NCBI RefSeq assembly: GCF_944324745.1
Contig: NZ_CALUXO010000093.1
Location: forward strand, 1-58,960
Origin: an uncultured Thomasclavelia sp.
GTDB lineage: Bacteria > Bacillota_I > Bacilli_A > Erysipelotrichales > Coprobacillaceae
Reading direction: 5' to 3'
Length of the DNA: 58,960 nt
Shown here one piece after another: positions 1-58,960 of this stretch (the first letter of the stretch is position 1; each line of letters opens with the position of its first letter). Position numbers and translations under genes: made by a program. The notes beneath the pieces were generated by a model, which saw only the letters and a program-made list of their open reading frames with translations, ran no database searches and was not told where the DNA came from.

Positions 1-2746
<2,746 letters not shown>

Positions 2747-2747
<1 letters not shown>

Positions 2748-2953
2748 TACTCAATTATAAACTTATCACCATTATATTCTATCTGGTCACCTGAGCGTAA
2801 TTTTTTACCACGACGAGTTTCAATTTCATCATTGACTTTCACTAGCCCATCTTGAATTACCATTTTGGCTTCAATACCACTGGAAACACAATTAGAATAT
2901 TTTAAAAACTGTCCTAAAGTTATATATTCATCTTTTATCTGAATTTTTTTCAT
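2747..2953 (-). CDS. yaaA: S4-domain RNA-binding protein YaaA/RlbA
   Basis: Small protein of 68 aa made almost entirely of one S4 RNA-binding domain (LGQFLKYSNCVSSGIEAKMV, then VKVNDEIETRRGKKLRSGD). Family members sit between dnaN and recF in many Bacillota. They are thought to bind rRNA or ribosome assembly intermediates, but the exact role is not settled. The stop codon overlaps the recF ATG. A strong AAGAGGGA-like ribosome site lies just upstream on the minus strand. The 194-base gap to dnaN holds a perfect DnaA box at 3095. Confidence 0.92.
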
Positions 2954-3094
2954 GATGTCCCTCTTTTTCTCATAAATATATTATCATTATAACATATTAT
3001 AGCCTTAAAATCAAAAAAATAAGGTTTTTAAGGCTGGTTTTTAATAAATAATAAAAAATGTTGTCTTTATAAAAAAATTGCTCATATTTAAAAT

Positions 3095-3103
3095 TTATCC
3101 ACA
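3095..3103 (+). promoter_or_regulatory. DnaA box, perfect TTATCCACA
   Basis: The 9-mer TTATCCACA, the high-affinity DnaA consensus, lies in the dnaN-yaaA gap. It may act in origin titration or in regulation of the recF-gyrB transcript. DnaA boxes in this gap are common around Bacillota origins. Confidence 0.7.
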
Positions 3104-3147
3104 TATACATAATATAGAGTATGAAAAAAGCTACAAATAAATGTAGC

Positions 3148-4257
3148 TTAATAAGTTCTTACTGGTAAGACTAATTGAATCAAATCATCTTTTTCATAAT
3201 CTTTGATGATAAATGGTTTCATTGGTCCCGTAAACAATAATTTTACTTTAGGTTCACTAAATGATCTTAAAGCATCAGTTGCATATTTAGAACTAAAAGA
3301 AATACTCAAAGATTCACCTTTGAAGAAAGAACGATCAAGTTTTTCTTCTACAGAACCAATTTCTTGCATATAAGATGAAAGAATTACTTCTTCATCTGAC
3401 ATATCAAGTTTAATGATGTTGTTTTGTTCATTATTTAATAAAGATACACGATCAATAGCATTTAATAAATAATGAGCATCAATATCTAATTCATAATCAT
3501 AGCTTTCAGGTATTAAGCGATTAGTATCTGGGAAAGTACCATCAATTAATCTAGTTTGAATAATGTTATTATCAAAAACATATAATACTTTACGATCAGA
3601 AACATAGATTTCAATTTCTTCGTCTTTTTCAATGATCTTAGAAATTTCATCTAATGATTTTTGAGGAATCGTAATATTAAATGTTATTGAGTTATTTAAT
3701 GGAGCTACTTTTTTAGCTAAACGATAACTATCAGTAGCTGTAGCTTCTAATTGTCCATTACCAGCTTTAAAATTGATTCCAGTCAAGATTGGTTTATGTT
3801 CTTTTTCGCTAGCAGCAAATTTAGTTTGGGTAATTAAATCTTTTAAGATAAAAGAACTGATAAAAAAGTTAGACCCACTTTTAGATAAATCGATACGAGG
3901 ATAATCTAAAATGTCATTACCATTTAAATCAAATTTAGATGTTCCCCCAGAAATTCTAGTTAATGAGTGTTCTAAAGTTTCAAAAGTAATGTCATCGTTA
4001 TCAATTTTACGAACAATGTCTAAGATAAAGCGAGAGTTTAAAACAACTCCTCCAGTTTCATCAATATTTAAATCTTCATTTTTATCAATTTTAGTTTGAA
4101 TCGTAATATCAGAATCACTACCAGTTAAGATTAAACAATCTGATTGTAAATCAAACTTAATTCCTGTTAAAACAGGTAAAGGGGTTCTGATTGAAACAGC
4201 TTTTGTTGTTTTATTAAGTGCGTTTAATAATTTAAGTCGATTAATTGTAAATTTCAT
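3148..4257 (-). CDS. dnaN: DNA polymerase III beta subunit (sliding clamp)
   Basis: Ring-shaped processivity clamp that tethers DNA polymerase III and many repair proteins. At 369 aa it has full family length, with three clamp domains in sequence. It starts MKFTINRLKLLNALNKTTKA and ends in the conserved LVLPVRTY, where the C-terminal segment forms part of the protein-binding cleft. AGGAGGTCATT precedes the ATG at 4257 on the minus strand. It lies 129 bases downstream of dnaA with a DnaA box between them, probably cotranscribed with dnaA. Confidence 0.97.
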   Translation of the reverse strand: MKFTINRLKLLNALNKTTKAVSIRTPLPVLTGIKFDLQSDCLILTGSDSDITIQTKIDKNEDLNIDETGGVVLNSRFILDIVRKIDNDDITFETLEHSLTRISGGTSKFDLNGNDILDYPRIDLSKSGSNFFISSFILKDLITQTKFAASEKEHKPILTGINFKAGNGQLEATATDSYRLAKKVAPLNNSITFNITIPQKSLDEISKIIEKDEEIEIYVSDRKVLYVFDNNIIQTRLIDGTFPDTNRLIPESYDYELDIDAHYLLNAIDRVSLLNNEQNNIIKLDMSDEEVILSSYMQEIGSVEEKLDRSFFKGESLSISFSSKYATDALRSFSEPKVKLLFTGPMKPFIIKDYEKDDLIQLVLPVRTY

Positions 4258-4328
4258 AATGACCTCCTTGAGTTTATTATATATATTTATTTTAAATTAT
4301 TCTACTAATATTATTATATTGTGAATTT

Positions 4329-4337
4329 TGTGAATAA
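4329..4337 (-). promoter_or_regulatory. DnaA box TTATTCACA in the dnaA-dnaN gap
   Basis: TGTGAATAA on the plus strand reads TTATTCACA on the minus strand and fits TTATNCACA. It lies between dnaA and dnaN. Together with the boxes at 3095, 5818 and 6006 it brackets dnaA, as in bipartite Bacillota origins. Confidence 0.6.
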
Positions 4338-4386
4338 ACACGAAAACCTTGAATAATTCAGTTATTTTTTTGTGAGTTTAATGTGT

Positions 4387-5733
4387 CTAATTTATGCCCA
4401 ATTTGTGCTTTAATTTATCAATAGCTAATTTATAATCAGGATCTTTTTTGATTTTAGTATCTACTCTGGCACAAGCTTTCATTACAGTTGAGTGATCACG
4501 GTTACTAAACGTAGTTCCAATTTCCGAAAAAGTAATATCCAATAATTCTCGCATTAAATACATGCAGATTTCTCTTGGTGTTGTTAGTTTACGCGTTTTA
4601 TTTTTAGAAATAAGCTGACTGATGGTTAAATAATAAAATTCTGCCGTTGTTTTTAAGATCAATTCTTTAGTTAAAGCGGTTTTTGGATTTTGTACCACTT
4701 TATCATCTTTAAGTGATTCTAAAGCAAAAGCCATATCAATAGTATTTGTATGATTCATAATACTGCAGAAAAATAGTCTTTTTAAAGCTCCTTCAAGATT
4801 ACGAACATCTTTACAATAATGGTTAGCCATAAAGTCAACAACATCATCTTGGATAATTAAGGATGGATTATCAAGATTTTCAATCTTTTTTTCTAAGATA
4901 GCTCTAGCAGTTTCAAATTCTGGTGGATCAATACCAAAGCTTAATCCTGAATTAAAACGGCTGATCAAACGTGATTCAATTCCTTGTAATTCTTCTGGCA
5001 TTTTATCACTAGTGATGACGATTTGTTTATTATTATTTATTAATTCATTAAAGATGTGAAAAAAGATTTCACTACTTTTTTCTTTATTGAATAAAAATTG
5101 AATATCATCAATTAATAAAATGTCTAATTGTTTATATTTTAGATAAACATCATTGCTATTTCTACCCTTCATTGCACCAACAACTTCGTCAACAAAGTCT
5201 TTACTAGTAATATAGCGAATTTTTAACGATGGATTGGTTTCTTTGGCGTAGTTTCCAATGGCATTTAATAGATGGGTCTTTCCTAACCCGGGGTTACTAT
5301 AAATAAATAACGGGTTGAAATTAGAACCTGGATTACTCGATACTAGTAAAGCAGCGTTTTGTGCCATACGATTGGAACTTCCGACTACAAAGTTATCAAA
5401 AGTGAAGGTTTTATTTAAATTATCTTTAAAAAGTTCTTCATTTTGGACGGAAATGGTTTTTTGAAATTCTTCATCAGTGATGATTTCAACTACGACAGGT
5501 GAAGCTAGCATGCCAGAGAGGATATCTTCAATATCTTTCTGATTATTTTTTATTGTTTCTACATTAAAAGCATAAGGTGTTGTAATAATTACCTTATTGT
5601 CACTAATTGAGGCGATATTAGAATAACGAAAAACTGAATCCATGATGATTTTTTCAATTTTTCGTTCATCAGGCAAATCTTTTTTCTCTAATGTATCAAG
5701 ACATAATTGCCAAATTTTACTATTATCATTCAT
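4387..5733 (-). CDS. dnaA: Chromosomal replication initiator protein DnaA
   Basis: Initiator AAA+ ATPase that binds DnaA boxes and opens oriC. It has 448 aa, normal for the family. The N-terminal domain I starts IWQLCLDTLEKKDL. The AAA+ core has Walker A NPGLGKTHLL near residue 145 and Walker B ILLIDDIQF near 205. The C-terminal DNA-binding domain has the DHSTVMKA signature near residue 409. A GGAGGTAAAAAA ribosome site precedes ATG 5733. It is transcribed away from rpmH, leaving the origin region between them. Confidence 0.98.
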   Translation of the reverse strand: MNDNSKIWQLCLDTLEKKDLPDERKIEKIIMDSVFRYSNIASISDNKVIITTPYAFNVETIKNNQKDIEDILSGMLASPVVVEIITDEEFQKTISVQNEELFKDNLNKTFTFDNFVVGSSNRMAQNAALLVSSNPGSNFNPLFIYSNPGLGKTHLLNAIGNYAKETNPSLKIRYITSKDFVDEVVGAMKGRNSNDVYLKYKQLDILLIDDIQFLFNKEKSSEIFFHIFNELINNNKQIVITSDKMPEELQGIESRLISRFNSGLSFGIDPPEFETARAILEKKIENLDNPSLIIQDDVVDFMANHYCKDVRNLEGALKRLFFCSIMNHTNTIDMAFALESLKDDKVVQNPKTALTKELILKTTAEFYYLTISQLISKNKTRKLTTPREICMYLMRELLDITFSEIGTTFSNRDHSTVMKACARVDTKIKKDPDYKLAIDKLKHKLGIN

Positions 5734-5817
5734 TTTTTTACCTCCGCACCTACCATTATATGTTAATAAATTGTAAATTTAAAGCAAAAAAAACAGAGTT
5801 CAAAATACTTCACAAAG

Positions 5818-5826
5818 TTATTCACA
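5818..5826 (+). promoter_or_regulatory. DnaA box TTATTCACA
   Basis: A match to TTATNCACA within oriC, 85 bases upstream of the dnaA start. A CACAAAG partial copy adjoins it. It is probably used both for initiation and for dnaA autoregulation. Confidence 0.65.
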
Positions 5827-5832
5827 TCAAAA

Positions 5833-5859
5833 TCTATGATTTTGTAGGAAAATCATAGA
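5833..5859. repeat. Perfect 11-bp inverted repeat in oriC
   Basis: TCTATGATTTT and AAAATCATAGA flank the 5-base centre GTAGG. It lies immediately after the DnaA box at 5818 and before the cluster of TTCACAAA partial boxes. There is no T-run, so it does not look like a terminator. It could be a protein-binding palindrome or an extruded hairpin at the origin. Confidence 0.6.
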
Positions 5860-6005
5860 AATTCACAAAATTCACAAATTTAAATGTGCACATTATAATA
5901 TGTGAATGTGAAAAATGTGTCTATTTATCTAATATTAAGACAAACTTCATATTAAAGTCACATTTAACAACAAGCAAGAATGAGCTTTTTAGACAAAAGT
6001 CACAC

Positions 6006-6014
6006 TTATTCACA
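6006..6014 (+). promoter_or_regulatory. DnaA box TTATTCACA
   Basis: Second match to TTATNCACA in the dnaA-rpmH gap, in the same orientation as the box at 5818 and 188 bases from it. It directly follows the AAAGTCACA repeat. Confidence 0.65.
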
Positions 6015-6168
6015 TAATCAAAAGACCCAATATGACTTTGTGAATTAAATGTGTTTAATTATGAACAATTGATGTTACTAAACTTTTTTATTTAAAAGTG
6101 AAAATATAAAGGAATAGAGAAAAATAAAAAGTTTTTAACTTTCTAGCTGTCAATTTTCTTTAATTTCA

Positions 6169-6197
6169 TTGACTTAGAGGGGTTTTTCATATAAAAT
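6169..6197 (+). promoter_or_regulatory. Promoter of rpmH
   Basis: TTGACT at 6169-6174 and TAAAAT at 6192-6197 are separated by 17 bases. This is a good sigma-A promoter about 50 bases before the rpmH start codon. Confidence 0.65.
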
Positions 6198-6249
6198 GGT
6201 GGGGCATATGTTATTTGTATAAAAGTATTAAAGTATGGAGGTGTAATTA

Positions 6250-6384
6250 ATGAAAAGAACATATCAACCAAATAAAAGAAGAAGAGCAAAAACTCATGGT
6301 TTTAGAGCTAGAATGGCAACTGTAGGAGGAAGAAAAGTACTTGCACGTCGCCGTAAAAGAGGAAGAAAAGTATTGTCAGCTTAA
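6250..6384 (+). CDS. rpmH: 50S ribosomal protein bL34
   Basis: A 44-aa, very basic large-subunit ribosomal protein beginning [18 protein letters not shown] and ending RGRKVLSA, the canonical bL34 sequence. GGAGG at 6237-6241 sets the start codon. It is the first gene of the rpmH-rnpA-yidC-jag cluster on the right side of oriC. Confidence 0.97.
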
Positions 6385-6411
6385 AAAATCCACTTTTATG
6401 GTGGATTTTTT
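6383..6411 (+). terminator. Hairpin between rpmH and rnpA
   Basis: AAAAAATCCAC at 6383-6393 pairs with GTGGATTTTTT at 6401-6411 around a 7-base loop, with T residues at the end. It is probably a partial terminator that sets the rpmH to rnpA ratio. Confidence 0.65.
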
Positions 6412-6422
6412 TCTAAAATTTT

Positions 6423-6776
6423 ATGAAAAAAGAATATAGAGTAAAAAAAAATGAGGATTTTAGTCTCATTATTAAAGATAAACAAAGTTTAGCGAATCGT
6501 TCATTCATTATTTATTACCGAAAAAATGATTTGGAACATGCTCGAGTTGGAATATCAGTAAGTAAGAAATTAGGTAAAGCGGTAGTACGAAATAAGATAA
6601 AACGTCAAGTAAGAATGATGTTACAACAGACGATTGATTTTGATAAATGTTATGATTATATCGTCATTATTCGAAATAAATATTTAGATTTAGATTTTAA
6701 TTCAAATTTAAATGAGCTACAATATTTATATAAAAAAATATTAAAAAGGATGGAAAAAATAAATGGTGTTAGATAA
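6423..6776 (+). CDS. rnpA: Ribonuclease P protein component
   Basis: Protein cofactor of RNase P, which matures tRNA 5' ends. It has 117 aa, with the RNR signature in KAVVRNKIKRQVRMM and a basic, compact alpha/beta fold. The start ATG at 6423 lies just after the rpmH hairpin without a strong ribosome site. The 3' end overlaps the yidC start by 14 bases. No yidD gene lies between rnpA and yidC, although many bacteria have one there. Confidence 0.95.
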   Translation: MKKEYRVKKNEDFSLIIKDKQSLANRSFIIYYRKNDLEHARVGISVSKKLGKAVVRNKIKRQVRMMLQQTIDFDKCYDYIVIIRNKYLDLDFNSNLNELQYLYKKILKRMEKINGVR

Positions 6777-7668
6777 CAAGACTAAAAAAATTCTAAAAAT
6801 ATTTTGTTTAGTTTTCTTAGTTGCTATCTTAACAGGATGTACACAAAACCTTGATAGTAACGGTAATCTAATCGAGTCAAGAGCGATTACAACATCAACA
6901 CCTTGGTCCCTATCGGCTGGGTGGTTTGATTTTATTTTCGTTATTCCAATTGCCAAAGCAATTCTATTTATCAATAATTATGTTGGAAATGTTGCTATTG
7001 GGGTAATTGGGGTTACAATCATCGTCAACTTGATTATTTTACCAATTATGATTAAATCAACAGTATCAACTCAAAAAATGCAGTTGTTACAACCAGAATT
7101 AGAAAAAATTCAGCGTAAATATCGTGGTCGAACTGATCAAGCTTCACAAATGAGACAAAATGCTGAAATTCAAAACTTGTACAAGAAAAACAACGTCAGT
7201 ATGTTTGGTTCGTTTGCAACATTCTTAACCTTACCAATCATGCTTGCAATGTGGCAGGCAGTACAACGAATTGAAATTTTATATAGTACTGTTGTTTTTG
7301 GAATCAACTTAGGTGAAAGACCAATTAATCATATTTTAAATTTTAATATTGCGTATATTATTTTATTGGTATTAGTTGCCGGAACTCAATTCTTTGCAAT
7401 GCAAATCAACCAAATGATGGCAAAACGTTCACCAAAATATCGTCCATCAAATCAGATGAAGTCGATGAATACAATGAATAACGTTATGACTATTTTCATT
7501 GTTTACTTATCAGCAACAATGCCGGCAGCTATGTCATTATACTGGATCACAACTAACGTTATCAGTATCATTAGAACTGTATATATTCAGTTCTTCCATA
7601 TTGAAAAAGCCAAAAAAGAAGTAGAAGCTACAACAACTAATTTCTTAAATAAAAATAAGAAAAAGTAG
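6763..7668 (+). CDS. yidC: Membrane protein insertase YidC/OxaA (lipoprotein form)
   Basis: Insertase for inner membrane proteins, working alone or with SecYEG. It has 301 aa and starts with a lipoprotein signal peptide (basic N-terminus, hydrophobic core, lipobox LTGC with Cys26), typical of Gram-positive YidC/SpoIIIJ. The 60KD_IMP core follows with about five membrane segments, including GVIGVTIIVNLIILPIMIK, and a cytosolic loop LEKIQRKYRG. It ends in a basic KNKKK tail. It overlaps rnpA by 14 bases and lies 9 bases before jag. Confidence 0.96.
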   Translation: MVLDNKTKKILKIFCLVFLVAILTGCTQNLDSNGNLIESRAITTSTPWSLSAGWFDFIFVIPIAKAILFINNYVGNVAIGVIGVTIIVNLIILPIMIKSTVSTQKMQLLQPELEKIQRKYRGRTDQASQMRQNAEIQNLYKKNNVSMFGSFATFLTLPIMLAMWQAVQRIEILYSTVVFGINLGERPINHILNFNIAYIILLVLVAGTQFFAMQINQMMAKRSPKYRPSNQMKSMNTMNNVMTIFIVYLSATMPAAMSLYWITTNVISIIRTVYIQFFHIEKAKKEVEATTTNFLNKNKKK

Positions 7669-7677
7669 GTGATTTAA

Positions 7678-8280
7678 TTGAAAAAACAGTACACTGCCAA
7701 AACAGTACAAGATGCCGTTAATAACGCGTGTCAAGAACTTGGAGTTACAATAGATGAATTAAATTATGAAGTTATTAGTGAAACCAAGACATTATTCATT
7801 AAAAAAGCAACTATTGAATGTTATACAATTCCAATGATTCAGGAATTTATTGAAAATTATATTCGTCGATTTATTACAGATATGGGATTTGAAATTGAAA
7901 CAGTTTCATATCTACAAGACGGAAGAATTTATTGTAATATTAATACAAGTAATAATTCTATTTTAATTGGTAAAGCTGGTGTTATTCTTCGAGCAATTAA
8001 TTTTATTGTTAAAAATGCAGTCAGCAATACATATAAAAAACGTTATGAAATCAGTGTTGATATTAATGGATATAAAGAAGATCGCTATAAAAAAGTTGCT
8101 TCCATGGCTAGAAGATTTGGTAAACAAGTTCAAAGAACCAAAACTGATATTAAATTAGATCCGATGCCTGCAGATGAAAGAAAAGTAATGCATCAAGAGC
8201 TAGCTAAATTTAATCATGTTAAAACTGAAAGCCACGGTGAAGGAAAAAATCGTCACATGATTATTTCTTATGTAAAATAA
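7678..8280 (+). CDS. jag: RNA-binding protein Jag/KhpB (TTG start)
   Basis: Cytoplasmic RNA-binding protein linked in streptococci to cell elongation (KhpB/EloR, partner of KhpA). It has 200 aa: a Jag-N domain at about 1-50, a KH-like domain with SILIGKAGVILRAINFIV near 95-112, and a C-terminal R3H domain with ADERKVMHQELA and a final HMIISYVK. The start is TTG at 7678, preceded by AGGTGATT. No in-frame ATG lies nearby. It follows yidC in a single transcript and is closed by the terminator at 8303. Confidence 0.93.
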   Translation: MKKQYTAKTVQDAVNNACQELGVTIDELNYEVISETKTLFIKKATIECYTIPMIQEFIENYIRRFITDMGFEIETVSYLQDGRIYCNINTSNNSILIGKAGVILRAINFIVKNAVSNTYKKRYEISVDINGYKEDRYKKVASMARRFGKQVQRTKTDIKLDPMPADERKVMHQELAKFNHVKTESHGEGKNRHMIISYVK

Positions 8281-8302
8281 AATACTTTAAATTACATGTG
8301 TT

Positions 8303-8328
8303 AGACCAGTAGTTTTTACTGGTCTTTT
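8303..8328 (+). terminator. Terminator after jag
   Basis: AGACCAGTA and TACTGGTCT form a 9-bp stem around GTTTT, followed by TTT. It ends the rpmH-jag transcript. Confidence 0.8.
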
Positions 8329-8346
8329 AAAATATAAAAAAAGTTC

Positions 8347-8377
8347 TTGCCCTATAGTAAGGTTTAAGTTGTATGCT
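8347..8377 (+). promoter_or_regulatory. MerR-type promoter with 19-bp spacer
   Basis: TTGCCC at 8347-8352 and TATGCT at 8372-8377 are exactly 19 bases apart. This is the elongated spacer typical of promoters remodelled by MerR-family activators. It drives the pair 8399-9053, which encodes a MerR regulator, so autoregulation is likely. Confidence 0.55.
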
Positions 8378-8398
8378 TAAAATAAAGGAGGAGTGTTT

Positions 8399-8701
8399 AT
8401 GGATATTAATATCAATCAAGAGCTGTTAGTAGCTCTTCAGGAAAATAAAATAATCAAATCAACTCTAGAATTTGATCAAAGGGATGAAGCGATTCTTGCC
8501 CTTACTAAAACGTTAATGACCCTTGGTTATAATAAAGAAGATATTTTAGATTTAATTGATAATAAAATGAGTTTATTGGATATTTTATTATTTCACTATG
8601 ACTTGTTGCAAAATAAACAATATGAATGTTGTTGTTTAAGCAATAAAATAAAGAAAATGATTGATGAAATAAAGGAAGAAAACAATGGAATATACAATTA
8701 A
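8399..8701 (+). CDS. Hypothetical protein cotranscribed with MerR regulator
   Basis: An acidic, mostly helical 100-aa protein that I do not recognise. It begins MDININQELLVALQENK and contains an NKQYECCCLSNKIKK segment with three adjacent cysteines near the C-terminus. The ATG at 8399 is chosen because GGAGG at 8387-8391 is correctly spaced for it; the GTG at 8393 is too close. It overlaps the MerR gene by 17 bases in another frame, so the two are coupled. The cysteine cluster could bind a metal or sense thiol stress. Function unknown. Confidence 0.7.
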   Translation: MDININQELLVALQENKIIKSTLEFDQRDEAILALTKTLMTLGYNKEDILDLIDNKMSLLDILLFHYDLLQNKQYECCCLSNKIKKMIDEIKEENNGIYN

Positions 8702-9053
8702 TCAAGTATGTAAAAAATATGATTTAAATGCTTCTACATTAAGATATTATGAAAAAGAACATCTATTGCCTCCAATCAAAAAAAATTCAAGCAATCAAAG
8801 AGTATATAATGATGATGATTTGAAGTGGCTTGATATTATTATGTGTATGCGAAAAACAGGAATGACTATTGCTTATATTCGTAATTATATTGAATTATGT
8901 AAACAAGGCGATGAGACTTTAGAACAAAGATTTGAAATATTAAAAAAACAAAAAGAAATATTGACGTTGCAGCAACAAGAATTAGATAAAAATATAGAAA
9001 TGATTAATTTAAAGATTGATCTATATCAAGAAAAGCTAGTTAAGGATAAGTGA
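8685..9053 (+). CDS. MerR family transcriptional regulator
   Basis: A 122-aa MerR protein. The winged helix-turn-helix (INQVCKKYDLNASTLRYYEKEHLLPP) occupies about residues 4-30. The second helical part (DDLKWLDIIMCMRKTGMTIAYIR) runs to about residue 70, and a long C-terminal coiled coil follows. It resembles AdhR/NmlR-like aldehyde or redox sensors, but no conserved sensing cysteine is obvious apart from C59 in IIMCMRK and C74 in ELCKQG. It probably controls its own 19-bp-spacer promoter at 8347. A terminator follows at 9048. Confidence 0.88.
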   Translation: MEYTINQVCKKYDLNASTLRYYEKEHLLPPIKKNSSNQRVYNDDDLKWLDIIMCMRKTGMTIAYIRNYIELCKQGDETLEQRFEILKKQKEILTLQQQELDKNIEMINLKIDLYQEKLVKDK

Positions 9054-9078
9054 TATGTTTAATTACATATCACTTTTT
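9048..9078 (+). terminator. Terminator after merR gene
   Basis: AAGTGATATG and CATATCACTT form a 10-bp stem around TTTAATTA, followed by TTT. The left arm contains the stop codon. Confidence 0.75.
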
Positions 9079-9149
9079 CAAATTTCGTAACAATAATTAT
9101 AAAAAAATATGACTATGTTATAATTAATTATTGAAAATGGAGGGGTTTA

Positions 9150-10073
9150 ATGGATGTAATGGTTGTAATAAACCAGATGTTGCAATTATTTATTATAATT
9201 GGTCTGGGTTATTTCATGCAAAAGAAAAAGATTTTAAATGACGAAATTAATAGTAAACTTAATTATATTGTTATTTCAATTACCACACCGGCAATGATAT
9301 TTTCATCAGTATGCACCACAACGATTGATGATAAAAACATGGTCATTTATACATTAATCGTAGCTACAGCAGTATATATTGCACTACCAATTATAAGTTT
9401 CTTATTAGTGAAGATAATGCGGATTCCGATGCGACAAAAAGGATTATATATGTTTATGACTATTTTTTCTAACATTGGTTTTATGGGATTTCCAATTATG
9501 AAAGCTTTATTTGGAAATGATGCAGTCTTTTATACTGCCCTATTTAACATATTATTTAATTTAGAAGTATTTACTTTAGGAGTAATTTTAATTAACTATG
9601 GTAATAACGTTAGAATGAAATTAGATCCTAAAAATTTATTATCCCCTGGTGTCGTTTCTTCAATTATCGCAGTTTTTATTTATTTTCTTGAAATTCCAAT
9701 TCCAGGTGTTCTTGCAAATTGCTTTGAAATGGTCGGTGATATGACTACCCCATTAGCTATGATGATTATCGGGGCTACATTAGCTAATATTGAGTTAAAA
9801 AGTTTATTTACAGAATTACGCTTATATTATTTTACAGTAGTAAAACAAGTTATCTTACCAATTGTAGTATTTCCTATTATCGCCTTTTTTATTAGAGATC
9901 CCTTAATTCAAGGAATTACTTTAGTTAATATTGCTATGCCAGTAGGAAATAGTGCTGTATTATTCGCTAAACAATATGGTGGCGATGTTGAATTAGCAGC
10001 TAAAAGTATTTTTATTACCACGTTAGTTAGCGTTTTTACTATTCCATTAGTTATTTCAATCTTATTAGTATAA
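9150..10073 (+). CDS. AEC family transporter (auxin efflux carrier type)
   Basis: Integral membrane carrier of 307 aa with about ten hydrophobic segments in two inverted halves. The N-terminal half has QLFIIIGLGYFMQKKKILND and SNIGFMGFPIMKALFG; the C-terminal half has MIIGATLANIELKSLF and NIAMPVGNSAVLFAKQYGG, the usual broken-helix motifs of the family. Bacterial members export or import organic acids such as malate; the substrate here is not known. GGAGGGG precedes ATG 9150, and TATAAT lies at 9119. The gene stands alone between two terminators. Confidence 0.9.
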   Translation: MDVMVVINQMLQLFIIIGLGYFMQKKKILNDEINSKLNYIVISITTPAMIFSSVCTTTIDDKNMVIYTLIVATAVYIALPIISFLLVKIMRIPMRQKGLYMFMTIFSNIGFMGFPIMKALFGNDAVFYTALFNILFNLEVFTLGVILINYGNNVRMKLDPKNLLSPGVVSSIIAVFIYFLEIPIPGVLANCFEMVGDMTTPLAMMIIGATLANIELKSLFTELRLYYFTVVKQVILPIVVFPIIAFFIRDPLIQGITLVNIAMPVGNSAVLFAKQYGGDVELAAKSIFITTLVSVFTIPLVISILLV

Positions 10074-10101
10074 ACACATGGTTATCATGTGTTTATTTTT
10101 T
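10072..10101 (+). terminator. Terminator after AEC transporter
   Basis: AAACACATG and CATGTGTTT pair around GTTAT, followed by ATTTTTT. The left arm begins in the stop codon. Confidence 0.8.
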
Positions 10102-10108
10102 GATAAAA

Positions 10109-10116
10109 AATACAAT
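10109..10116 (+). promoter_or_regulatory. AATACAAT element before the LytTR regulator gene
   Basis: AATACAAT followed by TAA occurs 154 bases before the response regulator start. The same 8-mer occurs twice, 21 bases apart, before the small peptide gene at 12346. A single copy here could give weaker autoregulation by the LytTR protein. Confidence 0.35.
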
Positions 10117-10262
10117 TAATACACATATTGTGTCATATATAAATTATCTTATACACATTAGTAGACAAAATATCTTTATTCTTATAAAATTTGTTATTAT
10201 TTTTGATGATAGAAAATACTGATAAAATCAATAAAATTTTATATAAAGAAGGAGAGCGGATA

Positions 10263-10961
10263 ATGGAATTTAATATTGCAATTTGTGACGATGAGAAAGA
10301 TTATGTTAAAGAAATAATTGATTATCTAGATAAAATATCGTGGAAAAGAAACAATAAATTTATCTATCATACATTTTATAGTGGTAAGGATTTATTAGAT
10401 AGTAATCAAACTTTTGATGTAATTATTTTAGATATTAAAATGGATAATGTTTCAGGAGTACAAGTTAAAGATATTTTCTATCATAGAAACAACAATTCTC
10501 GAATAATATTTTTAACTAATTATGATGAGTATATGAAATATTCATTTGGTCGTAATGTCTATGGTTATATTAATAAAGCTCAAATTGAACAGATCGAACA
10601 ACCAATGGCAATTATCTTTAAAGAATTATTAGAAAATCGCACAGTAGTAATTCATGGTAAAGTAATTAATTTATATAAAGTATATTATGTTAGAGCCGAT
10701 GGACCTTATATCAATATTCATTATGAAAATGATTATGATATTTATCGGATGACTCTAAGTGATTTTGAAAAGAAAATAATGAATTCTAATTATATTAGAA
10801 CTCATAAATCATATCTAGTTAACATGCGCTATATCAAAGAAATAAAGAATCGAGAACTAATTTTAGATAATGATGCAATCATCAGCATATCACATAATAA
10901 AAAGAATGAAGTCATCAAAACTTATCATAATTATTTAATGGAGAATATTACATATGATTAA
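10263..10961 (+). CDS. LytTR response regulator (AgrA-like)
   Basis: DNA-binding response regulator of 232 aa. The receiver domain (1-125) starts MEFNIAICDDE with the acidic pocket, has the phospho-acceptor Asp in VIILDIKMDN, and carries YGYINKA in place of the usual lysine loop. The LytTR DNA-binding domain (about 135-230) has KVYYVRADGPYINIHY and NSNYIRTHKSYLVNMRYIKEI. The ATG at 10263 is chosen because AAGGAGAGCGGATA precedes it; an upstream in-frame start at 10191 lacks a ribosome site. It overlaps the kinase gene by 8 bases. It likely binds the paired AATACAAT repeats at 12260. Confidence 0.93.
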   Translation: MEFNIAICDDEKDYVKEIIDYLDKISWKRNNKFIYHTFYSGKDLLDSNQTFDVIILDIKMDNVSGVQVKDIFYHRNNNSRIIFLTNYDEYMKYSFGRNVYGYINKAQIEQIEQPMAIIFKELLENRTVVIHGKVINLYKVYYVRADGPYINIHYENDYDIYRMTLSDFEKKIMNSNYIRTHKSYLVNMRYIKEIKNRELILDNDAIISISHNKKNEVIKTYHNYLMENITYD

Positions 10962-12255
10962 TTGGCTAATCTTATTAGTGAAACAATTCATTGATATTAT
11001 CAAATATTTATTAATTGCTGATGCTTTATTCGATTTAAAGTGGAATAAATATCAAAAGATTAAAGAAATAATAATTTTATCAGTATTAATAATCATCACC
11101 TATCTCCTACTATTCAACTATATTATTGATATTTGGATAGATTTAAACTTAGTTATCTGTCTAATTTTTCTAGTCGTAGTACTTAGAAATAAACCATCTA
11201 TAACATTCAAATATATAGTGGTAAGTACGCTAATAGTTACAGTAATCGAACAAATTGTAGATTTATTTTTAGGCTATAATATTATAAATGTTAATAATAA
11301 TGAATTTGTGATTTCAAACTTATTAAGATTTTTTATTATTTTAATAATTTATTTGTTAAAGCATTTAATTGATGTAGTTAGTAAAAATTCTTTTCAAATA
11401 AGCTTACCTAGTTATATATACATGAATATTATATTTTCATTTAGTGCAACAATTTTTCCATTAATTATTGTTCAAACATATAGCAATCTTATAAGAAATT
11501 CTTTAAGCAATTTAATAATAGTTGTTGCATATCTTAATATACTAATTTCAATAATATCGATGATTTTCTTTATAAAAAATAAAAATGAAAAAGATAAGTA
11601 TTATTTAGAAAGCTTAATCAAAGATCAGACTATAAAATTGCAGGAAGATTATTATCAAAAACTAATTGCTAACTACACTAATATTCGTAGTTTTAAACAT
11701 GATGTTAAAGCCCATCATCATATTTTAAATAATTTATTAGAAAATCATAGTTATGAGGAGGCTAAACTATACTTAAAGAAGATGTCTGATAAAATATCAA
11801 GCAGTGATTTGTATAACACAAATAACATTTACATTTCTACTATTTTAAATTCGTTTGATCAGATGTTTAAAGAAAATAATATTAAATTTACTTTCACCTA
11901 TAATGTAAATAATTCTCTCAATATGGATAATATGGATATTTGTTCCCTATTCCACAATTTAATCATCAATACAATCGAAGCCAATATAAAAATCACTTCT
12001 AATCGTTTTATTTCTTTAACTATTACCAGTATCAAAAATAATCTTTTAATTAAACTAGTCAACCCAATTATAAATGAAGATGAGCTAATTTATTTAATGG
12101 AAATGAAAAGTTCAAAATCTGATTCAGAAAATCATGGCGTTGGTTTAAAGATTATCAATGAAATTATTAATAAATATAATGGTAAAAATGACTATCAAAT
12201 AGAAAATAATTCGTTAATTAATACAATTATTTTATTAAATGTCGTAAACTATTGA
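10954..12255 (+). CDS. GHKL sensor histidine kinase (AgrC-like)
   Basis: Membrane histidine kinase of 433 aa. About six transmembrane segments fill residues 1-210. A cytoplasmic linker leads to the H-box SFKHDVKAHHHILNNLL with the phospho-His near residue 249. The C-terminal GHKL ATPase has an N-box in SLFHNLIINTIEANIKI and a G-box in SENHGVGLKIINEI. This architecture is that of AgrC/ComD-type peptide receptors. It is coupled to the LytTR gene by an 8-base overlap. No agrB or agrD lies nearby; instead an 18-codon gene follows. Confidence 0.92.
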   Translation: MINWLILLVKQFIDIIKYLLIADALFDLKWNKYQKIKEIIILSVLIIITYLLLFNYIIDIWIDLNLVICLIFLVVVLRNKPSITFKYIVVSTLIVTVIEQIVDLFLGYNIINVNNNEFVISNLLRFFIILIIYLLKHLIDVVSKNSFQISLPSYIYMNIIFSFSATIFPLIIVQTYSNLIRNSLSNLIIVVAYLNILISIISMIFFIKNKNEKDKYYLESLIKDQTIKLQEDYYQKLIANYTNIRSFKHDVKAHHHILNNLLENHSYEEAKLYLKKMSDKISSSDLYNTNNIYISTILNSFDQMFKENNIKFTFTYNVNNSLNMDNMDICSLFHNLIINTIEANIKITSNRFISLTITSIKNNLLIKLVNPIINEDELIYLMEMKSSKSDSENHGVGLKIINEIINKYNGKNDYQIENNSLINTIILLNVVNY

Positions 12256-12259
12256 TTTA

Positions 12260-12288
12260 AATACAATTTTAAAGAGTATAAATACAAT
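12260..12288 (+). promoter_or_regulatory. Paired AATACAAT direct repeats, likely LytTR operator
   Basis: AATACAAT starts at 12260 and again at 12281, exactly 21 bases or two helical turns apart; the flanks (TTTTAA and AATTAA) are similar. Tandem half-sites on one helix face are the known binding mode of AgrA/ComE-type LytTR proteins. The second repeat ends about 22 bases before a TAATAT/TATTAT -10-like stretch (12310-12318), placing it over the -35 region. Confidence 0.5.
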
Positions 12289-12345
12289 AATTAATTAAAT
12301 CTAAAATTTAATATTATATTTTTCTCGAACAGGAGGAAATATAAT

Positions 12346-12402
12346 ATGACTACTTATGGTTTATACGAATGGTTATTAAAATGGTTAGGTGGATGGAGCT
12401 AG
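12346..12402 (+). CDS. 18-residue Trp-rich peptide after LytTR/GHKL system
   Basis: A short reading frame, MTTYGLYEWLLKWLGGWS, with AGGAGG at 12331-12336 nine bases before the ATG. Three tryptophans, five leucines or isoleucine-like residues and a single Lys/Glu pair give an amphipathic, membrane-active looking peptide without a leader or cysteine. It has its own putative LytTR operator upstream (12260) and a terminator downstream (12445). It could be the signal sensed by the kinase, a leaderless bacteriocin, or a phenol-soluble-modulin-like peptide. These are inferences; I know of no exact relative. Confidence 0.65.
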   Translation: MTTYGLYEWLLKWLGGWS

Positions 12403-12444
12403 AAGGAGAAAAAATATAAAAATATCTTCATTGTATATTTATTT

Positions 12445-12477
12445 AAAAAAAGGTATGATGCAATGTCATATCTTTTT
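12445..12477. terminator. Bidirectional terminator
   Basis: AAAAAAGGTATGA and TCATATCTTTTTT pair (one G-U) around TGCAATG. T-runs on both strands let it end both the peptide transcript and the convergent oxidoreductase transcript. Confidence 0.75.
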
Positions 12478-12482
12478 TGTCT

Positions 12483-12510
12483 TCAAGCACTAGTTGTTGC
12501 TAGTGCTTGA
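12483..12510. repeat. 11-bp inverted repeat over the oxidoreductase stop codon
   Basis: TCAAGCACTAG and CTAGTGCTTGA form a perfect stem around TTGTTG. It overlaps the last codons and stop of the minus-strand gene. No T-run adjoins; it probably helps the neighbouring terminator or protects the 3' end. Confidence 0.55.
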
Positions 12511-13482
12511 ATCAAAATTAAGATTAGCGCTTTTTTGAGCTTTAGTTAAGACATCCATTACAATGCGTGAGTGTTGTAACATTTTATTTGCAAGATTATA
12601 ATCAAGATGATCGATGGCTTGGGCAAATGTTTTAAATTCATCGAATAAATGATGATGATTTTCGGTTGGTATTTGCTTTGAGTGTCCTTTGTTTTTTAGA
12701 ATTTGAATATTATTAAGTACACTTACAGGACCATCAATTTTGATACATCCAAGATTGCCTTGAATTGTTGAAGTGATTGGAGCACTGGAATCTTTAGCTC
12801 CAATACAGACAGCTTTAAAATCTGAATAATCGAGAAATAGAATTCCAGAAGTATCAATATTATTTTCAATATTAGCGTGATAAGTTACTTGATTGGGTTG
12901 ACCAAATAATCCAGTAACAAAATGAATATTATAGACATTTAAATCCATCAGTGCCCCACCCGCTTTATTAAAGTCAAAAACCGGATGAATTATTCCTTGC
13001 TTAAAATCGTCATAACGAGATGAATATTGGGAAAAATTACAAGAGACAATACTTATTTTTCCGATAGTTGATAATTGTTCCTTGATTTGTTGATAGACTG
13101 GCAGGTATTGATTTGTAATAGCTTCAAATAATAGACAATTGTTGTTTGTAGCTAGGTCGATTAATTGGTCTAGTTGTTTTAAATTTGTTGTAAATGGTTT
13201 TTCACAGATTACGTGTTTATGACATTCCAGGGCTTTTTTAGCGTATTGAAAATGAAGATGATTTGGTAATGCTATATAAACAGTATCGATATCATGATCA
13301 TTTAATAATTTTTCATAGTCATAGTATGCTTTTTGAATATGATATTTATTAACTAAATTATTTATTTTTTCACTCGATTGTTTTCTCCCTAATATTGCAG
13401 TTAATTCGATTTCTGGTAATATAGGTGTAATAGTTAAAAAATCCTGGACGATCATACCACTTCCAATTATTCCTAATTTCAT
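12490..13482 (-). CDS. Gfo/Idh/MocA family NAD(P)-dependent oxidoreductase
   Basis: A 330-aa soluble dehydrogenase. The N-terminal Rossmann fold begins MKLGIIGSGMIVQDFL with the dinucleotide-binding GxGxxx motif. AILGRK marks the end of strand beta-2, and the EKP motif (CEKPFTTNL, about residues 95-98) carries the catalytic Lys. The C-terminal alpha/beta domain includes DLNVYNIHFVTGLFGQP. Family members oxidise sugars, inositols or related polyols; substrate unknown. It is transcribed convergently with the peptide locus and stands alone. Confidence 0.9.
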   Translation of the reverse strand: MKLGIIGSGMIVQDFLTITPILPEIELTAILGRKQSSEKINNLVNKYHIQKAYYDYEKLLNDHDIDTVYIALPNHLHFQYAKKALECHKHVICEKPFTTNLKQLDQLIDLATNNNCLLFEAITNQYLPVYQQIKEQLSTIGKISIVSCNFSQYSSRYDDFKQGIIHPVFDFNKAGGALMDLNVYNIHFVTGLFGQPNQVTYHANIENNIDTSGILFLDYSDFKAVCIGAKDSSAPITSTIQGNLGCIKIDGPVSVLNNIQILKNKGHSKQIPTENHHHLFDEFKTFAQAIDHLDYNLANKMLQHSRIVMDVLTKAQKSANLNFDSSTSNN

Positions 13483-13584
13483 ATGTTTCCTCCCAATAAT
13501 TGATATATAGACTATTATAGCATTGTTTTGGTATACTAATTACTATTAATTTATGATAAAATACAAAGGTCAAAGGACGGTGAG

Positions 13585-14922
13585 ATGATGAATGATGATA
13601 TTATAGTTGCTATTGCAACAAGTAGATTAGAGGCAGCTATTTCAATTATAAGAGTTAGTGGCAAAGATAGTATCGCTTTTGTCCAGAAATTTTTTACCGG
13701 GAAAATCATGGAAAAACCTAGTCATACGATTAATTATGGTTTTATTATTGATGAAGGAAAGAAAATTGATGAGGTTTTAGTAAGTATTTATCGTGGAAGT
13801 AAGACTTTTACCGGTGAAGAAATGGTTGAAATAAATTGTCATGGTGGTGTTTATATTACTTCTAAAGTATTAGAAGTATGTATAAAAAATGGTGCAAGAA
13901 TGGCAGAACGTGGTGAATTTAGTAAGCGGGCCTTTTTAAATGGCAGAATTGATTTATCACAGGCTGAAGCTATTAGTGATATTATTACTGCAAAAAATAG
14001 TTATGCTACGGATTTAGCGTTAAAAGGAATTACAGGAAATATTAGTAATTTTATTGAAGATTTAAAAGAAGACTTAATTCAAATTATTACTCAAATTGAA
14101 GTAAATATAGATTATCCTGAATATGATGATGTTGAAGAATTAACGGCGACATCGTTATTGCCAAGAAGTAGCGAATTATTAGAAAAGATGGATCAAATTC
14201 TGGAGAATTCTAAAAATATTAAATTAGTAAAAGAAGGAATTAAAACAGTTATAGTTGGTCGTCCTAATGTTGGTAAAAGTAGTTTGTTGAATGCTTTATT
14301 AGATGAAGATAAAGCGATTGTTACGGATATTGCTGGTACTACTAGAGATGTAGTTGAAGGAAGCATTAGTATTGATGGTATTGTTTTAAATATGATTGAT
14401 ACGGCTGGAATTAGAAAAACCGATGATTTAATTGAAAGTATCGGAGTTGAAAAATCTAAAGAATTAGTTCATCAGGCAGATTTAGTATTATTAGTAATTG
14501 ATGGTAGTCAACCTTTAACAGATGAAGATAATCAATTATTAGAACTAACAAAAGATGCTACAAGAATTATTGTAATTAATAAAGCTGATCAGGGAATTAA
14601 AGTTACTTTAGATGGTATTGAAATTAGTGCTAAGGATCATCAAATTAGTAACTTAACAGCAGAAATTAAAAAGATGTTTGATTTGGGAAAGATTATTGAT
14701 AATAATGATTTCATTTTAACTAATGCTCGTCAGACAATGTTGTTACAACAGGCAAGTAAATCATTAAAACAAGCGGTTGAAGCAATGAAATTAATGGTTC
14801 CAACCGATTTAATCGTTACTGATTTATATGATTGCTGGAACAATTTGAAAGAGATTTTAGGGGAAAAAGCTAAAGAAGATTTATTAGACGAGTTATTTAA
14901 ACGTTTTTGTATAGGTAAATAA
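13585..14922 (+). CDS. mnmE: tRNA modification GTPase MnmE
   Basis: With MnmG, this GTPase makes the cmnm5 modification of U34 in several tRNAs. It has 445 aa. The N-terminal folate-binding domain starts at DDIIVAIATSRLEAAISIIRVSG. The helical domain carries an inserted Ras-like G domain with G1 GRPNVGKSS near residue 223, G3 DTAGIR near 271 and G4 NKAD near 331. The catalytic C-terminal motif FCIGK (442-445) is intact. AAGGA lies seven bases before ATG 13585. mnmG and rsmG do not follow, unlike in many genomes. Confidence 0.97.
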   Translation: MMNDDIIVAIATSRLEAAISIIRVSGKDSIAFVQKFFTGKIMEKPSHTINYGFIIDEGKKIDEVLVSIYRGSKTFTGEEMVEINCHGGVYITSKVLEVCIKNGARMAERGEFSKRAFLNGRIDLSQAEAISDIITAKNSYATDLALKGITGNISNFIEDLKEDLIQIITQIEVNIDYPEYDDVEELTATSLLPRSSELLEKMDQILENSKNIKLVKEGIKTVIVGRPNVGKSSLLNALLDEDKAIVTDIAGTTRDVVEGSISIDGIVLNMIDTAGIRKTDDLIESIGVEKSKELVHQADLVLLVIDGSQPLTDEDNQLLELTKDATRIIVINKADQGIKVTLDGIEISAKDHQISNLTAEIKKMFDLGKIIDNNDFILTNARQTMLLQQASKSLKQAVEAMKLMVPTDLIVTDLYDCWNNLKEILGEKAKEDLLDELFKRFCIGK

Positions 14923-14923
14923 A

Positions 14924-15151
14924 ATGGATCGAAATAAGATATTAGAGTTGCGATTTTTAGGAATTGCCAGAAATATTGGAATTATTGCTGGGATTGCATT
15001 TATTTTGTTTTTGATTATTAATGCTATTAATACTGGTAATGATATCTTGTTTTGGATAAGTTATATCTTATTAATGATTACAATAATTGGTGCTTTACAA
15101 GCAGTGTGCTTATTTTATATTGGAAAGTATTATGGTAAAAAAAGTAAGTAG
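14924..15151 (+). CDS. Small two-helix membrane protein
   Basis: A 75-aa protein with a short basic N-terminus, two hydrophobic helices (about 17-34 and 42-66) and a basic KKSK tail. It follows mnmE by one base and precedes the MscS gene by eight bases, so it is translated from the same transcript. I do not recognise a family. It could be an accessory subunit of the channel, but nothing beyond adjacency supports that. Confidence 0.75.
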   Translation: MDRNKILELRFLGIARNIGIIAGIAFILFLIINAINTGNDILFWISYILLMITIIGALQAVCLFYIGKYYGKKSK

Positions 15152-15159
15152 GTGAATAG

Positions 15160-16050
15160 ATGAATAGTTTTGATCAAGTATATCAGCGAATAGATTCTTT
15201 ATTTCAACACGGCTTAATTAGTTTTATAATTACGTTGGTTACTGTTCTTATCTTTGTGTTTATTGTTAATAAAATAGCAAACAAGGTGATTAAAAAGAAA
15301 TTTCCAGATCCGTTAAAGCGAGTTTTTCCAACTAAGATAAAAAAGGTTGTTTTAGTTGCTTTGATTTTAATCGTAGTTTTAAGTGAATTGAGTGCCATGC
15401 AGTCAATTTTAACTACCCTATTGGCTAGTGGAGGAATTATTGCTGTTGTAATTGGGCTTGCTTCTCAAGAAGCTGCAAGTAATTTAATTAATGGTTTTAT
15501 GATCATGAGCTATAAGCCCTACTCTATCGGAGATCTTGTTAATGTTAAGGAATATAATGTTACGGGAAGAGTTGTAGATATTTCAATGCGTCATAGTATT
15601 ATTGAGACTTTTGAAAAAACCCAGGTTATTATTCCTAATACTATTATGAATAAGGCAATTATTGAAAATGTATCAAATGTTAAAAATAATCAAAAAGCTA
15701 ATTATTTATATGTAGAAGTTTCTTATGAATGTGATATTCAAAGAGCAATTGAAATAATTCAAGAAGAAGGATATAAACACCCTCTTTGTTTAGATGGTAG
15801 AACGAAAGCTCAGAAAAAAAGAAAAGAACCAACGGTGGCCGTTCATTGTGTAGAATTTAATGCCAGTGGGATTCAATTAAGAGCAACAGTTTTATCTAAA
15901 GATAGTAGTACCGGATTTCAGCTTTTATCAGATCTGCGCTTAAATATTAAAAAAAGATTTGATGAAGAAGGAATTGAAATTCCATATCCACATCAAGTAG
16001 TGATTAGTGAAACACAAAAAAATTCAGATAATATTGAAATAACGGAATAA
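15160..16050 (+). CDS. mscS: MscS family small-conductance mechanosensitive channel
   Basis: A 296-aa membrane protein. It has two or three N-terminal helices, the pore-lining TM3 region GGIIAVVIGLASQEAASNLINGFMIM with its Gly/Ala pattern (about 91-116), the beta domain (YSIGDLVNVKEYNVTGRVVDIS), and a mixed C-terminal domain ending in ALL-type beta strands and EIPYPHQVV. The length matches YkuT/YggB-type MscS. It releases solutes on hypo-osmotic shock. GTAGGTGAATAG precedes ATG 15160. Confidence 0.94.
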   Translation: MNSFDQVYQRIDSLFQHGLISFIITLVTVLIFVFIVNKIANKVIKKKFPDPLKRVFPTKIKKVVLVALILIVVLSELSAMQSILTTLLASGGIIAVVIGLASQEAASNLINGFMIMSYKPYSIGDLVNVKEYNVTGRVVDISMRHSIIETFEKTQVIIPNTIMNKAIIENVSNVKNNQKANYLYVEVSYECDIQRAIEIIQEEGYKHPLCLDGRTKAQKKRKEPTVAVHCVEFNASGIQLRATVLSKDSSTGFQLLSDLRLNIKKRFDEEGIEIPYPHQVVISETQKNSDNIEITE

Positions 16051-16057
16051 TAAAAAG

Positions 16058-16099
16058 ACCAGAAACTAGTCTTCTTCATCTTCGTCGCTAGTTTCTGGT
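16058..16099. terminator. 12-bp stem between convergent genes
   Basis: ACCAGAAACTAG (16058-16069) and CTAGTTTCTGGT (16088-16099) pair perfectly around an 18-base loop that lies within the 3' end of the CNNM gene. TCTTT follows on the plus strand and CTTTTTA on the minus strand, so it may stop both transcripts. Confidence 0.6.
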
Positions 16100-17430
16100 T
16101 CTTTATCTTTTATAGTTAATTTAATTTTTGTGACCCGGTTACCTTTAATACCGGTAATTTTAAATGTCAGATTATCAATTGTAATAATTCGTTCTTGATC
16201 ATCATCAGGAATTTCACCTAAAGCTTCAAGAACAAAACCACTGACAGTATCATGATTTATTTCATCTATATCTAAATTTAAATCTAACTCATCATTTAGG
16301 TCATCAATTATATAATTACCATCAACAATGTAGTTATGATCATCAATTTTAGTGATTTTTGGTTCGTTGTCTAAATCATATTCATCTTCAATTTCACCAA
16401 CAATTTCTTCAATTAAATCTTCGATAGTAACAATTCCAGAGAAACCACCATATTCATCAACTAAGATAGCAATATGTTGATGATCTTCTTGTAATTCTTT
16501 TAATAAATCATCAGTATTTTTTGATTCTAAAACAAAATATGGTTTTCTTAAAATTTTACGAATATCTACACCATCAAAACCAAATTTACGTGCTTGAATG
16601 ACAAAATCCTTCATGTTTAAGATACCAATAATATTATCAATTGAATCTTCATAAACTGGAATACGTGTATAACGCATTGTCATCATCTGGTTAATATTTT
16701 TGCTTAATGGATCATTTATATCAATACAATATACTTCAGTTCTTGGGGTCATGATATTTAAAGCTAAGCTTTCATCAAATTCAAAGATATTAGTAATCAT
16801 ATCACTTTCGTTTTCATCGAAAACACCGCTTTCTTGACCACTTTTAACCATTGAACGGAAATCTTCACGAGATAAACTTTCTTCAACATTTTCATCTTTC
16901 ATTCCAAATAATCTTAAAACAAATTTAGTAGAGAAAGATAAAATCTTAATAAATGGTGAAGCAATCTTACTCATAATTAAGATTGGTTTAGCACAAAACA
17001 TTGAATACCATTCCGCTTTTTGTAATGCGATTCGTTTAGGAACTAATTCACCAAAGATCAATGTGATAAAAGATATTAAAATTGTGATGATTGCAACAGC
17101 AATTGTATCAGCATAAGGAATTGACCAGTTTCTTAATACATTGGCAAGATTTACTGAAATACCAGTTGCCGCACTAGCTGAGTTAAAGAATCCCGCTAAT
17201 GTAATAGCAACTTGAATAGTTGATAAAAAGTTAGTTGGTTGCTCAATTAAACTTTCAACCAATTTTGCTCTTTTGTTACCGGCTTCACTTAAACTATGCA
17301 TTTTTGATTTATTGACAGATACTATCGCCATCTCTGCGGCAGCAAAATAAGCATTAATTAATGTTAATACAACAATTAAAACAATTTGTAATGAAATCGA
17401 CTCGGGGCCTGAATCCATATAATAATACAC
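16066..17430 (-). CDS. CNNM/HlyC-CorC family membrane protein
   Basis: A 454-aa protein of the hemolysin-III-unrelated CorC family. The N-terminal DUF21/CNNM domain (about 10-200) has four hydrophobic segments, including IISFITLIFGELVPKRIALQKAE. A CBS pair follows (MTPRTEVYCIDIN and HIAILVDEYGGFSGIVTIEDL, about 215-345), then the C-terminal CorC_HlyC FAD-like domain (about 360-440). Bacterial members such as YhdP and MpfA export Mg2+. The tail EPETSDEDEED is highly acidic. It may act opposite to the MgtE importer at 30085. Confidence 0.9.
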   Translation of the reverse strand: MYYYMDSGPESISLQIVLIVVLTLINAYFAAAEMAIVSVNKSKMHSLSEAGNKRAKLVESLIEQPTNFLSTIQVAITLAGFFNSASAATGISVNLANVLRNWSIPYADTIAVAIITILISFITLIFGELVPKRIALQKAEWYSMFCAKPILIMSKIASPFIKILSFSTKFVLRLFGMKDENVEESLSREDFRSMVKSGQESGVFDENESDMITNIFEFDESLALNIMTPRTEVYCIDINDPLSKNINQMMTMRYTRIPVYEDSIDNIIGILNMKDFVIQARKFGFDGVDIRKILRKPYFVLESKNTDDLLKELQEDHQHIAILVDEYGGFSGIVTIEDLIEEIVGEIEDEYDLDNEPKITKIDDHNYIVDGNYIIDDLNDELDLNLDIDEINHDTVSGFVLEALGEIPDDDQERIITIDNLTFKITGIKGNRVTKIKLTIKDKEPETSDEDEED

Positions 17431-17552
17431 TCCTTCTTTAAAATAATATAATTGTATGGATAATATTTTATCAAAGATATATATAAATGTAAATATTTCT
17501 AAATGATAAAAAGTGTTAAGAATATGTATATTTTTGGCTAAAAAAATAAAAA

Positions 17553-17570
17553 AAGGACTTTTTAGTCCTT
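17553..17570 (-). terminator. Terminator of the minus-strand UMF1 operon
   Basis: On the minus strand AAGGACT and AGTCCTT pair around AAAA, followed by TTTTTATTTTTTT. The arm begins at the stop codon. Confidence 0.75.
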
Positions 17571-18785
17571 AATTTCTTGACATTTAGTTTTAAAAATTAA
17601 ACCACCAATTAAAAACATAAGGGCAATTACGACAACTCCATAACGTGAATTATCAGTAATCTGAGTAATAATTCCCATTAACAAAGTTCCCATAAAAGAA
17701 GCTCCTTTTCCAAAAATATCAAAAACCCCAAAATATTCACTGGCCTGTTCATCTGGGACAATTTTAGCAAAATAAGATCTCGATAAAGCTTGGATTGCTC
17801 CTTGGAAAACAGCTACAAAAACGGCTAATAACCAGAATTTCCAAGCTGTATCTAACCATAATGCAAATACAGCAATTAAAAAATAACCAATGATACAAGT
17901 AATGATTAAATTCTTTACTGAATATTTTTTTGATAATTTTCCAAATAATAATGAAAATGGAAAGGCAACAACTTGAGTTAATAGTAAAGCTAATAATAAG
18001 CTATTATCATTGATACCAACATCTTTTCCATAAGAGGTTGCCATTTCAATAATTGTATAAACCCCATCGATATAAAAGAAAAAGGCAATTAAGAAAAATA
18101 AAACTTTTTTATTCTTTCTAATATCATTAAATACCCTTTTTAAATTACCAAAGATTGGTTCCTTTTTAGTAGTATAATTAACTTGATGATAATTTTTCAA
18201 CAATGGAATAGTTACTAAAAGCCACCAAAGAGCATTCATCAAATAAGCAATTGACATGGCCTGAATAGTTGTTAGACCAATTGTATCAGCTCCTAAAATT
18301 AATAATAAGCTGATGGTAAAAGGAATACAGCTGCCAATATATCCCCAGGCATAACCATGAGAAGAAACCATATCAACTCGATCATTAGTCGTTACATCGA
18401 CTAGCATCGAATCATAGAAAACTAAACTCGTTGATAGACCAGTTTTAGCAATGATAAATATTGCTAGAAAAGCAATCCACCCTACTGGTATTGCCATTGC
18501 GGCTAAACTTAAAACGCCCATCATCATAAAAAAAGTAAAAATTGGTTTTCTTAAATTTTTACGATCTCCGATACTTCCTAAAGCGGGACCGGCAAAGGCA
18601 ACGATTAAAGTTGCAATTGAAATAGCATAGCTATAATAAGCGGTTGAGTCACTTAATGATATTCCAGCACTAGTAGCTAAATTTTTAAAATAAATTGGAA
18701 TAATAGTAGATACTAGTAAGACAAAGGCGGAATTTCCAACATCATATAAGACCCAATATTTTTCTAGTTTTGTTAGTTTATTCAT
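17562..18785 (-). CDS. MFS transporter, UMF1/Atg22-like family
   Basis: A 407-aa membrane protein with about 12 helices. It begins MNKLTKLEKYWVLYDVGNSAFVLLVSTIIP, which matches the YDWANSAF-type signature at the N-terminus of UMF1 transporters (YDVGNSAF here). Other motifs are GPALGSIGDRKNLRKP, the MFS loop 2-3 signature, and GKLSKKYSVKNLI. Related yeast Atg22 exports amino acids from vacuoles; the bacterial substrate is unknown. The start overlaps the upstream phospholipase-like gene by eight bases. Confidence 0.88.
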   Translation of the reverse strand: MNKLTKLEKYWVLYDVGNSAFVLLVSTIIPIYFKNLATSAGISLSDSTAYYSYAISIATLIVAFAGPALGSIGDRKNLRKPIFTFFMMMGVLSLAAMAIPVGWIAFLAIFIIAKTGLSTSLVFYDSMLVDVTTNDRVDMVSSHGYAWGYIGSCIPFTISLLLILGADTIGLTTIQAMSIAYLMNALWWLLVTIPLLKNYHQVNYTTKKEPIFGNLKRVFNDIRKNKKVLFFLIAFFFYIDGVYTIIEMATSYGKDVGINDNSLLLALLLTQVVAFPFSLLFGKLSKKYSVKNLIITCIIGYFLIAVFALWLDTAWKFWLLAVFVAVFQGAIQALSRSYFAKIVPDEQASEYFGVFDIFGKGASFMGTLLMGIITQITDNSRYGVVVIALMFLIGGLIFKTKCQEIKD

Positions 18786-19554
18786 AATTGTAATTGAATC
18801 GGTCAGATATTTTAGTTTTATTAATTAAACTATCATAATAACCGATTATCTCCTTTGCTGCAATATTTGTTGCTTGATCAAATAGATTAAGCAGAAAATT
18901 AATATCATCTATAATTCTATCATCGACTTTATCTTGCATCACCATATCACTATAAGTGTTAGCTTTAACTAGTTGCATACCTTTTATTAATATTTGTCTT
19001 TTTATTTTGTTTTTACAGGCAAATAAACCAGTAAAACGTCGAAATGATTTTAAAGCGGTTAAAATCGTATCCGGAACTAAATTAAAAAATGGTGCAATAG
19101 TTTTAGCACTTTGATGATTGATTAGCATATTTCTAGCTACTCGATAATTTAATTGATCATGATAACGATTAATTAAATTAAAATCTAAATCACGTTCGAT
19201 AGCATAGTGGCTAACCTCTTTATGTTCAACAACTTTTTCAATATAGCTATGGCATTCACTATCAAGAATATAATGATTGATAAAACCAAAAATATAAGCT
19301 AATTTAGCTTCATCGCTATCAATTATTTCGAGTGCTTTTTCAAAAAAATCTCGAGCAATATTTTGATGCATTTGATTACCTAGTTCATTGACAAAATTAC
19401 TTTTTAAAGGATGATAAAAAAATAAGATATCTGGTCCTTGTAAGCCAATATTGTAATAACCACGGTTATTTTCGATAATAGAAACAATCTTGTCGTTATT
19501 GATCTTTTTTAAGACAAGATTTCCAAATTGGTAGTGAGCATAATTTGCGGGCAT
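18778..19554 (-). CDS. Zinc-dependent phospholipase C family protein, copy 1
   Basis: A 258-aa protein with the family N-terminus MPANYAHYQFGNLVLKKI and histidine-rich helices: QGPDILFFYHP, MHQNIARDFFEKAL, FINHYILDSECHSYIE and VSHYAIERDLDF. These His/Asp/Glu residues match the metal ligands of the phospholipase C/nuclease fold (PF00882-like). There is no signal peptide, so it is probably cytosolic, unlike the secreted alpha-toxin type; the substrate is uncertain. It overlaps the downstream transporter and lies 133 bases from a paralogue. Confidence 0.82.
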   Translation of the reverse strand: MPANYAHYQFGNLVLKKINNDKIVSIIENNRGYYNIGLQGPDILFFYHPLKSNFVNELGNQMHQNIARDFFEKALEIIDSDEAKLAYIFGFINHYILDSECHSYIEKVVEHKEVSHYAIERDLDFNLINRYHDQLNYRVARNMLINHQSAKTIAPFFNLVPDTILTALKSFRRFTGLFACKNKIKRQILIKGMQLVKANTYSDMVMQDKVDDRIIDDINFLLNLFDQATNIAAKEIIGYYDSLINKTKISDRFNYNYE

Positions 19555-19687
19555 AAAGAAACCTCCTACTTGAATAATTATAAAGATGATATCTTAAGAT
19601 ATCTAGATTTAATCGTTAAACTTTTGTAATATTTTATTGTTTTAATACCTATTATATCAGTTTATAAAAAATAGACATCATCAATGT

Positions 19688-20476
19688 CTATTTATAGTTT
19701 CGATTAAATCGATTATCTAATGGTTCATTATTTTTTATAGTAGTTATAAATTGTTCAATATAAGTTACCGATTCATCGATACTGTGATCAAATAATTGTT
19801 TTAAAGTTTTGATATCCGTAGTAATTTTGGAATTTGGCTTGTAATTTACCACAAATCCTTGAAATCTTTTAAAAGTAAAAGTGATTTTTAAAACTAAATA
19901 AATCAATCCTCGTTTATATAACTGAGGAGCTACCAGTAAGCGATCATAAAATTTAAATCCCTTTAAACTTTTATAAATATCTTTCTTGCTGGCACCATTA
20001 AAAAAGATAGCAATATTATCAACAATTTCATCATTAACTTTAATATGATTAGTTAAATGAGTTCTTAGAGGATCTAAGCCATCTTCAATCATAAAATCAC
20101 GATCAAGTTCAGTTTCAATTTCAAAATGAGTAACTTTAGTTCGATTAATAATATCATCAATAAAACCATGACAATTACTATCAAGAATAAAATGACAAAT
20201 AAATCCACATAAATAAGCTAACTGGGCTTCATTTTTACTGTCTTTGATAATTTTAATTGCTGGTTCAAAGAAAGTTCGAGCTGTTTTACGATGCATTTTA
20301 CTTCCCAGGCGATTAATCCGACTATGAAGATAAGGACGATTATAAAATAGGATATCAGGGCCATGGAGACCAATATTATAATAATCAAGATTATTTTTAA
20401 TTAGATTTTGTAATTGATCGTCAAGTTTCGCCAGAACCATTTTTCCTAGACGATAGTGACTATAAGCAGCAGGCAT
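19688..20476 (-). CDS. Zinc-dependent phospholipase C family protein, copy 2
   Basis: A 262-aa paralogue of the protein at 18778-19554. It starts MPAAYSHYRLGKMVLAKL and keeps HGPDILFYNRP, MHRKTARTFFEPAI, FICHFILDSNCHGFID and VTHFEIETELDRD, so all candidate metal ligands are present. The C-terminal third has diverged strongly between the two copies. Its ATG overlaps the stop of the Spx-like gene (TAATG). The reaction is not established for cytosolic members of the family. Confidence 0.82.
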   Translation of the reverse strand: MPAAYSHYRLGKMVLAKLDDQLQNLIKNNLDYYNIGLHGPDILFYNRPYLHSRINRLGSKMHRKTARTFFEPAIKIIKDSKNEAQLAYLCGFICHFILDSNCHGFIDDIINRTKVTHFEIETELDRDFMIEDGLDPLRTHLTNHIKVNDEIVDNIAIFFNGASKKDIYKSLKGFKFYDRLLVAPQLYKRGLIYLVLKITFTFKRFQGFVVNYKPNSKITTDIKTLKQLFDHSIDESVTYIEQFITTIKNNEPLDNRFNRNYK

Positions 20477-20826
20477 TATTTAAGTAAATCATACTCACTA
20501 GCTTTAAATCCAACTAAAACTTTATTTTCAGTTTCGACAATTGGTCGTTTTACTAACATCCCATCACTAGCTAATAATTCTAATTGTTCATCTTCAGATA
20601 GTGATGATAGTTTATCTTTTAAATTTAATTCCCGGTATTTTAAACCAGATGTATTAAAAAAGCGTTTAAGTGGTAGACCACTTTTTTGATATAAAGCTAG
20701 TAGTTCTTCTTTATTTAGTTTTTCTTCAACAATATGACGATCTTCATGTTCTAAACCCAATTGATCTAAATATTTTTTGGCCTTTCTACAAGTACTACAT
20801 TTAGGGTATTCGATAAATTTCAACAT
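20476..20826 (-). CDS. Spx/ArsC (thioredoxin-fold) family protein
   Basis: A 116-aa thioredoxin-fold protein of the arsenate reductase/Spx/YffB family. It has a CxxC at its N-terminus (YPKCSTCRKAKKYLD), RFFNTSGLKYRELNLK mid-protein and VKRPIVETENKVLVGF near the end. ATG 20826 is chosen because GAGGTG is placed six bases upstream; the GTG at 20835 lies inside that ribosome site. The Spx RNA polymerase-binding Gly52 surface is not clear, so a reductase or unknown role is as likely as transcription regulation. Confidence 0.85.
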   Translation of the reverse strand: MLKFIEYPKCSTCRKAKKYLDQLGLEHEDRHIVEEKLNKEELLALYQKSGLPLKRFFNTSGLKYRELNLKDKLSSLSEDEQLELLASDGMLVKRPIVETENKVLVGFKASEYDLLK

Positions 20827-20895
20827 AATTTTCACCTCAAAAATAGTTTACAACATTTGTAAAGATAATTGAAATATTATGCTAAAATATTTGTC

Positions 20896-20912
20896 TTCCT
20901 ATTAGTTAGGAA
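20896..20912 (+). promoter_or_regulatory. TTCCTA palindrome before PRD activator gene
   Basis: TTCCTA and TAGGAA flank TTAGT. The same arms recur at 23562-23577 before the PTS operon. In both places a -10-like element starts 42 bases after the palindrome centre (TATTTT at 20946, TATAAT at 23612). It may be the operator of the LicR-type activator. Confidence 0.4.
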
Positions 20913-20995
20913 ATTTGTTTGCGGTTTAAAAAAATGTAAATATGTTATTTTAATAAAGGATAAAATTAGCGTTGTCTATTGTGGAAATACAAAGG

Positions 20996-21077
20996 CTTAT
21001 ATAACGCAATAAATATTATGAAGGGAGAAGATTACTACTAGACTAAGGGCTGTCCATATTTCAAGTAGTATTTGATA
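20996..21077 (+). other. Leader of the PRD gene with a detached ribosome site
   Basis: AAGGGAGAAG at 21018-21027 is the best ribosome site before ATG 21081 but lies about 55 bases away. TACTACT (about 21032) and AGTAGTA (about 21065) between them can form a 7-bp stem. No good ribosome site adjoins the ATG. The leader could regulate translation, or initiation there is simply weak. Confidence 0.25.
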
Positions 21078-21080
21078 TAG

Positions 21081-22973
21081 ATGCTAAGCAATCGACAAAA
21101 TCAAATTATTGATATTTTAACTAATTATAATACATGGATTACCGGAAAAGAATTGGCACAGATGCTAAATGTATCTGATCGAACAATTCGTTTTGATATT
21201 GGGGCTATTAATAAATATTATGATTGTTTATTAATTAAATCCAATCGTCGCTTAGGTTATCAAATTGATGAAGCGTTACTTTTTAAACAAGATATTGAAA
21301 CTAAAGAAATTATTCCTCAAACTTCAAGAGAGCGTTGTGTTTATATAATTCGACAATTGTTATTTAAAAGCAATGAAATAAATTTAATTGCTTTACAAGA
21401 TCAGGTATTTGTCAGTGGTTATTCAATTGATAATGATATTAAAAAAATTCGTAAAATTATTAGCAGTTATCCTAGTCTTAAACTAGTTCGCTCTAAAAAT
21501 TATATTAGCCTGCAAGGAAAAGAATCGGATAAAAGAAAGTTATATAAACAGTTATTAACTGAAGAAACTCATGGGAATTTCATGAATTTAAATTCGATTG
21601 CCGAATTGTGGAGTGATTTTAATTTATTGGAAGTTAAAGATATTTTAGAAGATGTTTGCGATAACTATAGTTATCATATTCGTGAGATTGATTTTCCAAT
21701 GATCATGATTCATGCTGGTGTAGCGTTTGAAAGAATCATTAATCGTAATTATATTGGCAAACAAAGTAACCATAATTTAGAAAAGAAAATAGAATATCAG
21801 ATTTCATATGAATTTTTTAAACGAGTTAGTCAAATGATTGATATTGAACTAGTAGAAGACGAAGTGGAGTTATTTGCTAAGTTATTGATTGGCGATTATC
21901 AAAAAGATGATGTAACCAAACAGTATAATTTAACAGCCAGTCAGATCGTTATGGCAGTAATAAAGCAAGTTAGAGAATATTTTGATATCGATTTTTCTAA
22001 AGATAAAGATTTTAAATTAGGTTTAGAAATGCATTTAGAATTATTGTTAGAACGGCAACAAAATAATGTAACGATTACTAATGTTTATTTACAGGAAATC
22101 AAACGAAAATATCCATTAGTCTTTGAAATGGCAGTAAGAACGGGCGAAGTTATTTCTGAAATTTGTCATATTACCATTAATGAAAATGAATTATCATTTT
22201 TAGCCTTGCATCTAGGAGCTGCCTATGATCGAGTTAATTCAATCAAACGTTTTCGAACTGTTGTGATCATACCCCATAATCAAATGTTATCGAAGATGTG
22301 TATTGATAAGTTAAAACTTAGATTTGAAGAAAGAATGGTAATTGTTCAACAATTTGGTTTTTTTGAAGAATCAATGATTAAAAGATTAGAACCAGATTTG
22401 ATTATTACCACAGTGCCATTAAAACATAATTTAAATATATTAACAGTTCAAGTTACCTTGTTTATTAATTATGAAGATGAAAGTAAAGTTTTCCAGGCTT
22501 TAAATTTATTAGATAAACAGCGCTATCATGAAGATTTCATTGCTTTGATTCATGAATTGATGCGACCAGATTTATTTCACTTTAAAAACCAAATGCCTAG
22601 CTCAACGGCAATTATAGATTATCTATGTGATGAATTGATTAGTAAAGGTTTAGCCAGTGAGCAATATAAAGACGATGTTTTTAAACGCGAAGCAGTTTCC
22701 GCAACATCATTTGTCAATGGTTTTGCTGTTCCCCATTCAATTGAAATAACATCAAAGGAATCATGTATTTCAGTTATGATCTTAGATAAACCCGTTAAAT
22801 GGGGCGATTATGATGTCAAGCTAGTTTTATTGCTGGCCATAAGGGATACTGATAACCATCTATTAAAGATATTTTTTGATTGGTTAAGTAGTATGGTTAG
22901 TGATCCTGGTAAATTTAGACAGTTATTAGAAGTAAGAAATTATCAAGATTTTATTAAACAGGTAATTGAATAA
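21081..22973 (+). CDS. LicR/MtlR-type PRD transcriptional activator
   Basis: A 630-aa PTS-controlled regulator. The N-terminal HTH (WITGKELAQMLNVSDRTIRFDI, about 17-40) and a second winged helix (about 90-150) show that it binds DNA rather than RNA. PRD1 contains MIHAGVAFERIINRN and PRD2 LALHLGAAYDRV. An EIIB-like domain (RTVVIIPHNQMLSKMCIDKL, about 395-480) follows. A C-terminal EIIA-type domain has a phospho-His in AVPHSIEI near 552. Phosphorylation by HPr and EII would couple activity to sugar supply. It likely activates the PTS operon at 23640. Confidence 0.9.
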   Translation: MLSNRQNQIIDILTNYNTWITGKELAQMLNVSDRTIRFDIGAINKYYDCLLIKSNRRLGYQIDEALLFKQDIETKEIIPQTSRERCVYIIRQLLFKSNEINLIALQDQVFVSGYSIDNDIKKIRKIISSYPSLKLVRSKNYISLQGKESDKRKLYKQLLTEETHGNFMNLNSIAELWSDFNLLEVKDILEDVCDNYSYHIREIDFPMIMIHAGVAFERIINRNYIGKQSNHNLEKKIEYQISYEFFKRVSQMIDIELVEDEVELFAKLLIGDYQKDDVTKQYNLTASQIVMAVIKQVREYFDIDFSKDKDFKLGLEMHLELLLERQQNNVTITNVYLQEIKRKYPLVFEMAVRTGEVISEICHITINENELSFLALHLGAAYDRVNSIKRFRTVVIIPHNQMLSKMCIDKLKLRFEERMVIVQQFGFFEESMIKRLEPDLIITTVPLKHNLNILTVQVTLFINYEDESKVFQALNLLDKQRYHEDFIALIHELMRPDLFHFKNQMPSSTAIIDYLCDELISKGLASEQYKDDVFKREAVSATSFVNGFAVPHSIEITSKESCISVMILDKPVKWGDYDVKLVLLLAIRDTDNHLLKIFFDWLSSMVSDPGKFRQLLEVRNYQDFIKQVIE

Positions 22974-22984
22974 AGGAGAAAGAT

Positions 22985-23560
22985 ATGTCTAAGAAAAGAA
23001 ATAGAATTAAAAAGAAAAAGTATCACTATGTTGATGCTTCAATGACAAGAAGATTTATTAGTTACATTATTGATTGGTATTTAGGTGGTTTATGTACGGC
23101 TATTCCAATCGCTATTACTTCTCAAAAATTAAGTGGAACAATGTTAGATCAAAATATTGTCGATTTTAAACAGCCATTTGGTGTTATTGCCGGATTATTG
23201 GCAATTGTTTTTGCTATTTTTTATTTTGTTGTTATCCCAACGTTTATTTATCCAGGACAGACACCGGGTAAACGAATTTGTAAAATAAAAATTATTCAAA
23301 ATGATGATCAACCAATCACCATTAAAAATATTTTATTACGACAATTACTAGGAATGATAGTTATTGAAGGGGTTTTAGTAACTGCCAGTGCGATTTTCCA
23401 TGAAGTACTTACCATCATAACGCAGGTCAATTTTGTTACCCCACTGATGTATTTGGGCTTTGCAGTTACGATTATTAGTATATTGTTGTATTTGTTCAAA
23501 GGTGAACATCGGGCTTTACATGATTATATTGGTAATACTAAGGTAGTTGATTGTAAATAA
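22985..23560 (+). CDS. RDD family membrane protein
   Basis: A 191-aa protein with a very basic N-terminus (KKRNRIKKKKYHYV) and four hydrophobic segments. The RDD-type motif is RRFISYIIDWYLGGL near residue 20. PGQTPGKRICKIKII and ALHDYIGNTKVV are also typical of the family. RDD proteins are poorly understood; some act in Na+/H+ exchange. AAAGGAGA lies before the start, 11 bases after the PRD gene, so the two are cotranscribed. Confidence 0.85.
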   Translation: MSKKRNRIKKKKYHYVDASMTRRFISYIIDWYLGGLCTAIPIAITSQKLSGTMLDQNIVDFKQPFGVIAGLLAIVFAIFYFVVIPTFIYPGQTPGKRICKIKIIQNDDQPITIKNILLRQLLGMIVIEGVLVTASAIFHEVLTIITQVNFVTPLMYLGFAVTIISILLYLFKGEHRALHDYIGNTKVVDCK

Positions 23561-23561
23561 T

Positions 23562-23577
23562 TTCCTAAAGCTAGGAA
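23562..23577 (+). promoter_or_regulatory. TTCCTA palindrome before PTS operon
   Basis: TTCCTA and TAGGAA flank AAGC. TATAAT follows at 23612-23617 and no good -35 element is present, as expected for an activator-dependent promoter. The arms match those of 20896-20912. Confidence 0.4.
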
Positions 23578-23639
23578 GAAGGACTGGTCACAATTTTGAA
23601 GAAATAAAATTTATAATGTTACTATAAGGAGATGTGAAG

Positions 23640-23960
23640 ATGGAAGGATTAGAATTAGTAAGCTTTAAGATTATTTCGGCAGTAGGAATGGCTAAATCTA
23701 GTTATATTGAAGCAATGAAAGCTGCCAGTGATGGAAATATCGAGTTGGCTAAAGCCAAAATTAAAGAAGGTGAAGAGTCATTTAATGGGGGTCACACTGC
23801 CCATGGTGAATTGATTCAAAAAGAAGCCAGTGGTGAACATGTAGTACCAACATTATTATTGATGCATGCTGAAGATCAATTGATGTCAGCAGAAACAATC
23901 AAAGTTATGGCATTAGAAATCATTAAGTTAAATGAAAAAATTGCCGCATTAGAAAAATAA
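23640..23960 (+). CDS. PTS lactose/cellobiose family IIA component
   Basis: Cytosolic phosphocarrier of 106 aa that passes phosphate from HPr to the IIB protein. All-helical family sequence; the phosphorylated His lies in NGGHTAHGELIQKEA (probably the second His, near 77), and the metal-binding trimer helix has LLLMHAEDQLMS. ATG 23640 is chosen with AAGGAG eight bases upstream; GTG 23634 is too close. It is the first gene of the operon that continues to about 29985. Confidence 0.93.
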   Translation: MEGLELVSFKIISAVGMAKSSYIEAMKAASDGNIELAKAKIKEGEESFNGGHTAHGELIQKEASGEHVVPTLLLMHAEDQLMSAETIKVMALEIIKLNEKIAALEK

Positions 23961-24005
23961 TAAGTATGTAAATACTATTATAAAAAAATTAAGGGAGGTT
24001 AAAAA

Positions 24006-24329
24006 ATGAAAAAAGTTTATTTATTTTGTAGTGCTGGAATGTCTACTAGTATGTTAGCAAGTAATATGCAAGATGTTGCTAATCAATACAAGTTACCAAT
24101 TAAAGTAGCTGCTTTTCCACACAACAAATTAGAGGAAATCATCAACAATGATCGTCCTGATTGTATTTTATTAGGTCCTCAAGTTAAGTACATGTACGAT
24201 GAAACAGTGGCTCAATTTGGAAGTCAGGGTATTCCAATTGCCGTAATTGATCAAGGTGATTATGGAATGATGAATGGTGAAAAAGTGCTTAAAATGGCCG
24301 TTAAATTAATCAAAGGAAATAAAAAATAA
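24006..24329 (+). CDS. PTS lactose/cellobiose family IIB component
   Basis: A 107-aa cytosolic protein of the cellobiose/chitobiose IIB type. The phospho-Cys is in the P-loop FCSAGMSTSMLA near residue 8. GGGAGGTTAAAAA precedes ATG 24006. It accepts phosphate from the IIA protein and hands it to the sugar bound to IIC. The 45-base gap to the IIA gene has no terminator. Confidence 0.94.
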   Translation: MKKVYLFCSAGMSTSMLASNMQDVANQYKLPIKVAAFPHNKLEEIINNDRPDCILLGPQVKYMYDETVAQFGSQGIPIAVIDQGDYGMMNGEKVLKMAVKLIKGNKK

Positions 24330-24349
24330 CAGAAAGAGGGAAAATAACT

Positions 24350-25717
24350 ATGATGAAAAAACTTGAAAAAGTTTTGATGCCTCTAGCAGAGGCCATTGGG
24401 CGTAATAAATACTTAGTTGCCATTCGTGATGGTTTTTTAGTATCAACGCCATTATTGATTGCCGGGTCAATTTTCTTATTAATTGGAAACTTTCCAATTA
24501 CTGCTTGGACTGATTGGTTAGAATCAGTAGTTATTAATTCAAATACAGGTGAAACATTAGCGTCTTTTATCAGTAAGCCATCAAGTGCAACTTTTGATAT
24601 CATGGCTATCTTTGCGGTAGTGGGGATTGCTTATTCGTTTGCTCGTCAAATGAAGACTGATAAAATCTTCGGGGCGGCTGTTGCCATTATGTCATGGTTT
24701 TTGATCATGCCATATACAGTTGAAGGTACTGTTACTGTTGGTGGTGAAGAAGTTGCTGCCAGCTTATCAGGATTACCACTTGGCTGGGTCGGAGCCAAAG
24801 GTATCTTTGTGGGAATTATTGTATCTTTTGTGGCTGTGCATATTTATGCTTGGGTTGAAAAAAGAGGTTGGGTAATTAAAATGCCTAAAGGGGTACCACC
24901 TACAGTTGAACAATCATTCGCTGCGTTGATTCCAGCTGTTGTGGTAATGGCAGTATTCTTTGCCATCAACTTATTATTTGGTTTTTTAGGAACAAACGTA
25001 TTCCAAATTATTTTTGAATTCTTACAAACACCATTATTAAACCTTGGAGATACTTTAGGTGCCATGGTTATTGCTTATATTTTCTTACATTTATTCTGGT
25101 TCTTTGGAGTAAATGGTGGTTCTGTAGTTGGAGCTGTATTTAATCCAATTTTACAAACATTAGCAGTTGAAAACTTAGAATTCTTTAGAACTGGAGTTGG
25201 TGAAGGTCATATTATTTGTCAACAATTCCAAGATTTATTTGCTACATTTGGTGGTTGTGGATCAACATTATCATTGATTATTGCCATGTTATTATTCTGT
25301 AAATCTAAACGAATTACTGAATTAGGAAAATTAGCATTAGTACCAGGTATTTTTGGAATCAACGAACCAATTGTTTTTGGACTTCCAATCGTATTAAATC
25401 CAACGATGTTAATTCCATTTGTTTTAGTACCGACAATAAATATTATTATTTCATATTTTGCAATGGCGATGGACATCGTACCAATTTGTAGTGGGGTGCA
25501 AATTCCATGGACGACACCAGTTGTCATTTCAGGTTTTTTAGCTACTAACTGGGTTGGAGCTATTTTACAGGCCATCTTGTTAGTAGTTGGAATCTTTATC
25601 TATATGCCATTCATTAAGATTATGGATAAACAATACTTAATTGATGAAGCAAATGCGATAGAAGAAGACGAAGATGATGATATTTCTCTAGAAGATTTAT
25701 CATTTGATGATTTATAA
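24350..25717 (+). CDS. PTS lactose/cellobiose family IIC component (permease)
   Basis: Membrane transporter of 455 aa with about ten helices. It starts LEKVLMPLAEAIGRNKYLVAIRDGFLVSTPLLI, the canonical CelB/ChbC N-terminus, and has FFGVNGGSVVGAVFNPI and GIFGINEPIVFGLPIVLNP, the substrate-site loop with the conserved NEP motif. The C-terminus is unusually acidic (EEDEDDDISLEDLSFDDL). The sugar is likely a beta-linked disaccharide such as cellobiose or chitobiose; downstream genes point to amino-acid-linked sugars. Confidence 0.93.
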   Translation: MMKKLEKVLMPLAEAIGRNKYLVAIRDGFLVSTPLLIAGSIFLLIGNFPITAWTDWLESVVINSNTGETLASFISKPSSATFDIMAIFAVVGIAYSFARQMKTDKIFGAAVAIMSWFLIMPYTVEGTVTVGGEEVAASLSGLPLGWVGAKGIFVGIIVSFVAVHIYAWVEKRGWVIKMPKGVPPTVEQSFAALIPAVVVMAVFFAINLLFGFLGTNVFQIIFEFLQTPLLNLGDTLGAMVIAYIFLHLFWFFGVNGGSVVGAVFNPILQTLAVENLEFFRTGVGEGHIICQQFQDLFATFGGCGSTLSLIIAMLLFCKSKRITELGKLALVPGIFGINEPIVFGLPIVLNPTMLIPFVLVPTINIIISYFAMAMDIVPICSGVQIPWTTPVVISGFLATNWVGAILQAILLVVGIFIYMPFIKIMDKQYLIDEANAIEEDEDDDISLEDLSFDDL

Positions 25718-25735
25718 TAAAGGAGGCAATATATT

Positions 25736-26257
25736 ATGAAAGTAATTATGATTTATGATCAAATTCAATCAGGCGCTGGAATTAAAGATGATCATATGAT
25801 TCCTTTAGGAGCAACCAAAGATCCGGTGGGGCCAGCAATTATGATGGAACCATATTTAAAACAAGTCGGTGGTCGCGTTGTTGCTTGTCTGTATTGTGGT
25901 GATGGATTTTATGAAGCTAATCCTAAAGAAGTAAGTCGTAAACTTTGTGCTATGGTTAATAAATTAAAACCTGATGTTGTCATGTGTGGACCAGCTTTTA
26001 ATTACTTGGGCTATGGTAAGATGGCAGCAAATATTGCTTATGATATTAACCAGACAACAGACGTTCCAGCTTTTGCTGCAATGTCGATTGAAAATGTAGA
26101 AACAATTAATGAATTTAAAGATAAAGTTCATATTGTAAAGACACCAAAAAAAGGTGGCACTGGTTTAAATGAAGCATTAGATGGAATGTGTAAATTAGCA
26201 AAAGCTTTGACAGATAAAGAAGATCTAAATTCAATTACTTCAAAGTATTGTTTCTAA
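25736..26257 (+). CDS. GrdB-like short protein in PTS operon
   Basis: A 173-aa protein resembling the N-terminal part of the glycine/betaine/sarcosine reductase component B. KDPVGPAIMMEPYLKQVGG, CLYCGDGFYEANP and VVMCGPAFNYLGYGKMA align with its GPVGPG, CGDxY and GPAFNxGRYG motifs. Full-length GrdB is about 430 aa and contains selenocysteine; this one has no in-frame UGA and ends early. So it is probably not a reductase subunit. Its association with PTS genes suggests a catabolic accessory role. AAAGGAGGC precedes the start. Confidence 0.7.
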   Translation: MKVIMIYDQIQSGAGIKDDHMIPLGATKDPVGPAIMMEPYLKQVGGRVVACLYCGDGFYEANPKEVSRKLCAMVNKLKPDVVMCGPAFNYLGYGKMAANIAYDINQTTDVPAFAAMSIENVETINEFKDKVHIVKTPKKGGTGLNEALDGMCKLAKALTDKEDLNSITSKYCF

Positions 26258-26264
26258 GTTATAA

Positions 26265-26294
26265 AAAAGGATGCTTTATTAAGCATCCTTTTAT
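26265..26294 (+). terminator. Intra-operon terminator
   Basis: AAAAGGATGCTT and AAGCATCCTTTT form a 12-bp stem around TATT. It probably lowers expression of the downstream asparaginase and dipeptidase genes relative to the PTS genes. Confidence 0.75.
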
Positions 26295-26318
26295 CAAAAT
26301 CAAAGGAGGAAATAAAAA

Positions 26319-27275
26319 ATGTGGGGTATTATTGCAACATGGAGAATGGCCTTAGAAGGTATTAGTAAAGCCAGTGATATACTATCTGCTGGTGGCGATG
26401 CTGGTGATGCTATTGAAACAGCTGTAAAAGAAGTTGAAGATTTTCCATATTATAAATCAGTCGGTTATGGTGGCTTACCAAATGAAGAAATGGAAGTAGA
26501 ATTAGATGCGGCTTATATGGATGGGGATACTTTAGATATTGGCGCAGTAGCGGCAATTAAAGATTATGCTAATCCTGTAAGTATCGCTAGAAGATTATCA
26601 AAAGAAAAAGTTAATAATTTATTAGTTGGTGAAGGAGCAGAAAAATTTGCTCATAAAGAAGGTTTTGAACGTAAAAACATGTTAACTGACCGAGCTAAGA
26701 TTCACTATCGTAATCGAGTTAAAGAAGTAAAAGAACAAGAAATTAAACCATATGCCGGGCATGATACAGTTGGGATGGTTTGTTTAGATGATCACGGTAA
26801 AATGACATCGGCCACTTCAACAAGTGGGTTATTTATGAAAAAAGCTGGTCGTGTTGGTGATTCACCAATTTCAGGATCTGGATTCTATGTTGACAGTAAA
26901 GTTGGTGGTGCTAGTGCGACCGGACTTGGTGAAGATGTAATGAAAGGCTGCGTAGCTTATGAAATTGTGCGTTTAATGAAAGAAGGAATGCACCCACAAG
27001 CAGCCTGTGAAAAAGCAGTTAATGATTTTGATTTAGAATTAAAACAACGCCGTGGTAAAGCGGGTGATATGTCCTTAGTAGCAATGAATAATAAAGGAGA
27101 ATGGGGTGTTGCCACTAATATTGAAGGTTTTTCTTTTGCGGTAGCTACTGCTAATGAAAAGCCAACTGTTTATCTAACTGAAAATATTGATGGTAAATGT
27201 GTGCATACAGTTGCCAGTCAAGAATGGCTAGATAACTATATGGCAACAAGAATGGCTCCATTAGAAGAAAAATAA
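26319..27275 (+). CDS. Glycosylasparaginase / N-terminal-nucleophile asparaginase
   Basis: A 318-aa protein of the asparaginase-2 family, probably N4-(beta-N-acetylglucosaminyl)-L-asparaginase. It would self-cleave before the nucleophile Thr in GHDTVGMVCLDDHG (near residue 150). SGLFMKKAGRVGDSPISGSG is the substrate-binding stretch, and GASATGLGED is also typical. The start MWGIIATWRMAL matches the family N-terminus and no export signal is seen. It would release aspartate and amino sugar from GlcNAc-Asn. Located in a PTS operon, it suggests that glycopeptide breakdown products are used. Confidence 0.9.
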   Translation: MWGIIATWRMALEGISKASDILSAGGDAGDAIETAVKEVEDFPYYKSVGYGGLPNEEMEVELDAAYMDGDTLDIGAVAAIKDYANPVSIARRLSKEKVNNLLVGEGAEKFAHKEGFERKNMLTDRAKIHYRNRVKEVKEQEIKPYAGHDTVGMVCLDDHGKMTSATSTSGLFMKKAGRVGDSPISGSGFYVDSKVGGASATGLGEDVMKGCVAYEIVRLMKEGMHPQAACEKAVNDFDLELKQRRGKAGDMSLVAMNNKGEWGVATNIEGFSFAVATANEKPTVYLTENIDGKCVHTVASQEWLDNYMATRMAPLEEK

Positions 27276-27276
27276 A

Positions 27277-28377
27277 ATGGAAACAGAAATATTAACTAAA
27301 ATAGATGAAATCTCTAAACAGATGATTGACAGCATCATTGATATAGTCAAAATTGATAGTGTTGAACAACCAGCTACGACAGATGCTCCATTTGGGACTG
27401 GAGTTAAAGAGGCTTTAGTAAAAACATTGAATTTAGCTGATTCATTAGGTTTTGAGACAACTAATATCGATAATTATATTGGTTATGCCAGTTATGGAAA
27501 AAGCAATGATTATATTTGTGCTATTGGTCATTTAGATGTCGTTCCTGTGCAAACTGGCTGGAAACAGCCACCATTTAGTGGTTACATCGAAAATGGAACA
27601 ATTTATAGTCGGGGAATTTTAGATAATAAAGGGCCAATTCTAGCTTGTTTATTTGCTTTATATGCCTTAAAAGAATTAAATATCAAATTAAAACATCAAG
27701 TTAGAATTATTTTTGGCTGTGATGAAGAAACAGGATTCGAAGATTTAAAATACTATTTATCTAAAGAACAACCACCGCTGATGGGATTTACTCCTGATTG
27801 TAAATATCCCGTTGTCTATGGTGAAAGAGGACGAGCTGTCGTCAAGATTAGTGGTGAAAAGGAAAAATTAAGTGAATTTTTCACTTTGGTAAACGAATAT
27901 ATCTTAAATGCTAAAAATAACGGGGAACGTTTTAATATCGACTTTAAAGATGATGAATTTGGATTACTTGAAGTTAGAAATTATCAATTATTATTAGATG
28001 ATGCTCCAGGTATTCAATTTAGTATCAGTTATCCCGCTAATGTAACGGTAGCGACAATAGTCAATAATATTAAAAAAGCAGTTAGTGATTTTAAAGTTGA
28101 ATTGATTGATAATTATAATCCAGTTAAGTTTGAAAAAGATTGTCAACTAGTTAAAACATTAGTTTATACTTATGAAAAAGTAACTGGTAATGATGGAACC
28201 CCAGTAACTACAACTGGAGGAACATATGCCAAATTAATGCCTAATATTGTTCCTTTTGGTCCTTCATTTCCAGGTCAAAAAGGAATTGGGCATCAGCCTA
28301 ATGAATGGATGACAATTGAAGATATAATCACTAATGCTAAAATTTATGCTTTAAGTCTGTATTATCTAGCAAAATAG
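27277..28377 (+). CDS. M20 family dipeptidase (PepV/Sapep type)
   Basis: A 366-aa metallopeptidase. Metal ligands are visible in AIGHLDVVPV (His near 86), SRGILDNKGP (bridging Asp) and CDEETGFEDL (Glu pair). GGTYAKLMPN and GIGHQPNEW near the end complete the site. It is shorter than typical PepV (about 465 aa): the lid domain, about residues 190-280, is reduced. It begins one base after the asparaginase gene and likely splits dipeptides, or Asn-linked products, in the cytosol. Confidence 0.88.
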   Translation: METEILTKIDEISKQMIDSIIDIVKIDSVEQPATTDAPFGTGVKEALVKTLNLADSLGFETTNIDNYIGYASYGKSNDYICAIGHLDVVPVQTGWKQPPFSGYIENGTIYSRGILDNKGPILACLFALYALKELNIKLKHQVRIIFGCDEETGFEDLKYYLSKEQPPLMGFTPDCKYPVVYGERGRAVVKISGEKEKLSEFFTLVNEYILNAKNNGERFNIDFKDDEFGLLEVRNYQLLLDDAPGIQFSISYPANVTVATIVNNIKKAVSDFKVELIDNYNPVKFEKDCQLVKTLVYTYEKVTGNDGTPVTTTGGTYAKLMPNIVPFGPSFPGQKGIGHQPNEWMTIEDIITNAKIYALSLYYLAK

Positions 28378-28393
28378 AAAGTAGGGAAAACGA

Positions 28394-29128
28394 ATGATTG
28401 AAATATGTTGTGGTAGTTATGAAGATGCCATGAACGCTTATAATGGCGGTGCTACACGAATTGAATTAAACAGTGCTTTACATTTGGGCGGTTTAACACC
28501 AAGTGTAGCTTCATTAAAAATGGTCAAAGCTAATACTAAATTAACGGTAATTTGCATGGTACGACCTCGCGCGGCTGGATTTTGTTATGATAAATATGAA
28601 TACCGTCAAATGCTCTTAGAAGCTAAAGATTTATTAGAAGCGGGCTGTGATGGATTAGCTTTTGGTTTTCTACATGAAAATCATCAAATTGATTTAGAAA
28701 GAACAAAAGAGTTTGTAGCACTATGTAAAAAATATCGTAAAACAGCCGTTTTTCATCGAGCTTTTGATTGTGTTAATGATCCTTATCAAAGTATTGAATC
28801 ATTAATTGAACTAGGGGTTGATCGAATTCTTACTAGTGGTTTAAAAGCTAAGGCACTTGATGGAATTGAATTAATTAAAGAATTACAAGCACAATATGGT
28901 GATAAAATTGAAATATTAGCTGGTAGTGGCGTTAATGCAACTAATGCTAAAGAAATAATGGAAACAGCTAAGATCAAGCAAATCCATTCATCTTGTAAAA
29001 CTTGGCGAACTGATTTAACTACCAGTGGTAAAGATGTTAATTACTGCTATGGACCTGAGGGTCATCGTGATGATTATGATGTTGTAAGTTTAGATTTAGT
29101 TAAGCAATTAGTAAAATTAGGATTATGA
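28394..29128 (+). CDS. cutC: CutC family protein
   Basis: A 244-aa TIM-barrel protein of the CutC family. It has the start MIEICCGSYEDAMNAYNGGATRIELN, VICMVRPRAAGFCYD, KTAVFHRAFDCVND, RILTSGL and ILAGSGVNATN. The name comes from a proposed role in copper homeostasis that is no longer well supported; the real reaction is unknown. Its stop overlaps the yitT start (ATGA), so it belongs to this operon. The barrel and context would also fit a sugar-related lyase or isomerase, but that is inference. Confidence 0.9.
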   Translation: MIEICCGSYEDAMNAYNGGATRIELNSALHLGGLTPSVASLKMVKANTKLTVICMVRPRAAGFCYDKYEYRQMLLEAKDLLEAGCDGLAFGFLHENHQIDLERTKEFVALCKKYRKTAVFHRAFDCVNDPYQSIESLIELGVDRILTSGLKAKALDGIELIKELQAQYGDKIEILAGSGVNATNAKEIMETAKIKQIHSSCKTWRTDLTTSGKDVNYCYGPEGHRDDYDVVSLDLVKQLVKLGL

Positions 29129-29985
29129 AAAAGAAAGTCTGGTTTCGATATTTAGTAACTATCGTTGCAGTAATCGCTTCATCGTTTTTACAAACTTATG
29201 CGATTAAAGTATTTGTAAACCAAGCCAATTTATTATCTAGTGGTTTTACTGGAGTAGCAATTTTAATTGAAAGAATTACTTCTTTGTATGGTTTTAGTTT
29301 TTCTACATCACTTGGAATGATTGTTTTAAATTTACCGGTTGCTATTCTTTGTTATAAAAGTATTGGAAAAAAATTTGTTATTTCATCACTTTGTCAGGTC
29401 TTTCTAACAAGCTTTTTGTTACAAGTATGTAGCTTTCCACCACTATTTGACGACATTATCTTAAATGTTTGCTTTGGTGGTTTTGTTTATGGAATTGCGA
29501 CAGTTATTGCTTTAAAAGGAAATGCGTCAACAGCGGGAACAGATTTTATTGCATTATATGTATCTAATAAAAGCGGGAAATCTATTTGGGGATACGTATT
29601 TATCTTTAATACTTGTATTTTATGTATTTTTGGTTATATGTTTGGTTGGATTTATGCTGGGTACTCGATTGTTTTTCAATTTATTTCAACTAGAACCATT
29701 TCATCCTTTTATCAGCGATATAAACGAGTTACTTTACAAATCACAACTAAAGAACCAGAAAAACTGGTGGCTGCTTATATTAAACAATATCGCCATGGTG
29801 TATCAGTATTAAACGGTTATGGTGGTTATAGTAAAGAACCAATGAGTTTATTGCATACGGTTGTTTCTGCTTATGAGGTTCAAGATATTGTTCAATTACT
29901 ACATGAATTTGATAGTAAAGCGATAATTAACGTAATTCCAACTGAAAATTTTATTGGAGGTTTTTATCAGGCTCCATTAGACTAG
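29125..29985 (+). CDS. YitT family membrane protein (DUF161/DUF2179)
   Basis: A 286-aa protein. The N-terminal two thirds carry about five or six membrane segments (VNQANLLSSGFTGVAIL, KGNASTAGTDFIALYVS) and match DUF161. The C-terminal soluble part (about 200-286) with HGVSVLNGYGGYSKEP, MSLLHTVVSAYEV and ENFIGGFYQ matches DUF2179. Molecular function is unknown. It overlaps cutC by four bases and is the last gene before a strong terminator. Confidence 0.88.
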   Translation: MKKKVWFRYLVTIVAVIASSFLQTYAIKVFVNQANLLSSGFTGVAILIERITSLYGFSFSTSLGMIVLNLPVAILCYKSIGKKFVISSLCQVFLTSFLLQVCSFPPLFDDIILNVCFGGFVYGIATVIALKGNASTAGTDFIALYVSNKSGKSIWGYVFIFNTCILCIFGYMFGWIYAGYSIVFQFISTRTISSFYQRYKRVTLQITTKEPEKLVAAYIKQYRHGVSVLNGYGGYSKEPMSLLHTVVSAYEVQDIVQLLHEFDSKAIINVIPTENFIGGFYQAPLD

Positions 29986-30008
29986 GACTGTTTTTAAACA
30001 GTCCTTTT
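29984..30008 (+). terminator. Terminator after PTS-yitT operon
   Basis: AGGACTGTTT and AAACAGTCCT pair around TT, followed by TTT. The left arm begins in the yitT stop codon. Confidence 0.8.
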
Positions 30009-30084
30009 AGCAATCAAAAATTATGCTTTAAAACTCTAATTATTATGATACAATGTCCTTGTTGTTATAAGTTGGGGGGATATT

Positions 30085-31428
30085 ATGAGCAAAAATATTA
30101 CTCGCGATGAATTAAAAGAAATATTATTAAGTGAAGATGTTACAAAAATAAAAAAGACCATTTCTAAAATTCATCCGGCTGATCTTTTAGATTTACTTCA
30201 TGAAGATGAAGAAAATATTAAAAAATTAATCGATCATCTACCAAATGATGTTATTGCCAATATCATCGAAGAAGAAGATGATGAAGATGAGCAATATGAA
30301 TTATTGAAATTATTTAGTGATAATAAGCAAAGAGAAATTCTTGATGAAATGTCTAAAGATGAACTTACCGATATGGTCAGTGAGTTAGAGGACGATGAAA
30401 AACAAGATATTTTCAATAAGATGGATCAAGATGATAAAGAAGATGTTGAACGATTATTAACATTTGAACCAGATACAGCTGGTGGAATCATGACGACGGA
30501 ATATATTAGTATTCGAGCTGGAAATACGGTTGAAAAGACTTTAAAATATCTTCAAGAAAATACTGAAGAAGATACAACTTATTATTTATATGTGGTTGAT
30601 TCACAAAATGTTTTAAAAGGCGTTGTCTCATTAAGAGACATTGTTAGTAGTACTTTTGATACCAAGATGATTGATATTACTAATCCTAATGTTAAAACAG
30701 TTCTTTATAACGTTGATCAAGAAGAAGTAGCGCGTAAGTTTAAAAAATATGGATTTATCATGATGCCGGTTGTTGATGAAGCGGATCACTTATTGGGTGT
30801 AATTGAATTCGATGATATCATTGATATCATCCAAGAGGAAAATACTGAAGATATTAATTTATTAGGTGGAGTTAACTCAGAAGAACGACTTGATTCAACT
30901 ATTTTAGAGTCCTTTAGAAGTCGGATTCCCTGGCTGATCATCAATTTATTTACTGCCGTCATGGCTGCTTCGGTTGTTAGTTTTTTTGAAGGAACGATTG
31001 CCCAGGTAGTAACGTTGGCTACTGTTATGCCAATTGTAACGGGAATGGGTGGTAATGCTGGAACCCAAACTTTAACCATCGTGGTACGAGGACTGTCACT
31101 TGGGGAAATGACTAGAGCTAATGCAATCAAGATTATGTTAAAAGAGATAATCGTTGGTATTTGTAGTGGCACAATCATTGGTGTGTTAGTAGCAATTGGT
31201 TCAATGTTATTTGAAGGAAATCCAATTTTTGGTTTAGTAACTGGAATAGCGATGTTTTTAAATATGATTTTAGCTAATATTGCTGGTTATTTCATTCCAG
31301 TTATTTTAGATAAACTAAAAGTTGATCCGGCTTTAGCCAGCGGGGTTTTTGTTACAACAGTTACTGATATTTTAGGATTCTTTTTCTTTTTAGGATTGGC
31401 AACAGCCTTTTTACCATATTTAATATAA
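30085..31428 (+). CDS. mgtE: Magnesium transporter MgtE
   Basis: A Mg2+ channel of 447 aa. The cytosolic N domain (1-130) is strongly acidic (IIEEEDDEDEQYELL). The CBS pair (about 135-255) includes TTEYISIRAGNTVEKTL and MMPVVDEADHLLGVIEFDD. Five C-terminal membrane helices include MPIVTGMGGNAGTQTLTIVVRG, whose Asp/Asn-lined pore motif is typical. Mg2+ binding to the N and CBS domains closes the channel. GGGGGGATATT precedes the start. The 76-base upstream gap is too short for an M-box riboswitch. Confidence 0.95.
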   Translation: MSKNITRDELKEILLSEDVTKIKKTISKIHPADLLDLLHEDEENIKKLIDHLPNDVIANIIEEEDDEDEQYELLKLFSDNKQREILDEMSKDELTDMVSELEDDEKQDIFNKMDQDDKEDVERLLTFEPDTAGGIMTTEYISIRAGNTVEKTLKYLQENTEEDTTYYLYVVDSQNVLKGVVSLRDIVSSTFDTKMIDITNPNVKTVLYNVDQEEVARKFKKYGFIMMPVVDEADHLLGVIEFDDIIDIIQEENTEDINLLGGVNSEERLDSTILESFRSRIPWLIINLFTAVMAASVVSFFEGTIAQVVTLATVMPIVTGMGGNAGTQTLTIVVRGLSLGEMTRANAIKIMLKEIIVGICSGTIIGVLVAIGSMLFEGNPIFGLVTGIAMFLNMILANIAGYFIPVILDKLKVDPALASGVFVTTVTDILGFFFFLGLATAFLPYLI

Positions 31429-31448
31429 AAATGTTAAGGAGATAAAAA

Positions 31449-31634
31449 ATGGAAGAAAAATTAGATGAAATTATTGTTTTATTAAAAAATATTGATCGTA
31501 ATCTACAGATCTTAGTTGATGAAAAACAACCTAAAGTAACTAGACCTAGTAATGAAGCAATTTTAAAACAGTTTGAAGAAACAGAAAAATTATTTAATAA
31601 AGTTATGAATAAAGGGAAAAAGGAAGAAAAATAA
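31449..31634 (+). CDS. Small charged coiled-coil protein
   Basis: A 61-aa protein starting MEEKLDEIIVLLKNIDRNLQ with heptad-like leucine/isoleucine spacing over about residues 4-24, a short proline-containing linker, and a charged helix ending KGKKEEK. AAGGAGATAAAAA precedes the ATG. It lies 20 bases after mgtE and is probably cotranscribed. I do not recognise a family; an oligomeric coiled coil is the only property I can see. Confidence 0.7.
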   Translation: MEEKLDEIIVLLKNIDRNLQILVDEKQPKVTRPSNEAILKQFEETEKLFNKVMNKGKKEEK

Positions 31635-31637
31635 GCA

Positions 31638-31668
31638 AAAAGCTGTAACGTAGTTCGTTGCAGCTTTT
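31638..31668. terminator. Bidirectional terminator between convergent genes
   Basis: AAAAGCTGTAACG and CGTTGCAGCTTTT pair (one G-U) around TAGTT. A-runs and T-runs on both sides allow termination of both transcripts. Confidence 0.7.
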
Positions 31669-31885
31669 AATTTAATTCCTTATACTGTTTATCTTTAAAA
31701 TTCTTCACAATTTTTATTACTTCAATCATATCTTCAGGTTCAATCTCAACACCATCATTACTGGCAAAAACACAGTTTTCAAAAATATCAATATAATCAT
31801 CTAATAATTCCGGATAATTATCTTGAATATAATCTAAATTTTTGTCATGGTTAGTAATATTATTGTTGTCAAATTTTTTAAACAT
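31667..31885 (-). CDS. Hypothetical small acidic protein
   Basis: An acidic protein of 72 aa beginning MFKKFDNNNITNHDKNLDYI, with a DDYIDIFENCVFASNDGVEIEPEDMIEV-type helical or mixed core. GGAGTGATTATATG on the minus strand gives a reasonable ribosome site. It lies between the mgtE operon and the Bce two-component genes and is transcribed away from the latter. I do not recognise a family. Confidence 0.6.
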   Translation of the reverse strand: MFKKFDNNNITNHDKNLDYIQDNYPELLDDYIDIFENCVFASNDGVEIEPEDMIEVIKIVKNFKDKQYKELN

Positions 31886-32016
31886 ATAATCACTCCTAGT
31901 AAGATAATATTATAGTCACCATAATTCAATAATGCAAATGAATTAGGTGACAATTTTGTAAGAATAAAACAAAAATAAGTATTAATTAGTTATAATAAGA
32001 CCAGGTGGTGAAAATC

Positions 32017-32676
32017 ATGAAGATATTAATTGTTGAAGATGATGTTCAATTAAGAGATGAATTAAAAAAGTTGTTAGATAATAATGGTTATCAGGGCATT
32101 ATTTTAGCGGACTTTAAAAATGCCTTGACTAGAATTTTAGAAATTGATCCTGATTTAATTTTGTTGGATATTATGATTCCGTATTTAAATGGTCAGCAGT
32201 TATTAAAAAGATTACGAGAAGTTTCCGATATTCCGGTCATAATGGTAACTAGTAAAGATAGTGAAATTGATGAAATTTTATCTTATAGCTATGGAGTTGA
32301 TGATTATATTACTAAGCCCTATAATCCAACGATCTTATTATTAAGAATTGAAGCTTTGATGAAGCGTTTAAATAAAAAGGAACCTAAATTAAGTTATCGG
32401 GATATTAAAATTAATTTATTAAAAAGTACGCTGGAAAAAGATGATGAAGAATTGTTATTGTCTAAAAATGAAATGGGAATTTTTTATTTTTTAGTTATTA
32501 ATCAGGGAAAAATAGTTACTAGAGATGATATTATGAATTATTTATGGGGAACTGATAAATTTATTGATGATAATACTTTGACGGTTAATGTTACTAGATT
32601 AAGAAAGAAACTAGAGAAGATTGGTTTATATGATGTAATTGAAACTAGAAGGGATCAGGGTTATATATTAATATGA
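32017..32676 (+). CDS. OmpR-type response regulator, BceR-like
   Basis: A 219-aa regulator. The receiver domain (1-115) starts MKILIVEDDVQLRDEL, with phospho-Asp in LILLDIMIP and YITKPYNP at the Lys site. The C-terminal winged helix (about 125-219) has LLSKNEMGIFYFL and DDNTLTVNVTRLRKKLEKI. ATG 32017 follows AGGTGG at normal spacing; the GTGs at 32005 and 32008 sit in that site. It overlaps its kinase by four bases and likely activates the ABC genes at 33754. Confidence 0.92.
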   Translation: MKILIVEDDVQLRDELKKLLDNNGYQGIILADFKNALTRILEIDPDLILLDIMIPYLNGQQLLKRLREVSDIPVIMVTSKDSEIDEILSYSYGVDDYITKPYNPTILLLRIEALMKRLNKKEPKLSYRDIKINLLKSTLEKDDEELLLSKNEMGIFYFLVINQGKIVTRDDIMNYLWGTDKFIDDNTLTVNVTRLRKKLEKIGLYDVIETRRDQGYILI

Positions 32677-33686
32677 AATTGATTGATTATTTAAAAGATC
32701 GAATTTTACTGATCATGATTTTTATAACTATGATAATAGTTGTGGTTTTTTTATTAGTGATGTATCGAGTACCGGCTACTTTAATAACTGCCATAATAAT
32801 TGTAATGTTGTTGTTTTTATTAGTAAGTATAGAAATTGATTATTATCGTCGTAAAGGGTTTTATCAGGATTTTTTATTTAAGTTAGAAAAGTTGGATAAA
32901 AAGTGTTTAATTATTGAATTAATGAAAAAGCCGGCTTTTTTAGAGGGAAAGATCATGTATGATTCATTGTATGAAATTGATAAATCAATGTATGAAGAAA
33001 TTGGAAAATATCAGGAACAATTACATGATTTTAAAGAATATATCGAACTATGGATCCATGAAGTTAAGATACCGCTTGCTAGTACGAAATTAATGATTTA
33101 TAACCAGGAAAAGGATACTCGGAAATTAAAAAATCAAATTAATCGGATTGAAAATAATGTTGAGCTGGTTTTGTATTATTCGAGACTAGGAAACAGTGAA
33201 AAAGATTATTTAATTAAAAAATGCGATTTGGCGACGATTATCAAAAATGTTATAAAAAAAAATCAAGATAGTTTATTATATCATCAAATAAAAATTAATA
33301 TCAGTGAGATTGAAAAACAGGTTTTAAGTGATAGTAAATGGTTAGAGTTTATAATTAATCAAATTGTCAGTAATAGTATTAAATATTGTCGTGATGATCA
33401 TCGTCAAATAGGTTTTAAAATTATTGATAACCAAAATACTATTGCCTTGGAAATAATTGATAATGGTATTGGAATTAAAAAAAGTGATCTTCCCTATGTT
33501 TTTAATAAATCCTTTACGGGAGAAAATGGTCGAATTGTCGGTAGTGCTACAGGAATGGGCTTATATATTGTTAAAGAGTTATGTGATAAATTAGGTCATC
33601 AAATCAAAATAGAATCAAAGGTGGGTAAATATACCAAAGTAACTATTTATTTTAATGATAATCAATATTACAATGTTGTAAGCTAA
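32673..33686 (+). CDS. Sensor histidine kinase, BceS-like
   Basis: A 337-aa intramembrane-sensing kinase. Two close N-terminal helices (about 12-30 and 36-52) are joined by only a few residues, the hallmark of BceS kinases, which sense transport flux through their ABC partner instead of binding ligand. The H-box ELWIHEVKIPLAS has phospho-His near 128. The N-box is QIVSNSIKYC, and the G-boxes are DNGIGIKKSDLPYVF and GSATGMGLYIVKEL. Confidence 0.92.
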   Translation: MKLIDYLKDRILLIMIFITMIIVVVFLLVMYRVPATLITAIIIVMLLFLLVSIEIDYYRRKGFYQDFLFKLEKLDKKCLIIELMKKPAFLEGKIMYDSLYEIDKSMYEEIGKYQEQLHDFKEYIELWIHEVKIPLASTKLMIYNQEKDTRKLKNQINRIENNVELVLYYSRLGNSEKDYLIKKCDLATIIKNVIKKNQDSLLYHQIKINISEIEKQVLSDSKWLEFIINQIVSNSIKYCRDDHRQIGFKIIDNQNTIALEIIDNGIGIKKSDLPYVFNKSFTGENGRIVGSATGMGLYIVKELCDKLGHQIKIESKVGKYTKVTIYFNDNQYYNVVS

Positions 33687-33707
33687 TGTAAGACTAATCA
33701 ATGTTAG
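33677..33707 (+). promoter_or_regulatory. Possible BceR site: TGTAAG repeats
   Basis: TGTAAG at 33677 and 33687 are spaced by exactly 10 bases, and a TGTTAG lies at 33702. TATAAT follows at 33725-33730, with 17 bases between it and the TGTTAG that would occupy the -35 position. Direct repeats of about one helical turn are typical OmpR-family sites. It overlaps the end of the kinase gene. Confidence 0.35.
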
Positions 33708-33753
33708 TAGGAATTACTTTTTTCTATAATAAAATTGTAAAGGAGATGGATTT

Positions 33754-34521
33754 ATGGAAGAGATATTAAAGATTGAAAAAATAAGCAAGTATTATGGAAA
33801 TAAGAGTAATCTTACTAGAGCTATTAGTAATTTATCTTTAACCGTTAATAAAGGCGAATTTATTGCCATCATGGGTTCTAGTGGTTCCGGGAAAACAACT
33901 TTATTAAATTTAGTTTCAACAATAGATAGGGTAACTAGTGGTCATATTTATTTAAAAGGACAAGATGTTACTAAATTAAAAGGAAATAAATTAAATCAAT
34001 TTCGTCGTGAAGAACTAGGCTTTATTTTTCAAGATTTTAATCTTTTAGACACTTTAACAGGATATGAAAATATCGCTTTAGCTCTGCAAATTCAAGGTCT
34101 TAAATATAAGACAATTAATCAAAAAGTCTTACAAATCGCTAAAATATTAGATGTTACAGAAGTTTTAGACAAATATCCTTATGAAATGTCAGGAGGACAA
34201 AAACAGCGAATTGCCTGCGGTCGAGCAATTGTTACTAATCCTGAATTGATCCTGGCCGATGAACCGACTGGCGCTTTAGATTCAAGAAGTTCGCGAATGC
34301 TACTTGAAAGCTTGACAAAATTGAATCAAGATTTAAAGGCAACAATTTTGATGGTAACGCATGATGCCTTTAGTGCCAGCTATGCCTCAAAAGTTGTCTT
34401 TATTAAAGATGGTAAGATTTTTAATGAATTTAATCGGGGTGAATCTAGTCGTAAAGAGTTTTTCAATAAGATTATTGATGTTGTTTCTTTATTAGGAGGC
34501 GATATCAGTGATGTTATTTAA
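33754..34521 (+). CDS. ABC transporter ATPase, BceA-like
   Basis: A 255-aa nucleotide-binding subunit. Walker A is GSSGSGKTT near residue 41, the Q-loop [14 protein letters not shown] near 90, the signature EMSGGQKQR near 144, and Walker [14 protein letters not shown] near 165, all typical of the MacB/BceA subfamily. The C-terminal extension ([20 protein letters not shown]) is also family-like. AAGGAGATG precedes the start. With the permease it would confer peptide antibiotic resistance by target protection. Confidence 0.94.
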
Positions 34522-36490
34522 TTTATCAATCAAAAATATTAAACAGAGTTTTAAAGATTATGCGATATATTTTGTAACATTAATTTTAGGGGTGGCTATT
34601 TTTTATATTTTTAATGCTTTAGAAACCCAGAGTGTGATGTTACAAATTAATGATACGGCTAAAGATATCGTTAAAATGATGAATAATATTTTATCTGGGG
34701 TTAGTATTTTTGTTTCGTTTGTTTTAGGTTTTTTAATTGTTTATGCCAATCGATTTTTAATGAAACGAAGAAAAAGAGAATTTGGAATTTACCTGACATT
34801 AGGAATGTCTAAGTTTCAGGTTTCTAAAATATTAATTTTTGAAACTATTATTATTGGTTTGATTTCTTTAGTTATGGGTTTAATTGTAGGAATTGGTTTA
34901 TCCCAGATCATGTCAATTGTCGTTGCCAATATGTTTGAAGCTGATATGCAGCAGTTTACTTTCGTTTTGTCGACTAATGCGTTGTTTAAAAGCTGTTTAT
35001 ATTTTGGAATTATGTATTTACTGGTAATTGTTTTTAATACAATTCAAGTAAATCGCCAGCAGTTATTACAATTAATTGTATCGCATCAACAAAGTGAAAT
35101 GATTAGAATTAAAAATCCGGGGATTTGTATAATTGTTTTTATCATCGCGGTATTACTGTTATCTTATGCTTATTATAATGTCACCAGCAATGCTTCTAGT
35201 TTAGTTAGTTTCTTCTCCGTTATTTTACAAATGATTTATGGAGCCTTGGCAACATATTTAATTTATAGGTCATTAGCTGGTTTATTATTATATTTTATCA
35301 AACTAAAGAAAAACACTTATTTTAAACGTTTGAATAGTTTTACAATCAAACAAATCAGCAGTAAAATCAATACGGCTGTATTATCATCAACTGTTATTTG
35401 CTTATTATTATTTTTGACCATTTGTATTTTTTCTAGTGCTGTAGCTTTAAATAATACTGCTAATGAAGAAATTGATCAGCTGGCTCCAGCAGACGTTTGT
35501 ATGTATATTGATACTAAAGCTAATAATATTACAGTAGAACAATATTTAAAGAATCATCAAATAGATATTTCAGCTGATTTATCAGCAAGTTATTCTTTTA
35601 ATACGTATTATAGCTCTCAATTGACTTATGGCACTACTTATGGAAATATATATAGTGATGTTAGTGAATCTTTCTTAAATGAAACGCAGCGAATTGTTAA
35701 AGTCGGCGATTATAATCAGGTAGCAAAATTATATCATCTACCGGAATATAATTTAAATGATAATGAATATGTTGTTGTTGGTAATTATAGTAATAGCATG
35801 AATATGATCAATTTATGGCTTAGGGAAAAACCGGATATTGTTTTAAATGATAAAATTTATCATAGTAAATTTACACAGTGTCAAAATGGATTTTTAATGA
35901 TGCAAAGTAGTCCAATGGATATGGGATTTTTTGTAGTACCAGATAATGCCGTTAATAATATGATGATCGATGCAAGTTATTTGATTGGTAACTATGATGC
36001 TTCAAGTCGTGATCAAAGAAATGAAATTGATCAAAAGATAACTGATTATTCTAGTGATACTTTAATCATTAGTACCAAAATTCAAATTGCAACTGCTAAT
36101 ACCGGTAGTGGCGCAATGGTTATTTTTATTGGATTATATATTGGAATTGTCTTTTTGATTTCCTGTGCTGCCATTTTAGCACTAAGAGAATTATCACAAG
36201 CGATTGATAATAAAGAAAAATATCAGATATTAAGAAAAATCGGGGTTGATGAAAAAATGATCAATCATTCAATTTTTATCCAAATCGCTATTTATTTTTT
36301 ACTACCATTAATATTAGCTTTGATTCATTCTATCTTTGGATTACAAGTTTGTACTTTAATGTTAGAATCGGTAGGAAGACTAGATCTTACCAGAGCAACT
36401 TTGACTACAGCGATCTTCCTGGTTTTGATTTATGGTGGCTATTTTGTGATTACTTATTGGTGCAGCAAAAATATTATTAAAGAAAATTAA
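34511..36490 (+). CDS. ABC transporter permease, BceB-like
   Basis: Large FtsX-type permease of about 659 aa with ten predicted helices. It has an N-terminal helix (residues 15-35), the first FtsX core (GFLIVYANRFLMKRRKREFGIYLTLGMSK), then a big extracellular domain of about 200 residues between helices 7 and 8 (about 325-535), and a C-terminal FtsX core. That layout is specific for BceB-type bacitracin/lantibiotic detoxification modules. The start is ATG 34511 or the adjacent GTG 34508; AGGAGG is at 34494. It overlaps the ATPase gene. Confidence 0.92.
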   Translation: MLFNLSIKNIKQSFKDYAIYFVTLILGVAIFYIFNALETQSVMLQINDTAKDIVKMMNNILSGVSIFVSFVLGFLIVYANRFLMKRRKREFGIYLTLGMSKFQVSKILIFETIIIGLISLVMGLIVGIGLSQIMSIVVANMFEADMQQFTFVLSTNALFKSCLYFGIMYLLVIVFNTIQVNRQQLLQLIVSHQQSEMIRIKNPGICIIVFIIAVLLLSYAYYNVTSNASSLVSFFSVILQMIYGALATYLIYRSLAGLLLYFIKLKKNTYFKRLNSFTIKQISSKINTAVLSSTVICLLLFLTICIFSSAVALNNTANEEIDQLAPADVCMYIDTKANNITVEQYLKNHQIDISADLSASYSFNTYYSSQLTYGTTYGNIYSDVSESFLNETQRIVKVGDYNQVAKLYHLPEYNLNDNEYVVVGNYSNSMNMINLWLREKPDIVLNDKIYHSKFTQCQNGFLMMQSSPMDMGFFVVPDNAVNNMMIDASYLIGNYDASSRDQRNEIDQKITDYSSDTLIISTKIQIATANTGSGAMVIFIGLYIGIVFLISCAAILALRELSQAIDNKEKYQILRKIGVDEKMINHSIFIQIAIYFLLPLILALIHSIFGLQVCTLMLESVGRLDLTRATLTTAIFLVLIYGGYFVITYWCSKNIIKEN

Positions 36491-36495
36491 AATTG

Positions 36496-36526
36496 ACTCC
36501 AAAGCATTAATTTGTTTTGGAGTTTT
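36496..36526 (+). terminator. Terminator after BceB gene
   Basis: ACTCCAAA and TTTGGAGT pair around a 12-base loop, followed by TTTATTT. Confidence 0.65.
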
Positions 36527-36630
36527 ATTTGTTTAAAAAACTAGTCTAAATTTGGCAAATAAGCATATAAATAATAGTGATTAGGAAATGTTTTTATTTA
36601 AAAACATTGATTAAAACAGTATAATTAATA

Positions 36631-36659
36631 TTGTATTATGATATCTATTGTGATATATT
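36631..36659 (+). promoter_or_regulatory. Candidate promoter of the lysine operon
   Basis: TTGTAT (36631-36636) and TATATT (36654-36659) are 17 bases apart and would start transcription just before the riboswitch. TATAAT at 36620 is an alternative -10. Both -35 elements are weak. Confidence 0.35.
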
Positions 36660-36669
36660 GTAAGCAGAT

Positions 36670-36842
36670 ATTGGATAGAGGCGCGAAGTGTTAAGAAGCT
36701 AGTATTAATTATGCTGCAACTAGATATTAGGAGAGGAACATTCGCCGAAGAAATAAATAATTGCAGTTATTTATGTTCTGGGCTTATAGAGAAAATCTAT
36801 AAGACTGTCATTATCTTAAGATAATGGTGAGCTATCATTGTT
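36670..36842 (+). ncRNA. Lysine riboswitch (L-box) aptamer
   Basis: Conserved L-box core segments appear in order: GATAGAGGCGCGAAG (36674), AGGAGAGGAACATTCGCCGAAG (about 36729-36750), a hairpin ending in CTGGGC, AAGACTGTCATTATC...GATAATGGTGAGCTATC (about 36801-36836). GATAG at 36674 pairs with CTATC at 36832 to form P1. It precedes lysine biosynthesis genes. Lysine binding should favour the downstream terminator. Confidence 0.93.
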
Positions 36843-36887
36843 CATACGCTGTTTATGTTGCAATGATACTCATTGCAACTTTTTTTG
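36834..36887 (+). terminator. Riboswitch terminator with competing antiterminator
   Basis: GTTGCAATG (36857-36865) and CATTGCAAC (36871-36879) form the terminator with eight T residues after it. ATCATTG at 36834-36840, partly within the 3' strand of P1, can instead pair with CAATGAT at 36861-36867 and break the terminator. The two structures exclude each other, which fits OFF control by lysine. Confidence 0.85.
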
Positions 36888-36902
36888 TAAAGGAGGACAA
36901 TG

Positions 36903-37370
36903 ATGGAAAAAGTTATTGATGCAGTGAGCTATGAGGAAAACATTATCCAATTACAGCTAAAAAATGTTCCTAAACATCCAATGATTATCGCAAAAATATT
37001 TACGATCATTAGTGATTGTGGCGTTAACGTGGATATGATTTCTCAAGTTATGATTGAAGATGCAATGCAAATTGAAATTACATTAGATGAAAAATACCAA
37101 AAAGAGTTAAACCAGGCTATTTTAAAATTAAAAGATGAAGTGCCTCAATTAGAAATTGCCACAAATCGAAAATATTTTAAAATTGCTCTAGGAGGAAAGT
37201 TATTAGAAACAACACCAGGTGGTGCTGCTTCAGTATTTAGAATTCTTGGTGAAAATAATATACATTTTTATCAAGTTACGACTTCAAAAAGAACTATTTC
37301 GTTTATTGTTGATCGTAAACTGAAAGATTTAGCTATGGAAAAGTTAAATGAAGCATTTAACTTAAATTAG
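36903..37370 (+). CDS. Stand-alone ACT-domain protein of the lysine operon
   Basis: A 155-aa protein with two ACT domains: VIDAVSYEENIIQLQLKNVP (about 4-75) and RKYFKIALGGKLLETTPG (about 85-155). The sequence matches the C-terminal regulatory part of aspartokinase (DMISQVMIED in domain 1), but no kinase domain is present. ATG 36903 is six bases after AGGAGG, better than ATG 36900. It may bind lysine and regulate an aspartokinase or DapA in trans. That is inference from position and fold. Confidence 0.8.
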   Translation: MEKVIDAVSYEENIIQLQLKNVPKHPMIIAKIFTIISDCGVNVDMISQVMIEDAMQIEITLDEKYQKELNQAILKLKDEVPQLEIATNRKYFKIALGGKLLETTPGGAASVFRILGENNIHFYQVTTSKRTISFIVDRKLKDLAMEKLNEAFNLN

Positions 37371-37381
37371 AGGAGGTTATT

Positions 37382-38275
37382 ATGGCTATTTTTGAAGGAA
37401 GTGCGGTAGCACTAGTATTACCAATGCATGAAGATGGAAGCATTGATTATGAAGGATTTAAAAGACAAGTTCAAAGAATGATTGATGGTGGGGTGCAAGC
37501 TTTATTAGTTAATGGAACTACTGGTGAAACACCAACTATTCATATTGATGATGAATTTGAATTATTAGATATTACGATGGAAATGGCAAAAGGTACTGGA
37601 GTTAAAGTTATTGCCGGAGCAGGATCAAATGATACAGCTACTGCTTTAACTAAAGCTAAATATGCTAAACAAAAAGGTGCTGATGCTATTTTAGTAGTAA
37701 CACCTTATTATAATAAAACTAGTCAACGTGGTTTAATTAAGCATTATACAACAATAGCTGATGCAGTAGATATTCCAATGATTTTATATAATGTTCCTGG
37801 TCGAACAGGAATTAATATTACTGTAGATACTGTTGTTGAATTGGCAAAACACAAAAATATTGTGGCTATGAAAGATGCTACTGATAATATTGCTTATGCC
37901 ATGGAAGTTCTAGCTAAAACGCAAGGAATGGATTTTGATTTATATTCAGGATGTGATGATAATATCTTGCCATTTATTTGTGCTGGTGGAAAAGGAGTTA
38001 TCTCTGTCTTATCAAATTTATATCCAAGAGAAACAGAATTGTTTGCCCAGTTAGCTTTAAAAGGTGATTTGCCTCGAGCTCAAGAAATGGCTTATGCTTT
38101 GGAACCAGTTAGTCGTTATTTGTTTATTGATGTTAATCCAATTATGCCTAAAGCGGCTTTAGCTCATTTAGGAGTATGTAAAGAGACAGTTAGATTACCA
38201 TTAGTAGAAACAACAGAAGAAAATAAAAAATTATTATTTGATGCTATGGATGCATTTGAAAAGTTGGGGTTTTAA
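37382..38275 (+). CDS. dapA: 4-hydroxy-tetrahydrodipicolinate synthase
   Basis: First committed enzyme of lysine/diaminopimelate synthesis, condensing pyruvate with aspartate semialdehyde. It has 297 aa forming a TIM barrel. NGTTGETPTI binds substrate, the Tyr of PMILYNVPGRTGI is the proton relay, and the Schiff-base Lys lies in VAMKDATDN near residue 163. AGAGGAGGTTATT precedes the ATG. The second gene of the riboswitch operon. Confidence 0.97.
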   Translation: MAIFEGSAVALVLPMHEDGSIDYEGFKRQVQRMIDGGVQALLVNGTTGETPTIHIDDEFELLDITMEMAKGTGVKVIAGAGSNDTATALTKAKYAKQKGADAILVVTPYYNKTSQRGLIKHYTTIADAVDIPMILYNVPGRTGINITVDTVVELAKHKNIVAMKDATDNIAYAMEVLAKTQGMDFDLYSGCDDNILPFICAGGKGVISVLSNLYPRETELFAQLALKGDLPRAQEMAYALEPVSRYLFIDVNPIMPKAALAHLGVCKETVRLPLVETTEENKKLLFDAMDAFEKLGF

Positions 38276-38276
38276 G

Positions 38277-39020
38277 ATGAAAGTAATAGTTTATGGATAT
38301 GGTTTAATGGGCAAAAAAGTTGCCAATAAAGTTAGAAGTCAGGAAAATATGGATTTAATTGGGGTTGTCAGTTATGAATTCGATGAAAAAGTTCCTGAAA
38401 AAAGTTATAGTTCTTTAAAAGAATGTGACGAAAAAGCCGATGTCATCATCGACTTTTCTCATCCAAATAACTTAGATGATATTTTAGAATATGCTTTAGC
38501 TAATCAAACAAAATTGGTTATTGCCACAACCGGATACAGTCAAGAACAGTTAGATAAAATCAGTGAAGCTGCCAAGCAGCTTCCAATTTTCCAATCATAT
38601 AATACTTCTTTTGGAGTTCAGATGTTTACTAAGATGTTACGAGCATTTGCTAAAGAGTTTTTCAATGCTGGATTTGATATTGAAATCTTAGAAAAACATC
38701 ATAATCAAAAAATCGATGCTCCATCAGGAACAGCCAAACTTTTATATGAAGTAATGGCCGAAGAAATTGACGGAGTTGAACCTTGTTATGACCGCAGCAG
38801 CTTACATGAAAAAAGAAAACATGAAAGCATTGGAATTCAAGCAATGCGTGGCGGAACTATTTTTGGTGAACACACGGTAATGTTTGCCGGAAATGATGAA
38901 ATTGTGGAAATAAAACATACTGCTTTATCTAAAGAAGTATTTGTTCAAGGGGCAATTAGTGCCGCATTTGCATTAAAAGATAAGGACAATGGTTTATATA
39001 CTTTAAAATCATTGTATTAG
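38277..39020 (+). CDS. dapB: 4-hydroxy-tetrahydrodipicolinate reductase
   Basis: NAD(P)H-dependent reductase of 247 aa. The Rossmann nucleotide motif is VIVYGYGLMGKKV. The catalytic stretch EKHHNQKIDAPSGTA is the diagnostic DapB HHxxKxDAPSGTA motif. RGGTIFGEHTVMF and KHTALSKEVFVQGA match the C-terminal half. ATG 38277 lies one base after the dapA stop. In-frame starts upstream (38238) fall inside dapA and would add a non-family extension. Confidence 0.96.
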   Translation: MKVIVYGYGLMGKKVANKVRSQENMDLIGVVSYEFDEKVPEKSYSSLKECDEKADVIIDFSHPNNLDDILEYALANQTKLVIATTGYSQEQLDKISEAAKQLPIFQSYNTSFGVQMFTKMLRAFAKEFFNAGFDIEILEKHHNQKIDAPSGTAKLLYEVMAEEIDGVEPCYDRSSLHEKRKHESIGIQAMRGGTIFGEHTVMFAGNDEIVEIKHTALSKEVFVQGAISAAFALKDKDNGLYTLKSLY

Positions 39021-39032
39021 TAGGGGGAAGTT

Positions 39033-40340
39033 ATGGTATTACAAACAAAATTTGCTGAAATAAAAAACAATAATTTATACATAGATGATGTCAATGCTTG
39101 TGATTTAGCAAAAAAATATGGGACACCGCTATATGTAATGTCTGAAGGACATATTCGCAATCAGTTTAATACACTTAAAACTAAAATGATTGACAAATAT
39201 GAAAATACATTACCTTTGTTTGCTTCAAAATCATTTTCTTGTAAAGCAATTTATCAAATTGCTAAGGAATATGGGGTTGGAATTGATTGCGTTTCAGCAG
39301 GAGAAATCTCAGTTGCTTTAAAAGGTGGATTTGATCCAAAGAAAATATATTTCCATGGAAATAACAAATTACCATCAGAAATTGAATATGCTTTATCTCA
39401 TGGGGTAGAAAATTTTGTAATTGATAATTTTTATGAAATTGAATTAGTTCAAGAAATTGCAGCTAAATTAAATGTCATGGTTAATGGAATTGTCAGAATT
39501 ACTCCAGGGGTTTATGCTGGTGGACATGATTATATCCGAGTAGGAGCTAAAGATACTAAATTTGGATTTAGTTCTCATGATAATACATATTTAAAAGCAA
39601 TAAAAAAAGTAATAGATGCCCCAAATATCGTTTTTGATGGTATTCATTGTCACGTGGGAAGTCAAATTGAAGATATTCAAGCTTATGTTTTAGCAATGAA
39701 TAAATTTGTTGAAATTGCTTATGAAATATATGATATCTTTGGAATTGTCATTAATAAATTAAATGCTGGTGGTGGTTTTGGAATTGCTTATACTAAAGCT
39801 GATCATCCACTAGAATTTGAAGAAGTTGTTGATACCATTATGGATATTATCACTAAAGGTTTTGAAGCTAGAGATTTAAAACGACCAATGGTGTTAGTTG
39901 AACCAGGACGTTATTGTGTTGGTAATGCCGGAATTACCTTATATACTGTCGGATCTTATAAATATATCAAAGATATTCGTGACTATATTACGGTAGATGG
40001 AGGAATGACTGATAATATTCGTTCATGTTTATATGGGGCTAAATATGATGCAGTTATTGCCAATAAAGCACAAATGCCAGCTGACCATTTAGTTACCGTT
40101 GCTGGGAAAAACTGTGAATCTGGTGATATTTTAATTAAAGATATTATGTTACAAGATCCACAACCTGGTGATATTTTAGCGATGTTTTCAACTGGTGCTT
40201 ATCACTATTCAATGTCATCTAATTATAATCAATTACCAAAACCAGCCGTTGTCTTTACTTATCAAGGCAAAGACCGTTTAGTAATTAGAAGACAAACGTT
40301 TGATGATTTAGTAACATATGATGTTGATTCATCATATTAA
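39033..40340 (+). CDS. lysA: Diaminopimelate decarboxylase
   Basis: PLP enzyme that makes lysine from meso-diaminopimelate. It has 435 aa with a fold-III alanine-racemase barrel. The PLP Lys lies in LFASKSFSCKAIYQI near residue 65, HCHVGSQIED and NAGGGFGIAY bind PLP, EPGRYCVGNAG is the phosphate loop, and the C-terminal KNCESGDIL provides the catalytic Cys/Glu. GTAGGGGGAAGTT precedes the ATG. It is the last gene of the riboswitch operon. dapH/dapL, asd and lysC are not nearby. Confidence 0.96.
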   Translation: MVLQTKFAEIKNNNLYIDDVNACDLAKKYGTPLYVMSEGHIRNQFNTLKTKMIDKYENTLPLFASKSFSCKAIYQIAKEYGVGIDCVSAGEISVALKGGFDPKKIYFHGNNKLPSEIEYALSHGVENFVIDNFYEIELVQEIAAKLNVMVNGIVRITPGVYAGGHDYIRVGAKDTKFGFSSHDNTYLKAIKKVIDAPNIVFDGIHCHVGSQIEDIQAYVLAMNKFVEIAYEIYDIFGIVINKLNAGGGFGIAYTKADHPLEFEEVVDTIMDIITKGFEARDLKRPMVLVEPGRYCVGNAGITLYTVGSYKYIKDIRDYITVDGGMTDNIRSCLYGAKYDAVIANKAQMPADHLVTVAGKNCESGDILIKDIMLQDPQPGDILAMFSTGAYHYSMSSNYNQLPKPAVVFTYQGKDRLVIRRQTFDDLVTYDVDSSY

Positions 40341-40343
40341 AAA

Positions 40344-40370
40344 ATGTATGTCATAAATACTGACATACAT
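40344..40370. terminator. Bidirectional terminator between lysA and HAD gene
   Basis: ATGTATGTCA and TGACATACAT pair perfectly around TAAATAC, with A-rich and T/A-rich flanks. It overlaps the minus-strand stop codon. Confidence 0.7.
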
Positions 40371-40866
40371 CTAAAATACTTTTACAATTTACAACATCTT
40401 TTTGATTAAAAGTAGTTGTTATTGCATAAAAGGGTAAGTGAAATTGTTTAGCTAATTGATAGTCACATTCACTGTCACCGAGATAAATTGATTTACTTAA
40501 ATCAATATTATAATCTGCCAAGGCCTGGTAAATCATGCCAGGTCTTGGTTTTTTACAATTACAATGATCTTTATCATTATGGGGACAATAATATATTCTT
40601 AAAATATCAATCTCATTATCTTTACATTCTTGAAGAAATAAATCAGTAAACTGATGATATTGCTCAGTTGTAATAATTTTATCGCTAATTAAATATTGGT
40701 TAGTAACAATTATTATTTTAAACCCTAGTGAAAGTAGTCGTTGCATTCCAGCAATCGCCCCTTCAAGAAACTCTGGATATTTGACAGTCGCCCATTGTTT
40801 ATCAGGGTAATCTTTAATAATGGTCCCATCACGATCTAAAAAAGCTATTTTAAATTTGTTACACAT
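40351..40866 (-). CDS. HAD-IIIA phosphatase, GmhB-like
   Basis: A 171-aa HAD hydrolase. Motif I is AFLDRDGTIIKD near residue 9, motif II IIVTNQ, and motif IV YLGDSECDYQLAK. YYCPHNDKDHCNCKKPRPGM is the zinc-binding Cys/His loop typical of D-glycero-D-manno-heptose 1,7-bisphosphate phosphatase (GmhB) and histidinol phosphatases. No other heptose genes are near, so the true sugar-phosphate substrate is open. It overlaps the upstream alarmone synthetase gene by 22 bases. Confidence 0.88.
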   Translation of the reverse strand: MCNKFKIAFLDRDGTIIKDYPDKQWATVKYPEFLEGAIAGMQRLLSLGFKIIIVTNQYLISDKIITTEQYHQFTDLFLQECKDNEIDILRIYYCPHNDKDHCNCKKPRPGMIYQALADYNIDLSKSIYLGDSECDYQLAKQFHLPFYAITTTFNQKDVVNCKSILDVCQYL

Positions 40867-41552
40867 TTTCTATTTTTAGTCTTCTTTAATTCTTCATAAA
40901 TTCCCTGCATTTTATAATCTAATTGAGAAATAGTTTTAGCACACTCTTTCAATTCATCACGAACGCCATCAGGCACTTCATTTTCAGTTTTATAACGTAA
41001 ATGATGTTCTAAACTAGCCCAAAAATCCATGGCAATTGTTCGAATTTGAATTTCAACAGCAATAGGCTGTACTCGTTCAGCTAAAAAAATCGGTACTTCA
41101 ACAACCAGATGCAGACTGCGATAACCATTAGGTTTAGGATTTTTAATATAGTCCTTTTTTTGTAATAATTTGATATCACTTTGTTTCACTAATAAATCAG
41201 CAATCCGATAAACATCGCTAACATAGTTACAAATAACTCGAACTCCGGCAATGTCAGTTAGATTATTAACCATCGAATCTAATGAAACTTCCAGATTTCT
41301 TTTTTTCAGTTTGTTGACAATACTATCCAGTGATTTTAGACGATAGACCATATGATGAATCGGGTTATGATCATGCTTGATTCTAAATTCATCATCTAGA
41401 ATATCTAATTTAGTTCGAATTTCTTTAATACCAGCTTCATATACCTGCTGTAAAGTTAAAAATTCTTTGACTGAATCTGATAAATTATCTTGTTGATTAA
41501 AAGGTTTAATAGAATCAGTTGTGATTTCCTTTTGCATAATACGATTAGTCAT
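40845..41552 (-). CDS. Small alarmone synthetase (RelQ/RelP type)
   Basis: A 235-aa protein with only the RelA/SpoT synthetase domain and no hydrolase, TGS or ACT parts. Motifs are TDIAGVRVICNYVSDVYRIADLL, NPKPNGYRSLHLVVEV and VEIQIRTIAMDFWASLEHHLRYK, which carry the catalytic Asp/Glu/Gln residues. It transfers pyrophosphate from ATP to GDP or GTP to make (p)ppGpp under stress. The N-terminal 40 residues are not conserved. It is cotranscribed with the HAD gene through an overlap. Confidence 0.92.
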   Translation of the reverse strand: MTNRIMQKEITTDSIKPFNQQDNLSDSVKEFLTLQQVYEAGIKEIRTKLDILDDEFRIKHDHNPIHHMVYRLKSLDSIVNKLKKRNLEVSLDSMVNNLTDIAGVRVICNYVSDVYRIADLLVKQSDIKLLQKKDYIKNPKPNGYRSLHLVVEVPIFLAERVQPIAVEIQIRTIAMDFWASLEHHLRYKTENEVPDGVRDELKECAKTISQLDYKMQGIYEELKKTKNRKCVTNLK

Positions 41553-41624
41553 AACATACCTCTTTTAAATTATTTTTTGTATATCTTAATCATAAATGGC
41601 AATAATGAACTTGAGGTGAACTAT

Positions 41625-41987
41625 ATGCGAAAACTGTTAATAATATTAATAATCATGATGAATGTTGTAACTGTAGATGCTTCTGGTAATGATCCTAAAT
41701 ATAAAATAATTGCTAATAGTAATAGTGATGATGACATTGAAGCAATGTATGAAACTAAAGATGCTTTAATAGCTGATTTTAAAACCTGGGCTAAAGGAGT
41801 CGATGATATTGATCAGGTTCTAGCCGATCATCAAAAAGACTATCAGGCAAAATATTATAATGGCGAATATACAATTGTCCTTGGTGAAGGCCAGGGGAAA
41901 GAGCTGACCGGCTCTTTAAAAACTAGCTATTGTGTCAGTAGTAAAGAAATCAAAAAGAAGTCGTTTTTTGCTTCATTATTTTCATAA
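41625..41987 (+). CDS. Short secreted SpoIIR-like protein
   Basis: A 120-aa protein with a signal peptide (MRKLLIILIIMMNVVTVDAS, cleavage after about residue 20). The mature part begins DPKYKIIANSNSDDDIEAMYETKDALIADF, which resembles the RIIANSDSxxDQxLKxxVRDAVL region of the sporulation signal SpoIIR. YTIVLGEGQGKEL resembles its VVIGEGKGKNWWC end, but the WWC motif is missing. Normal SpoIIR is about 200-230 aa. ATG 41625 follows GAGGTG. It may be a reduced or diverged sporulation signal. Confidence 0.6.
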   Translation: MRKLLIILIIMMNVVTVDASGNDPKYKIIANSNSDDDIEAMYETKDALIADFKTWAKGVDDIDQVLADHQKDYQAKYYNGEYTIVLGEGQGKELTGSLKTSYCVSSKEIKKKSFFASLFS

Positions 41988-42010
41988 CTATCTCAAGGAT
42001 AGTTATTTTT
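41986..42010 (+). terminator. Terminator after SpoIIR-like gene
   Basis: AACTATC and GATAGTT pair around TCAAG, followed by ATTTTT. Confidence 0.7.
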
Positions 42011-42074
42011 AATTTGTTTAAATTGTGATATACTTATGATGAAATTATAATGATTATTCGAAAGGAAACAGGCT

Positions 42075-43085
42075 ATGGGGAGTGTAAAAAAAGTTGAAAA
42101 CTTTTGTTGTCGCTTAGCTCAGGAATATTTTAGTAATCGTAATTTTGCGTTGTTAGAAGAACTGCTAGATGAACGGATTACTGTAATTGGTACTGGTGCC
42201 CATGAAATTAGCCGTAATCGTGAAGAATTATTAACTGCTTTAAAAAAAGAAGCTGCATTATGTCCTGACAGGTTTATTATTGATGATGAATGGTATCAGG
42301 TAACAGATTTACATCATAATTTATTTCTAGCAATGGGAGAAATTAAAGTTAAGCAGGACGTTGACTCATTACTGGAATATTCTTTTACTACTAGAATTAC
42401 TATTGTTTTGGAATATCAAAATGAAAAATTTAAGATTATTCATTTTCATCAATCAATTCCGGATCATAATCAACGTGATGATGAATTTTTCCCTCATGAG
42501 ATTATTGAAAAAAGTCGTCAGGAGCTAGAAAAACAAATAAAAAAAAGAACCAAAGAATTAGAAATATCAAATCAGCAGGTAATGTATAATTTAAAGCACG
42601 ATTATTTGACAGGAATTTTAAATCGTCATTATATCGAAAATTCAATTAATCAAATTTTCAGTAAATATAATTACGGACTATTTTTGATAATTGATATTGA
42701 TTATTTTAAAAAAATCAATGATAATTATGGGCATCCTTTTGGTGATAAAGTTTTAGTTATGTTATCTAAAGTAATGCAAGATAATTTTGGCATTAATAAT
42801 TGTGGTAGAATTGGTGGCGATGAATTTGTTGCATTTTTAGAGAGCAATATAGCTAATTATCAGGAATTGACTAAGCGGGTTAATGAGTTTAAGAAAGATT
42901 GGGATCAAAAAATTACTAAATTAAATTGTAATGATAAAATATCAATTAGTATTGGAATTTCATATTATCCAGCACATGGCAATGATTTTATGAAGCTACT
43001 GACTAATGCCGATATTGCCTTATATCAAAGTAAAAAATTGGGACGTAATCTTATTTCCGTTTTTAACAACAGTTCTCATTTTTAG
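42075..43085 (+). CDS. NTF2-like domain diguanylate cyclase
   Basis: A 336-aa protein. The N-terminal SnoaL/NTF2-like domain (about 8-130; EELLDERITVIGTGAHEISRNREELL) could bind a small ligand. A coiled-coil linker (IEKSRQELEKQIKKRTKELE, about 145-170) leads to the GGDEF domain (about 180-330), with LTGILNRHY, IDIDYFKKINDNYGHPFGD and an intact GRIGGDEF active site. It should make cyclic di-GMP. No membrane segment is present, so sensing is cytosolic. Confidence 0.9.
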   Translation: MGSVKKVENFCCRLAQEYFSNRNFALLEELLDERITVIGTGAHEISRNREELLTALKKEAALCPDRFIIDDEWYQVTDLHHNLFLAMGEIKVKQDVDSLLEYSFTTRITIVLEYQNEKFKIIHFHQSIPDHNQRDDEFFPHEIIEKSRQELEKQIKKRTKELEISNQQVMYNLKHDYLTGILNRHYIENSINQIFSKYNYGLFLIIDIDYFKKINDNYGHPFGDKVLVMLSKVMQDNFGINNCGRIGGDEFVAFLESNIANYQELTKRVNEFKKDWDQKITKLNCNDKISISIGISYYPAHGNDFMKLLTNADIALYQSKKLGRNLISVFNNSSHF

Positions 43086-43097
43086 AGAACTGTTTTA
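43068..43097 (+). terminator. Terminator after GGDEF gene
   Basis: AACAGTTCTC and GAGAACTGTT form a 10-bp stem around ATTTTTA, followed by TT. The stop codon lies in the loop. Confidence 0.75.
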
Positions 43098-43165
43098 TGT
43101 TTAAAATAAAGGTGTTTCGTTAATAATTTAAGAGGTTAAACATATAATTAAATTAGAGGTGGAAC

Positions 43166-45145
43166 ATGTTAACAAAATTTGATGAACAGGCGCAAAAAGC
43201 AATTGTTGTATCTGAAAGTATTGCTTTTGATTTGGGTCATAATAACGTTGGCAGTGAACATTTATTGCTGTCTTTATTAAAACTAAGTAACTCTAAATTA
43301 CGTGATTTGGTAAAGAAATATGGCGTTGATGATAAAAATATATATGAAGATGTTAAAAGGTTGTTTGGTACAAATGATGATCAACCTTTTTATATGGAAT
43401 ATAGTGATGCTGTAAAGAATATTTTAGAGATTGCTATGGAATTAACGGATCAGCAAAATAAAAGTAAGGTGACCTTAAATTTACTTACAGTGGCTTTGTT
43501 GAAAAATAAAGAATGCGTAGCGCATGAATTATTAAAAAAATATCATGTCGATTTTGAAGATATTATTTATAAGTTAAATGAAAATAGTGAATTAGAAACT
43601 AAGCTTGATCAGATTCCGTCATTAGTTAATTTGAATAAAAAAGTTAAACAAGAAGAGCATTTAGTAATTGGCCGTCAAAAAGAATTAGAAAAACTATGTA
43701 TGATCTTAAGTAAGAAAGAAAAAAATAATGCTTTAATAATTGGTGAGGCAGGCGTTGGAAAATCAGCTTTAGTAGAAAAATTAGCATCCTTGATTAATCA
43801 AAAAAAAGTAAACGATAATTTAAAGAAAAAAATAATTTATGAACTAAGTTTATCAAGTATTGTCGCTGGAACTAAATATCGTGGAGAATTTGAAGAAAAA
43901 TTACGGAAAATAATTGATAAAGTTAAAGAAATGGATAATGTTATTATTTTTATTGATGAAATTCATAATTTAATTGGTGCCGGTGGTGCTGAAGGAGCAA
44001 TTGATGCCGCTAATATCTTAAAACCATATCTAGCCCGTAAAGATCTTACTATTATTGGTGCCACGACAACTGAAGAATATTTTCAGCATTTTGAAAAAGA
44101 TCAGGCGATGAATCGGCGCTTTAGTGTTATTGCTTTAAAAGAAAATACTAAAGAAGAAACTTTAGAAATTTTGCAAAAGACTAAATCATTATATGAACGA
44201 TTTCATCAAATTACAATTGACAACCAAGTTCTAGAATATTTAGTCGAAAATGTTGATGTCTATATTAAAAACCGCACTTTTCCAGATAAAGCAATCGATA
44301 TTTTAGATTTAGCCTGTGTTAAAGCTAGATTTAAACAGCAACATATTATTACTAAAAAGATTGTTAAAGAGGTTATTGAAGAATATACTTCAATTAAAAT
44401 TAATGATCATTATGATTATGAAAAAATCGCAACTAAATTAAATCAACAAATCATTGGTCAAAATAAAGCAATTAGTCAAATAATTAATCAGCTCCGTTTG
44501 ATAAAAGATGCTAAACAACCTAAGGTGATGTTATTTGTTGGAAGTAGTGGTGTTGGAAAAAGTGAGACAGCTAAAGTTTTAGCTAAATTACTATCAAGAC
44601 AATTATTACGATTAGATATGAGTGAATATCGTGATAGTACTAGTGTTCAAAAAATTTTAGGAGCCCCACCAGGATATGTTGGATATGATAAACCTAGTCC
44701 ATTACTAGGACAGTTACAAACTTATCCTAAAAGTATTATTTTATTAGATGAAATCGATAAAGCTGGCAATGATGTCTTAAATTTGTTTTTGCAGGTATTT
44801 GATGAAGGTTATTTAGAAGATAGTCATAAACGCAAAGTTTATTTTAATAATACGATCATTATTATGACATCTAATTATGGAATAAAAAATGGATTAGGTT
44901 TTGTAAAAAGTAATCATAAAGCTAATGGTTTTTTTAGCGATGAGATGATGACTAGAATTGATGAAATTATTTATTTTAAAACACTGACAGTAACTGATTT
45001 AAAACAAATTATTTATCAGCATTTTAAAGAAAGACTTAGTGATGATGATATTGATATGATTTTAAAAGATTATGATATGAAATTACAAGGCCGTGGAATA
45101 ATCAAAGCAGCAAATAAATATTTATTAAATAAAGTGAAGACATGA
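43166..45145 (+). CDS. clpC: Compact ClpC-like AAA+ unfoldase without middle domain
   Basis: A Clp ATPase of 659 aa, much shorter than ClpC (about 810). The N domain (about 1-145) has two Clp-N repeats. NBD1 has Walker A GEAGVGKSA near 192 and Walker B VIIFIDEIH near 265. The coiled-coil M-domain is largely absent. NBD2 has GSSGVGKSE near 455 and IILLDEID near 527. A GLGF loop near 577 aligns with the ClpP-docking VGF/IGL loop. No ctsR, mcsA or mcsB lies nearby, so regulation differs from the Bacillus operon. Confidence 0.88.
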   Translation: MLTKFDEQAQKAIVVSESIAFDLGHNNVGSEHLLLSLLKLSNSKLRDLVKKYGVDDKNIYEDVKRLFGTNDDQPFYMEYSDAVKNILEIAMELTDQQNKSKVTLNLLTVALLKNKECVAHELLKKYHVDFEDIIYKLNENSELETKLDQIPSLVNLNKKVKQEEHLVIGRQKELEKLCMILSKKEKNNALIIGEAGVGKSALVEKLASLINQKKVNDNLKKKIIYELSLSSIVAGTKYRGEFEEKLRKIIDKVKEMDNVIIFIDEIHNLIGAGGAEGAIDAANILKPYLARKDLTIIGATTTEEYFQHFEKDQAMNRRFSVIALKENTKEETLEILQKTKSLYERFHQITIDNQVLEYLVENVDVYIKNRTFPDKAIDILDLACVKARFKQQHIITKKIVKEVIEEYTSIKINDHYDYEKIATKLNQQIIGQNKAISQIINQLRLIKDAKQPKVMLFVGSSGVGKSETAKVLAKLLSRQLLRLDMSEYRDSTSVQKILGAPPGYVGYDKPSPLLGQLQTYPKSIILLDEIDKAGNDVLNLFLQVFDEGYLEDSHKRKVYFNNTIIIMTSNYGIKNGLGFVKSNHKANGFFSDEMMTRIDEIIYFKTLTVTDLKQIIYQHFKERLSDDDIDMILKDYDMKLQGRGIIKAANKYLLNKVKT

Positions 45146-45159
45146 TGCTTCACTTTTTT
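45131..45159 (+). terminator. Terminator after clpC
   Basis: AAAGTGAAG and CTTCACTTT pair around ACATGATG, followed by TTT. The stop codon lies in the loop. Confidence 0.75.
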
Positions 45160-45734
45160 GATTTCAAAAATTTTCGTTTAATAATTACTATAATTATTAA
45201 TACTATTGCAACAACAATACTATAACGATTAAGATAAAAACTAATCATCTGCCAATTATTACCTAAGATAACACCAAGATAAACTAAAATGGCATTCCAA
45301 ATTAAACTACCAATAATGGTATAAACAGAAAAATTAAAAAAATTCATTTTAGTAATTCCAGCTGGAATTGAAATAATCGAACGAATAATCGGAATCAAAC
45401 GACCTAATAAAATAATAATCTTACCATACAAATCAAACCAATTAACTGAACGTTCTAAAGCATTTTCTTTAAAATGAAATTTAATTAAAAGTTGATTTAA
45501 CTTTTGGTAGTTGATCAAATATCCTAGCAAATATAATAAGATGGCGCCTAAATATGATCCCAATGTGGCAACGATAATGATAGCTAACGGTTTTAATGTA
45601 GTAAAAGTAGTTAAAAAGCCACTAAAAGTTAAAATGATTTCACAAGGAATTGGAGGAAAGATGTTTTCTAAAACCATTAAAAATAACACAGCTTTATAAC
45701 CATAAAGATTGATTAATCCTAAAAATGTTGTCAC
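45150..45734 (-). CDS. DedA family membrane protein
   Basis: A 194-aa VTT-domain protein with about five hydrophobic segments. It has ENIFPPIPCEIILTFSGFL, whose E and P residues are typical of DedA, followed by GLYGKIIILLGRLIPIIRSIISIPAGI (here LYGKIIILLGRLIPIIRS), the conserved Arg-rich re-entrant motif. Recently linked to undecaprenyl-phosphate or phospholipid flipping. It lies four bases after the Na/Pi transporter gene on the same strand. Confidence 0.9.
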   Translation of the reverse strand: MTTFLGLINLYGYKAVLFLMVLENIFPPIPCEIILTFSGFLTTFTTLKPLAIIIVATLGSYLGAILLYLLGYLINYQKLNQLLIKFHFKENALERSVNWFDLYGKIIILLGRLIPIIRSIISIPAGITKMNFFNFSVYTIIGSLIWNAILVYLGVILGNNWQMISFYLNRYSIVVAIVLIIIVIIKRKFLKSKK

Positions 45735-45738
45735 TATT

Positions 45739-46668
45739 TTAATCTCCTTTTCTTGTAATTTTATTAGCTAAATGAATTAACCAGGAATCAAATGGTAAGA
45801 ATAAAATAGTTGATGCCAGATTAAAAAAAGTATGCATATAGGCTATTTGCATTAAAGGATTAGTGGTTAAGCTTTTAATAAAGGGAACAAATGGAATAAA
45901 ATAAGAGGCAATGACAAAAACAAGAGCACCAATTACATTGATTAAAATATGAATAATGCTTAATCGTTTAGAATTAATATCTCCATTAACAGCTCCTAAA
46001 ACAGCCGTAATACAGGTTCCTATGTTTTGACCATAAATAACATTGGTAGCCATTGAATAGCTAATCAACCCCTTTTCATAGATGGTTTGTAAAACCCCAA
46101 CCGATGCCGTAGAACTTTGAATAATAGCTGTAAAAATTGTTCCAGCAAGAATTGCTACCAAAGGATGATTTAATTTAATAAATAAATTTATAAAGAATGG
46201 GGATTTTTGCATTGGTTCTAATGATAATGACATCGTATCCATAGTTAGAAAAATCAAACCTAAAGCCATGAATAATCGTCCCCAATAAGTAATTTTGTTT
46301 TTAAATAACATTAAAATAAAGCCAATCAGACAAAGATAAATAGCCGACTTACCAATATCTAAAGCAATCATTAATCCCGTAACGGTCGTACCAATATTAG
46401 CCCCTAAAACAATCCAGGTAGCTTGAGCTAGAGTAATTAAATGGCTGTTAAGTAAGCCAATTAGAATAATCGTCATTGCTGAAGAACTATGAATCAAAGC
46501 TGTAATGATCGTTCCGGTTAATACTCCTAAATATTTATTACTTGATAAGTGATAGAGGATCTTTTTTAGCTTATCACTGGCTAGAGTATCTAATGATGTT
46601 GATAAAATCCGCATACCAAAAAGAAAGATACCTAAACTACCAATAAAGCCAATAATATTTTTGATAAT
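45739..46668 (-). CDS. Na/Pi cotransporter family protein, probable AUU start
   Basis: About 309 aa of the NptA/PNaS family with paired QSS-type motifs: TALIHSSSAMTIILIG and TAIIQSSTASVGVLQ. The first ATG (46614) would truncate the first helix. In-frame upstream codons encode IIKNIIGFIGSLGIFLFG directly before MRILSTSL, the conserved family N-terminus. The frame is closed by TAA at 46669-46671. AAAGGATG on the minus strand is suitably spaced for an AUU start at 46668. The PhoU-like tail found in many relatives is absent. Confidence 0.8.
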   Translation of the reverse strand: MIKNIIGFIGSLGIFLFGMRILSTSLDTLASDKLKKILYHLSSNKYLGVLTGTIITALIHSSSAMTIILIGLLNSHLITLAQATWIVLGANIGTTVTGLMIALDIGKSAIYLCLIGFILMLFKNKITYWGRLFMALGLIFLTMDTMSLSLEPMQKSPFFINLFIKLNHPLVAILAGTIFTAIIQSSTASVGVLQTIYEKGLISYSMATNVIYGQNIGTCITAVLGAVNGDINSKRLSIIHILINVIGALVFVIASYFIPFVPFIKSLTTNPLMQIAYMHTFFNLASTILFLPFDSWLIHLANKITRKGD

Positions 46669-46770
46669 TTATCACATCCTTTGATAAATTATATTAATAA
46701 ATTAATAAATAATGTTTATTTTCAAGATAATTATTAAATGTTAAAATTAAAGATAGAAGGATGTGAGAAA

Positions 46771-47409
46771 ATGGATTATAGTGCAGTTGTTTTATGTGCC
46801 GGGAAAGGAAGCCGTAGTGGTCTAAATTATAATAAAATGTTATATCGTTTTGAGCAAGAAACGGTTTATGAAATGACGATGAAAGTTTTTTTACAAGATA
46901 GTCGTTGTAAGCAGATCGTTGTTGTAACAAAACAAGATGAACTTGTTGAGTTAAAAACACTAATTCAAGATACTAAAATTAGTTATGTCTTTGGTGGTAA
47001 AGAACGCCAAGATAGCGTTTATAATGGTTTACAAGCAGTAAATCAGGATATTGTCTTGATTCATGATGGAGCTAGACCATATTTAAAAAAGGAAAACATT
47101 GATGATTTATTACTTTGTTTACAAGATAATGATGCCTGTCTATTAATGGTACCGGTTAAAGATACAATTAAATTAGTTAATGAAAATACAATAGTGGAAA
47201 CTTTACCGAGAACCCAATTAATGCAGGCCCAAACACCACAAGCGTTTAAAACATCATTGATTAAAGATTGTTATCAAATGGCAAAGGAGCAAAACTTTTT
47301 AGCTACTGATGATGCTTCTTTGGTTGAACAATTTTCAAAGACACCGGTAAAGGCAGTTTTGGGAAGTTATGAAAACATCAAGATTACTACCCCAGAGGAT
47401 TTGAAATGA
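46771..47409 (+). CDS. ispD: 2-C-methyl-D-erythritol 4-phosphate cytidylyltransferase
   Basis: Third enzyme of the MEP isoprenoid pathway, joining CTP to methylerythritol phosphate. It has 212 aa. The nucleotide-binding loop is VVLCAGKGSRSG near residues 6-17. GGKERQDSVYNGL, IHDGARPYL and LATDDASLVEQF match the IspD signature. ATG 46771 is chosen for its AAGGATGTGAG ribosome site and family length; an in-frame ATG at 46738 has none. It overlaps the GH3 gene (ATGA). ispF is not adjacent. Confidence 0.92.
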   Translation: MDYSAVVLCAGKGSRSGLNYNKMLYRFEQETVYEMTMKVFLQDSRCKQIVVVTKQDELVELKTLIQDTKISYVFGGKERQDSVYNGLQAVNQDIVLIHDGARPYLKKENIDDLLLCLQDNDACLLMVPVKDTIKLVNENTIVETLPRTQLMQAQTPQAFKTSLIKDCYQMAKEQNFLATDDASLVEQFSKTPVKAVLGSYENIKITTPEDLK

Positions 47410-48737
47410 TCAGACGAAAATTAATTTCAAAGTGCTTTGTAATTTTAATTTTGTTAGGATTGATTGGTGGCGCGGTTTATTATCAAATTAATTTATTACC
47501 AGAAGAGCAAATAAAGTTAACTACCAATACATTGACAGCCCAAATAATCGATACCAGTGATAATACATTAACTATTAGAGATAATCAAAATAAAACGTAT
47601 ACAATAAATCTTGGTACCACCGAACAAAATAATTCATATATCTTTTCAAACCAGGTAACCATTAGATATACTGGTGATATTAATGATCAATATACAATTG
47701 AAAGTATTACAGTCAAGTACAGTCAAATAATCAATGGAGAGCTTGATAATGAAACGTTTAGTCGAATAACTAATCTAGCTAAATCAATGTCACTTGAAGA
47801 TAAAGTCGGACAATTATTATTGGTATTAAAGTCTGAAAACTTAATTGATAATCAAACAGTGGCTGGATGTGTTTTATTTGAAGAAGATTTTAAAGATAAA
47901 ACTCGAGATGAAGTAATTAATAATATTCAAGGGTATCAAGATGATGCTAAATATCCAATGTTGATTGGGGTTGATGAAGAAGGGGGCAATCTAGTTCGAG
48001 TAAGTAAATATCTAAGAAATAATCGATTTAGATTACCACAGGATGTATTTGCCTATGGTGGGATGGATTCCATTATCAGTGATGCAACAGAAAAGTCAGA
48101 ATTTTTACAAGAATTTGGAATTAATGTTAATTTAGCACCAGTAGCTGATGTTCCCTTAAGTGAAGATGATTATATTTACACAAGATCATTTGGATTAGAT
48201 AGCCAGGCAACTAGTAATTATGTTAAAAATGTTGTTAGTGCAATGAACGATTTACATATGGGTAGTGTTTTAAAACATTTTCCGGGTTATGGAAATGCCC
48301 CAGGATCTAGTGGAACTTACCATGATACTAGAGAATATAGTGAGTTTGCAAATCGTGATTTATTGCCATTTGAAGCTGGGATTGAAGCTGGAGCTAATGC
48401 AATCTTGGTAACAAATAATATTATTGATAGCATGGATGATCAAAATCCAGCAACGCTTTCAGCCAATGTTCATGAATTGCTTAGAAATAATTTGGGCTAT
48501 AATGGTGTTATTTTAACTGATGATATTTCGGGAATTGATCATCAAGAATTTGGCAATGATGATCAGATTGCAGTTAAGGCAATCCAAGCTGGTAATGATT
48601 TGATCATGACATCGAATCCTCAAAGTTGTTTTAATGCAATTTTAAATGCCGTTAATAATGGCGAAATTTCATTAAATCAGTTGGATATCTCGGTTTTAAG
48701 GGTTCTAGCCTGGAAAGCAAGTCTACAACTTTTATAA
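47406..48737 (+). CDS. Membrane-anchored GH3 family glycosidase
   Basis: A 443-aa protein with a single N-terminal anchor (about 8-28), a small beta-rich region of about 35-110 (LTAQIIDTSDNTLTIRDNQNK), then a GH3 N-terminal barrel. The barrel has VGQLLLVLKSENL, LIGVDEEGGNLVR, LAPVADVP, KHFPGYGNAPGSSGTYHD and ILTDDISG, in which the middle Asp is the expected nucleophile. This resembles NagZ-type beta-N-acetylhexosaminidases acting on cell wall or glycans outside the cell. The NagZ DSH loop is modified (TYHD). Confidence 0.87.
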   Translation: MIRRKLISKCFVILILLGLIGGAVYYQINLLPEEQIKLTTNTLTAQIIDTSDNTLTIRDNQNKTYTINLGTTEQNNSYIFSNQVTIRYTGDINDQYTIESITVKYSQIINGELDNETFSRITNLAKSMSLEDKVGQLLLVLKSENLIDNQTVAGCVLFEEDFKDKTRDEVINNIQGYQDDAKYPMLIGVDEEGGNLVRVSKYLRNNRFRLPQDVFAYGGMDSIISDATEKSEFLQEFGINVNLAPVADVPLSEDDYIYTRSFGLDSQATSNYVKNVVSAMNDLHMGSVLKHFPGYGNAPGSSGTYHDTREYSEFANRDLLPFEAGIEAGANAILVTNNIIDSMDDQNPATLSANVHELLRNNLGYNGVILTDDISGIDHQEFGNDDQIAVKAIQAGNDLIMTSNPQSCFNAILNAVNNGEISLNQLDISVLRVLAWKASLQLL

Positions 48738-48872
48738 AATAATTTAAGTATCAAAAGCAAATAAAATTATCATGTAATAACAATACTAGATAAAAGAGGA
48801 TAGTGATAAAAAGTAAGTTTTTATCAAATAAAATCTTGCTTTGTTTTAATTGTTGTGCTATTATAACTGAGC

Positions 48873-48930
48873 ATGTAAAAATATTAATTTACAGCCTGCT
48901 TATATCTTAAAATATAAGCCGATAGTCCAT
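48873..48930 (+). promoter_or_regulatory. Putative S6:S18 autoregulatory mRNA leader
   Basis: CTTATAT (48899-48905) and ATATAAG (48912-48918) form a hairpin followed immediately by CCG (48919-48921), resembling the CCG-bearing stem by which the S6-S18 complex binds rpsF leaders. TGTAAA/TTTACA at 48873-48892 forms a second weak hairpin. It lies directly before the rpsF ribosome site. Confidence 0.45.
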
Positions 48931-48943
48931 AGGAGGTAGAAAG

Positions 48944-49225
48944 ATGAACAAGTATGAAATTATGTTTATTGTAAAACCTGATGTTGAAGAAGATGCAAGA
49001 AATAAATTAATCGAATATTTCAAAAGTATCTTAACAGCTAATGGTGGAACAGTTGACAATGTTAACGAATGGGGATTACGTGATTTAGCGTATGAAATCA
49101 AAGATTACAAAAAAGGTTACTATGTAGTAGTTGATGCAACTTGTACTGGTGCCGATATCGCTGAATTTGAACGTTTATCAAACATCAACGCATCTACATT
49201 ACGTCATTTAACACTTCGTCGATAG
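48944..49225 (+). CDS. rpsF: 30S ribosomal protein bS6
   Basis: A 93-aa small-subunit protein starting MNKYEIMFIVKPDVEEDARN, with GGTVDNVNEWGLRDLAYEIKDYKKGYYVV, typical bS6. AGGAGGTAGAAAG precedes the ATG. It is the first gene of the rpsF-ssb-rpsR operon; bS6 and bS18 bind each other on the ribosome platform and probably on the leader just upstream. Confidence 0.97.
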   Translation: MNKYEIMFIVKPDVEEDARNKLIEYFKSILTANGGTVDNVNEWGLRDLAYEIKDYKKGYYVVVDATCTGADIAEFERLSNINASTLRHLTLRR

Positions 49226-49237
49226 GAGGCGTTATAT

Positions 49238-49705
49238 ATGATAAATAGAGTAGTTCTTGTAGGTAGATTAACTAGAGATCCTGAATTAAGAAGAACAGCA
49301 CAAGGTGATGCAGTAACTTCATTTACTTTAGCAGTAAACAGAAATTACACAGCTCGTGATGGTCAGCAACAAGCCGATTTTATTAATTGCGTTGTATGGC
49401 GTAAACAAGCTGAAAATGTTGAAAGATATTGTGCAAAAGGAACTTTAGTAGGTGTTGAAGGAAGAATTCAAACACGTAATTATGATAATGCACAAGGACA
49501 ACGGGTTTATGTAACTGAGGTTCTATGCGATAGTGTTCAATTTTTAGAAACTAAAGCAGCAAGAGAAAGAAATCAAGCTCAGATGCAACAACAACCACAA
49601 AATAATAATGATAATTTTTATGATATGAAAACAGTTGAGTTAGAAAAAGAATTTGATAACTCATTAAATACATTTGATATCATGGAAGATGATATTCAAT
49701 TTTAA
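49238..49705 (+). CDS. ssb: Single-stranded DNA-binding protein
   Basis: A 155-aa OB-fold protein starting [20 protein letters not shown], with [20 protein letters not shown] and [11 protein letters not shown] Gln/Asn-rich linker (about 110-140) and the acidic tip MEDDIQF follow; the tip ends in a variant of the DDDIPF peptide that recruits partner proteins. TAGGAGGCG precedes the ATG. It coats ssDNA in replication and repair. Confidence 0.97.
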
Positions 49706-49723
49706 TGAAAGGAGCTAAGTAAA

Positions 49724-49954
49724 ATGGCATTTAGAAAACAAAGAATGGGTAGAAGAAAAGTTTGCTACTTCACAAAAAACAAAATCACTTACATTGATTA
49801 TAAAGATGTTGAATTATTAAAAAGATTTATTTCAGCTAATGGTAAAATCATTCCAAGACGTGTAACTGGAACAAGCGCTAAATATCAAAGAAAATTAGCT
49901 ACTGCAATCAAACGTGCACGTCAAATGGCTTTATTACCATACGTACAAGACTAA
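49724..49954 (+). CDS. rpsR: 30S ribosomal protein bS18
   Basis: A 76-aa basic protein with [26 protein letters not shown] and [30 protein letters not shown], the canonical bS18 sequence. GAAAGGAGC precedes the ATG. The Cys in KVCYF is the remaining residue of the zinc-binding C+ type. It ends the rpsF operon and the recognisable core region of this window. Confidence 0.97.
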
Positions 49955-49967
49955 GCTAAAATACATG

Positions 49968-49995
49968 AGACCTTGATTTTTATCAAGGTCTTTTT
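49968..49995 (+). terminator. Terminator after rpsR
   Basis: AGACCTTGAT and ATCAAGGTCT pair around TTTT, followed by TTTT. Confidence 0.85.
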
Positions 49996-50292
49996 CTGTA
50001 TATTTGCATGTAAAACTAATAGAATATATAATATGTATTTCAGGACGTTTATTAACCTCCTGATTTTTTTGATTTAAAGTTGGAAATATTATAAATAAGA
50101 TAATAAAAGTAATTGTTAAGCGCAAAATAGTTGGTTATTATATGCTAAGGTAGTTTCTTATTGCTTGTATTTTTATCATATTTATTGAATTAAAAATACA
50201 AAGTCATATCAAATAAAATTAATAATAAAACAGTTAAAATAAATAATCATATTGTTAAAGATATGATGAAAACATCAGTATTTTAACTTTAT
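49996..50292. other. AT-rich gap at the core/accessory boundary
   Basis: After the rpsR terminator, about 300 bases hold no gene that I can support. Only very short reading frames occur. The stretch leads to the large palindrome at 50293. Confidence 0.5.
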
Positions 50293-50333
50293 TTTATTAT
50301 ATTTTAACATTTAAAATGTTAAAATATAATAAA
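50293..50333. promoter_or_regulatory. 41-bp perfect palindrome, candidate AbiEi operator
   Basis: Two 20-base arms (left arm 50293-50312, right arm 50314-50333) match perfectly around a single central A; the core reads TTTTAACATTTAAAATGTTAAAA. It lies 25 bases before the antitoxin-like gene. AbiEi antitoxins are known to repress their own promoter through inverted repeats. No T-run follows, so a terminator is unlikely. Confidence 0.6.
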
Positions 50334-50358
50334 TAAATATTAATATGGTGGTGATAGA

Positions 50359-50730
50359 ATGAATGTAATAAATGCACTTGGATTAAAATTAAAACTAAAA
50401 GATTGGGATAAAAGAAATCAGGTACCTCTCTATATCCTAAATAATTTTTCTATTCAGAAAGCAACTTTCAATAATATTGATTGTTTATCATTAACACCAC
50501 ATGAAGGATTACCAATTTTATCAGCATTAAAAAAGCAAATAGGAATAATTAAAAAGATTGAAGATATACCGGTATTTTTAAATCTTGATTCTATATCTCA
50601 TTTTAGAAAACAAAATCTTCTTGAAAACAACATACCATTTATTATAAAAGATAAAATGGTTTATTTGCCGTTTATGGCAACCCTCTTGACCGATGAACAA
50701 TGGAAGAAAGTCCTAAGATTGAAAAACTGA
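50359..50730 (+). pseudogene. AbiEi-like antitoxin, 5' fragment
   Basis: Encodes 123 aa (MNVINALGLKLKLKDWDKR...). The sequence ends LTDEQWKKVLRLKN at a stop, while a second frame starting at 50700 continues with MEESPKIEKLTLAAQLLFIW. The two parts read naturally as one protein of about 320 aa if one base were changed near 50700. The region resembles AbiEi or MarR-like antitoxins found before AbiEii nucleotidyltransferases. GGTGGTGATAG precedes the ATG. Similarity is judged by eye. Confidence 0.5.
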
Positions 50731-51314
50731 CATTGGCTGCGCAACTTTTATTTATTTGGATATTATATCAAAGCAAAGATGAATTTTATATTAATGAAGC
50801 ATTAGAAGTGATTAAAGTTTCCAATATGACCCTTACAAGAGCATATCGTCAATTATGTGCAACAAAATTATTTAAAGAACATAAAAATGGTAGAAAAATT
50901 TATTTAACAACTCACTTAAATAAATTGAATTTATTTAATCAGATGAAATCATATTTACAATCACCGATAAAAAAACAAGGTTTTATTTTAAATTCAGATA
51001 TTGATGATTATATGATCTTATCTGGTGAATCAGCATTAAGTCAATATTCTTTTATCAATCCACCAAAAATGAAGATATACGCCGTAGATAAAGTAAATAG
51101 TAATCACATTGTAATACAAAATGAATATTATTCACAGGAAGAACAAGTAGTATTACAAATTTGGAAGTACAATCCTTTATTATTTAGTCATGATCAAAAG
51201 AATATCGATAAAATTTCTTTGATTATTTCACTGTCAGACAACATAGATGAACGACTAGATAGGGAAATAAAACAGTTATCAGAAAATATATTTAATAAGA
51301 TGGAGAGTGATTAA
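50700..51314 (+). pseudogene. AbiEi-like antitoxin, 3' part in another frame
   Basis: Encodes 204 aa from ATG 50700, overlapping the first fragment by 31 bases with no ribosome site before it. The N-terminal helix-turn-helix-like part (INEALEVIKVSNMTLTRAYRQLCATKLFKEHKNGRK, here residues about 30-65) looks like a winged helix. The rest (GESALSQYSFINPPKMKIYAV) fits the C-terminal domain of AbiEi-type antitoxins. It may be translated as a separate protein by coupling, or the gene may be broken by a frameshift. Confidence 0.5.
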
Positions 51315-51315
51315 T

Positions 51316-51480
51316 ATGATTGGAATAGATATATTTAGACAGTATTTTAAAGGTTTTGAAGATCAGTATGTTATTATTGGTGGAACTGCATGTGAATTAT
51401 TGATGTCAGAACAAGAATTAGATTTTCGTGCTACGAAAGATATTGATATGGTACTCATTGTTGTGAATTTATCAAAATAA
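51316..51480 (+). pseudogene. Truncated AbiEii-type nucleotidyltransferase toxin
   Basis: Reads 54 aa: MIGIDIFRQYFKGF, then VIIGGTACELLM and DFRATKDIDMVLIV before a stop. GGTA and the KDIDMVL acidic pair are the nucleotidyltransferase (MNT/AbiEii) active-site motifs, but the remaining 200 or so residues are missing. It starts two bases after the antitoxin stop, the usual arrangement of type IV systems. The truncation would leave it inactive. Confidence 0.65.
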
Positions 51481-52277
51481 TACTTATAAAATGAAGATTA
51501 TTATATGTCCAAAAGTAATTATAAGTTGCCAAAGATCTATTAAATTAGGTCTTTTTTGTTGGAAAAAAATTAATTAATTCATAATGGAACGCAATTAGAA
51601 TGAGAAAATATCATAAAGTTTAATGTTACATTAAATATCCTATATTATACACTTATAATAGTAAATAAGAATATTTTGATTTTTTAGTAGCTACAATACA
51701 ATGAATAAGAATATGCAAAAAGCATAACATTTCTCTAATCAAATTTGTTATGCTTTTTTTCTCTGTTTATAAGATAAGTAATTATGTTGTTTTGATATTG
51801 ATAATATTTAAATAAAAGGATTATGTAAAAAATAAGACATCATTTATTTATAAATAAGTTTAAGAAATATTTTATTTTTTGAAGCATATCCATCATTAGA
51901 TTCATAAAAGTTGTTTGCTATCAAACCAACATTTACTCAAAGATGGAATTGTATAGATGGTAAACTAGTTATTGAATAATTATATATTAATCAAAGCAAA
52001 TATATAGAAATAGTGATGAATTTATCAGTATTTTAAGAATATATCTTTGAAATAGTACCAGGAAGAATTCATAGTTTACAATGAGAATTTTTACTTTCAT
52101 TTACGAAAGCTTTAAATATATTATCTAAAGAACTGATATAATAATTTAAGAATTATAATGTATATTTCTCGGTAACTTCTAAGTTTGTAGTGTGAATGAT
52201 AAATGTTAATTTACGTTGCTTGTAGCAACGGTTGTTTTGATATTTAATAGTTATATCAAGATAAAGGAGGACAAGTA
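51481..52277. other. Gene-poor AT-rich stretch with terminators
   Basis: About 800 bases without a supported gene. A strong hairpin, AAAAAGCATAACA (51717-51729) with TGTTATGCTTTTT (51746-51758), ends in a T-run. Between 51940 and 52140 one frame shows protein-like pieces (FEIVPGRIH) broken by stops, as expected for a decayed gene. CGTTGC and GCAACG at 52214-52230 form a small hairpin before the XRE gene. Confidence 0.5.
51717..51760 (+). terminator. Terminator in gene-poor stretch
   Basis: AAAAAGCATAACA and TGTTATGCTTTTT form a 13-bp stem around a 16-base loop, followed by TT. It has A-runs on the other side and could work in both directions. Confidence 0.65.
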
Positions 52278-52799
52278 ATGTTAAATGAAAATATTAGGAA
52301 TTTAAGAAAAGCAAAAGGTTTATCGCAAGAAGAGCTTGCTATAAAATTAAATGTAGTAAGGCAAACGGTGAGTAAATGGGAAAGAGGCACGTCAGTTCCC
52401 GATTCAAGTATGCTTATTTTGTTAGCTGAAGAACTGGATACTTCAGTAAGTGGATTGCTTGGTGAAACTGTGCCAGAACCGAGTTTGAATGAGATGAATT
52501 TAGAGAATATTTCTAAAAAGCTGGAAAATATTAATTATCAATTTGCTAAAAGAAAAGTGATGAGAATTAGGATAATTCGCTATCTACTTATTTTACTATG
52601 TATACTTATAGTAATAATATTTATTGCTTTAGCAGCTATGCATAGTGAATATTTGAATTGGAATTACAATAATCCTGAATTAGCAGTTGCCGGTACTATA
52701 TTACATGGTGTTGAATTTTTATTCGTAAGAATAGCACCACTGATCTTTATTGGTGCCATAGTTGGAATTGTCTTTACGTATAAAAAAGATAAAGTTTAG
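52278..52799 (+). CDS. XRE family regulator with membrane tail
   Basis: A 173-aa protein. The N-terminal XRE helix-turn-helix (MLNENIRNLRKAKGLSQEELAIKLNVVRQTVSKWERG) covers residues 1-60, followed by a charged linker (about 65-100) and two hydrophobic helices (about 103-122 and 147-166). AAAGGAGGACAAGTA precedes the ATG. This HTH-plus-membrane design is common in Bacillota and may respond to membrane state. The target is unknown; it lies before the TPR-CHAT operon but is separated from it by a terminator. Confidence 0.88.
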   Translation: MLNENIRNLRKAKGLSQEELAIKLNVVRQTVSKWERGTSVPDSSMLILLAEELDTSVSGLLGETVPEPSLNEMNLENISKKLENINYQFAKRKVMRIRIIRYLLILLCILIVIIFIALAAMHSEYLNWNYNNPELAVAGTILHGVEFLFVRIAPLIFIGAIVGIVFTYKKDKV

Positions 52800-53213
52800 T
52801 TTATATAAAAGATTTTCTCAAATATTAAGATTGGTTGAATGAACTATTTATGGTGATAATCGAAAATTTAAAATTAGACAAGTTTTGTTTGAAGCTAGTA
52901 TTATAAGTAACAGGGGAAACATAAGAAATAATATTTTTATTTAAAAGTATAGCAGTTATTGAGACGATTCATTATAAAATGAGTTGTCTTTTTATGTTAC
53001 TAAAAAGCAAAAAATAGGTTTATTAGTTGAATTTTTTGTGGTTTATTATCTATTATTAGTTATAGATAATGTATTTTAGATATGAGGTTAAAATAGTTAT
53101 TGATTTTATTCGTATTATTATCTAAAGAATTTTATTGTTTTAGGTCTTTCTTTGTTTTTGTGTGAATTGAGTAAGATTTGTTATATAATGGTTATAGGTT
53201 AGGGGGATGAATC
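52800..53213. other. Gap before the TPR-CHAT operon
   Basis: 414 bases without a gene. AGACGATTCATT (52962-52973) and AATGAGTTGTCT (52978-52989) form a stem with two G-U pairs and a T-run, which is a likely terminator for the XRE transcript. TATAAT at 53184-53189 is a plausible -10 for the next operon; a TTGAGT nearby is spaced too closely for a standard -35. Confidence 0.55.
52962..52993 (+). terminator. Terminator after XRE gene
   Basis: AGACGATTCATT and AATGAGTTGTCT pair (two G-U) around ATAA, followed by TTTT. Confidence 0.65.
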
Positions 53214-54965
53214 ATGGGTGATGATGTATATATGTTAAATTTGAGAGCACATGGGACTATAGGAGATATTAAGGAACTAAATTTTCATAGTGAAGATGCG
53301 ATACAAGAAACTTATGATATTATAAATTATATAAAATCGTTAGTTAGTAGACCAGATTTTAATGATCGAGCTGATTTAGAGCTTGATTATATCGAAAAAA
53401 TATCACGATTATTGTATCTTAGAAATAAATTAGCACCCATTTTTGCTTATCAAAATCACAATGAAATAGAAAAAAATGAACATATCAAGATTATTGATCA
53501 TGATTTTTATGATCCGATAACCATACTTATAGAGATTAATGATATTGATGATGCTATAGATATTATTGCTATTAGGAAAAAGAAGGCTCTACAAAAAAAT
53601 AATAAACTTGATGAAACAATTTTCTTTAGTCCTTATTTAGATAATAATTACCAATCACAATCATTTGATTCATTTGTCAATGAAATCAATGTTAAATCGC
53701 TAAAATCACTAACAAAATTTAATACATATGTCATGCCGACAATTAATGACATTAAAAATGGAAAATATTTTACATATTATTCGTTTGTTAAGAAAAGTTC
53801 TTATCGAAATGAAGCAGGAGAAAAATCTTTTGACCGTATTTTAAGGAAAAACATAAGAAAAATAGAGAATAGTTCAATCCCTCAAGAAAGAAATAATAAA
53901 GGTTATTGTTTCTTTACTGGATATAAAACAAAAAATCATTTCTATAGCAGTAAGGAAGTTATGAAAACTTATTATGAAATTTGTACAGTTTTTGGTGATT
54001 TTCTTGGTATTGTTGTTAGAACAGATGCGATTAGAAAGTCACATCTTTATAGAGAATATGATATTGCATTTAGTGATTCAATCGTAGAGTCTAGGTATAG
54101 AAGAGGAATCAGTTTTTTTGATAATGTAAAGCTTTATTATATTTTCAAAGACTGGGATGATATTGCTATGAAAAAAATAGATAAATTTAATCAGAATATA
54201 ATGAGTTATATTAATGTTAATGATAAATATAATCAAGCAAATGATGCTAAAATCGTAGATTTAGAAGATGATTTTAGTTCAAAGTCACAAGATATAGAAA
54301 ATTTATCATTAAAAGATAATTATATAAGTTCTGAAGAATATATTGATGAAAAGAAAGTAAAAAGTGATGATCTTCTTAAGATGGTATATAATTTATCATT
54401 AAATAATAACATGACATACTTAAAAGATAAAGATATTATCAAGAATCATTTAGATAATGAAGATCAAAAAAATGATCTTTATGCAGCTTATTTAATTGTT
54501 TTGATTAATAATTTATATAGAAAAATAGAACAAAATGATGATTTCTATAATAATGTCTATAATAAATTAAATTTAAAAGTTATAAATAGTAAAGAAACAA
54601 AGATGATGATTACTTCTATTAAAAATATCATAAAAAACCAACTTATAAGATTAGGATATTTTTATTTTGCTTCGTATTTTATAGAATCGGGAAAAATCAA
54701 TCAAGATGATTATATTAAATTCTTAAAATTTCAAAAGAATAACTCTAAAAATTTTTATATTGGAGTAATTATGTGGATTAATTATGTAGTTACTAATTCT
54801 ATTTTCAAAGAATATCAAGATAAACTAGATGAAGTCAACGAGTATATTAGATATGTAAAACAAGTAATGATTTTATGTGAGCAGCTTAAAAAAAATCCAT
54901 TTAATCAAATATATGTTGGCGAAGAAAAAATTAGTGCAATTTTAAATATTGGAGGTGTTGAATAG
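53214..54965 (+). CDS. Unrecognised 583-aa protein, first gene of TPR-CHAT operon
   Basis: I do not recognise a family. GGGGGA lies six bases before ATG 53214. No signal peptide or membrane helix is visible. The N-terminal 350 residues look mixed alpha/beta (YMLNLRAHGTIGDIKELNF; FFTGYKTKNHFYSSKEVMKTYYEI; YYIFKDWDDIAMKKIDKF). A charged, probably disordered linker (about 350-395, ASKSQDIENLSLKD-like) separates it from a helical C-terminal domain of about 180 residues. Asp, Asn and Lys are very frequent. The stop abuts the next start, so translation is coupled. The linker could be a protease-sensitive site for the CHAT protein (inference). Confidence 0.75.
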   Translation: MGDDVYMLNLRAHGTIGDIKELNFHSEDAIQETYDIINYIKSLVSRPDFNDRADLELDYIEKISRLLYLRNKLAPIFAYQNHNEIEKNEHIKIIDHDFYDPITILIEINDIDDAIDIIAIRKKKALQKNNKLDETIFFSPYLDNNYQSQSFDSFVNEINVKSLKSLTKFNTYVMPTINDIKNGKYFTYYSFVKKSSYRNEAGEKSFDRILRKNIRKIENSSIPQERNNKGYCFFTGYKTKNHFYSSKEVMKTYYEICTVFGDFLGIVVRTDAIRKSHLYREYDIAFSDSIVESRYRRGISFFDNVKLYYIFKDWDDIAMKKIDKFNQNIMSYINVNDKYNQANDAKIVDLEDDFSSKSQDIENLSLKDNYISSEEYIDEKKVKSDDLLKMVYNLSLNNNMTYLKDKDIIKNHLDNEDQKNDLYAAYLIVLINNLYRKIEQNDDFYNNVYNKLNLKVINSKETKMMITSIKNIIKNQLIRLGYFYFASYFIESGKINQDDYIKFLKFQKNNSKNFYIGVIMWINYVVTNSIFKEYQDKLDEVNEYIRYVKQVMILCEQLKKNPFNQIYVGEEKISAILNIGGVE

Positions 54966-55550
54966 ATGAATGATCAGGAAAATATACAATTAAATGATGA
55001 AATAGTAAAAAAATATATCCAGTATTTAACATCTTTTTTACCTAATCAAGATATGATTGATTATATAGAAAAATATAATGATGCTATAAAAAATGACCCT
55101 TATTATAATGCATGGATAAAAATTGCACTTGAACAACAACAGGCAAATGAAGAGTTCTATCGAGAATTAGAAGCAAATAATGACCATGTTATGGTAGAAG
55201 AATCAGATAATACTGTTGGTTTTGTAAAATTAATTCGTAATCAGGCACAAGATATTGTCATCAGTATAGAAAAAGCTATGCAAAAACTTGTTGTTAACTA
55301 TGAATTTTCTATGGTCAGAGGGGACTATGATGATAATGATCTAATCCATCTTGAATATGACGATATTGATAACAGGTTAGTATTATATAGTCCCGAAAAA
55401 CATAATTTTTATCTTGAGATTGAAGATGATCTTATTTATCCAATAAATACAGAACCGGAATTCGATTCAGCACTTTTACAGTATATTTATGAATTTGATC
55501 AAAAGAAGATTCCAGAAGATACTGAAATAGAAATTACTTATGATAATTAG
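54966..55550 (+). CDS. Unrecognised acidic 194-aa protein of TPR-CHAT operon
   Basis: A very acidic protein. The first half is helical (KYIQYLTSFLPNQDMIDYIEKY; QQQANEEFYRELE). The second half looks beta-rich (DIVISIEKAMQKLVVNYEFSMV; RLVLYSPEKHNFYLEIEDD), ending in DTEIEITYDN. GGAGG lies 12 bases before the ATG, inside the upstream gene, and the ATG follows its stop directly. I know of no relative. It resembles neither a toxin nor a DNA-binding protein. Its place before the protease suggests an adaptor, inhibitor or substrate (inference). Confidence 0.72.
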   Translation: MNDQENIQLNDEIVKKYIQYLTSFLPNQDMIDYIEKYNDAIKNDPYYNAWIKIALEQQQANEEFYRELEANNDHVMVEESDNTVGFVKLIRNQAQDIVISIEKAMQKLVVNYEFSMVRGDYDDNDLIHLEYDDIDNRLVLYSPEKHNFYLEIEDDLIYPINTEPEFDSALLQYIYEFDQKKIPEDTEIEITYDN

Positions 55551-55895
55551 AAGACTACGTTGAGTGGTTTTCTTTATATAATAAGGAAAAATATAGTTAT
55601 ATTGATGAAAGTATACTTATTTAAATTATAAGAACTAATTATAAATTCTATAAACGTTTTGAATATATAAACAAACAATAAGATTCTCTAATAAATTAAT
55701 ATAAAAATATTTAAGAACTTTTACAGAGTTATTAGGTAGAACTTATACATAGTTAATAAAATATTTATAACCCAATTGAAGAACACTATAATTATTAAAC
55801 TTTTTAGTTGATAGTCATGGTGAAAAAAAGCTATATTTAGATGGTTTATTACTGTTGATTATAGCAAAATATATTTGTTGGGGGAGGTGCAATAC
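55551..55895. other. Gap inside the TPR-CHAT locus
   Basis: 345 bases with no intact gene. Its first codons after the preceding stop (DYVEWFSLYNKEKYSYIDE in one frame) look protein-like, so a small gene may have decayed here. No convincing terminator is seen, so the CHAT gene may still be read from the upstream promoter. GGGGGAGGTG at 55880-55889 is the ribosome site of the CHAT gene. Confidence 0.4.
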
Positions 55896-58800
55896 ATGGA
55901 ACAAGATCTATATCAACAAGCTCTTGACTTATACAATAAAAAATTATATGTTTTTGCTTTAGAAATTTTCCAAACATATTATGATCAATGTGAAAAAAAA
56001 TTTGGGGAAAGCAAAGAGCTAGCAGACGTTTTAAGATATATTGGTAATTGCTATTATTATACAAAGAAATATAACAAAGCACTTAATTGTGATCAGAAAT
56101 GCTATACTATGCGAAAACAAATATTAGGATTATATCATAAGGATACTTTACAAAGTTATAACAACATTGCATTAGATTATAGAAAACTTGGAAATCATGA
56201 GCTAGCTCTCAATTATCATCAAGAACTATTTAATATAAAAGTACAGCAATTAGGTGAAGAAAATCCAGATACCCTTAAAGTACTAGCCAATCTGGCTATA
56301 GATTATCAATATTTGCAACAACATCAACAAGCTTTAGAATGTGATCAAAAATGTTATAAATTACGTGTCAAGGTATTAGGACGGGAGCATCCTGATACTA
56401 AAAAAGCATTATTTAATATTTCAGTAGATTATACAAATCTTGCTAAAAAAGAAAATTCTATTAAATACAATTTAGCAAGTTATAGAATAAGGAAACAATT
56501 ATTTGGTGAAGAAAATATTAAAACAGTACTAAGTATAGCTAATCTTGAAATAGCATATAGATCAGCTAGAAAATATCAAGAAGCCCTTTTATGCAGTCAA
56601 AAATGTTATCAATTTGTTCGTAAAAATTTTAAAGAAGATAGTAAAAATTCAATAATTGTTCTTTATAATCTTGGTTTAGCATATGCAAATGTAGGATCAT
56701 ATGAACAAGCTATTAAATATACTCAAGAATGCTATGAAAGTAAGAGTCGAACTTATGGAAAAAGACATCCTACAACTCTATCAAGTCTTGATGATCTTGC
56801 AAGATACTATAACCAGTCAGGCCAATATGAAAAAGCATTGCAATGTGAACAAAAATGTTATGATGCAAGAGTAAAAATTTTAGGTGAAGATCATGTGGAT
56901 ACATTGGCAAGTTTAACTGTTCTTGCATACTGTTATAGTGACTTGGGTCAATATGAAAAAGCATTACAATACGAACAAAAGAATTATAAACTTAAAATAC
57001 AAGTATTAGGCAAGGAGCATGCTGAAACATTAGCTAGTTTAGCTAATATTGCACTATATTATGACAATCTTGGTGAATATCATAAAGCACTTGAATATAG
57101 CCAGAAATGTTATCAATTACAAGTCAAAGTTTTTGGAGAAAATAATCAGAACACATTAATGACTTTAGGAAATCTTGCTCTACATTATAGTCATATGGGA
57201 CAATATGACTTAGCTTTAAAATATGAACAAGAATGCTATCAAAAAAGGATCAAGACTTTAGGAGAAAATCATCCAGATATATTAATTAGTTTAGGAAATC
57301 TTGCCCTATATTATAATAATATTGGAGAATATGAATTGGCTTTAAAATATGAACAAGAGTGTTATCAAAAAAGAATCAAAATTTTAGGAGAAGAGCATCC
57401 AAATACATTAATGAGCTTAGGAAATCTTGCCATATATTATAATAATATCGGAGAATATGAATTAGCTTTAAAATATGAACAAGAGTGTTATCAAAAAAGA
57501 ATCAAAATTTTAGGAGAAGAGCATCCAAATACATTAATGAGCTTAGGAAATCTTGCCTTATACTATGATAAAGTTGGTCAATATGAAAAAGCAATAAAAT
57601 ACGGGAAAAAATGCTATCAACTACAGGTAAAAACTTTAGGAGAAATACATCCAAATACATTAGTAAGTTTACAAAATCTTGCTATGTATTATACTCGATT
57701 GGGACAATATGATAGGAGTATTGCGTATAATAAAAAATGTTATGAATTAATGATTAAAGGATTAGGCCCAGACCATCCAGCAACATTATCATGTTTAGAT
57801 AATCTTGCTGCATATCATATTTACTTAGCTCAATATGAAAAAGGATTGATATATGGTAAACAATGTTACGAAGCAAAAAAGCAAGTTTTAGGAGAAACAC
57901 ATCCAGAAACGCTTAGGAGTTTAGATAATCTTGCAAATTATTATTATGGTTTAGGAAAATATGATCTGTTTAAGGTATATAAACAAAGATGTTATGAATT
58001 AAAAAAGAAAATACTAGGAGAAAATCATCCTGATATAATCTTGACGTTAGAGGGGATTGCACTTTATTATTCTCAATTGGGACAATATGAACAAGCTTTA
58101 GAATATCAAAAAAAGTGCTATGATCTAAAGAAAAAATTAATTGGAGAAAATCATCCAGAAACATTAAGAACTCTTTCAGCTATTGCTGGAAGTTATTATG
58201 ATCTTGATGATTATGACAAATCTATTCAGTATTATCAGGTATGTTATAATGCGCATCTAGAAGTTTTAGGTTCTAATCATCCAGATACCATAGATGACCT
58301 CTATAATATTGCAATAATCTATAATATGAAAGAAGATTATTTTCATTTTATACAATATATTTGTAAGTATTATGAGCTGATGAAGCAGGAAATATTCTCT
58401 TTTATTAATAATGACTATAAGTTTGATTATGTTTTATTTAATTTGACAGATTCACTTATGCTAAGTGCTGATACTTTTTTTGAAGAGGAAGGAAGCAACC
58501 AGCTTTATCAATATCTTTTGATGTATAAAAATATTATTCAAGATATAGATATGGTTAAATACTCGATAAAAAGAATACCTGAATATCGCGTAAAAACTCA
58601 GGCAATAAAAGACATAGATAAAGCAATCAATATTACTGTAGATATGGAAACAATACTTAAACTCCAAAAAGATAGAGAACAGATCAACCAAGAATTTTAT
58701 ACAATAACTAATGAGTATAAGGATTTATTATATCTTGATATAACATTAGAAATGATAATAGATCAATTAAGTGAAGATGATCTACTTGTTGATATTTATC

Positions 58801-58960
58801 AGTTAGAAAATGGTTTATATGGTATTGTTTTGTTAGGTGAAGATATATTAATAAAAAGAGTCATAGCTCTTGATAAACACTATATTTCTTTGATTAATAT
58901 GCTTGATAGTTATAAAGATAAAAATCATCTATATATTTGTCCAGATGGAGCATTATATAA
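55896..58960 (+). CDS. TPR-CHAT protein (putative caspase-like protease), cut by window edge
   Basis: 1021 codons are open from ATG 55896 to the window edge. After an N-terminal helical pair come about 18 TPR units of 42 residues with linkers of the LGEEHPNTL type and helices such as GNLALYYNNIGEYELALKYEQECYQKR (kinesin light chain-like TPR). A helical bridge (about 830-960) follows. The last residues, LYICPDGALY, match the beginning of the CHAT domain before its catalytic His and Cys, which lie outside. Such proteins sense a signal through TPR and cleave partners. A 126-bp near-identical tandem unit lies at 57301-57552. Confidence 0.85.
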   Translation, partial: MEQDLYQQALDLYNKKLYVFALEIFQTYYDQCEKKFGESKELADVLRYIGNCYYYTKKYNKALNCDQKCYTMRKQILGLYHKDTLQSYNNIALDYRKLGNHELALNYHQELFNIKVQQLGEENPDTLKVLANLAIDYQYLQQHQQALECDQKCYKLRVKVLGREHPDTKKALFNISVDYTNLAKKENSIKYNLASYRIRKQLFGEENIKTVLSIANLEIAYRSARKYQEALLCSQKCYQFVRKNFKEDSKNSIIVLYNLGLAYANVGSYEQAIKYTQECYESKSRTYGKRHPTTLSSLDDLARYYNQSGQYEKALQCEQKCYDARVKILGEDHVDTLASLTVLAYCYSDLGQYEKALQYEQKNYKLKIQVLGKEHAETLASLANIALYYDNLGEYHKALEYSQKCYQLQVKVFGENNQNTLMTLGNLALHYSHMGQYDLALKYEQECYQKRIKTLGENHPDILISLGNLALYYNNIGEYELALKYEQECYQKRIKILGEEHPNTLMSLGNLAIYYNNIGEYELALKYEQECYQKRIKILGEEHPNTLMSLGNLALYYDKVGQYEKAIKYGKKCYQLQVKTLGEIHPNTLVSLQNLAMYYTRLGQYDRSIAYNKKCYELMIKGLGPDHPATLSCLDNLAAYHIYLAQYEKGLIYGKQCYEAKKQVLGETHPETLRSLDNLANYYYGLGKYDLFKVYKQRCYELKKKILGENHPDIILTLEGIALYYSQLGQYEQALEYQKKCYDLKKKLIGENHPETLRTLSAIAGSYYDLDDYDKSIQYYQVCYNAHLEVLGSNHPDTIDDLYNIAIIYNMKEDYFHFIQYICKYYELMKQEIFSFINNDYKFDYVLFNLTDSLMLSADTFFEEEGSNQLYQYLLMYKNIIQDIDMVKYSIKRIPEYRVKTQAIKDIDKAINITVDMETILKLQKDREQINQEFYTITNEYKDLLYLDITLEMIIDQLSEDDLLVDIYQLENGLYGIVLLGEDILIKRVIALDKHYISLINMLDSYKDKNHLYICPDGALY
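57301..57552 (+). repeat. Tandem 126-bp repeat in the TPR gene
   Basis: 57301-57426 and 57427-57552 differ at only three of 126 positions (all near the left end). Other TPR units are far more diverged. The unit equals exactly 42 codons, so copy number can change without breaking the frame. Confidence 0.85.

What the first reader, a model, noticed from the sequence alone, without database searches (positions are those of the whole stretch)
10109..12477. Agr-like LytTR/GHKL system with an 18-residue Trp-rich peptide in place of AgrD
A LytTR regulator and six-helix GHKL kinase are followed by a tiny gene with a perfect AGGAGG and its own terminator, encoding MTTYGLYEWLLKWLGGWS. The 8-mer AATACAAT occurs twice, exactly 21 bases apart, before this gene and once before the regulator gene. 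Tandem half-sites two turns apart are the known LytTR binding pattern. There is no agrB or cysteine, so it would not be a cyclic thiolactone. The peptide may be a leaderless signal or an amphipathic bacteriocin under quorum control.
Basis: partly seen in the sequence, partly recalled or inferred. Interest (0 to 1): 0.75.

Follow-up and report, generated by a model that had tools for sequence, protein, structure and literature searches.

The report
Kinase–regulator pair driving a micro-peptide gene
Gut bacteria related to Erysipelatoclostridium carry a sensor–regulator gene pair whose only conserved recognisable target is a neighbouring gene for a 15-19 amino-acid peptide without export leader or ring-making residues, which looks like a stripped-down version of the agr cell-to-cell signalling system.

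Summary
Behind a LytTR regulator and GHKL kinase lies a convincing 18-codon gene with AGGAGG, a terminator and a 10-bp direct repeat at 21 bp in its promoter. Peptide and repeat are conserved in two congeners (kinases 62% and 51% identical). Four more genomes have a Cys-free 15-17-aa ORF in the same slot, three with a different perfect repeat at 20-21 bp. Among 131 kinases, repeats go with the tiny ORF (6/7 versus 5/124, p=5e-7). The full repeat pair marks one intergenic site per genome, the tiny gene, in G028, G023, G015 and the window genome (which also has a shorter, unconserved pair before an agr operon). The regulator thus drives the peptide gene, not its own operon; the lone AATACAAT at 10109 is chance. 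In related loci this slot holds AgrD-like peptides under the same promoter layout, but this peptide is no AgrD: no AgrB nearby, no leader or tail, and most homologues lack Cys and Ser. Best reading: an agr-derived, AgrB-independent cassette making a leaderless membrane peptide that is probably also the kinase's ligand. Translation, secretion and ligand role are untested; helical amphipathicity is not significant.

The parts
10263..10961 (+). LytTR response regulator (receiver + LytTR DNA-binding domain)
   Evidence: PF00072 E=1e-9, PF04397 E=8e-17
10954..12255 (+). GHKL sensor kinase, AgrC/ComD-like: 6-7 predicted membrane helices, FKHD phospho-acceptor box, HATPase_c_5
   Evidence: PF14501 E=1e-17; invariant H249/D250 in the six-sequence alignment; AF2 model at low confidence
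12258..12267 (+). LytTR-type direct repeat, half-site 1 (TAAATACAAT)
   Evidence: conserved in G002 and G005
12279..12288 (+). LytTR-type direct repeat, half-site 2 (TAAATACAAT), 21 bp start to start
   Evidence: only one full-length copy of the pair in the genome
12312..12317 (+). putative -10 element TATTAT, 23 bp after half-site 2; same hexamer 26-27 bp after the repeat in G002 and G005
   Evidence: inferred promoter
12331..12336 (+). Shine-Dalgarno AGGAGG
12346..12402 (+). micro-peptide gene, 18 aa MTTYGLYEWLLKWLGGWS, leaderless, no Cys
12446..12478 (+). A/T-rich intrinsic terminator hairpin with T-run; makes the peptide gene its own transcription unit of roughly 155 nt (inferred)

Best explanation
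This is a compact agr-type cassette in which the AgrD/AgrB half has been replaced by a ready-made linear micro-peptide. The kinase, when stimulated, phosphorylates the LytTR regulator. The regulator binds the 20-21-bp-spaced repeat and switches on a short transcript that encodes only the 15-19-residue peptide; in G028 and G023 transporter genes follow with no clear terminator found between. The peptide is made without leader or ring, partitions to the membrane interface (aromatic-rich, short), and most likely acts there both as the product of the system and as the ligand of its own kinase, giving a positive feedback loop. Shown here by sequence: domain content, conserved ORF and Shine-Dalgarno site, conserved repeat/-10/start layout, near-uniqueness of the site, absence of AgrB nearby and of ring-forming residues in most homologues, and AgrD-like peptides in the same slot of related loci. 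Inferred: DNA binding, translation, membrane action, secretion and the ligand role.
For: Peptide conserved behind orthologous kinases: G002 MMMTYGFYEWLIKWLGGGH and G005 VQLYSFFEWIIEWLYGKK. Versus G002 the ORF is 75% and the repeat region 90% identical, while the spacer is 55% and downstream DNA 43%. More distant members: G028 MYYRLWVLIMKLLKG, G023 MLLFYNFWKIWRYGKI, G015 MVYTLLREIWRLIYGKR and probably G104 MSPVYLKTLLRLLGLL. A peptide profile run on 315 genomes of the order found only such loci below E=0.02; none of the weaker hits fetched was beside a GHKL gene. The repeat at 20-22 bp is present in 6/7 tiny-peptide loci versus 5/124 other kinases, Fisher p=5e-7, with a different half-site in different lineages. 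Experimentally supported LytTR repeats are separated by 11-13 bp and lie just upstream of the -35 (PMC6193735). The pair is the only intergenic match in G028, G023 and G015; in the window genome it is the only full-length copy. AgrD slot: G019 has kinase, 21-bp repeat ACGTTCGTTGC, then a Cys-containing AgrD-like 37-mer. Most known peptide-pheromone receptors are HPK10 kinases with 5-8 membrane segments (PMC4873836).
Against: No transcript, ribosome footprint or peptide has been seen. If the peptide were only a pheromone, the loop would lack another conserved output in the window genome. No exporter is next to the gene in the window, G002 or G005. Sensor and catalytic domains diverge about equally between window and G002 (61% vs 62%) and only mildly unequally further out, so there is no strong sign of receptor-ligand diversification. 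The kinases of G023 and G015 are not in the clade of the others, so common ancestry of all these peptides is not shown. G104 has no repeat. G015 and G023 entered the set as top kinase hits, so the seven loci are not a random sample.
Confidence: 0.48

Rival explanations
1. Effector only: the peptide is a leaderless membrane-active (bacteriocin- or modulin-like) product, and the kinase senses something else, such as envelope stress or a competitor's molecule.
For: The tiny gene is almost the only recognisable target, so it must be the output. The nearest kinases without a tiny ORF (G012, G027) sit beside lactococcin-972-like clusters. Tiny genes in G028 and G104 lie next to C39-peptidase ABC exporters and in G023 next to ABC-transporter genes.
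Against: The peptide always sits in the slot where AgrD sits in related loci. Helical amphipathicity is not significant. There is no immunity or export gene beside it in the window, G002 or G005.
Confidence: 0.27
2. The peptide is a small membrane feedback modulator of the kinase (MgrB-like role): made when the system is on, it binds the kinase inside the same membrane and tunes it.
For: Strict adjacency, near single-target regulation, short hydrophobic aromatic peptide without secretion signal.
Against: A system whose main product only regulates itself would have no clear output; the hydrophobic stretch is too short for a classical transmembrane helix.
Confidence: 0.12
3. The tiny ORF is a Trp-rich regulatory leader peptide or the coding part of a small regulatory RNA (RNAIII-like), the peptide itself being unimportant.
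For: Short transcript with terminator, three Trp codons, transporter genes downstream in G028 and G104.
Against: No co-directional gene directly follows in the window, G002 or G005. Conservation is concentrated in the ORF and the repeat, not downstream. There is no Rfam match, and the transcript outside the terminator folds no better than shuffles.
Confidence: 0.06
4. An AgrD relative processed in trans by an AgrB encoded elsewhere in the genome (C48 or C4).
For: The genome encodes AgrB at two other loci.
Against: 18 residues leave no room for an N-terminal leader and C-terminal tail; the G002, G028, G023 and G015 peptides contain neither Cys nor Ser.
Confidence: 0.03

Closest known systems
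Staphylococcal-type agr (AgrBDCA) quorum sensing
   Same: GHKL/HPK10-type multi-helix kinase, LytTR response regulator with tandem repeats two turns apart, small peptide gene at the kinase; AgrD-like peptides occupy the same slot in related loci
   Different: No AgrB nearby, no leader or tail, no Cys/Ser for a ring in most members; repeats precede only the peptide gene and not the regulator operon; gene order regulator-kinase-peptide
ComCDE / Blp / Pln double-glycine pheromone systems
   Same: Linear peptide, HPK10 kinase, LytTR regulator, occasional neighbouring C39 ABC exporter (G028, G104)
   Different: The peptide has no double-glycine leader and is the size of a mature pheromone as encoded
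Agr-controlled leaderless modulin-type peptides and delta-toxin (named only)
   Same: Short leaderless peptide directly behind a LytTR-type promoter
   Different: 15-19 aa, Trp/Tyr-rich, encoded beside the kinase; no significant helical moment; no activity known
LytTR regulatory systems (HdrRM, BrsRM)
   Same: LytTR regulator and direct repeats separated by 11-13 bp upstream of the promoter (PMC6193735)
   Different: Here a receiver-domain regulator and a kinase instead of a membrane inhibitor; no repeat before its own operon

Membership tests
agr (AgrBDCA) | GHKL/HPK10 polytopic kinase plus LytTR response regulator | tested here: met
   PF14501, PF00072, PF04397
agr (AgrBDCA) | AgrB endopeptidase encoded at the locus | tested here: not met
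   No AgrB ORF near the window pair; AgrB only elsewhere in the genome
agr (AgrBDCA) | AgrD precursor with leader, Cys/Ser ring residue and C-terminal tail | tested here: not met
   18 aa; no Cys; G002, G028, G023, G015 lack Cys and Ser; no NCBIfam hit
agr (AgrBDCA) | Regulator binds tandem repeats at a promoter of the peptide gene | tested here: inconclusive
   Repeat and promoter layout present and conserved; binding not testable here
Double-glycine pheromone systems | Pheromone precursor with GG leader | tested here: not met
   No leader in any of the seven peptides
Double-glycine pheromone systems | C39-peptidase ABC exporter at the locus | tested here: not met
   Absent at the window locus; present only in G028 and G104
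Leaderless bacteriocin / modulin-like peptides | Amphipathic helix | tested here: inconclusive
   Hydrophobic moment vs shuffles, combined p = 0.064
Leaderless bacteriocin / modulin-like peptides | Membrane or antimicrobial activity | not testable with these tools
   Needs synthetic peptide
LytTR regulatory systems (LRS) | LytTR regulator without receiver domain, with membrane inhibitor | tested here: not met
   Receiver domain present, kinase partner

The most novel reading that the evidence does not exclude
A new class of peptide signalling in a gut bacterial family: AgrC/AgrA-type pairs whose ligand is encoded directly as a mature, leaderless, unmodified 15-19-residue peptide, needing neither AgrB nor a GG-leader exporter, in an almost closed loop where the peptide gene is the main direct target.
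Probability: 0.4. Interest if true: 0.75.

Novelty: new variant of a known kind. Interest (0 to 1): 0.6.

Why it matters
If the peptide is the kinase ligand, agr-type signalling can run without AgrB or a leader/exporter, with ligands that annotation pipelines miss (ORFs under 20 aa) and that can be ordered as plain linear peptides and tested at once. It also gives a simple rule for finding such ligands: a 20-21-bp repeat behind an orphan GHKL gene followed by a strong Shine-Dalgarno site.

Tried and rejected
Repeat before the regulator gene: chance level. Trp-attenuator leader: no co-directional gene directly downstream in the window, G002 or G005. RNAIII-like RNA: no Rfam hit, weak fold. AgrD processed in trans: no room and no ring residue in most homologues. 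Regulon with several targets: only the tiny gene in G028, G023 and G015. In the window genome two further sites were seen: C48 before an agr-like operon, a shorter AATACAA pair, not repeated in the G002 orthologue; and a 2-mismatch A/T-rich site at C19, taken as chance. Peptide profile in the wider phylum: two hits were known loci; none of the new loci had a GHKL gene detected. Kinase in viral contigs: none; in plasmids: only partial distant hits. Known NCBIfam family for the peptides: none. Literature searches for AgrB-less, leaderless GHKL/LytTR peptides found nothing matching; the library is open-access papers only.

Full report
What was checked. The window belongs to a genome (G000, 2.76 Mb) of the same genus as Erysipelatoclostridium sp. 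An173: genome G002 has the contig length and kinase position of An173 contig NZ_NFKR01000003.1. The repeat is better than stated: a 10-mer, TAAATACAAT, at 12258 and 12279. The isolated AATACAAT before the regulator is expected by chance.

Is the tiny ORF a gene? Yes, by comparison. The kinase has relatives in G002 (62%), G005 (51%) and G028 (36%). Directly behind them lie MMMTYGFYEWLIKWLGGGH, VQLYSFFEWIIEWLYGKK and MYYRLWVLIMKLLKG, each after a strong Shine-Dalgarno site. Two further kinases, G023 and G015, have MLLFYNFWKIWRYGKI and MVYTLLREIWRLIYGKR, and G104 has MSPVYLKTLLRLLGLL. Between window and G002 the ORF aligns without gaps at 75% and the repeat region at 90%, while the spacer is 55% and the DNA after the ORF 43%. 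A profile of the peptides run over 315 genomes of the order gave hits below E=0.02 only at these loci; the weaker hits that were fetched were not next to a GHKL gene.

Is the repeat meaningful? In all seven loci except G104 a perfect 10-11-bp direct repeat at 20-21 bp ends 54-73 nt before the start codon, with different half-sites in different lineages: (A)TAAATACAAT, TAAAATACAA, TTCGGAACAAA, TGACGTTCAT, ACCGTTCGTC. Shuffling each upstream region gives such a repeat in 0-0.4% of cases. Over 131 distinct kinases, a repeat of at least 9 bp near the kinase end occurs in 6 of 7 tiny-peptide loci and 5 of 124 others. The best -10-like hexamer (TATTAT) lies 23-27 bp after the repeat in the three congeners; candidates in the others lie 22-33 bp after it. 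Published LytTR repeats are separated by 11-13 bp and lie a few to about ten bp upstream of the -35 (PMC6193735); AgrA binds two direct repeats upstream of P2/P3 (PMC4227749). DNA binding itself is not tested here.

What does the regulator control? No repeat pair was found before the regulator genes. Genome-wide pattern searches (up to three mismatches in G028, two in G023 and G015) found a single intergenic site, always the tiny gene; all other near-matches lay inside reading frames. In G000 the full 10-mer pair occurs once. A shorter pair, AATACAA at 20 bp, occurs before an agr-like operon on C48, but the G002 orthologue lacks it, and one 2-mismatch A/T-rich site lies on C19. So the conserved output is the peptide. 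In the window, G002 and G005 the next gene is convergent, and the tiny gene has its own terminator in the window, G005 and G104. In G028 the tiny ORF is followed by a C39-peptidase ABC exporter and an HlyD protein, and in G023 by an ABC ATPase and a protein with a sub-threshold FtsX match.

How it relates to agr. Among the surveyed kinases, several have AgrD-like peptides in the same slot. The clearest is G019: kinase, repeat ACGTTCGTTGC at 21 bp, then MVLIKKVARIMIERVKETNYNCSPAGFYKPKKLFKKD. The micro-peptide therefore occupies the AgrD position, but it fails the AgrD tests: no AgrB nearby, too short for leader and tail, and no Cys or Ser in G002, G028, G023 and G015. The kinases of window, G002, G005 and G028 form one clade with the lactococcin-972-linked kinases of G012 and G027 nearest and G104 next by path length; those of G023 and G015 fall elsewhere, on long branches. 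The arrangement may have arisen more than once.

Mechanism. Most characterised peptide-pheromone receptors are HPK10 kinases with 5-8 membrane segments (PMC4873836), and the model of this kinase shows six helices plus a seventh running into the dimerisation helix, at low confidence. Together with the AgrD slot this favours a peptide ligand. The near single-target regulon argues that the peptide is also the product that matters. I therefore favour a dual role, with effector-only as the main rival. The peptides' helical moment is not significant, so 'amphipathic' should not be leaned on. No strong accelerated divergence of the sensor half was seen.

Limits. Nothing here shows transcription, translation, export or binding. 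The kinase sample was drawn by similarity to the window kinase and is centred on one order; in samples of the wider phylum no further case was recognised.

Noticed in passing
L048 (G000:C48) 1976-2080 minus; L155 (G002:C48): An agr-like operon with AgrB whose AgrD-like peptide MTKEKVCKMVKKIAKKYENNYSPGGAYKPRRKTK lacks Cys in the core where G019 and G005 relatives read NCSP; conserved in G002. May be a Ser lactone or a different chemistry.
   Followed up: partly
G000:C48:30775-30801 (L048, L046): An AATACAA pair at 20 bp upstream of that agr-like operon resembles the window's half-site; possible cross-talk, but absent in the G002 orthologue.
   Followed up: partly
L029 2640-2850 (G019:C11): Cys-containing AgrD-like peptide under a perfect 21-bp LytTR-type repeat with no AgrB recognised in the fetched stretch.
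   Followed up: partly
L055 (G027) 3346-4775: Transposase-like genes inserted between a GHKL kinase and a lactococcin-972-type bacteriocin cluster.
   Followed up: no
L053 (G028) 3326-3697 minus: 123-aa ORF beginning MEMTMNLPRNYVEIEEEEMMYLDGG, looks like a double-glycine bacteriocin precursor in the operon behind the tiny peptide.
   Followed up: no
L177 (G239) and L095 (G236): AgrD-like peptides without Cys (VTWFGEYEPKKP; SLSAWGLYKPQP) in loci with AgrB.
   Followed up: no
G000:C5:4006-4062 (L039-L045): Pentanucleotide AATAC tandem array in the window's genome.
   Followed up: no
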